From contig BDTA01000072.1 in NCBI GenBank assembly GCA_002897935.1, forward strand, positions 1 through 35,723: DNA of 35,723 bases, written 5' to 3'. Shown here one piece after another: positions 1 through 35,723 of the stretch; position 1 is the first letter of the stretch, and each line of letters begins with the position of its first letter. The notes under the pieces are model-generated. The model was not told where the DNA came from and searched no databases. It worked only from the letters and a program-made list of their open reading frames with translations. The DNA is from a bacterium BMS3Abin08. GTDB lineage: Bacteria > Nitrospirota > Thermodesulfovibrionia > Thermodesulfovibrionales > JdFR-85. The translations under genes were made by a program, and so were the position numbers.

Positions 1-213
1 AATGGATACAGGCCGCAGTTGTATTTCAGGACGACGGATGTAACGGGAGTGGTGGAGCTTCCCGAGGGGATAGAGATGGTAATGCCCGGAGACAACGTAA
101 ATATGAAGGTGGATCTGATAACCGAGGTAGCGATGGAAGATGGATTGAGATTCGCAATCAGGGAAGGTGGACACACGGTCGGTGCCGGTGTGGTCACCAA
201 GATCCTTGAGTAA
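1..213 (+). CDS. tuf: Elongation factor Tu, C-terminal end (partial)
   Basis: Only the last 70 residues are present; the gene starts before the window, and the frame is open from base 1. EF-Tu delivers aminoacyl-tRNA to the ribosome as a GTP complex in the cytoplasm. The visible part is domain 3: it opens with [16 protein letters not shown], passes through MVMPGDNV and closes with the family ending [21 protein letters not shown] Leu follows GYRPQ where Phe is usual. The position just before rpmG, tRNA-Trp, secE and nusG is the usual bacterial order. Identification is secure because this C-terminal segment is among the best conserved in bacteria. Confidence 0.97.
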
Positions 214-236
214 AAAAATAGTTAGGAGAGAGTCCC

Positions 237-389
237 GTGAGAGACATCATTCTGTTTCAGTGTGCGGAGTGCAAGAATAAAAACTATTCCACAAGGAAGA
301 ATAAAAGGAATACCCCCGATAAGTTGCGGTTAAAGAAGTACTGCAGGCACTGCAGGAGGCATACGGACCATAAAGAAACAAAGGCATGA
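237..389 (+). CDS. rpmG: 50S ribosomal protein L33
   Basis: A 50-residue ORF with a GTG start, reading [20 protein letters not shown] at the N-terminus. GGAGAG lies just upstream as ribosome-binding site. Two CxxC pairs (C9/C12 and C36/C39) form the zinc ribbon of the Zn-containing L33 type, followed by a basic tail. L33 sits near the E site of the large subunit. It lies 23 bases after tuf and before tRNA-Trp and secE, its common location. The basic composition, length and CxxC spacing match the family. Confidence 0.95.
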
Positions 390-455
390 GGGATTTTTAT
401 CAACTGATCAGGTATTATTCGAATAACGGGTTTCGGCTAACGGACAACAAGATAC

Positions 456-532
456 AGGCCAGTAGCTCTAATTGGTAGAGCGCCGGACTCCAAATCCGGT
501 GGTTGCGGGTTCGAGTCCTGCCTGGCCTGCCA
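456..532 (+). tRNA. trnW: tRNA-Trp (anticodon CCA)
   Basis: A complete cloverleaf can be drawn by eye. The acceptor arm AGGCCAG (456-462) pairs with CTGGCCT (522-528), with discriminator G529 and an encoded CCA at 530-532. The anticodon stem CCGGA/TCCGG encloses the loop CTCCAAA, giving anticodon CCA for Trp. The T arm contains GGTTCGAGTCC. A tRNA-Trp between tuf/rpmG and secE is a very common bacterial arrangement and is probably co-transcribed with them. Confidence 0.97.
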
Positions 533-608
533 TAAATTAAGGAGTGTATAAGAGTTATGGGTTGCGGTGAAGATGTGGGGTGGGAACATTTTAAAAGGTG
601 GTTAGTTT

Positions 609-794
609 ATGTTTGAAAGTATTAAGGGCTTTTTCAGGGATGTAAAGCTGGAATTAAAGAAGGTTGTTTTCCCGAGCAAGGACGAGTTGATAGGCTCTAC
701 ATGGGTAGTTATAATCTCCACTATGATTGTAGCGGTATTCCTTGGTATTGTTGATTTCGTATTAACAAGGTTTGTGAAATATATTTTAAGGTAG
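609..794 (+). CDS. secE: Preprotein translocase subunit SecE
   Basis: A 61-residue protein with an amphipathic N-terminal helix (FFRDVKLELKKVVFPSKDEL) and one hydrophobic segment (about residues 32-53), the single-TM form of SecE. The K-K-V-x-F/W-P motif is the conserved cytoplasmic surface helix. SecE clamps the SecY channel in the inner membrane. AAGGTGG precedes the ATG. It lies 5 bases before nusG, the usual pairing. Confidence 0.96.
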   Translation: MFESIKGFFRDVKLELKKVVFPSKDELIGSTWVVIISTMIVAVFLGIVDFVLTRFVKYILR

Positions 795-799
795 GTGTT

Positions 800-1324
800 A
801 TGGCAAAGAACTGGTATGCTGTTCATACTTATTCTGGTTTTGAGGAGAAGGTAAGGGCTTCCATAGAGGATCGGGCAAAAAAAAAGGGGCTGACTGACCG
901 GATAACAAAGATACTTATACCTACGGAAAAGGTTATAGAGCTGCGGGCTGGAAAGAAGCACGAAACGGACAAGAAATTCTATCCAGGGTATATACTTATT
1001 GAGATGGAACTTGATGATGAGACATGGCACCTTGTACGAAGCATTCCGCGGGTCACGGGTTTTGTGGGAGGGTCAAGCCCTGTCCCCCTACCCGAAGAAG
1101 AGGTGGATGTCATCATTCAGCAGATTGAGCGGGCACCTCAACAGCCACCGAAGACGCAGTTCGAAACGGGAGACAACGTAAGGATAACTGACGGTCCTTT
1201 TACAAACTTCAATGGTGTTGTTGATGAAGTTGATATGGATCATGGCAGGCTGAAGGTCATGGTCAGTATCTTTGGCAGGCAGACACCTGTGGAACTTAAC
1301 TTCTACCAGGTGGAGAAGACATAA
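800..1324 (+). CDS. nusG: Transcription termination/antitermination factor NusG
   Basis: A 174-residue protein of standard NusG length. The N-terminal NGN domain starts KNWYAVHTYSGFEEKV and includes FYPGYILIEMELDDETWHLV and the RSIPRVTGFVGG segment. The C-terminal KOW domain covers about residues 122-174 (GDNVRITDGPFTNFNGVVDE). NusG binds RNA polymerase and links it to Rho or the ribosome. It is directly downstream of secE and starts the run into rplK. Confidence 0.98.
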   Translation: MAKNWYAVHTYSGFEEKVRASIEDRAKKKGLTDRITKILIPTEKVIELRAGKKHETDKKFYPGYILIEMELDDETWHLVRSIPRVTGFVGGSSPVPLPEEEVDVIIQQIERAPQQPPKTQFETGDNVRITDGPFTNFNGVVDEVDMDHGRLKVMVSIFGRQTPVELNFYQVEKT

Positions 1325-1338
1325 AGGCTAAGACAAAG

Positions 1339-1389
1339 GGTTAGGTTGAGGAGATGAAAGCATGTTTAATCTCAGCCTTGTACTTAACC
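1339..1389 (+). promoter_or_regulatory. Hairpin in the nusG-rplK leader
   Basis: The 84-base gap between nusG and rplK can fold: GGTTGAG (1344-1350) pairs with CTCAGCC (1371-1377, one G-U), and GGTTA (1339-1343) pairs with TAACC (1385-1389). In many bacteria this leader is where ribosomal protein L1 represses rplK-rplA translation. I cannot show L1 binding from sequence. The arm sequences resemble those of the longer hairpin before rpoB. Confidence 0.4.
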
Positions 1390-1408
1390 TGAAAATCGAG
1401 GAGGATAT

Positions 1409-1840
1409 ATGGCTAAGAAGGATGTTATAGCCGACGTAAGGCTTCAGATACCGGCGGGCAAGGCTTCACCTGCACCGCCCGTAGGTCCTGCGCTTGGACC
1501 TCATGGTATAAACATTATGGATTTCTGCAAGCAGTTCAACGCAAAGACCGAACCGATGGGTGAGACCATTATACCTGTTGTGCTCACAGTTTATGCCGAC
1601 AGGACGTTTTCCTTTATCACGAAGACCCCACCCGCGGCCGAGTTAATTAAAAAAGCTGTCGGAATAATCAAGGGATCTTCCGAGCCCGGTAAGGATCCGG
1701 TCGGTAAAATCACTTCTGATCAGATCAGGGAGATTGCACAGACCAAGATGCCGGACCTTAATGCATATTCCGTTGAGCAGGCAATGAATATAATAAAGGG
1801 AACGGCCAGGAGCATGGGCGTTGAGGCGGTTGAAAATTAA
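1409..1840 (+). CDS. rplK: 50S ribosomal protein L11
   Basis: A 143-residue protein of usual length. The N-terminal half carries the signature run around residues 11-40 ([19 protein letters not shown], then [16 protein letters not shown]) and the C-terminal rRNA-binding domain includes [14 protein letters not shown] and [16 protein letters not shown]11 forms the GTPase-associated centre of the large subunit. GGAGG lies six bases before the ATG. It is followed by rplA, the normal pair. Confidence 0.99.
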
Positions 1841-1879
1841 GCTGTAAGATATTGGTTGATTTTATATGGAGGTGGTCAT

Positions 1880-2575
1880 ATGGGTAAGAAGTTCGAAGCG
1901 GCAAAAAGTAAGGTTGACAGGACGGTTAATTACGACCTTGATAAGGCGATAGATTTGGTTAAGGAGACCTCTTTTGCGGGGTTCGACGAAACACTTGAGC
2001 TTGCTGTCAACCTTGGGGTCGATCCGAAAAAGTCAGACCAGATGGTCAGGGGGGCCGTTATCCTCCCCCATGGTACGGGGCGTGATGTAAAGGTGCTGGT
2101 CTTTGCCAAGGGAGAGAAAGAGAAGGAGGCCACTGAAGCCGGAGCAGACTATGTGGGAGCTGAGGACCTTGTCGAGAAAATCCAGAAGGGATGGCTTGAT
2201 TTCGACAAGGCTGTTGCCACGCCGGACATGATGGGAGTGGTGGGCAAGCTTGGAAAGATCCTCGGACCGCGCGGTATGATGCCGAATCCCAAGCTTGGTA
2301 CGGTGACGTTTGATGTAGCCAGGGCGGTTAAGGAAATCAAGGCCGGTAAAGTGGAGTTCAAGGTTGAAAAAGGCGGGATTATTCATATGCCTGTGGGAAA
2401 GCTCTCTTTTGACAAGGAGAAGCTTTCCGAGAATGTGAAGTCGGCAATCGATACGATTATCAAGGTCAAGCCCTCCGTTGCAAAGGGGAAATATATAGAG
2501 CGCGTTAGCCTTTCCGCCACGATGGGACCCGGTGTCAGAGTGGATATCGGTACAATCACTAAAAAGGCTGCGTAG
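1880..2575 (+). CDS. rplA: 50S ribosomal protein L1
   Basis: I place the start at the ATG giving [20 protein letters not shown] (231 residues), because GGAGGTGG sits just upstream; an in-frame upstream start would add eight atypical residues. The signature [19 protein letters not shown] is present around residues 125-143, and the C-terminal [20 protein letters not shown] segment fits the family. L1 is in the ribosomal L1 stalk and commonly represses its own operon. Confidence 0.98.
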
Positions 2576-2623
2576 CCTATAGCTTAATTATATAAACCCA
2601 GGTTTTACCTGTTTCAATTCGGT

Positions 2624-2726
2624 CAGAGACAGCAGGTTTTGTTTAAATGTGCGGGGTCCTGAAGGTTTCTGTTTAGATCTCCTGTGCAGCCTGCCAAGAT
2701 CGGGTTTGTTCGGTTTTCCGTCTCTG
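2624..2726 (+). ncRNA. L10 leader (rplJ autoregulatory RNA)
   Basis: The 167-base gap between rplA and rplJ matches the layout of the ribosomal L10 leader. CAGAGAC (2624-2630) pairs exactly with GTCTCTG (2720-2726), closing a large domain that ends just before the rplJ Shine-Dalgarno. Inside are GCAGG (2632-2636) and the GCCTGCCAAGATCGGG stretch around 2688-2703, which resembles the kink-turn region known to bind L10-(L12)4. Binding would repress translation of rplJ-rplL. A covariance search with the L10_leader model would settle it. Confidence 0.8.
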
Positions 2727-2742
2727 GGAAAGGAGGTATAAG

Positions 2743-3267
2743 CTGAAGACCAGGAAAGATAAGGCTGATGACATTGAGTTCCTGAAGGAGAAGTTCTCCC
2801 GGGCTCAGGGCGTTATTTTTACCGATTACAAAGGGTTGACCGTGGAAGAGATATCCCGGATGAGACGCAGTCTCAAGGAGTCGGATATTGAATACAGGGT
2901 TGTAAAGAACACCCTTGCAAGGATAGCCTCGGATGAGACACCTCTCTCGGTTGCAAAGGATCACTTTACAGGGCCTGTCGGGCTTGCCATAGGCTATGAT
3001 GATCCCGTTATTGTTGCCAAAAAGGTGCTGGAATTTGCAAAGGAGAATGAGAAGTTCGGTGTCACTTGCGGTGTGATCGAGGGGCGGCTGATTGATGTTA
3101 GTGCCCTGAAGGACGTTGCAAAGCTTGTGTCGCGTGAAGTGCAGCTTTCCATGCTTGCCGGAGCACTGTCTGCGCCTCTTTCAAAGATGGCGTCACTGCT
3201 TCAGGCGACCATTCAGCGCTTTGGGTATGCTCTCAATGCACTGAAAGAGAAGAAGTATGAGAAGTGA
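2743..3267 (+). CDS. rplJ: 50S ribosomal protein L10, probable CTG start
   Basis: The L10 homology begins well before the first in-frame ATG/GTG/TTG. The frame reads KTRKDKADDIEFLKEKFSRA and then FTDYKGLTVEEISRMRRSLK. The only codon at the expected place is CTG at 2743-2745, preceded by AGGAGG (2731-2736) with six bases of spacing. Using it gives 174 residues, the usual L10 length. A start at the GTG at 2836 would remove about 31 conserved residues, including the DYKGLT motif. L10 anchors L7/L12 dimers to the ribosome. Downstream is rplL; upstream is its own leader RNA. Confidence 0.93.
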   Translation: MKTRKDKADDIEFLKEKFSRAQGVIFTDYKGLTVEEISRMRRSLKESDIEYRVVKNTLARIASDETPLSVAKDHFTGPVGLAIGYDDPVIVAKKVLEFAKENEKFGVTCGVIEGRLIDVSALKDVAKLVSREVQLSMLAGALSAPLSKMASLLQATIQRFGYALNALKEKKYEK

Positions 3268-3323
3268 AGTGCAGGCATAATGGATAATCAAAGTCACTAA
3301 AAAATATATGAGGAGGATAAGAT

Positions 3324-3707
3324 ATGGCAGAGATTACAAAAGAGCAGGTTTTTGAGTTTATCGACAATATGACAATCATTGAGATGTCGGAGTTCATCAA
3401 GGAGTTTGAGGACCGTTACGGGGTTCAGGCGTCTGCGCCGGTTGCTATGGCTGCAATGCCTGCCGGTGCCGATGCCGAGGCCGCCGCTGAGGAGAAGACC
3501 AGCTTCGATGTCATATTGAACGCCGCAGGTGACAAGAAGATTCAGGTTATCAAGGTTGTCAGAGAGATTACAGGCCTTGGCCTTAAGGAGGCAAAGGGTC
3601 TTGTTGATGCTGCCCCAAAGGCCGTAAAAGAGGGTGTATCCAAGGACGAGGCGGAATCAGTCAAGGCAAAGCTCGAGGAGCAGGGAGCTACCGTAGAGAT
3701 AAAGTAG
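3324..3707 (+). CDS. rplL: 50S ribosomal protein L7/L12
   Basis: A 127-residue protein with the N-terminal dimerisation helices ([20 protein letters not shown]), an Ala-rich hinge (about residues 37-55) and the conserved C-terminal domain ([38 protein letters not shown], and the ending GATVEIK). It recruits translation factors as part of the L10-L12 stalk. AGGAGG precedes the ATG. It follows rplJ by 56 bases and is expressed under the same leader. Confidence 0.99.
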
Positions 3708-3722
3708 TATGAAAGACTCAGG

Positions 3723-3789
3723 TTAAGTTTGAGGGGTTAGGGGCTAAGGTTGAAAAGCTTCCATTCCTTAGCCCTAACCTCAATCTTAA
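3723..3789 (+). promoter_or_regulatory. Long hairpin between rplL and rpoB
   Basis: The left arm (3723-3749, starting TTAAG and ending GGCTAAGG) is nearly the reverse complement of the right arm (3766-3789, CCTTAGCCC...TCTTAA). About 23 base pairs form with one T/T mismatch and three extra G residues on the left; the loop is 16 bases. There is no T-run, so it is a poor simple terminator. In E. coli the same junction has an attenuator and an RNase III site that lower rpoBC relative to rplL. A similar role is inferred here. Confidence 0.65.
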
Positions 3790-3814
3790 TATCTTGATTT
3801 TTGAAAGGAGAACC

Positions 3815-6800
3815 ATGGCTAAGGTGTTGAGAGAAAGGACAAACTTTGGTAAGGTCCCTCCACTGTTGGATGTCCCGTACCTTATAGATTTTCAGAAGAA
3901 CTCTTTTGAGAGGTTCATGCAGCGGGATGTTGAACCTGACAATAGGGAAGAGGTCGGGCTTCAGACGGCCTTCGAGGGTGTTTTCCCGATATCCGATTAC
4001 AATGAGACCGCTACTATTGAGTTTATAGAGTATTCCCTTGGAGCACCAAAGCTTGACCACAGGGAATGCCTCGAAAAGGGTGTTACCTATGGCGCCCCTC
4101 TCAAGATAAAGGTCCGGCTCGATCTATATGAGTTCGATCAGGAAAACAAGAAGGTGCTTAAGGAGTCACGGGAGCAGGAGGTGTATATAGGCGAGATTCC
4201 CCTGATGACGGATACCGGAACGTTTATTATCAATGGTACCGAGAGGGTAATTGTAAGTCAGCTGCACCGTTCGCCGGGCGTGTTCTTTGCTCCCGACAAG
4301 ACCAAGACCCATGTCAGCGGCAGGCCTCTATATACTGCCCGGGTGATTCCTTCGAGAGGTTCCTGGCTGGACTTCGAGTTTGATACGAAGGATCTGCTCT
4401 ATGTAAGGATCGACAGGAGGAGGAAGATCCCTGCAACCATCGTCCTTAAGGCACTTGGTTACTCCAATGAAGAACTGCTGAAGATATTTTATCCCACAGA
4501 GACCATAACGCTGAAGGATAAGAAGAACTACTTCCGGCCCGTAACGGATGTACTTTCAGGCATAAAGGTAAAGACTGAAATAACGGACCCCAAAAGCGGC
4601 GAGGTTATAGTCAGAGAGGGTGGAAAGGTATCAAAGGCTGCCCTGAGAAAGCTGAATAACGCCGGCATTACCGAGATCCCCATAACTGCGGAAGAGGTAG
4701 TGGGAAGAATAACCCTGAAGGATATTATAGATCCTGAAACAGGTGAGGTTATTCTGGAGAGCAACGAGCCTATCACCGAGGAGGTATTTCAGAAGATAGT
4801 AGCCATGGGTATAGATTCTATCGGGCTGCTTTTCATGGATAACGTCAGGTATCTTCCTTCATTGCGTGATACGCTTATGACCGATAAGGTTGCTAATCGT
4901 GAACAGGCACTTATAGAGATATACAAGAAACTGCGACCAGGAGAGCCATCGACGCTTGAGGCTGCGGGGGAGCTGTTTCGTGGTCTCTTCTTCGATGAAA
5001 AGCGCTATGACCTGTCACCTGTTGGAAGGCTTAAGATAAACAAGAAACTGGGGCTTGATATTCCTCTTGAAACGAAGGTTCTTACAGACAGGGACATCAT
5101 AGAGATTGTTAAGTACCTGTTGCTGTTGAGAACCGGCCGGGGAGAGGTTGATGATATCGATCATCTTGGCAACAGGCGTATAAGGGGTGTCGGTGAATTA
5201 CTGGAAAACCAGTTCAGGATAGGTTTGATGAGGATGGAAAGGGCGATGAAGGAGAAGATGACCCTTACCGAACTCGAAGAGGCTATGCCCCACGATGTGA
5301 TAAACGCAAAACCGGTTATGGCTGCCGTCAAGGAATTCTTTGGCTCAAGCCAGCTTAGCCAGTTTATGGACCAGACCAATCCCCTTTCGGAAATAACACA
5401 TAAAAGGAGGTTGAGCGCCCTCGGTCCGGGAGGACTTACAAGGGAGCGTGCAGGGTTTGAGGTAAGGGACGTGCATCCCACGCACTACGGAAGGATATGT
5501 CCGATCGAGACCCCGGAGGGCCCCAACATAGGGTTAATAACATCCCTTGCCACATATGCGCGTATTAATGAGTTTGGTTTTATAGAGGTCCCTTACAGGA
5601 GGGTGAAGGGCGGAAAGGTTACGGAAGAGATTGATTACCTTACAGCCATAGACGGTGAACAGTATGTGATTGCTGAAGCGACATGCCCTATCGACGACAA
5701 TGGAAGACTCGTGGGCGAGGCGGTTCCGACAAGGCTTGCAGGTGACTTCAAGATGGTTCCGCCCGAAGAGGTCCAGTATATGGATGTCTCCCCGAAGCAG
5801 ATAGTCGGAGTTTCAGCGAGCCTTATTCCATTCCTTGAGAACGATGACGCAAACAGGGCCTTGATGGGTTCCAACATGCAGAGACAGGCGGTCCCGCTCC
5901 TTGTTTCCGAGGCGCCCCTTGTAGGTACCGGCATGGAGAGCGTGGCTGCAAGGGACTCCGGTGTAGTTGTGATAGCACAAAGGTCGGGGATCGTGGAGAA
6001 GGTGGATTCTTTGAGGATTGTCGTAAGGGTAACTGAAAAGGGCGGCGGTGTGGATATCTATAATCTCGTGAAATTCAGCCGTTCCAATCAGGGTACCTGC
6101 TTCAACCAGAAACCCCTGGTCACGACCGGGGACCGGGTTAAAAAAGGAGACGTCCTTGCCGACGGTCCGAGCACCGACCTTGGTGAACTTGCACTCGGAA
6201 AAAACGTTCTTGTTGCCTTTATGCCCTGGGGTGGATATAACTTCGAGGATGCCATACTCATAAGTGAGAGGCTTGTAAAGGAAGACGTTTATACGTCGAT
6301 ACATATTGAACAGTTCGAGGTTGAGGCCCGGGAAACCAAGCTTGGTCCGGAGGAGATAACCCGTGATATTCCAAACGTTGGAGAAGAGGCGCTTAATGAT
6401 CTTGATGAAAGCGGGATCGTCCGGATCGGCGCAGAGGTTGCACCCGGGGATATCCTTGTCGGGAAGGTAACCCCTAAGGGAGAATCCCAGCTTACTCCCG
6501 AAGAAAAACTGCTCCGTGCAATATTCGGTGAGAAGGCTGAGGATGTGAAGGATTCTTCATTGAAGGTCCCGCCGGGTATATCGGGCACTGTGGTGGATGT
6601 CAAGATCTTTGCCAGAAAAGGTACCAAGAAGGAAGCACGTGAAAAGCTGGTTGAGGAAGAGGAAATAGCAAGATTTCAGGAGGACCTCCAGGAGAGGATC
6701 AGGATTTACAGCGAGGTTGCCTATTCCGCGGTCAGGGACCTGTTTTTGGGTCAAAAAGCGGCTGAAGATGTCAAGATCCCGAGAATTAAGGATGTTATTT

Positions 6801-7747
6801 GCAGCAAAGGTCATAAGATAACGGAAAAGCATCTCGAGAGAATAAAGGACCAGTATCTTAAGAGGGTGAAGATCAGCGATTCGAAGGTCCAGCAGAAGAT
6901 AGATGCCTATCTCGAGGAGATAAACCATACGATCAAGGGTCTCCAGAAGGCCTATGATGAACGCGTGGAGAGGCTGAGAAAGGGAGATGAACTGCCCCCG
7001 GGTGTGAATAAGCTTGTTAAGGTCTATATTGCGATGAAGAGGAAGGTCCAGATCGGAGACAAGATGGCGGGCAGACACGGAAACAAGGGTGTCAGTTCAA
7101 TGGTGCTGCCTGTTGAAGATATGCCTTATCTGCCCGATGGCACGCCGCTTGATATTGTGCTGAATCCCCTTGGTGTCCCTTCGAGGATGAATGTCGGTCA
7201 GATTCTGGAAACACATCTCGGCTGGGCGGCAAAGTCCCTCGGCCTTCATATTGCTTCCCCGGTATTCGAGGGGGTAAGCGAGGCTGAAATCAAGGGGTTA
7301 CTGAGCAAGGCCGGGCTCTCCGAAAGCGGACAGGTAGCCCTGACGGACGGACGGACAGGTGAACCCTTTGAAAGGCCGGTGACTGTTGGGTATATGTATA
7401 TGATGAAACTTCACCACCTCGTGGACGATAAGGTGCATGCCCGTTCTATCGGGCCATACTCGCTGGTAACCCAGCAGCCCCTTGGCGGCAAGGCCCAGTT
7501 TGGAGGCCAGAGGCTTGGTGAGATGGAGGTCTGGGCACTGGAGGCCTATGGTTCGGCCTATACACTGCAGGAGTTCCTTACCGTCAAGAGTGACGACGTT
7601 CAGGGCCGCGGTAAGATGTATGAGTCAATCGTTAAGGGTGATGCCACTTTGGACTCAGGGGTTCCTGAATCCTTTAATGTGTTGATTAAGGAGCTTCAGA
7701 GCCTCTGCCTGGATGTTGAACTTCTCCAGAAAAAGAAGAAGTCCTGA
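3815..7747 (+). CDS. rpoB: DNA-directed RNA polymerase subunit beta
   Basis: I start at the ATG giving [14 protein letters not shown] because AAAGGAG lies just upstream; the ORF is open seven codons further but with no better signal. Length is 1310 residues, typical of beta. The rifampicin-pocket region (near 5340-5440) reads [20 protein letters not shown] then [11 protein letters not shown], with the wild-type Asp, His and Ser at the main resistance positions. Also visible are [16 protein letters not shown] and, near the C-terminus, [20 protein letters not shown], which pairs with beta-prime. It precedes rpoC by 72 bases. Confidence 0.99.
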
Positions 7748-7819
7748 ATGCGGTTCCTGCCGGGATGATACCGGCGGGAAGTTTAAATATAAATTATTTT
7801 CAAGGAAGGGAGAATAACA

Positions 7820-10800
7820 TTGGAAGAAATTTATGCCCTCTTTCAGAAACCAAAGAATTCCAGGGATTTTGATGCCATCAGGGTAAAGGTTGCCTCTCCG
7901 GAGAAGATCAGGGAGTGGTCCTATGGTGAGGTAAAGAAGCCCGAGACCATTAATTACCGTACCTTCAAGCCTGAGAGGGACGGCCTTTTCTGTGCCAAGA
8001 TATTTGGTCCGGTTAAAGACTGGGAGTGCCTTTGCGGCAAGTACAAGAGGATGAAACACAGAGGGGTAGTCTGTGATAAGTGTGGGGTAGAGGTCATACA
8101 GTCGCGGGTCAGACGTGAGAGGCTCGGGCATATAGAACTGGCTACCCAGGTTGCACATATATGGTTTCTTAAGGGGGTTCCCAGCAGGATAGGAACCCTG
8201 CTTGATATGACCATGCGTCATCTTGAGAAGGTGCTTTACTTTGAGAGCTATATTGTGATTGATCCGGAGGATACCCCCCTTAAGGAGAAACAGCTTCTCT
8301 CCGAAGAGGAGTACAAGAAGATGACGGCCGAGTACGGCAGTAGTTTTAAGGCGGGAATGGGGGCGGAGGCCATCAGGGAATTGCTCAGGGAGGTGGATCT
8401 TGAGGCACTTGCCGTCGAGTTGAAGACGAAGATTCAGGAGTCATCCTCTCTTGGACAGAAAAGGAAACTCACAAAGCGGCTGAAGGTGGTTGAGTCCTTC
8501 CGGAAGTCGGGAAATAAGCCGGATTGGATGATTATGGATGTAATACCCGTTTTGCCGCCGGAACTGAGGCCCCTTGTGCATCTCGATGGTGGAAGGTTTG
8601 CCACTTCCGATCTTAATGATCTCTACAGGAGGGTTATAAACAGAAACAACCGCCTGAAGAGACTTATGGATCTGAAGGCCCCCGGTGTGATCATAAAAAA
8701 TGAAAAGAGGATGCTCCAGGAGGCCGTTGATGCCCTGTTCGACAACACGAAGAGGACCAAGGCGATGAAGACCTCTACAAAACGTCCTCTCAAGTCTCTC
8801 AGCGATATGATCAAAGGCAAGCAGGGTCGGTTTCGCCAGAACCTCCTTGGTAAAAGAGTTGATTACTCCGGCAGGTCCGTTATAGTTGTCGGTCCTGATC
8901 TGAAGCTTCACCAGTGCGGGTTGCCCAAGGTGATGGCCCTTGAACTCTTTAAGCCCTTTGTATTTAACAAGCTCGAAGACAAGGGTTATGTGACCACAAT
9001 CAAGCATGCCAAAAAGATGGTCGAGCTTGAGACCGACGAGGTCTGGGATGCCCTTGAAGAGGTAATTAAGGAGCATCCTGTTCTTCTGAACAGGGCCCCT
9101 ACACTTCACAGGCTCGGCATACAGGCCTTTGATCCAGTGCTGGTTGAAGGTAAGGCGATTAAACTCCATCCCCTTGTATGTACTGCATATAATGCAGATT
9201 TCGACGGGGACCAGATGGCTGTTCATATCCCCCTCTCTATAGAGGCACAGGTCGAAGCAAGGGTCTTGATGATGTCCGTAAACAACCTGCTCTCACCCGC
9301 CAACGGCAAGCCTATCGTCTTCCCTACTCAGGATATGGTTCTCGGCATTTACTTCCTCACGAAGATGAGGGATGGGGTAAAAGGAGAGGGTATGCTGTTT
9401 GCCGATGCTGAGGAGGTCCGTGCGATTTATGATTCGGGCGCTGTCTCCGAACATGCCAAGATCAGGGTGAGACTGGGTGGCGAGCTTGTCGATACCACAG
9501 TCGGCAGGGTGCTCTTCAGTGAAATCCTTCCCGAAGGGGTGCCCTTCTCATTCATTAACAGGGAACTGTCAAAGAAGGATATACAGAATCTCGTGGATTT
9601 CTGTTACAAGAAGATAGGCAGAAGGGAGGCCGTTACATTCCTTGATAATCTCGAAAGGCTTGGCTTTGCCTATGCTACGAGGTCGGGTATCTCAATCTGT
9701 ATAGAGGATATGCATATACCCAGCAGCAAGGCCAAGATTATAAAGGCTGCGGAACAGCAGGTCCTGGAGGTTTACAAACAGTATTCCGACGGTCTTATAA
9801 CCCAGGGTGAGAGGTACAACAAGGTTATCGACATTTGGGCAAATGTTACTGAACTGGTTGCAGAGGAAATGATGAAGGAACTTGGTGCCGAGGGTGGTGA
9901 GGAATTTCCCGAGGAAGAGCTGAAGGAAAGAAGGTCCTTTAACAGTGTATTCATGATGGCTGACTCCGGCGCCAGGGGATCGGCTGCTCAGATAAGACAG
10001 CTTGCCGGAATGAGGGGCCTTATGGCAAAGCCCTCGGGCGAGATTATCGAGACGCCTATTACAGCTAACTTCCGTGAGGGGTTGAGTCCGCTTCAGTACT
10101 TTATCTCCACGCACGGCGCCCGTAAGGGGCTGGCCGATACAGCATTAAAGACTGCAAATGCCGGTTATCTTACAAGAAGGCTTGTGGACGTTGCTCAGGA
10201 TGTTATCATTACCGAAGTGGACTGCGGTACGAGGGATGGTATTGTTGTGAATGCCCTCATAGAGGGAGGAGAGATTATTCAGGGTCTCGACGAGAGAATC
10301 CTCGGGAGGACATCCTCCGATACCATCAAGGATTCCATAACCGGCGAAAAGATAGTGGGCGCTGGTGAGGAGATTAACGAGGAGCTTGCAAACCGGATAG
10401 TTGAGGCAGGAATAGATAAGGTTAAGATAAGGTCCGTCCTTACCTGCAGGACAAAATTCGGTGTCTGTGCCACCTGTTACGGGAGAGATCTGGCAAGGGG
10501 AAATCACATTGAGATAGGTGAATCCGTAGGTATAATCGCCGCCCAGTCAATTGGCGAACCCGGCACACAGCTTACCATGAGGACCTTTCATATAGGTGGA
10601 ACCGCTACCAAGGCGGTTGAGCAGGCGGTCCTTGAGGCAAAGAGTTCTGGCAAGGTTAAGTTTGTAGAGATAAATGCGGTTCGGAACAGGGCCGGTGTGC
10701 TTGTTGTTCTCAACAGAAATGCAAGGATTGCAATTGTTGACAAGGATGGCAGGGAGAAGGAGAAATACAATCTTGTCTACGGTGCCCAGATCCTCGTTGA

Positions 10801-11923
10801 AGAGGGGGCAAAGGTAACTATCGGACAGAAGCTTGTGGAGTGGGATCCGTATTCAGTGCCCATCCTTACAGAGATTGGTGGAAAGATTGCACTGGGAGAT
10901 ATTACCGAAGGTGTGACGGTTAAGGAAGAGGTGGATGAGGTTACCGGATTGAGCCAGAAGGTCATCATTGACTACCCGCCGAACATGAGGCCGAGGATCT
11001 CTATTAAAGATGAGAGGGGAAAGGCAACATTAAGGATTCCCGGCACCAAACATCTGGCGAGGTACCAGTTACCCTCCGGTGCGCATATCCTCGTTGAAAA
11101 GGGTGATATTGTTGCTCCCGGTGATATCCTTGCAAAGATACCAAGGGAAACTACAAAGACAAAGGATATTACCGGAGGCCTCCCGCGTGTTGCTGAACTC
11201 TTTGAGGCAAGAAAGCCGAAGGAGCATGCGGTAGTCTCTGAGATCGACGGCATTGTGGAGTTCAGGAGTGCACCGAAGGGTCAGCGTGCCGTGGTGGTTA
11301 AGGCGGGAGACGCCGAGAAGGAGTATGTGATCCCGAAAGGGAAGCATGTTACGGTCCATGAGGGCGACTGGGTAAGGGCAGGTGAGGCCCTTATGGACGG
11401 TGCGGTGAACCCCCACAGCATTCTCGATATACTTGGTCCGAATGAGCTTCAGAGTTACCTTGTGGACGAAGTTCAGAAGGTTTACAGGCTCCAGGGTGTT
11501 AGTATCAATGACAAGCATATAGAGATTATAGTGCGCCAGATGATGAGGAAGATCAAGATTGAGGACCCGGGGGATACACACTTCCTGATCGGTGATCAGA
11601 TAGAGAGGCTCGATTTTATCGAAGAGAACGAGCGGGTTCGCTCCAATGGCGGAAAACCTGCAACGGGTAAGCCGATGCTGCTTGGTATAACAAAGGCCTC
11701 CTTGTCGACTTATAGCTGGGTATCCGCCGCTTCCTTCCAGGAGACCACAAGGGTGCTTACAGAGGCAGCGCTTGAGGGTAAGGTTGATGGACTCAGGGGG
11801 CTCAAGGAGAATGTTATTATGGGAAGGGTCATACCGGCAGGAACGGGAATGTACCGTGATACCTTTGTTAAAAGGGAAACAATGAAGTTGTTTAATGATC
11901 AAGAAGAGCAGCAGGACGAGTAG
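7820..11923 (+). CDS. rpoC: DNA-directed RNA polymerase subunit beta-prime
   Basis: A 1367-residue protein with a TTG start preceded by AAGGAAGGGAG; the N-terminus is [20 protein letters not shown]. The N-terminal zinc ligands are C70, C72, C85 and C88, spaced as in E. coli. The catalytic loop [12 protein letters not shown] carries the three Mg-binding Asp residues (near 9196-9231). The second zinc site (C of CGTRDG, then [11 protein letters not shown]) is near 10220-10480. The trigger-loop/bridge-helix region is intact. No insertion or break is seen. It is the end of the ribosomal/RNA polymerase block. Confidence 0.99.
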
Positions 11924-11927
11924 GTTT

Positions 11928-11954
11928 TCTCTGAAGTATGCGGGGTTTCAGAGA
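11928..11954 (+). terminator. Hairpin after rpoC
   Basis: TCTCTGAA (11928-11935) pairs perfectly with TTCAGAGA (11947-11954) around an 11-base loop, and CTCTTTTCC follows shortly after. It begins five bases past the rpoC stop. The U-tract is short and interrupted, so termination may be partial, with read-through into the YjbQ gene. Confidence 0.5.
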
Positions 11955-12003
11955 GGTCTCTTTTCCTGGTGTGCAGATGCAGGAGTAACCGCAACCTGTT
12001 TAG

Positions 12004-12441
12004 ATGAAGGGGGAGGAGGTCTTGACGGTCTTTTCTGATAAGATCCTCTTATCTACCGGAGGGTTCTGTGACGTTATCGATATAACCGACGGTGTAACCG
12101 ATGTCCTCAAGAGATCCGGGGTAAGAGATGGGCTGCTTACCGTGTTCTGCCCAGGTTCCACAGGGGCTGTAACGACCATCGAGTATGAGGCCGGTGTCAT
12201 CGAGGACCTCCGGAAGGCACTGGAGATGATCGTCCCCTCGGATATGCCTTATGAGCATAACAAGAGGTGGGGTGACGGGAACGGTTTCTCCCATGTCCGT
12301 GCCGCCCTGATGAAGCCCTCACTCACGGTCCCCGTACATAAAGGACGGCCTGTCCTCGGAACCTGGCAGCAGATAGTCTTTTTGGACTTTGATAACAGGG
12401 GAAGAAGGCGGGAGTTGTTTGTTCAGGCTATCGGTGAGTAA
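12004..12441 (+). CDS. YjbQ/UPF0047 family protein (paralogue 1)
   Basis: A 145-residue single-domain protein. The family trait seen is the C-terminal strand pair around GTWQQIVFLDFDNRGRRREL, with a HxxxxWxDGNxxxHVRAALMKPS segment before it. Members have been linked to thiamine-phosphate-synthase-like activity, but the physiological role is unsettled. A second paralogue is at 33077; the usual PHTTA motif there is PGSTGA here, so the two are not recent copies. An AAGGGGGAGGAGG run inside the first codons suggests that the TTG at 12022 may be the real start, six residues shorter. It follows rpoC by 80 bases and is convergent with the kinase gene. Confidence 0.85.
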   Translation: MKGEEVLTVFSDKILLSTGGFCDVIDITDGVTDVLKRSGVRDGLLTVFCPGSTGAVTTIEYEAGVIEDLRKALEMIVPSDMPYEHNKRWGDGNGFSHVRAALMKPSLTVPVHKGRPVLGTWQQIVFLDFDNRGRRRELFVQAIGE

Positions 12442-12451
12442 CGGGAACGGG

Positions 12452-13783
12452 TTACCCTGTCTGGATTCTCACCGTTGTGCCGATGTTTTTTTTGCTCTCG
12501 ATCTGCATCTTCCAGCCGTGTGCACGCACAAGGTGTTTGACGATGGCAAGGCCGAGGCCTGTGCCTCCAATCTCCCTTGACCTTGAGCTGTCGACCCTGA
12601 AGAAGCGTTCGCCAAGGCGTGGCAGGAACTTCTCCGGGATCCCGACCCCTGTATCCTTCACCGATAAAACCACTGCCCCGCTGTCGAGAATGGTTGTGCC
12701 TATCTCCACATAGCCTCTTTCAGTGAACTTGATTGAATTGTCAACGATATTGAGGAGAATCCCCGTCAGCCTGTCGCTGTCAGCTTCAATTAGCGTCCTC
12801 TTCCCTCCGGTAACCTTCCTTAACTCAAGCCCCTTTTTCTCGGCATTACCCCTTAGTGTTTCGATTACATAGTCAATGACGTCGGCAGTGTCTATCTCTT
12901 TTATATTCAATTTCCCGGAGCCAAGTTCAATTGCCGACAGGGTCAGAAGGTCATCGACAAGCCTGTTGAGGCGTTCGCTGTGAGTCCTGATTTTTTCCAG
13001 GAATTTCTCTGCATGATCCTTGTCGTCCAGCGCGCCATCGAGCAGTGTCTCGGCAAAACCCTGGATAGCCGTTACAGGTGTCTTGATCTCATGTGAGACA
13101 TTTGCAACGAAATCTCTTCTCATCTCCTCGAGTTTCTTCATCTTAGTGGAGTCATGAAGGATCGCAACAAAGCCCGAAAGACTGTTGTTTTCGTAAGAGA
13201 GGGGTGAAATCCTTACCGTAAAAAATCTTGGCTCCGGCAGTTCCAGCCATAATTCCCCGACAGTGGGGGAGAGGCTCTGTTTAACCGTATCCATTAAGGA
13301 GAACAGATCAGGATGACGAATTACTTCGAAGATGGGACGGCCGGCGAAAGCCACATCCCCAAAGAGCGACTTGAATGCATCATTGGTGAGTTCAATGACG
13401 CCGTCCTTTCTTATTATCAGTAATGCATCGGGAACGCTTCTTAATATGAATCTCAGGTATGCCTTCTCTTCCTCATATGCGCTGATCCGCTGTTGAAGAG
13501 ACTCGGTCATTGTGTTTAAGCTTCTCGCAATCCCGGCAAAATCATCACTGAACGGGAGGTATATCCTTCTCTGAAAGTCCCCATCGGTAATGCCTCCGGA
13601 TAATCCGACAAGTGCGCTTAAAAAGCGTTTACTTCCGACCGCATCACGGAGATGTATCAGTCCGGCAATAAGCAAGAGTGCAGCGATCGTTAAAGAGACA
13701 TAGAGGGATACGTTAAATGCAATTAAAACAGCGATAACGGATGCATACAGTATTACGAACCACTTGAGAGTCCTCATTTTCAT
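12452..13783 (-). CDS. PhoR-like sensor histidine kinase
   Basis: A 443-residue inner-membrane kinase. Two adjacent hydrophobic segments (about residues 8-27 and 29-45) form a hairpin with almost no periplasmic loop. A HAMP-like linker follows (about 55-105), then a PAS domain (about 107-215). The HisKA box FVANVSHEIKTPVTAIQGFA has the phospho-acceptor His231. The ATPase domain shows the N box (N345, N349), DTGVGIPE (377-384) and GGTGLGLAIV. Its start overlaps the end of the response-regulator gene by four bases, so they are partners. No pst or phoU genes are here to confirm that phosphate is the signal. Confidence 0.93.
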   Translation of the reverse strand: MKMRTLKWFVILYASVIAVLIAFNVSLYVSLTIAALLLIAGLIHLRDAVGSKRFLSALVGLSGGITDGDFQRRIYLPFSDDFAGIARSLNTMTESLQQRISAYEEEKAYLRFILRSVPDALLIIRKDGVIELTNDAFKSLFGDVAFAGRPIFEVIRHPDLFSLMDTVKQSLSPTVGELWLELPEPRFFTVRISPLSYENNSLSGFVAILHDSTKMKKLEEMRRDFVANVSHEIKTPVTAIQGFAETLLDGALDDKDHAEKFLEKIRTHSERLNRLVDDLLTLSAIELGSGKLNIKEIDTADVIDYVIETLRGNAEKKGLELRKVTGGKRTLIEADSDRLTGILLNIVDNSIKFTERGYVEIGTTILDSGAVVLSVKDTGVGIPEKFLPRLGERFFRVDSSRSREIGGTGLGLAIVKHLVRAHGWKMQIESKKNIGTTVRIQTG

Positions 13784-14478
13784 AATTCACCATTGAAGTA
13801 GTACCCGATGCCCCTCCTTGTCTTTATATACACGGGATTGGAGGGGTCGTCCTCGATCTGGGCCCGCAATCTTCGTATATGCACATCTACGGTGCGGGGC
13901 TCTACGAATGCCTCTCCCTTCCATGCAGCGTCAAGGAGCATATCACGGCTGAAAACCCTTCCCTTCCTCTCAGCGAGGTAGAGGAGAAGCCGGAACTCTG
14001 TTGCACTTAACCTTATCTGACGACCCTGCTTCAGCACCTGGTATGTATGGAGATCAATCTCCAGATCCCCCATCCTGATTTTAGGTGTATCTTCGGGGGG
14101 TTTGCCCGACGACCTCCTCAGCACGGCCTTTACCCTTGCCACCAGTTCTCTCGGGCTGAAGGGTTTTGTGATGTAGTCATCCGCCCCTAACTCAAGTCCC
14201 AGCACTTTATCAAGCTCTTCACCCCTGGCGGTCAGCATGATTATCGGCACAGAGGAAGTCGCTTCAGAAGACTTGAGGATGCGGCAGAGATCCATCCCCT
14301 GGATGCCGGGGAGCATGAGGTCAAGGATGGCGAGGTCATAACGGCCGTTGCGGAGGGCATTTAGTGCGTCCTCTCCGTTTATGAAAGTCCTTACATCAAA
14401 GCCTTCCTTTTTCAGGTTGTAAGCGACCAGTTCAAGGATGTCCTCCTCGTCGTCTATTACGGCTATCGATGCCTGCAC
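13780..14478 (-). CDS. PhoB/OmpR-family response regulator
   Basis: I start at the GTG giving VQASIAVIDDEED (232 residues, the family length), with a G-run just upstream; the ORF is open 31 codons further but that part has no homology-like content. The receiver domain has acidic residues D9/D10, the phospho-acceptor Asp53 (LAILDLMLPG) and the Lys of ITKPFSP. The winged-helix C-terminal domain includes LSATEFRLLLYLAERKGRVF, RTVDVHIRRLRAQIE and TRRGIGYYF. It is the first gene of a two-gene operon with the kinase. Confidence 0.95.
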   Translation of the reverse strand: MQASIAVIDDEEDILELVAYNLKKEGFDVRTFINGEDALNALRNGRYDLAILDLMLPGIQGMDLCRILKSSEATSSVPIIMLTARGEELDKVLGLELGADDYITKPFSPRELVARVKAVLRRSSGKPPEDTPKIRMGDLEIDLHTYQVLKQGRQIRLSATEFRLLLYLAERKGRVFSRDMLLDAAWKGEAFVEPRTVDVHIRRLRAQIEDDPSNPVYIKTRRGIGYYFNGEL

Positions 14479-14585
14479 GTAGCCCCCCTGCCTGTTTTGA
14501 ATAACATCTGTAGAGTAGTAATCCTTCCCTTGGGCTTTGATGCCGATTAAAGGTAATTGAACCGGCATCAAAGCCTTCTATTTAG

Positions 14586-14809
14586 AGTCCGCATATAAAG
14601 TCGAACAGTTGTCGTTATTCCGTCATTCCGGCTTGTCCGGAATCTGTGTTTAAGAAGGATTCCCGACTCCCGAATGCGTTCGGGATTGCGGGAATGACAA
14701 ATGACTGTCAAGCTCTCCGACCAAAGGTCGGAGCTTGCTAATGCAAGGAAATTTTGATTACATTCCTTGCATTCGGCAAGGTGCATTGTAATTTATACAC
14801 AGACTTTAT
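14586..14809. repeat. Palindromic element A1, interrupted by a nested repeat
   Basis: The core runs from GTCATTCCGGCTTGTCCGG (14622-14640) to CGGGAATGACA (14689-14699). The outer ends, a TATAAAGTCG-type left end and TTTATACACAGACT on the right, match the intact copy A2 at 29748-29879. Between ACTGT (14704-14708) and TTTATACACAGACT (from 14792) about 83 bases are inserted; that insert is repeat B1. No transposase ORF is present, so it resembles a non-autonomous MITE or REP-type element. Confidence 0.8.
14709..14791. repeat. Repeat B1, nested inside element A1
   Basis: The segment begins CAAGCTCTCCGACCAAAGG and ends GGCAAGGTGCATTGTAA. It contains a strong hairpin: AAGCTCTCCGACC pairs with GGTCGGAGCTT, apart from a few loop bases. 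The same start and end motifs recur at 15029-15077 and 21823-21868. Confidence 0.75.
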
Positions 14810-14839
14810 TGGGCGGCTGTTTGCAAACTAAACTACAGT

Positions 14840-14918
14840 GCCATCCTGAACTTGTTTCAGGGTCTCAAAACCATTAATATTTAGATATCCCGAGCTTAGT
14901 TCGGGATTCAGAATGACA
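14840..14918. repeat. Diverged TCATTCC-family palindromic element
   Basis: The ends are imperfect inverted repeats: TGCCATCCTGAA on the left and TTCAGAATGACA on the right. Inside are the arms CCTGAACTTGTTTCAGG and CCCGAGCTTAGTTCGGG, each a small hairpin. It has the same general plan as the A elements but a different interior. Confidence 0.55.
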
Positions 14919-15028
14919 AAAACGGCTTTATGAACAGACTCCATTTAATATTATAACTTAATCACCCCTGTCCTTTCTTCCGCAAGTCGCCGGCAGCGAA
15001 TGCCGGTTGGATGCAGATAGCGCCATTG

Positions 15029-15077
15029 TCAGGCTCTCCGACCAAAGGTCGTGACTTTCGGCAAGGTGCATTGTAAA
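15029..15077. repeat. Repeat B2
   Basis: A shorter copy of the B repeat: GCTCTCCGACCAAAGGTCG (15033-15051) followed by CGGCAAGGTGCATTGTAA. The right half of the hairpin seen in B1 is degraded. It lies next to the mutS2 terminator. Confidence 0.7.
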
Positions 15078-15078
15078 A

Positions 15079-15094
15079 GCCGGGGAGCCCCGGC
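15079..15094 (-). terminator. Rho-independent terminator of mutS2
   Basis: GCCGGGG and CCCCGGC form a perfect inverted repeat separated by two bases. Read on the - strand, TTTTA follows directly. It is 34 bases past the mutS2 stop, a convincing intrinsic terminator. Confidence 0.75.
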
Positions 15095-15128
15095 AAGGAG
15101 GGGAGGGGTGATAAATGCACTGGTGATA

Positions 15129-17534
15129 TCAGAAACGCACTATGGTTACGGCGTCACCACCCTCCTCTTCAACTCCTCTGTGGAAGTCCTTTACGAGGGG
15201 ATGTGATTTGAGGTGATCCCGGATGGCCCTGGAGAGGCTGCCCGTTCCTATGCCGTGTATGATCTTCACGGACGGCACCCCGATGATAGAGGCGTCATTG
15301 AGGTACCTCTCAAGGGTTGATATGGCAGGATCCACCCTCTTCCCTATGAGGTTAAGTTCCGGAGGTATCTCTCTCTCTGGGAAGAAATCTGCGGGCCTTG
15401 TTTTCGTCTGCGCTGAAGAGCCGTCTGTGTGGACGGCCTGTTCTTCTCCTGCCTCGTGTTTCCCGGTTGCAGAGAGTGCATCCACGGCCACTTCTATCTC
15501 ATGTGCGCCGGTCTTTACCCTGCATCTTTTGCTCTTTCTGTTGACCGACTGGATGATGCCGCTGATACCAAAGGTGTCAATATAAACCTTCATCCCTTCT
15601 TCTATCTCATTCAGCGGGATGGGCTCCTTCCGGGAAAGGGGGGCCTGTCTCTTCTTGATCTCAAGGAGCCTGGTGTCGATCTCTTTCAGTGCGCCTGATT
15701 TTTTTTCAGCGGCGTTGTCCTTAAGCATCTTCAAGATATTCCTTGCCTGTGTTTTTGTCCTTCTCAGGAGCCCGTCTGCGTCTTTAAGGGCCTTAAGCCT
15801 TATCTCCTTCCTCATCTCCCTGATGCGGGATATTTCCTCTGTCAGGGAGTCACGGAGGTTCAGGATCTCCTTTTTAATGATGCCTGTTTCCATCAGTTCT
15901 GCTTTTAGCCGGGCCTTCCCCTCTCTCAGCTCTTCCATGAGTGCCTCCATGCTCAACCCCTCATCTTTCAAAAAATTCCGAGCGTCAGTGATGATATCCG
16001 GGGGCATGCCATATCTCCGGGCTATCTCAAAGGCATGGGACCTGCCGGGCTCGCCGATTTTAAGTCTGTAAGAGGGTTTGTATATCGCAGCCCCTTCCGT
16101 CTGTATCTCGGTCATCTCCATTGCACCGTTTACAATGCCCTCCTCAGCGTGGGCAAAGGCCTTAAGGATACCGAGATGTGTGGATACAACGGTCAGGACC
16201 CTTTTCTCCCTGAGCCTTTTAAGGATCGCGCATGCAATCGCCCCCCCTTCTTCGGGATCGGTTCCTGTTCCGAGCTCATCTATGATTACGAGTGTATTGC
16301 CCGTGCTTACGTTCAGGATATCGGAAATCCTGAGAATGTGGGCTGAGAATGTGGAGAGGTTCTCTTCTATGGACTGTTCGTCACCTATGTCGGCAAGTAT
16401 ACTGTTTAGTATCGGGAGTGATGTCCCTGAGTTTGCAGGAACATGCATTCCGGTAAGGGCCATGAGGCTCAGTATTCCCACCGTCTTGAGGGTAAGTGTC
16501 TTGCCTCCCGTATTGGACCCGGTTATAACCATGCAGGTGTTTTCCCTTCCGAGTTCGAAGTCAAGGGGTACGAGTTCCTCCCCGCGGTCTGCCTTTCTGA
16601 GGGCCTGCCATAGAAGGGGATGTCTTCCCTGTATAATCTTTACATAACCCCTGGTGTTTATTTCGGGAGGTGACATGTCCATTGAGTCGGCAAAGCCGGA
16701 CATGGCAAAGAGCACGTCTGCATAAATAACCGTTTCATAGTCTCTCTGAATCTCATCGAGTGAAGACCTCAGCATGCCGGTCAGGGACCTGAGTATCCTT
16801 AGTTCTTCAACCTTCTCCTCTGCCCTGTATGATTCAAGCTCGTTACCAACCTGCTGTATCTCGTAGGGTTCAACAAAAAGGGTCTCACCGGTGTTTGAGA
16901 TGTCATGAACCACACCCGGAATATGTCCCTTTGAGTCCCTCTTGACGGGTATTACCCACCTGCCGTTCCTCTCGGTCAGGAAGAAGTCCCGGATGTGGGG
17001 AGAGAGTGCCTTTGTCTTTAACAGATCCTCGAGCCTTGATTTTATTTTCCTGTAGAGGGATTTCATTTTCCCTCTTATCTCCTTGAGTTCAGGGGATGCC
17101 TGATCAAGGATGTGTCCCTCCCTGTCAATCGCCCCGAGGATCGTCTTCTTTATCCCGGGATGTGCCCTGATCTGCCCGAGGAGACCGTTAAGGGCGGGGA
17201 GTGAGATGGATTCATTTAATTCCCTCAGGTTTATTGCCGATGAGAGAAAGGGCAGAAAGGCCCGTAGCTCCATGGGTTCAAGGCCTGAATCCGAGGGGAC
17301 GATCCTCTTCAACAGGGAAGAGAGGTCCTCGAAGTGCTCAACCCCTGATGATAAACCCTCTGAGAGCAGCCTCCGGCACTCAGATATGAGGTCTATGTTT
17401 TTTGAGATCTCAACGTAGTCGGAAACGGGGTGTTTCTGAAATACTTCCCTCCTGCCCGGAGCTGTGACGGCAAAGGAGGATGCCATCCTCAGGACCTTGT
17501 CGTACTCCAGTACCTCGATGGTATGCTTATCCAT
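15129..17534 (-). CDS. mutS2: Endonuclease MutS2
   Basis: An 801-residue protein. The MutS-type ATPase has Walker A GSNTGGKT (residues 339-346) and Walker B with the ABC signature region (VIIDELGTGTDPEEGGAIAC). A long coiled-coil region follows (about 500-640). The C-terminal Smr domain (about 725-801) contains LNLIGKRVDPA and the HGIGTGSL motif. No mismatch-recognition domain I is present, which distinguishes MutS2 from MutS1. Known MutS2 proteins act on branched DNA or collided ribosomes. It stands alone between two repeat-filled gaps and has its own terminator. Confidence 0.96.
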   Translation of the reverse strand: MDKHTIEVLEYDKVLRMASSFAVTAPGRREVFQKHPVSDYVEISKNIDLISECRRLLSEGLSSGVEHFEDLSSLLKRIVPSDSGLEPMELRAFLPFLSSAINLRELNESISLPALNGLLGQIRAHPGIKKTILGAIDREGHILDQASPELKEIRGKMKSLYRKIKSRLEDLLKTKALSPHIRDFFLTERNGRWVIPVKRDSKGHIPGVVHDISNTGETLFVEPYEIQQVGNELESYRAEEKVEELRILRSLTGMLRSSLDEIQRDYETVIYADVLFAMSGFADSMDMSPPEINTRGYVKIIQGRHPLLWQALRKADRGEELVPLDFELGRENTCMVITGSNTGGKTLTLKTVGILSLMALTGMHVPANSGTSLPILNSILADIGDEQSIEENLSTFSAHILRISDILNVSTGNTLVIIDELGTGTDPEEGGAIACAILKRLREKRVLTVVSTHLGILKAFAHAEEGIVNGAMEMTEIQTEGAAIYKPSYRLKIGEPGRSHAFEIARRYGMPPDIITDARNFLKDEGLSMEALMEELREGKARLKAELMETGIIKKEILNLRDSLTEEISRIREMRKEIRLKALKDADGLLRRTKTQARNILKMLKDNAAEKKSGALKEIDTRLLEIKKRQAPLSRKEPIPLNEIEEGMKVYIDTFGISGIIQSVNRKSKRCRVKTGAHEIEVAVDALSATGKHEAGEEQAVHTDGSSAQTKTRPADFFPEREIPPELNLIGKRVDPAISTLERYLNDASIIGVPSVKIIHGIGTGSLSRAIRDHLKSHPLVKDFHRGVEEEGGDAVTIVRF

Positions 17535-17600
17535 GGAGGCTGTATGAGTGGTTCATTTTCTGAATCGAGCTGTTTTTATTCATAAATGGACCCGGGATCG

Positions 17601-17724
17601 ATAGTGTCGCGTCAACTCTCAATTGTCATTCCGGCTTGTCCGGAATCCAAGAGGAGTATGATTCCCGACGCAGCGGGAATGACAATTCGAACAGCCCGAC
17701 ATTACAAAGTTGACACGACACTAT
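17601..17724. repeat. Palindromic element with 17-bp terminal inverted repeats
   Basis: The left end ATAGTGTCGCGTCAACT (17601-17617) and right end AGTTGACACGACACTAT (17708-17724) match in 16 of 17 positions. Inside is the common core: TTGTCATTCCGGCTTGTCC to CGGGAATGACAA (17622-17685). No ORF is inside. It lies between mutS2 and tmk and looks like a MITE built on the same core as the A elements but with different ends. Confidence 0.8.
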
Positions 17725-17772
17725 ATTAAGGATTTCAAAAACAGTTAAATGCTTGATGGCGTCGTAAAAACA

Positions 17773-18402
17773 TTAACCGGCATTGTCGAGATATGATTCA
17801 ATGATAACCCTGATCTCTTCCCAGACTGAATCGAGGGGCTGTAAGGCATCAATCACCCTTATCCTGTCAGGTTCTTGCTCTGCAATCCTCAGATACCCAT
17901 TCCTTACACGTTCATGAAAGGCGATCTCTTCCATCTCGAACCGGTCGGACTTGTTGATGAGCACATTTCTTCCAAGCCCTGTCCTGACGTCAAGATCAAG
18001 GACAAAGGTCAGGTCTGGTTTTACGCCGTCCCTTGCTATCCGGTCAAGGTCATTTAACATATCAATATCTATACCCCTTCCAAAGCCCTGGTATGCGATG
18101 GTTGAGTCGCTGAACCTGTCACATATAATAATATCACCACGTTTAAGTGCAGGTGATATTACCTTCCGAACATGCTCCGAGCGGTCGGCAAAATATAACA
18201 GGAGTTCGGTAACAGGGTGGATCCCCGAGTTTTCAGGGTCAAGGAGAAGCCGTCTGATCTCCCTGCCTATCTCCGTGCCACCGGGCTCGCGTGTCAATAT
18301 TGCATTATGTCCCTCTCCGTTAAGGTGCTCGGAGATCCTTTTGGCTATGGTCGTCTTACCTGAACCCTCAATTCCCTCAAAGGTGACAAACAGCCCCTTC
18401 AT
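17773..18402 (-). CDS. tmk: Thymidylate kinase
   Basis: A 209-residue P-loop kinase that makes dTDP from dTMP. Walker A is GIEGSGKT (residues 10-17), followed by the TREPGGTEIG motif (38-47) and DRFSDSTIAYQGFGRGID (95-112), the DR(Y/F/H) nucleotide-binding signature. Length is standard. Its ATG overlaps the end of the upstream MetE-like gene by four bases, so the two are likely translationally coupled. Confidence 0.96.
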   Translation of the reverse strand: MKGLFVTFEGIEGSGKTTIAKRISEHLNGEGHNAILTREPGGTEIGREIRRLLLDPENSGIHPVTELLLYFADRSEHVRKVISPALKRGDIIICDRFSDSTIAYQGFGRGIDIDMLNDLDRIARDGVKPDLTFVLDLDVRTGLGRNVLINKSDRFEMEEIAFHERVRNGYLRIAEQEPDRIRVIDALQPLDSVWEEIRVIIESYLDNAG

Positions 18403-19403
18403 CGAGTCATGTCCTCACTTAAGGACTTGAGGAGGGAAAATACCTTTTCCGCCTCTTCCGGACTTCTGCTCCCGGCCCCGCACGATGGTGTGAGTATAAC
18501 CTGCTGTGGGAGGTTGTCAATTCCGGTTTTTTCCGACATCAAGAGGACCTGTGATTTAATTGTCTCCTCCAGCGCGTTCAGGCTGATATCCCGGATAGCA
18601 TCGGTCGTTGGTACTATCCCCCAGGCAAGTTCCCCTCCCTTTGAAATAAAATCTCTGATCTCCCTTCCATAAATACTCAGTGAATCAAAGTAATCATAGG
18701 CATCGAAATTGATTATATCAACCCCTGTTCCGATAACCATAGACCAGTCGGCCTTTCCGCAACAGTGAATGCCTGAAATACCGCCGGCAGAACTTATTGA
18801 TGAAACGGTGTCTCTCAGGAGCCTTTTTACCTCGTCCTCTTCTACGCCCAGGTAACTGCTGCTCCCTATAGCCGTTAGTATGGGCTCGTCGATGAAGATA
18901 ATAACCCTCTCGGCATACAGGGAGAGGGTTTTTATCTGCCACTCAGCCTTTTTCCGGAGCAGGATGGAGCCGATCTCCCTTAGTTCTTCATTGAAGAAAA
19001 CAGGCCGTCCGTCAGGGGTCTTAAGGCCGAGTGTGAACGTCAGAGGCCCTGTGATCTGCCCTTTCAGAAGAGGAAATTTCTTATCCTGAATGTGTTCAAC
19101 AAAGCTGTAAAACCCCCTGGCAAACTCACGGAACAAGGGGAATTGCTCTCCGGATGAGGTTGATTCGTAGAACCTGTTCAGTGAAGACTGATCAGGATCC
19201 GCAACGATAACGTGCTTTTCATCATCTATCATTATGCCGGGGAACCCCTCTGAGTACTGGGGTATCATCAGTTCCCTGAAGGAGATGGCCGGCAGTTGCG
19301 GCCAGAACGGTATATCACAGTGAGTCAGGACGAACTCCGCTGCCGCTTCCGGATCATGAAAGGGGAGGCTCCCTATGCCTGTTGTAATATAGGGCTTTAT
19401 CAT
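18399..19403 (-). CDS. Core-MetE-like (cobalamin-independent methionine synthase family) protein
   Basis: A 334-residue single-barrel protein of the UROD/MetE C-terminal superfamily, about half the size of full MetE and lacking its N-terminal barrel. Probable zinc ligands are in GIHCCGKADW (H213, C215), E173 in IIFIDEPIL and C308 in LTPSCGAGSR, the pattern of MetE. The N-terminal GIGSLPFHDPEAA is typical of the short bacterial and archaeal subfamily. The methyl donor cannot be told from sequence; known core-MetE proteins use corrinoid-linked methyl groups. It is upstream of and overlapping tmk. Confidence 0.8.
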   Translation of the reverse strand: MIKPYITTGIGSLPFHDPEAAAEFVLTHCDIPFWPQLPAISFRELMIPQYSEGFPGIMIDDEKHVIVADPDQSSLNRFYESTSSGEQFPLFREFARGFYSFVEHIQDKKFPLLKGQITGPLTFTLGLKTPDGRPVFFNEELREIGSILLRKKAEWQIKTLSLYAERVIIFIDEPILTAIGSSSYLGVEEDEVKRLLRDTVSSISSAGGISGIHCCGKADWSMVIGTGVDIINFDAYDYFDSLSIYGREIRDFISKGGELAWGIVPTTDAIRDISLNALEETIKSQVLLMSEKTGIDNLPQQVILTPSCGAGSRSPEEAEKVFSLLKSLSEDMTR

Positions 19404-19473
19404 AGTGATGGTAATAATATATTATTTATAGGGAAAGTTACAAGGGTTGGTTTTTTGAAAGGGTACGGGTATA

Positions 19474-19854
19474 ATGAATTCTGAAAGTGAACTCAGGGAG
19501 ATGATAGCCGACTACATGGAGCGGGGATTCCTTGAGAATATCATCGATATGTTTAAGCACGACAGCACCCTCTACTCCATGGTCGGTGACCTTATAAGCG
19601 ATGAAAGGATAAGGGTGCGGATCGGCATAACGGCGCTAATGGAGGAACTCGCCGGGGAAAGGCCTCAGGTTGTGAGTCTGGCCGTGCCTTCTCTTGTGCC
19701 ACTGCTGAGTGCGGAATCCCCCACTGTTAGGGGAGATGCAGCATACCTGATGGGACTTACCGGAGATAGTGATGCCATTGAGAAACTCAGGCCCCTCCTT
19801 CGGGACAGCAACCCCCGTGTTGTGGAGATTGTGGAAGAGGTGCTTGGTGGCTGA
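19474..19854 (+). CDS. HEAT-repeat-like small protein
   Basis: A 126-residue all-helical protein. Two or three HEAT-type repeats are visible (about 40-126): RIRVRIGITALMEELAGE, PTVRGDAAYLMGLTGDSDAI and a final PRVVEIVEEVLGG. Function is unknown; such repeats usually bind proteins. The ATG follows AAAGGG at 10 bases, and a TATAAT motif overlaps the start, so the start choice is uncertain. It heads a + strand run with three hydrolases and is separated by 41 bases from the next gene. Confidence 0.75.
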   Translation: MNSESELREMIADYMERGFLENIIDMFKHDSTLYSMVGDLISDERIRVRIGITALMEELAGERPQVVSLAVPSLVPLLSAESPTVRGDAAYLMGLTGDSDAIEKLRPLLRDSNPRVVEIVEEVLGG

Positions 19855-19895
19855 ATACGGTCTTCCGGTTACAATAAATTCTTCCGGGAGGCGGA

Positions 19896-20603
19896 ATGAA
19901 TATTGAAGAAATCACCATGGAGGAGTTTAAAAAGGGGCTTCGCAGGACAAGGACCCTGGTCATACCTTTCGGTACCGTCGAGGAACACGGGAAACACCTG
20001 CCCCTGGGCACGGACACAATTATTGCAGTTGAGGTCCTCAGAAGGGTTGAAGAGAGGAAAGAGGTCTTCATTGCACCCCCCCTTCACTATGGGGTCTGCA
20101 CCTCAACGAAGATGCATCCCGGCACAATCACGATCACGCCGGAGACCCTCAGGCGCCTTGCCGCGGACATCATCAGGGACGCCCATCTCAAGGGGATCAG
20201 GAACTTTATCCTCGTCTCCGGACACGGCGGCGGGCTTCATATGAATGCCCTTAAGGAGGTGGCGGAGATGCTGGTGGATGAGCACGATGTAAGGATTGCC
20301 GTTGTCTCACCCTATGAGATCCTCTGGAAGGAGATCGCGGGGGTCGCCGAAACGGAAAACGACTCGCATGCAGGAGAGATAGAGACCTCCCTGGTTCTTA
20401 CCCTCAGGCCCGAACTCGTAAAGGGACGTTCAAAAGAGGAGTATCCTAAGTTTCCGAAGCCCCTCGTGGTGAGAGACAAGCTGAAGTACTGGCCTGGAGG
20501 GGTATGGGGCAATCCCGGCAAGGCAACCCCCGAGAAGGGCGAGCGGGTGATCGGGATCATCGTTGATAAAATAGTGGAGATTATTGAGATGGTTGAGAAA
20601 TGA
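19896..20603 (+). CDS. Creatininase-family amidohydrolase
   Basis: A 235-residue member of the creatinine amidohydrolase/MftE family. Metal-binding motifs seen: GTVEEHGKHLPLGTD (E30, H31 or H34, D40), SGHGGGLHMNAL near residue 110 and SHAGEIETSLVL near 160. Family members cleave cyclic amides or peptides using two divalent metals; the substrate here is unknown. SD GGGAGG precedes the ATG. Its stop overlaps the next start by four bases. Confidence 0.88.
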   Translation: MNIEEITMEEFKKGLRRTRTLVIPFGTVEEHGKHLPLGTDTIIAVEVLRRVEERKEVFIAPPLHYGVCTSTKMHPGTITITPETLRRLAADIIRDAHLKGIRNFILVSGHGGGLHMNALKEVAEMLVDEHDVRIAVVSPYEILWKEIAGVAETENDSHAGEIETSLVLTLRPELVKGRSKEEYPKFPKPLVVRDKLKYWPGGVWGNPGKATPEKGERVIGIIVDKIVEIIEMVEK

Positions 20604-21163
20604 AACAAGGGATTGAGAGGTTTTTAATCGGGAAAGAGGATGCCGTTCTTGTAATCATTGACATCCAGGAGAGGCTCGCGCGCGTCATGGAGGAAAGGCA
20701 GCGGGTTATAGAGAACTGTCTCCATCTTATCGATCTGGCAGAATTGCACGGTATCCCGGTGATCGTTACCGAGCAGTATCCAAAGGGGCTCGGCAGCACC
20801 GTGGATGAGATCAGGTCGGCACTGAAGGAGAACCGTCCCCTTGAGAAAATAACCTTCAGTTGCTGTGATGATCGGTCATTCATGGACTCCCTCGGATCTC
20901 TAAAGAGGGGAAGGATTGTTCTCACCGGGATGGAGACTCACGTATGTGTGCTCCAGACCTGCCTGGGACTGCTTAAGGAGGGCTATTCGGTGCATGTTGT
21001 ATCAGATGCCGTCACCTCGCGCAAGGCGGAGGACAGCAATACCGGCATTGAGTTCATGAGGGATGCCGGGGCCGTGATTACCTGTGCGGAGACCGTCCTC
21101 TTTCAGGTTCTGAAGGTTGCGGGGACAGAGGAGTTCAGGGCGATCTCCCGGAGGATAAGGTAA
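20600..21163 (+). CDS. Isochorismatase-family cysteine hydrolase
   Basis: A 187-residue hydrolase with the Asp-Lys-Cys triad of the family visible: D21 (VLVIIDIQERL), K83 (PLEKITFSC) and C116 (GMETHVCVLQTCL). The VTEQYPKGLG segment is close to YcaC-like proteins. Family members hydrolyse isochorismate, nicotinamide or other amides; the substrate is not determinable from sequence. It is coupled by stop/start overlaps to genes on both sides. Confidence 0.88.
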   Translation: MKQGIERFLIGKEDAVLVIIDIQERLARVMEERQRVIENCLHLIDLAELHGIPVIVTEQYPKGLGSTVDEIRSALKENRPLEKITFSCCDDRSFMDSLGSLKRGRIVLTGMETHVCVLQTCLGLLKEGYSVHVVSDAVTSRKAEDSNTGIEFMRDAGAVITCAETVLFQVLKVAGTEEFRAISRRIR

Positions 21164-21822
21164 TGGAGGCGGCCCGGGTTACAACCATATATCTAATACG
21201 GCATGGCCACACAGTGGACGGCGATGAAGAACGTTACAAGGGTCACATTGACGTGGAACTCTCTGAAGAGGGACGAAGGCAGGTTCGTGAGCTTGCAAAA
21301 GGGCTCAGATCAGCGGAGTATCTGCCGGATGTCATTTACAGTTCCGACCTTATCAGGGCAAGAGAGTCGGCTGCAATAATAGGAAGGGAGTTCAATTTAG
21401 GGACACTGATCCGGGAGGGCCTGAGGGAGCGGGGCTTCGGGGTATGGGAAGGTATGAGCTTTGAGGAGATTGCCTCGGGATATCCTGATGAATTTAAAAA
21501 GTGGAAAGAGGATCCCCTGAACTTTAGTCCTCCGGGTGGTGAGAGTACCCTGGAGGTTCACATACGTGTAAGAAGGGTCCTAAGGGGGGTGTTGGACCGG
21601 CATGAGGGGGAGACGGTATTTCTTGTCTCCCATGGTGGTGTCAACAGGGTGCTGCTTGCGCACCTTATGGGCCTTCCACTCGAGAACATCTTCAGGATTG
21701 AGCAGGATTATGGCTGTGTTAATAGAATCAGGTTTTTTGAAGACGGATTTTCCCTTATAATGCTTGTAAATGGCATTTTTTACAGCAAGCGCAGTAATAA
21801 AAACCGGATAATCCAGCGGTAA
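21163..21822 (+). CDS. Histidine phosphatase (phosphoglycerate mutase/CobC-like)
   Basis: A 219-residue branch-1 histidine phosphatase. LIRHGHT has the nucleophile His14; the acid/base part is in LRERGFGVWEG (residues 87-97) and the second His is H157 in VSHGGVNR. The GVWEGMSFEEI motif resembles alpha-ribazole phosphatase and broad-specificity GpmB-like enzymes. No cobalamin genes are near, so I do not assign cobC. The start TAATG overlaps the upstream stop. Confidence 0.88.
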   Translation: MEAARVTTIYLIRHGHTVDGDEERYKGHIDVELSEEGRRQVRELAKGLRSAEYLPDVIYSSDLIRARESAAIIGREFNLGTLIREGLRERGFGVWEGMSFEEIASGYPDEFKKWKEDPLNFSPPGGESTLEVHIRVRRVLRGVLDRHEGETVFLVSHGGVNRVLLAHLMGLPLENIFRIEQDYGCVNRIRFFEDGFSLIMLVNGIFYSKRSNKNRIIQR

Positions 21823-21868
21823 AGCCCTCCGAGCAAAGGTCGGGGATGAAGGCAAGGTGCATTGTAAA
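21823..21868. repeat. Repeat B3
   Basis: It begins AGCCCTCCGAGCAAAGGTCGG and ends AAGGCAAGGTGCATTGTAAAG, matching B1 and B2 at both ends. It starts exactly at the stop of the phosphatase gene and lies in a convergent gap. Confidence 0.7.
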
Positions 21869-21928
21869 GAGGGTTCCGGTGTCAAAAATGGCGGCATGAT
21901 TGAGGCTGGAGGGGTTCCGCCGTCTTAA

Positions 21929-23191
21929 TTAATGAGTAAAGGCAAGGTCCCTGTGTATGACTACACTGTTTCTGCCGTTTTTTTTGGCCTCGTAGAGTGC
22001 GTCGTCCGCCTTTTTTATTACCGTCTCAATGCTGTCGCCATCCTGTGGAAATGTGGCTATCCCTCCGCTGATCGAGATGAACCCGAGGGGTTGAGTTCTG
22101 TGGAAGGGAAAGGGGTGCTCCGAGATCCCGGTTCTTGTGCGTTCAGCATAAATGTAGGCATCATCCTTGGAGATTCCAGGTAGCATAACAATGAATTCTT
22201 CTCCCCCGAAGCGTGCTGCTACAGAACTCTTGCGGGTGATTGCAAGAATCAGCCTGCTCAGTTCTTTCAGAAGACGGTCTCCGGCGGGGTGCCCGTTGGT
22301 GTCATTGTAATGTTTGAAGTGGTCAATATCGAAGATGAAAAATGAAAGAGGCGTCCCCTCTCGGATCGATATCTCCGCCAGTGATAAGCACCTGCGATAG
22401 AAGAACCGGCGGTTGTACAGACCTGTGAGGGGGTCTGTGGTTGCTTCGTCCTGCCATCCTTTCAACTGGCTCTGGTTTATGAGTGTAACGCCGGCAATAT
22501 CAGAAATCAGTTTAAGGAGGGGTTTTTCATTGTTGGAGGAATTTTTGACCTTTCCGATGCTAATAACACCAAAGATCTGATCCTTAAAAACAATAGGGGA
22601 GGCCATCCAGAGCCTCTCATCGTCTTTGACCTGTACGCCGGTTGTTTTGCGTTGGATGGAGTCTCCCATAATCCCGTTTCCATTTGTTCCCCTGACCTTT
22701 ATAGTCCTGTGTTCTGCGGCCTTTCCGACAAGGCCTTCACCTATTGAGTATGTTACCTCCCAGGGTTTTTTGCTTCCATTGTTAATCTTTTTCAGGATCT
22801 TTCTCTGCCGGTCGAAAAGGTAAATCTCTATCAGGTCCGCGGGGATGATATCTCTTGTAAGCCGGGTGAGGGTGGTTGTAAGTTCCTTGAGGTCTGTGGT
22901 GGAATAGAGATTTTTTACAATCCCCGGGAAATTAATAATGAATCTCAGATAGCGGGTGTTTACATCACTCAATCTGTTAATTTCAGATTTGAGATCTTTT
23001 ACTTTCCGGTCGGCAACGGCTTCCAGCGAGCTTTTTCTGTTTATAGCGGGGTTGTCGATCTGGGTGACGTAATGCCTTCTTGAAACGGTGCGTTTCCCTC
23101 CAAGGTGACCCAATACATAGGCAGATAAAACTATTAATACAGTGATGAGGGTTTTCGTGTTTAGTGTAGTGTATATTATATCTTCAATCAT
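21929..23191 (-). CDS. GAF-GGDEF diguanylate cyclase, membrane-anchored
   Basis: I start at the ATG giving MIEDIIYTTLNTKTL (420 residues); the ORF is open 17 codons further only from a TTG. One N-terminal membrane segment (about residues 13-30) is followed by a short linker coiled coil (about 60-85), a GAF domain (about 95-240) and a GGDEF domain (about 250-415). The active-site loop is GGEEF (329-333), which can be catalytic for c-di-GMP synthesis. The inhibitory site expected as RxxD five residues before it is RKSS, so product inhibition may be absent. It is convergent with the phosphatase gene. Confidence 0.92.
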   Translation of the reverse strand: MIEDIIYTTLNTKTLITVLIVLSAYVLGHLGGKRTVSRRHYVTQIDNPAINRKSSLEAVADRKVKDLKSEINRLSDVNTRYLRFIINFPGIVKNLYSTTDLKELTTTLTRLTRDIIPADLIEIYLFDRQRKILKKINNGSKKPWEVTYSIGEGLVGKAAEHRTIKVRGTNGNGIMGDSIQRKTTGVQVKDDERLWMASPIVFKDQIFGVISIGKVKNSSNNEKPLLKLISDIAGVTLINQSQLKGWQDEATTDPLTGLYNRRFFYRRCLSLAEISIREGTPLSFFIFDIDHFKHYNDTNGHPAGDRLLKELSRLILAITRKSSVAARFGGEEFIVMLPGISKDDAYIYAERTRTGISEHPFPFHRTQPLGFISISGGIATFPQDGDSIETVIKKADDALYEAKKNGRNSVVIHRDLAFTH

Positions 23192-23684
23192 GCTTCTACC
23201 CGGTTTATGCGGCAAAGAATTGCAATTATTATTCCAGTGCAATAATGAAGGGGTGGGCCATTAAGCCGGAGAGCAATTTAACTTGCTGAAATTAAAGAAA
23301 ACTTTAATGCCTTGTGCCTATATTATTTCAAATGGCACGGCGAGGGGTGCGGACTCGTTTGGGGAGATATTTTAAGCATAAAAGGGGAATATTATGTAAG
23401 ATGCCGTCAATAATTTGTCATGCAGGAGGATTCTGTTGTTGCAGTCATTAGTCATTCCCGCAATCCCGAACGCATTCGGGAGTCGGGAATCCTTCTTAAA
23501 GAACGATTCCGGACAAGCCGGAATGACACTGTGCGTTGTGGCTAATATTTAGTTGAATTTAAAGCCTGTCTTCAACTAAAACACGAAAGAGCCTGAATAT
23601 TATGCCATAGGGGATATATAGGCTTGAGTATTTGAGGTTTATAACAGGGTTTGCTCCGGCCCCCATTTTCTTGCCATAGAGATG
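23192..23684. other. Gene-free gap with repeat A3
   Basis: No ORF is convincing here. From 23240 to 23440 the sequence is AT-rich and includes an ATTAAAG/CTTTAAT hairpin (near 23290-23310) and a GTGCC/GGCAC pair (near 23316-23340), possible control sites of the GGDEF gene. Repeat A3 and its flank occupy 23451-23596. Confidence 0.6.
23451..23596. repeat. Palindromic element A3 with shared flank
   Basis: The core GTCATTCCCGCAATCCCGAA...GCCGGAATGACA (23451-23527) is the reverse orientation of the A1/A2 core. The flank after it (23528-23596, containing GCCTGTCTT and AACACGA) matches the flank of A4 at 33652-33722, so the repeat unit extends well past the palindrome. Confidence 0.75.
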
Positions 23685-24500
23685 TTAAGGGGGGGCCGGC
23701 CCTGCAAATACACTCATTACCTCTTTCAATAATTCTCCATGAAGGAAGGGGTTGCCGGCTACTATGTTGCCTGTTGACAGGTAATCGGGCCTCCCGCTGA
23801 AACCGGTTACAATTCCGCCGGCCTCCTGTATTATAAGGCTTCCTGCAGCTATGTCCCATGGGCTGAGACCGAATTCAAAAAATGCATCACATCTTCCACA
23901 GGCAAGGTAGGCAAGGTCGATGGCAGCGGAGCCGGCCCTTCTTAGGTCACTTGCCCGGAGAAACAGTTTTCTGAAGAGTTCGAGGTACTCATCAATGATA
24001 TCCTTGTTGCGGAAGGGAAATCCCGTTGTTATGAGACTCTCCTTCAGGGTGCGGGTTCCGGATACCCTTATTCGGTTTTCATTCAGAAAGGCCCCGTTGC
24101 CCTTCTCTGCAGTGAAGAGTTCATCCCTCAGGGGATCAAGGATAACACCCATGACTATCTCTTTGGCATATTCAAGCGCTATTGAGACAGAGAAGACAGG
24201 ATATGCATGGATATAATTTGTAGTACCGTCCAGGGGGTCAATTATCCAGCGGTATCCGCCGGTTCCGGCCTCTTTAACGGATTCTTCGGCAAGAAAGGCA
24301 TGGTTGGGGAACTCCTCTTTAATTGTACCGACAATTATCTCCTCCGACTCTTTATCAACACGCGTAACAAAATCCGACGCCTGCTTCAGCCCGATGTCCT
24401 TTTTTGAGACCCTGCCGAGGTTTCTGAGAATAAGTTCACCTGCAAGCCTTGCAGCCCTGACCGCGGTGTCAAGGAACCCCTCTCTTTCATTTAAAAACAT
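23685..24500 (-). CDS. Inositol-monophosphatase-family phosphatase
   Basis: A 271-residue Mg-dependent phosphatase. The metal-binding residues are seen in FLAEESV (E72/E73), WIIDPLDGTTNY (D88, D91) and GLSPWDIAAGSLIIQEAGG (D216). Family members hydrolyse myo-inositol-1-phosphate, fructose-1,6-bisphosphate or 3'-phosphoadenosine compounds; SuhB-type is the closest by eye, but the substrate is open. It is divergent from the DUF4124 gene, with a 54-base shared gap. Confidence 0.93.
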   Translation of the reverse strand: MFLNEREGFLDTAVRAARLAGELILRNLGRVSKKDIGLKQASDFVTRVDKESEEIIVGTIKEEFPNHAFLAEESVKEAGTGGYRWIIDPLDGTTNYIHAYPVFSVSIALEYAKEIVMGVILDPLRDELFTAEKGNGAFLNENRIRVSGTRTLKESLITTGFPFRNKDIIDEYLELFRKLFLRASDLRRAGSAAIDLAYLACGRCDAFFEFGLSPWDIAAGSLIIQEAGGIVTGFSGRPDYLSTGNIVAGNPFLHGELLKEVMSVFAGPAPP

Positions 24501-24554
24501 GATTTAATATATAACATTTTATTAGTATAGTAAAAGGCCAGGGAAGGAGAAGCT

Positions 24555-25337
24555 ATGGTAATCATCAAGAAGAGTTTGACGAATTCAGTTTTTTTGATCA
24601 TTGTTTTTCTGTTTGTTGTTCAGCTTTTCAGTGCACGGAACGCAGCTTCAGAGAAGCTGTATAAATGGACGGATAAGAGGGGAGCGACTCATATCACCGA
24701 CTATCCCCCTCCTGACAGCGAGAAGAGAGAAGGCCCTGTGGTAGTCATAGAGGAAGAACCCGGGCTCAAGCTTGACAGGACAATTGTATACACCGCCGGT
24801 CCCTTTCTCTCGGCCAAGGCAAAGAGACTGCAGGGGAGGTTACGTGAAGGCTTAAGGGCTCTCTCCGACATCCCGTCACGGGGGACTGCGTTCATCCTCC
24901 TCTTTATAGGCATACCGGTAGTTCTCCACCTCTACTATGCCCTGTGCCTTTATCTCTTCAGCCGCAAACTCGGAGTCTCCTCTGCATGGCTTGCCTGGGT
25001 GCCCGCTCTCAATGTCTTTCCCCTGGTGAGCGCGGCTGGAAAGCCCTGGTGGTGGGGGGTGCTTTTCCTCTTGCCCCTGTCGGGGTTAATACCACTGCTT
25101 TATTCCAACGTCTATATGGTTGCGGCACTCTTTGTCGTATGTATAGTCGATTTAGTCCTCTGTGTTATCGTATGGATGAGAATTTGTACCAGCCTCTGGA
25201 TAAACAGGTGGGTCGGCCTGCTGATTTTCGTGCCCCTGGTGCAGTTGGTTCTTATAGGTTATCTTGCCTTCAAGCGGGAGCCTCAGGAGGAGGCCTATGG
25301 GGGTATGCGGGATCCTGATGATGTATCACGGTCCTGA
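24555..25337 (+). CDS. DUF4124-containing polytopic membrane protein
   Basis: A 260-residue protein. It has a signal-anchor-like hydrophobic start (about residues 11-26), then a DUF4124-type module (LYKWTDKRGATHITDYPPP, 35-53) expected to be outside the cytoplasm. Four or five hydrophobic segments follow (about 111-135, 143-160, 167-183, 187-208, 219-237), with Trp-rich loops (GKPWWWGV). The fusion of DUF4124 to this membrane region is unusual to me; function is unknown. GGAAGGAG precedes the ATG. The Arg/Lys-rich tail is cytoplasmic. Confidence 0.75.
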   Translation: MVIIKKSLTNSVFLIIVFLFVVQLFSARNAASEKLYKWTDKRGATHITDYPPPDSEKREGPVVVIEEEPGLKLDRTIVYTAGPFLSAKAKRLQGRLREGLRALSDIPSRGTAFILLFIGIPVVLHLYYALCLYLFSRKLGVSSAWLAWVPALNVFPLVSAAGKPWWWGVLFLLPLSGLIPLLYSNVYMVAALFVVCIVDLVLCVIVWMRICTSLWINRWVGLLIFVPLVQLVLIGYLAFKREPQEEAYGGMRDPDDVSRS

Positions 25338-25350
25338 AAACGCATGAAAT

Positions 25351-25412
25351 GTCATTCCGTATAGAACTGAAGCAGGTTCAGAACCTGCCTTGAATTCATT
25401 TCAGGGATGACA
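25351..25412. repeat. TCATTCC-type repeat with perfect inner palindrome
   Basis: GTCATTCC at the left and GGATGAC at the right bracket a perfect inverted repeat, GCAGGTTC (25372-25379) and GAACCTGC (25381-25388). It lies between the convergent DUF4124 and selenoprotein genes and could terminate transcription from both sides, although no T-run is adjacent. Confidence 0.55.
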
Positions 25413-25470
25413 GTTAACGGCTTTTTCAACTGACAGCCATGTGCTGACCTTGCGGGATTTTAGCCGCTAA

Positions 25471-25989
25471 TCAATTGGCGAGTAATTCTTTTATTTCATC
25501 ATCAAAATCATTGATAAGCTCATCCGCCCAGCCGACCTGCCTGTAGGCGAGCCGGCCCCGGGAATCAATTATAACGAACGCTGGGACCCCCTTTGATATG
25601 AACTTGCTGTATACCTTCATGTCCCTGTCAAGGAGCACAGGCCAGTTCTTTTTGTATTTCTCAACAAACTCCTTTACTTTATCGGCATCCTCTCCGCGGT
25701 TTATTGCAAGGAAGACTACATCGGGGTTGCCTGAAAACCTTCCGGCCAGTTTCCCTATCCCGGGGAAAGAAATCCGGCAGTATTGTCACCATGTGTTGAA
25801 GAATTCAATAAATATGACCCGTCCACTGTAATCATTCAGACTTACTGCGTCTCCATTTAGAGATGGAAGGGTGAAGTCTTCCACCCTCTCCCCTATATCA
25901 TATACTTTTACATTGCTGCATCCGGAAAGGAGTATCAGGGGAAGGCATAGCAGGATTATTTTTAAATAATAATTATTATAGATTGCCAT
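25471..25989 (-). CDS. Selenocysteine-containing thioredoxin-fold (TlpA/ResA-like) lipoprotein, UxxC
   Basis: Reading through one TGA (25786-25788) gives 172 residues. Residues 1-24 are a lipoprotein signal (hydrophobic IILLCLPLILL, lipobox LSGC, C24). The fold starts with DFTLPSLNGDAVSLNDYSG and FIEFFNTW. TGA is residue 68, then QYCR: W-U-x-x-C-R replaces the usual W-C-x-x-C-R. After it the frame stays open for 104 residues, with cis-Pro136 (KGVPAFVIIDSRG) and a C-terminal helix, all proper for the family. AAGGAG lies nine bases before the ATG. The product would be an exported redox protein. It is the last gene after gap and pgk. A recent nonsense mutation is the rival reading, but TGA at exactly the catalytic Cys plus the hairpin favour Sec. 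Confidence 0.85.
25742..25788 (-). promoter_or_regulatory. Candidate bacterial SECIS element with its UGA
   Basis: Starting 20 bases after the UGA at 25786-25788, UUUCCC (25768-25763) pairs perfectly with GGGAAA (25755-25750) and closes a seven-base loop CGGGAUA. A lower helix CCGG/CCGG (25777-25774 with 25745-25742) extends the stem across a small internal loop. The apical loop begins 24 bases past the UGA and has G at its second position, as expected of bacterial SECIS elements recognised by SelB. It lies inside the coding frame, as bacterial SECIS elements do. Confidence 0.7.
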
Positions 25990-26058
25990 GGATTAAGGCT
26001 CCTTGCATCGGGTTTGGGGGTAAAGGCGGCCAGGGGTTTACAGGTTGCCTGAAAGGGC

Positions 26059-26073
26059 CCCGCCTGGTGCGGG
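26059..26073 (-). terminator. Weak hairpin after pgk
   Basis: CCCGC and GCGGG (5 bp, 5-base loop) lie 55 bases beyond the pgk stop and before the selenoprotein gene; on the - strand GCCCTTT follows. It is too short to be confident, and read-through into the selenoprotein gene is plausible. Confidence 0.3.
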
Positions 26074-26127
26074 AATGTGGCTGCTGTGAGGTCGAAATCA
26101 TTCGGTATATGGCCGGCTTCCGTTCCC

Positions 26128-27357
26128 TCAGCTCTTCTTGTCGGTTAGTGCCGCTATCCCCGGTAGTTCCTTGCCCTCAAGGAGCTGGAGGGTGGCACCT
26201 CCACCGGTGGAGATAAAGGATATGCTGTCAGACACACCTGCCTGGTGAACGGCGAGGTCGGTATCACCTCCACCCACAATGGTCAGGGCATAGGCATCTG
26301 CAACAGAGCGGGCAACGGCAAATGTTCCCCTGGAGAAGGCATCAACCTCAAATACCCCCATCGGTCCATTCCAGAGTATTGTTTTTGCGTTTTGCAGCGC
26401 CTCTGAAAAGAGCCTGGCCGTTGCCGGGCCGATATCAAGGGCCTTCCATCCCGGTGGGATCTCAAGGGTTGGGACAATCTTTGTCTCACTCCCGGGTTCA
26501 AGGGCATGGGCTATCACACAGTCCACGGGAAGGTAAAACTTCACACCCCTGGCCTTGAGCTTTTTCCTGATTCTCTGTGCCGTCTCAAGCATATTCTTCT
26601 CAACGAGAGAATCTCCAACCTCATAACCCATTGCCTTGATGAATGTATATGCCATGCCTCCGCCGATCAGTACCTTATCCACATTTGCCTCGAGATTCTC
26701 AAGGACACCTATCTTGCCGGAGACCTTTGCACCACCGAGGATGGCCACAAAGGGACGGACAGGATTGTTAACCACTCCTTTCAGGTACTCTATTTCCTTC
26801 TTCAGGAGAAAACCGGCAGCCGAAGGAATGAACTTTGGGATACCCACAATCGAGGCATGGTTCCTGTGGGCCGTTCCGAATGCATCGTTAATATAGTAAT
26901 CGGCAAGTTCTGCAAGCCCCTTGGCGAAGCCTTCATCATTTGCCTCCTCCCCTTCGTGGAACCTCAGGTTCTCGAGAACTATAACATCACCGGGCTGCAT
27001 CTTATCGATGATGTTCTTTACCTGATGTCCTACACAGTCAGGAGAGAAAATCACCTCCTTGTTAAGCAGCCTCCGCAGCCTCTTGGCAACCGGGGCGAGG
27101 CTGTCCCGGGGATTCACCTTTCCCTTTGGCCTTCCGAGGTGAGAGGCCAGAATAACCTTTGCCCCTTCATCGATGGCATAGTTTATGGTTGGGAGTGACG
27201 AACGTATACGTCGGTCATCTGTAATATTGAGGTTTTCGTCGAGGGGTACGTTGAAATCCACCCTCACAAAGACCCTCTTTCCCTTAAGATCAAGGTCTTC
27301 TATCGTAAGCTTTCCGATGACATCCTTGATCGGGGATGGATTGAGATTGTTTTTCAT
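26128..27357 (-). CDS. pgk: Phosphoglycerate kinase
   Basis: A 409-residue glycolytic enzyme that makes ATP from 1,3-bisphosphoglycerate. Motifs seen: [65 protein letters not shown] and the C-terminal [18 protein letters not shown]. About 15 extra residues precede the family start; GGAGACAG lies before the ATG used. It follows gap by 23 bases, the usual glycolytic pair. Confidence 0.98.
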
Positions 27358-27380
27358 TAACTGTCTCCGGTTACCTTGGT

Positions 27381-28421
<1,041 letters not shown>

Positions 28422-28458
28422 TTATCTGATAACCCAGAACAAAGCTTACCCCTTAGTA

Positions 28459-29724
28459 CTACTCAATGTCAAGCCTGTTTATCACCATACCGGTCAGTAT
28501 CTTTGGATAAAAATAGGTGGATTTTGGCGGCATGCGGAGACATGTAAGGGATACCTTTTCAACCTCTGAAACGCTGGTTGGCCTGAGAAAGAACGCAGCC
28601 TGGAATTCACCGGTCCGAACCCGCCGTAACGTGGTTTCAGTGTCCATCTCAAAGGCAACCTCTTCAACCCGGAAGATCCTTTTCAGGATCAATTCATGAA
28701 GCACGGTCACATCGAGATCCCTGAGGACCCCGGGAGTCCCGGAGAGGTTATCCCCCGTATATCTCAGCACATAGCCTGACTTGTCACCATTGAGGGCAAG
28801 ACCAATGGTATGTTGATTCCCCTCGATCTCCCTGACAATTCCGGCCACGTCTTCGATCCTCCTCAGTATGAAGTACCTCTCGAGGGGTTTGATGATACTG
28901 TCCTTCACGGAGCCTGACTTGTGGGAGAGTCTCTTCACCAGCCTGTGGGTAGGCAGGACGGTCAATCCTCCGTCAGCAATATTCACAAGATACATAAGGA
29001 CATAATTGTAGGGCTCCCTGCCTGTATGTGAGGGGTTTTTTCTCATCATCTCATTTCTGTAATCAAGGGCCGTTTCATACCGGTGATGTCCGTCTGCAAT
29101 ATAGATCGGCCGGCCTCTCAATTTCTCCTGTATAAAGGAGATATCATCGGGGTCATCGAGCAGCCACATCCTGTGCCGGGCCCCGTTGAGGTCCCTCGCC
29201 TCCATATATGGTTTCTCCGAACAGGTCCTTTCAAAAATGCCTCCAAGGTTGCAATCACGACGGTTATAGATAGAGAAGATGGGGCTGAGGTTTGCATTGC
29301 AGTGTTTAATGAGACTGAGCCTGTCAGCCTTGGGCTTGGAGTGTGTTGCCTCATGGGGATAAACCCCTTTACAGAGGTCCGTGATATATACCCGGCCGAA
29401 GATTCCCCTCATTACTTCCTGTCTGTTTTCGATAGTGTAACTGACCTTACAAACATAAAAAAGGGGCCTCTCTGCCTGGATAAGGATGCCCTCCCGGAGC
29501 CACTCCGTGAGAAACCTCCTTGCCCTGGTATATCTGTTCTCCTGATCGCTGTCCGTATCATAGGTCTTGCCGAAATCGACCCTTACAAAATTGTAAGGGC
29601 TCTTTCTGTAGAGTTCATCCTTTACCTCCGGGCTGATAATATCATAGGGGGGAGATACAACGTCATCACCCTTTATTTTTTCGGTATTGTAGACAACACC
29701 CTTAAAAGGCACAACCTCTGTCAT
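28459..29724 (-). CDS. DUF1015 family protein
   Basis: A 421-residue protein. It begins VVPFKGVVYNTEKIKGDDVV, with PYDIISPEV shortly after, and contains YIADGHHRYETALDYRNEM (about residues 208-226), the hallmark of DUF1015. The family is widespread in anaerobes; its biochemical function is not established. It is upstream of gap in the same direction but 73 bases away, so it may share transcription. Confidence 0.93.
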   Translation of the reverse strand: MTEVVPFKGVVYNTEKIKGDDVVSPPYDIISPEVKDELYRKSPYNFVRVDFGKTYDTDSDQENRYTRARRFLTEWLREGILIQAERPLFYVCKVSYTIENRQEVMRGIFGRVYITDLCKGVYPHEATHSKPKADRLSLIKHCNANLSPIFSIYNRRDCNLGGIFERTCSEKPYMEARDLNGARHRMWLLDDPDDISFIQEKLRGRPIYIADGHHRYETALDYRNEMMRKNPSHTGREPYNYVLMYLVNIADGGLTVLPTHRLVKRLSHKSGSVKDSIIKPLERYFILRRIEDVAGIVREIEGNQHTIGLALNGDKSGYVLRYTGDNLSGTPGVLRDLDVTVLHELILKRIFRVEEVAFEMDTETTLRRVRTGEFQAAFFLRPTSVSEVEKVSLTCLRMPPKSTYFYPKILTGMVINRLDIE

Positions 29725-30134
29725 TGCTCTTTCCTTTCCCTAAATTGAGTCAGTGTATAAAGTCGAGCTGTAGTCGTTTTTCCGTCATTCCGGCTTGTCC
29801 GGAATCGTTCTATAAGAAGGATTCCCGACTCGCTTCGCTTACGGGAATGACAAATAACTGTAGTTTATACACAGACTATAGTTATTCTTTATATGATGCT
29901 TTTCAGGCCCTTAAAGCAACGGTCAGGCCTGGAAATCTTCAAGACCGGTAGAGCGAGGATATGAAATTATACAATTGCGCCCGGATTTCGGGCACTTGGG
30001 TGTCTTATGGTTACGAAGGTCAAAGAAGATAGATTTTAACATGGCATATCCATTTTATTCAAACAGAAAGTGTCTGTGATTCTGGAGATGTTGCGGAAGC
30101 GCCGGGTGCATAGACCTTTAAGAAGCGCCCTTCC
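29725..30134. other. Gene-free gap between DUF1015 and glgP
   Basis: It contains repeat A2 (29748-29879) and then about 250 bases with no ORF I can support. A GCCCG/CGGGC hairpin (29979-29993) lies beyond the end of glgP on its strand but lacks a T-run. Confidence 0.6.
29748..29879. repeat. Palindromic element A2, intact copy
   Basis: About 132 bases with long imperfect terminal inverted repeats: the left end AGTCAGTGTATAAAG and the reverse complement of the right end, AGTCTGTGTATAAAC. The core has GTCATTCCGGCTTGTCCGG and CGGGAATGACA. It contains no ORF. It is the reference copy for recognising the disrupted A1. Confidence 0.8.
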
Positions 30135-31847
30135 CTACCTGATATATGCCTCTGTTACATACCTTCTCATCATCCTGTGTGAGTTGAAGTAATAGGCTAT
30201 CTTCCCGATTGCATTCTCCATCATCTTGATCCAGCCCTTTCTGTTTTCATAATATGTGGGGATCACGGTATTCTGAAGTTTCAGGTAAAGGTCTTCGGCA
30301 TCCCTTGAAGGATCGGCCGGCACATCAGGTGGGGGACCTATCGCCCAACCCGTGTACCCCTCAATATGCCCCTCTATCCACCATCCGTCGAGGACACTGA
30401 AGTTCACCACACCGTTATGGGCTGCCTTCATCCCGCTTGTGCCTGAGGCCTCGTATGGTCTTAAGGGTGTGTTTAACCAAACATCCACCCCTGAAACCAT
30501 CTTCAGAGCAAGATCCATGTTGTAGTTCCTGAGATAGGCCACCCTGATCCTGTCCCCTAATCTTTCGGAGATTTCAAATATCCTCTTGATCAGCCCCTTC
30601 CCCGTTTCATCCCTTGGGTGCGCCTTGCCTGCATATATAATCTGTATCTTCCCCTGGCCTATCTCCACCAGCCTGTCTATATCGGAAAAAATAAGGTCAG
30701 CGCGTTTGTATGCGGTTGCACGTCTGGCAAAACCGATTGTGAGGACTTCATCGCTCATCTGCATCCCGGTATCTTCGCGGACAGTGTCGATCAGGGTTCT
30801 CTTTGCCTCCATGTGGGCAGCCCAGATCTCCTCTTTGGGAATCTTTCCCACCCTTACAAATATCTCCGGTTCATTGGCCCATCCCGGCAGATACCTGTCG
30901 TAAATCCTCCTGAAGGGGTCAGAGGTCCATGTGTATGAATGAACACCGTTGGTGACGGCATGAATCTCATATCCCGGGAACATGTTCTGTGAGACCTCGC
31001 GGTGCTTTTTTGCAACCCCGTTTATATAGTTGCTGAGATTAAGCGCCAGCATTGTCATGTTCAGACGTTCCTGCCCCCCGAATTCCTTGATAACGTCGAT
31101 GGGAACCACGTCACAGAGAATCCTCTCCACGAGTTCATAGGAGAATTTGTCGTGCCCGGCCTTAACGGGGGTGTGGGTGGTAAAGACACAAAGCCCCCTG
31201 ACCTTTTCAATATCCCAGACAAGATGTTCATCCCAGACCTCTTCAATATCCTTCCTGAACTTCCTGAGAAGTTCAAGGATCAGGAGACTTGAATGCCCTT
31301 CGTTCATATGATACTTCCTGATCTCGAACCCGAGACTGTCAAGCATCCTTACCCCGCCGATCCCCAGGACTATCTCCTGTTTTAACCTGTATGATTCGTC
31401 ACCACCGTAAAGATAGTGGGTTATAGACCTGTCCTGTTCATGGTTTTCTTCGATATCGGTATCGAGGCAAAGTATCGGCACCATCCCACCTGTGACACTC
31501 TTCTGAATATAGACCCATGCACCGACATAAACCTCCCTTTCCTCGATAAACACCTTTACCCTATCCCCGAGGGGAGACATGAAGTCGCGGGGGTTCCAGT
31601 CATCAGGTGATTCTATCTGCCGGCCGTTATCGTCGATATCCTGCCGGAAATATCCCTTCTTGGTAAGCAGCGTCACTGCCACTATGGGGAGTTTCAGATC
31701 GGCAGCAGACCTGATTGTGTCCCCCGCAAGCACCCCGAGCCCGCCACTGTAGGTTGGGATGTCACTTCTGAGCCCTATCTCCATGGAGAAATAGGCGATT
31801 TTAGGACCGCGCGTGTAATCATTTAAAGAAAAACTCTCCACATTCAT
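30135..31847 (-). CDS. glgP: Alpha-glucan (glycogen/maltodextrin) phosphorylase
   Basis: I start at the ATG giving MNVESFSLNDYTRGPKIAYF (570 residues), because AGGAGG lies four bases upstream; the frame is open a further 55 codons without homology-like content. SMEIGLRSDIPTYSGGLGVL near the N-terminus and EASGTSGMKA (466-475), which belongs to the PLP/phosphate site region, identify the short GT35-type phosphorylases of bacteria and archaea. It releases glucose-1-phosphate from stored glucan in the cytoplasm. It is divergent from lpxK. Confidence 0.95.
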   Translation of the reverse strand: MNVESFSLNDYTRGPKIAYFSMEIGLRSDIPTYSGGLGVLAGDTIRSAADLKLPIVAVTLLTKKGYFRQDIDDNGRQIESPDDWNPRDFMSPLGDRVKVFIEEREVYVGAWVYIQKSVTGGMVPILCLDTDIEENHEQDRSITHYLYGGDESYRLKQEIVLGIGGVRMLDSLGFEIRKYHMNEGHSSLLILELLRKFRKDIEEVWDEHLVWDIEKVRGLCVFTTHTPVKAGHDKFSYELVERILCDVVPIDVIKEFGGQERLNMTMLALNLSNYINGVAKKHREVSQNMFPGYEIHAVTNGVHSYTWTSDPFRRIYDRYLPGWANEPEIFVRVGKIPKEEIWAAHMEAKRTLIDTVREDTGMQMSDEVLTIGFARRATAYKRADLIFSDIDRLVEIGQGKIQIIYAGKAHPRDETGKGLIKRIFEISERLGDRIRVAYLRNYNMDLALKMVSGVDVWLNTPLRPYEASGTSGMKAAHNGVVNFSVLDGWWIEGHIEGYTGWAIGPPPDVPADPSRDAEDLYLKLQNTVIPTYYENRKGWIKMMENAIGKIAYYFNSHRMMRRYVTEAYIR

Positions 31848-32067
31848 CCTCCTGAAAAGACCCGTCCCGGGACTTATATGATCGCTGTATGGAAGACCGG
31901 GCTTAGGCATGCCTGAAGCAGGGAGGGGATCGGTATTGCCGGCCCGGTAAGCCTGTTCTATTATAAGGAGTATTCCAGTAATTATGGAAGAGTTGTAAAT
32001 GAGAAGTTCCAATTTATAGGAGGCGGGTTCATCAATAGTACATCAATCCTTTAAAACAAGGTGAATA

Positions 32068-33084
32068 TTGTATTATATATCTATGTCTCCGATAGAGTAT
32101 CTATACTATCTGGGCTACAGGGTCGACAGATCTCTGAAGACTTCCAGAAGGAGACGTCTCTATGCAAGAACGGTAAGCGTTGGCAATATCACCCTCGGGG
32201 GGGCCGGAAAGACTCCACTTGTCATATCCCTTGTCACCGAGGCGGTAAAAAGGGGCCTGAGGTCCTGCATACTCACCCGTGGATACCGGGGCAGGGCAAA
32301 GGACTCAGCCCTGGTCAGTATAGGCAACGGCCCCCTTATCAGATGGGAGGCGGCAGGCGATGAGCCATACTATATGGCCACCAGGCTAAAGGGTGTCTGG
32401 ATAGTTAAGGACAGGAACCGCTACAGGGGGAGCCTTGTTGCAGGCGGGATGGATATCTTTATCCTGGACGACGGCTATCAGCACTGGCAACTTGAGCGTG
32501 ATATGGATATACTCGTGATTGATGCCAATCGTCCCTTTGGAAATAACAGGCTCCTGCCCCTTGGCAGGCTGAGAGAGCCTTTAGATGCCATGGAAAGGGC
32601 GGATATTATCCTCATAAACCATTCCAGAGAAAAAAGGGCGGACCTTGAATCCGATATCAGGCGTTATAATACCTCCGCACGGATATTCTACTCCTATTAC
32701 CATCCCTCGGGGCTCGTTACACCGGGAGGGCAATCCCTCTCTCTTGCACGGGTTGAGGGGAAGAAGGTCCTTGCCTTCTCGGGAATCGGGTCGCCGGAAA
32801 ACTTTCTCAAGACACTGAGGGGTATAGGTCTGGGCATTGCCGGGCATGTGCCTTTCAGAGACCACCACTTATACAGCGGGGAGGATTTCGACATGATTCT
32901 GCGGAGGGCTGACAGGGCGGGAGCAGAGGTAATACTCACAACAGAGAAGGATTTGGTCAAGATCCGGAAACACGCGGAGTCCCGGGATTGTCCCCCGCTT
33001 TATGCCCTCAGGGTCGATCTTGAGATATTTGACGAAAAATTTTATGATATTATATTTGAAGACCCCGGAGGCAGCGATGACTAA
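32068..33084 (+). CDS. lpxK: Tetraacyldisaccharide 4'-kinase
   Basis: A 338-residue lipid A kinase acting at the cytoplasmic face of the inner membrane. Walker A is GGAGKTPL, preceded by SVGNITLGG. FILDDGYQHW is the family signature, and TTEKDLVKI near the C-terminus fits. The N-terminus is short and hydrophobic. The TTG at 32068 has AAGGTG four bases upstream; the ATG at 32083 has no ribosome-binding site, so I prefer TTG, weakly. It shows that the host makes lipid A. Its end overlaps the YjbQ gene. Confidence 0.93.
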   Translation: MYYISMSPIEYLYYLGYRVDRSLKTSRRRRLYARTVSVGNITLGGAGKTPLVISLVTEAVKRGLRSCILTRGYRGRAKDSALVSIGNGPLIRWEAAGDEPYYMATRLKGVWIVKDRNRYRGSLVAGGMDIFILDDGYQHWQLERDMDILVIDANRPFGNNRLLPLGRLREPLDAMERADIILINHSREKRADLESDIRRYNTSARIFYSYYHPSGLVTPGGQSLSLARVEGKKVLAFSGIGSPENFLKTLRGIGLGIAGHVPFRDHHLYSGEDFDMILRRADRAGAEVILTTEKDLVKIRKHAESRDCPPLYALRVDLEIFDEKFYDIIFEDPGGSDD

Positions 33085-33496
33085 GTACATAAATGTCAAG
33101 ACCGGCTCAAGAACAGACATGATTGATATAACATCCCAGGTCCAGGAGGTTATCGACAGGACAGGAATAACCGATGGCATATGTTATCTGTACGTTCCCC
33201 ACACCACTGCGGCAGTCACCATTAATGAAGGGGCCGACCCCTCTGTAAGAAGGGATATTATGAAGGCGCTCTCACGTTTAATCCCAAGGGATGCCGGATA
33301 CAGTCACATGGAAGGCAATGCGGATGCCCATATAAAATCGTCCCTGGTCGGGTCGTCCACCTATGTCTTTATAGAAAAGGGAAAGATTCTTCTTGGAACC
33401 TGGCAGTCCATATTCTTCTGCGAATTCGACGGTCCCAGGCACAGGAGGGTAGCCATAAAGGCAAGAGCTGTCAGAGCTTCCCGCAGTAAGCCCTGA
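33077..33496 (+). CDS. YjbQ/UPF0047 family protein (paralogue 2)
   Basis: A 139-residue protein starting MTKYINVKTGSRTDMIDIT, with GGAGG just upstream and overlapping lpxK by eight bases; longer in-frame starts lie within lpxK. It has the full family signature: YVPHTTAAVTINEGADP, HMEGNADAHIKSSLVGSS and GTWQSIFFCEFDGPRHRR. Family members have been connected to thiamine-phosphate-synthase-like activity; the actual role is uncertain. It is the canonical member, whereas the copy at 12,004 is diverged. Confidence 0.92.
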   Translation: MTKYINVKTGSRTDMIDITSQVQEVIDRTGITDGICYLYVPHTTAAVTINEGADPSVRRDIMKALSRLIPRDAGYSHMEGNADAHIKSSLVGSSTYVFIEKGKILLGTWQSIFFCEFDGPRHRRVAIKARAVRASRSKP

Positions 33497-33846
33497 CGAG
33501 GTCCCCTTTGGCCGGCCATAGGGCGCCGTATGTGCACCTGAGAAGTCCTCTGTCTTACTTCCGGGTCCTCTCTTTGTGCCTTCAATGCCCTCATATCTCC
33601 ATCTCCTCATCCTGTTTCGAGGTTTATTGGCAATCCCGAACGCATTCGGGAATGACATTGTGTGTTGTGGTTAATGTTGAATTGAATGTTAAGCCTGTCT
33701 TAGAAAAAACACGAGAGAGCCTCTTATTTTACACCATGGCGGGCCTGTAAATTGAAATGTAACAGGTCGTTTTTGTATCTTAATAGATGTAGAAGTCATC
33801 GTCCATAGAGGGAGTATTTATCATTAATGGAAACAGAGGTGTAGTT
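33497..33846. other. Gene-free gap with truncated repeat A4
   Basis: ORFs found here are short and overlap the repeat. A4 and its flank fill 33631-33722; the rest shows no clear RNA or gene. A GAGGTG site at 33837-33842 serves the next gene. Confidence 0.6.
33631..33722. repeat. Truncated repeat A4 with flank
   Basis: CAATCCCGAACGCATTCGGG runs directly into AATGACATTGTGTGTTGTGG. Compared with A3, the middle of the palindrome (from AGTCGGG to GCCGG, about 40 bases) is missing. The flank then matches A3: GCCTGTCTT, AACACGA and AGAGCCT. Confidence 0.75.
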
Positions 33847-34485
33847 ATGAACATTAAGGGCATAATTGAGAGGGCCGTGGGCAGGAAGGTCGATATAACC
33901 CTGACGGACAACAGGACAAATATAATAAGCTTCAGGGAATCAAGGGGAAGAATAGTTCTCAGAATTCAAAGGGTTTTTACCGAGGCGCCACTGGACGTAA
34001 TCCTTGAGATAGCGGATCTGGTCAGGGACCCCTCAAGAAAGACCCCCCTCATCGATGATTTCTTCAGGCGCAAGAAATGGAAAATAAAGAAAAGGCCACA
34101 CATTTCAGACAGGATCGAGCCGCTTGGGCGGGTCTATAACCTGGAGAAGATATTCGACAAACTCAACAGGGAGTATTTCTCGGACGAGGTAAGGGCAAAT
34201 ATAACCTGGGGTAGACGTTCGCCGGCCAGGTCCGTACGTAAGCGCACCCTGGGCAGTTACAACGCTGAAACAGGGACCATCAGGATCAACCCCATGCTGG
34301 ACAGTGTAAGGGTTCCGCTGTTTTTTATTGAGTATGTGGTCTACCATGAAATGCTGCATGCCAAGCTGGGCATCAGACGTAACAGCAATGGCAGGCTCCG
34401 GATCCATACAAGGGAATTCAAGGAGATGGAAGGAAGCTTCCGTTACTACAAAAGTGCCGTTGAGTGGGAGAAGAGAATAGCTTAA
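33847..34485 (+). CDS. SprT-like zinc metalloprotein
   Basis: A 212-residue protein with HEMLH (H167, E168, H171) and a likely third ligand H187 in RIHTREFKEMEG, the zincin pattern of the SprT-like domain. The region from about 98 (LEKIFDKLNREYF) to 200 is the domain; residues 1-90 are an N-terminal extension of unknown role. SprT-like proteins include DNA-protein crosslink proteases, but bacterial members are mostly uncharacterised. GAGGTG precedes the ATG. It is seven bases before dtd. Confidence 0.85.
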   Translation: MNIKGIIERAVGRKVDITLTDNRTNIISFRESRGRIVLRIQRVFTEAPLDVILEIADLVRDPSRKTPLIDDFFRRKKWKIKKRPHISDRIEPLGRVYNLEKIFDKLNREYFSDEVRANITWGRRSPARSVRKRTLGSYNAETGTIRINPMLDSVRVPLFFIEYVVYHEMLHAKLGIRRNSNGRLRIHTREFKEMEGSFRYYKSAVEWEKRIA

Positions 34486-34492
34486 CCGCGTT

Positions 34493-34993
34493 ATGAAGGC
34501 GCTCCTGCAGAAGGTTAACGATGCATCCGTGGCAATAAACGGCAGGGTGTATTCCCGCATTGGGAGGGGGTTGCTTGTATTCCTCTGTGTGGTCAGGGGA
34601 GATACGGTTGAAGACGTTAACTACCTGTGCAAAAAGATCCCGGTCCTGAGGGTATTCGATGATCCCTCGGGGAGGATGAACCTCTCTATCAAGGAGATCG
34701 GGGGTGAATTGCTCGTTGTATCACAGTTTACCCTTGCTGCAAGGCTCGGAAAGGGTAAACGGCTCTCCTTTGATAATGCTGAATCATCCGGTAAGGCCCG
34801 GGAGATGTACAAACTTTTCACCAATAGACTCACAGGGGAAGGGCTGCCCGTATCCACCGGTATCTTCGGGGAGTACATGGAGATATCCCTGACAAATGCC
34901 GGGCCGGTCACTATACTTGTTGATTCAAGGGAGAAGAAGCCACAACAACAAAATCATAAAACACAGACCGGAGACCTCCGTAGCAGTGGATAA
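34493..34993 (+). CDS. dtd: D-aminoacyl-tRNA deacylase
   Basis: A 166-residue protein that removes D-amino acids from mischarged tRNA. Both family motifs are present: SQFTLAARLGKGKRLSF (usual SQFTL...KGxRPSF, with Leu for Pro) and TNAGPVTILVDS (the Gly-cisPro loop). About 15 polar residues follow the usual end. It is directly downstream of the SprT-like gene on the same strand and probably co-transcribed. Confidence 0.96.
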   Translation: MKALLQKVNDASVAINGRVYSRIGRGLLVFLCVVRGDTVEDVNYLCKKIPVLRVFDDPSGRMNLSIKEIGGELLVVSQFTLAARLGKGKRLSFDNAESSGKAREMYKLFTNRLTGEGLPVSTGIFGEYMEISLTNAGPVTILVDSREKKPQQQNHKTQTGDLRSSG

Positions 34994-35001
34994 AAGGCTC
35001 T

Positions 35002-35021
35002 GGGTTTGACCACTTAAGCCC
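35002..35021 (+). terminator. Possible weak terminator after dtd
   Basis: GGGTTT pairs with AAGCCC (6 bp with one G-U, 8-base loop) 8 bases after the dtd stop. The T-run (ATTTTTATT) is about 15 bases further on, which is too far for a classical terminator. Confidence 0.25.
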
Positions 35022-35131
35022 TTAACTCCACTCCTCATTTTTATTCAGTGAAAACACTCTTCTCCAACCGTAATTCCACTAAAGTTTTCTCCGGTCCGGC
35101 CGATAAATAATACTGAAGGAGGTCAGGGTAA

Positions 35132-35707
35132 ATGCTCACATTAGGGGTCATCCCGAAGAACTTTCCGTTAAAACTCACGGTAAAGGTGATACTCGTCATT
35201 GCCGCAGGGGTAGTGGTAACGGGGGCACTGCTGTACGTTAGCAGCCAGATATGGCTGGGGGAGAGCTACACCGAGGGGCTGAAGACCCTCTCGAAATCCA
35301 GGGGGGTTCTTTTAAGAAACAGCATCATCATCTACGCCACAACCTCCCTGTTTGTTCTTGGCGGGATCGTCGTCCTGGGCCTTCTTTACTCCCACAGGGT
35401 TGCGGGTCCCCTTTACAGGCTTGCTGCAACAGCGAGGCGGATCTCCGGCGGTGATTATACGGTTCACGTAAAGCTCAGGGATGGGGATGCAGTGCATCCC
35501 CTTGCCGACTCTATGAATCAACTCGTTGAGGGCTACAACGAAAGGCTCAGGCGGCTCACCGAGGCTCTGAACTCCTTAGAGGAGGCATCGGAGCGGCTTG
35601 GGGCGGCTACAGAGCAAGGGAGGGCCGAGGATCTTGAGGAAGCAGTGGACGGTTTATTCAACTGCTGTGAAGGGCTAAAGAGAAGCATCGAGGATATAAG
35701 GCTGTGA
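35132..35707 (+). CDS. HAMP-domain membrane protein without output domain
   Basis: A 191-residue protein with two membrane segments (about 17-39 and 65-86), a short loop outside between them and a HAMP domain (about 87-140: HRVAGPLYRLAATARRISGG, D-rich, then SMNQLVEGYNERL). A coiled coil follows (about 140-191). There is no kinase, GGDEF or methyl-accepting domain. AAGGAGG precedes the ATG. Proteins like this may act as regulators or scaffolds next to another operon; what follows lies outside the window. Confidence 0.85.
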   Translation: MLTLGVIPKNFPLKLTVKVILVIAAGVVVTGALLYVSSQIWLGESYTEGLKTLSKSRGVLLRNSIIIYATTSLFVLGGIVVLGLLYSHRVAGPLYRLAATARRISGGDYTVHVKLRDGDAVHPLADSMNQLVEGYNERLRRLTEALNSLEEASERLGAATEQGRAEDLEEAVDGLFNCCEGLKRSIEDIRL

Positions 35708-35723
35708 AGCGGATGATCACAGG

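Follow-up and report, generated by a model that had tools for sequence, protein, structure and literature searches.

A TlpA/ResA-like lipoprotein gene with an in-frame TGA

The gene considered here lies on the minus strand of the window, by which we mean the whole 35,723-nucleotide stretch of DNA that was analysed, and its features are collected in Table 1. Read from position 25989 down to 25471, it gives MAIYNNYYLKIILLCLPLILLSGCSNVKVYDIGERVEDFTLPSLNGDAVSLNDYSGRVIFIEFFNTW-U-QYCRISFPGIG...GVPAFVIIDSRGRLAYRQVGW...ELLAN followed by a TGA stop, with an internal TGA at codon 68 and 104 open codons after it. A plus-strand gene over the same interval was ruled out, as nothing comparable is found there; the first-pass annotation had flagged this feature without a strand, and the feature proves real, with the minus strand now assigned. 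A scan for promoters and terminators around the gene returned nothing exceeding shuffled expectation. The neighbouring gene with a DUF4124 domain is convergent with it.

Table 1. Features of the selenoprotein gene and its neighbourhood in the window
Feature	Position	Strand	Basis
CDS, putative Sec-containing TlpA/ResA-like lipoprotein, 172 residues with Sec68	25471..25989	-	Translation with TGA as U; Pfam
Predicted lipoprotein signal peptide and lipobox LSGC, lipidated Cys24 at 25920..25918	25918..25989	-	Inspection
In-frame TGA, predicted Sec68, W-U-Q-Y-C-R	25786..25788	-	Orthologue TGA, Cys homologues, Sec machinery
TGC, putative resolving Cys71 of UxxC	25777..25779	-	Translation; Cys in 43/43 aligned proteins
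Candidate bacterial SECIS hairpin	25742..25777	-	Agrees with four consensus constraints (PMC13188914)
cis-Pro, GVPAF, Pro136	25582..25584	-	Aligned to 3kcm (GVPET) and ResA (LPTT)
Terminal stop TGA of the CDS	25473..25471	-	Translation
AAGGAG, probable ribosome-binding site, 9 nt 5' of ATG	25999..26004	-	Read from sequence
Phosphoglycerate kinase, upstream neighbour, 138-nt gap to the selenoprotein gene	26128..27357	-	NCBIfam
GAPDH, beyond phosphoglycerate kinase	27381-28385		NCBIfam
Probable membrane protein, N-terminal DUF4124 domain	24555-25337	+	

The predicted mature domain is a TlpA/ResA-like thioredoxin fold. It matches the Pfam families AhpC-TSA (PF00578; 69.1 bits against a curated cut-off of 26), Redoxin (PF08534; 62 bits against 26.6) and Thioredoxin_8 (PF13905; 34.7 bits against 27), and its best relatives of solved structure are PDB 3kcm (E=1.8e-18) and Bacillus subtilis ResA (E about 1e-17). 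With these two proteins it shares the fold, the domain length, the position of the W-C-x-x-C motif and the cis-Pro, but it has a putative Sec where they have Cys; alignment to them and to further relatives places both a WUxxC motif and the cis-Pro loop. Because the model for ResA proper (NF002854) scores 79.7 bits against a cut-off of 170, we file the protein as ResA-like only. Scores for the TlpA and DsbE models likewise fall below their cut-offs.

At the N terminus, a hydrophobic stretch runs into LILLSGC (residues 18-24), which on inspection agrees with the lipobox consensus [LVI][ASTVI][GAS]C, and the protein is therefore predicted to reside outside the cytoplasm. In the orthologue described below, the hydrophobic stretch ends in S-C (LLLFSC), which is less canonical than the consensus. 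Much of what the first-pass annotation had read from this gene is thus borne out: a TGA in place of the first catalytic Cys codon (the column is Cys in homologues that lack the TGA), an uninterrupted frame of 104 codons beyond it, a retained cis-Pro loop (Pro136, aligned to 3kcm and ResA), and a probable lipid anchor outside the cytoplasm, for which the LSGC lipobox and its Cys24 argue.

Conservation and decoding of the TGA codon

A close orthologue from a different genus of the same family (genome G006; 64% protein identity) carries one TGA, at the same codon, within the motif EFFNTW-U-PYCRISFPG, and SelA and tRNA-Sec are also found in that genome. After the TGA, the two orthologues align over 102 codons with no internal indel or stop and with 65% amino-acid identity; third codon positions account for 52 of the 100 nucleotide differences, and the dN of 0.25 and dS of 2.2 give a dN/dS of about 0.11, a value that is approximate because dS is near saturation. 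Across 43 aligned relatives, the column of residue 68 holds Cys in each of the 33 without a TGA (33/33) and a predicted Sec in the other 10. The shared codon, the Cys column, and the third-position excess and constraint together place the in-frame TGA beyond chance.

A TGA is one base away from TGT, TGC and TGG, and the source assembly is a 2.61 Mb draft in 123 contigs (96% complete); a sequencing error in a Cys or Trp codon, or a recent nonsense mutation in what is now a young pseudogene, might therefore account for the codon. Against this, the same TGA recurs in a separate genome of another genus and at a different locus, where the orthologue is flanked by moeA and a gene for phosphatidylserine decarboxylase, and the frame past the TGA is open and strongly constrained in both copies. 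Because the TGA is conserved, we regard this explanation as refuted in practice and exceedingly improbable. Between these two genomes, no conserved neighbour was found that would name a substrate or an electron donor.

The same downstream constraint bears on the proposal that translation normally ends at codon 68, with a short product or regulated termination being what matters. In organisms that use Sec, some termination at UGA does compete with insertion, especially at low selenium. However, a product of 67 residues would be missing the catalytic motif, the cis-Pro and half the fold, and the 102 codons aligned beyond the TGA are under strong constraint; we give this proposal extremely little credence.

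The genome that carries the gene encodes a tRNA-Sec with a UCA anticodon (70.8 bits), SelA (595.8 bits), SelD (326.7 bits) and SelB (355.7 bits over 1-575 of 581), the last being the sole full-length SelB found. The SelD gene (L063 / L017, G000:C100:26260-27174) has its own in-frame TGA, at AAGUAGK (KAAGUAGKLGP), so TGA is used for Sec elsewhere in the same genome. Among the 30 of 31 tRNA-family matches that were scanned for their anticodons, tRNA-Sec is the only tRNA with UCA; that of Trp is CCA and that of Cys is GCA.

These observations can be set against a further explanation, in which a non-Sec tRNA, such as a selC*-type tRNA-Cys with a UCA anticodon, reads the UGA as Cys or Trp. Such selC* tRNAs are known elsewhere, and the genome does contain a long-armed, tRNA-Sec-like tRNA with tRNA-Cys features. 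Its anticodon is GCA, however, with U73; among the tRNAs scanned, the UCA anticodon was seen in tRNA-Sec only, a single full-length SelB was found, and TGA serves as the ordinary terminator of 6 of the 22 genes in the window and of the selenoprotein gene itself. We consider decoding by a non-Sec tRNA very unlikely. The tRNA-Sec-like tRNA (L002:1501-1599; G000:C92:10603-10701, minus strand) was missed by ARAGORN and has an 8-bp acceptor stem and a long variable arm; it resembles the selC* tRNA-Cys of Nitrospirae and others, with GCA as its anticodon here. Second tRNA-Sec-like tRNAs, called tRNA-Cys(GCA), also occur in several relatives (L082, L083, L086, L088, L090).

The weakest of the lines of evidence for Sec is the candidate SECIS hairpin. 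Its spacing from the UGA is 23 nt, and it consists of an upper stem of 6 bp, a lower stem of 4 bp and a loop of 7 nt (CGGGAUA, the second letter being G), at -11.9 kcal/mol. Its margin over controls is modest, as 3.3% of synonymous-codon randomisations are as good, and the 61 nt that start at the UGA have an unremarkable minimum free energy (z -0.57). No hairpin passing strict SECIS criteria was found in the orthologue, in which the stem has a mismatch and the loop letters CGGGA are kept. According to a review, the consensus model does not fit all of the bSECIS elements proposed for known selenoproteins (PMC13188914).

The distribution of the gene is narrow. The subfamily is found in 2 of the 176 genomes of the order, and we count its consisting of only two sequences against the selenoprotein reading. 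At E<=1e-25, no further orthologue was found in those 176 genomes or among 396 genomes sampled from the phylum, the only other match in these searches being a Cys-type protein of genome G007 with 38% identity; a search of a species-genome collection gave a single, distant, Cys-type match from a gammaproteobacterium.

We put the probability at roughly 0.93 that this is a functional selenoprotein gene in which UGA 68 is read as Sec, with a product that would be an exported, lipid-anchored thiol-disulfide reductase of the TlpA/ResA-like type. Insertion of Sec and function are what we infer; the machinery, the conserved TGA and the constraint are observed. The first-pass annotation had arrived at a functional selenoprotein and had pointed to the Sec machinery, to the residue that homologues hold at the TGA column and to possible frame decay in close relatives as the places to look. 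All four of SelA, SelB, SelD and tRNA-Sec(UCA) are present, the TGA is conserved, Cys fills the column in 33/33 homologues lacking a TGA, and the orthologue is intact rather than decayed (dN/dS as above), all of which argues for that proposal.

A possible route to thiol-disulfide exchange in the envelope

In the mechanism that we propose, SelB bound to the hairpin just 3' of the UGA would deliver Sec-tRNA-Sec(UCA) to codon 68, so that translation would continue through it to a 172-residue precursor. The signal peptide would then export this precursor, and the lipobox suggests that it would be lipid-anchored at Cys24. In UxxC thioredoxin-fold proteins, it is established chemistry that Sec attacks and Cys resolves; here Sec68 would be the attacking selenolate and Cys71 would resolve the mixed selenyl-sulphide. 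The product would thus be an extracytoplasmic thiol-disulfide reductase, which probably receives its electrons from a membrane donor of the CcdA/DsbD type. The simplest assumption is a ResA-like role in reducing disulfides of envelope proteins, for example at the CXXCH sites of apocytochrome c; alternatively, the protein may reduce peroxides.

The NiFeSe hydrogenase of Desulfovibrio is a precedent for a lipid-anchored periplasmic selenoprotein, which makes the combination uncommon rather than unheard of. The text of a 2026 review makes no mention of lipoproteins or the periplasm, and an exported lipoprotein form of the Prx-like UxxC selenoprotein goes unmentioned in the texts of those papers that were searched.

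Known relatives and a second UxxC family

Sec-containing UxxC proteins of the cd02966, PF00578, DsbA-like and DsbG-like types have been on record since 2005-2006 (PMC1088965, PMC1794560, PMC13188914). Among them is a TlpA-like, thiol-disulfide isomerase-like UxxC selenoprotein of cd02966 from a marine metagenome (PMC1088965; listed in PMC13188914), which shares with the window protein the TlpA-like thioredoxin fold and Sec as the first residue of UxxC, a likeness drawn by description and not by sequence (example MGB1650493.1). A Prx-like thiol:disulfide oxidoreductase selenoprotein of PF00578, with UxxC or UxxU (example WP_010940744.1; PMC1794560), shares the AhpC/TSA-family domain with UxxC, again likened by description only. 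The first-pass annotation had held a lipid anchor outside the cytoplasm to be uncommon among described bacterial selenoproteins; with TlpA-like, AhpC/TSA and DsbA/DsbG-like UxxC selenoproteins already catalogued, and a second one in the same genome, that claim was overstated.

Two NCBIfam models cover thioredoxin-fold (seleno)protein families with related motifs, U-x-Y-C-R or W-A-x-x-U-G-C, whereas the motif here is T-W-U-Q-Y-C-R. Membership of either was rejected: NF053656 (redoxin_TUGYCR) scores 21.9 bits (23.8 for the orthologue) against a cut-off of 100, and NF041054 (WAxxUGC_long) scores 32.8 bits against 300, the UGC motif being absent. Because UxxC types are already catalogued and these scores lie far below the cut-offs, we place the gene in a new subfamily of a known selenoprotein type. 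At the level of sequence, the subfamily marked by FFNTWUxYCRISFPG appears to be new; its narrow distribution in the order is new as well, and the lipoprotein anchor probably is too. With it, the thioredoxin-fold selenoproteins predicted to act outside the cytoplasm gain a subfamily that has not yet been modelled, and it offers a concrete test case for Sec in envelope thiol-disulfide reduction. Standard gene prediction would yield a fragment of 67 residues, and the protein exceeds the cut-off of none of the NCBIfam models; genes of this sort are therefore likely to be undercounted.

Two UxxC TlpA-like selenoproteins can occur together in a single genome, as they do here. The second family has a copy in the same genome (G000:C123:11911-12504; L058:912-1508) with the motif FWTTWUGWCRKELPS; with this copy as query, matches at E<=1e-35 were found in 8 of the 176 genomes of the order, each with one TGA (8/8), which we also count in favour of Sec in the window protein. 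Its members (L058 plus L053-L057, L059 and L128) have W-U-x-W-C-R-K-E-L-P-S, with the TGA at the U of W-U-x-W-C-R. The two families share a TlpA-like domain, UxxC and an N-terminal hydrophobic segment. They differ in that identity between them is about 35% and that the second shows no lipobox Cys, is more widely distributed and has a strong, near-invariant hairpin, GGAAGG-AGUUG-CCUUCC, 16 nt downstream of the UGA.

A tree of these proteins sets the two Sec groups apart (2 changes). Two independent origins are suggested, not established, since an AU test does not reject a single clade (p 0.24). It is conceivable, though we think it rather doubtful, that in this lineage Sec replaced Cys on two or more occasions among the TlpA-like proteins of the envelope, in a lipoprotein and in a probably membrane-anchored protein, which would point to a redox relay that uses selenium outside the cytoplasm. 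The genome has a rich set of envelope thioredoxins: beside the two Sec-type proteins, six or more other TlpA/ResA-like paralogues that lack internal stops were seen, at L061 (G000:C16) and on contigs C91, C81, C46, C90 and C113.
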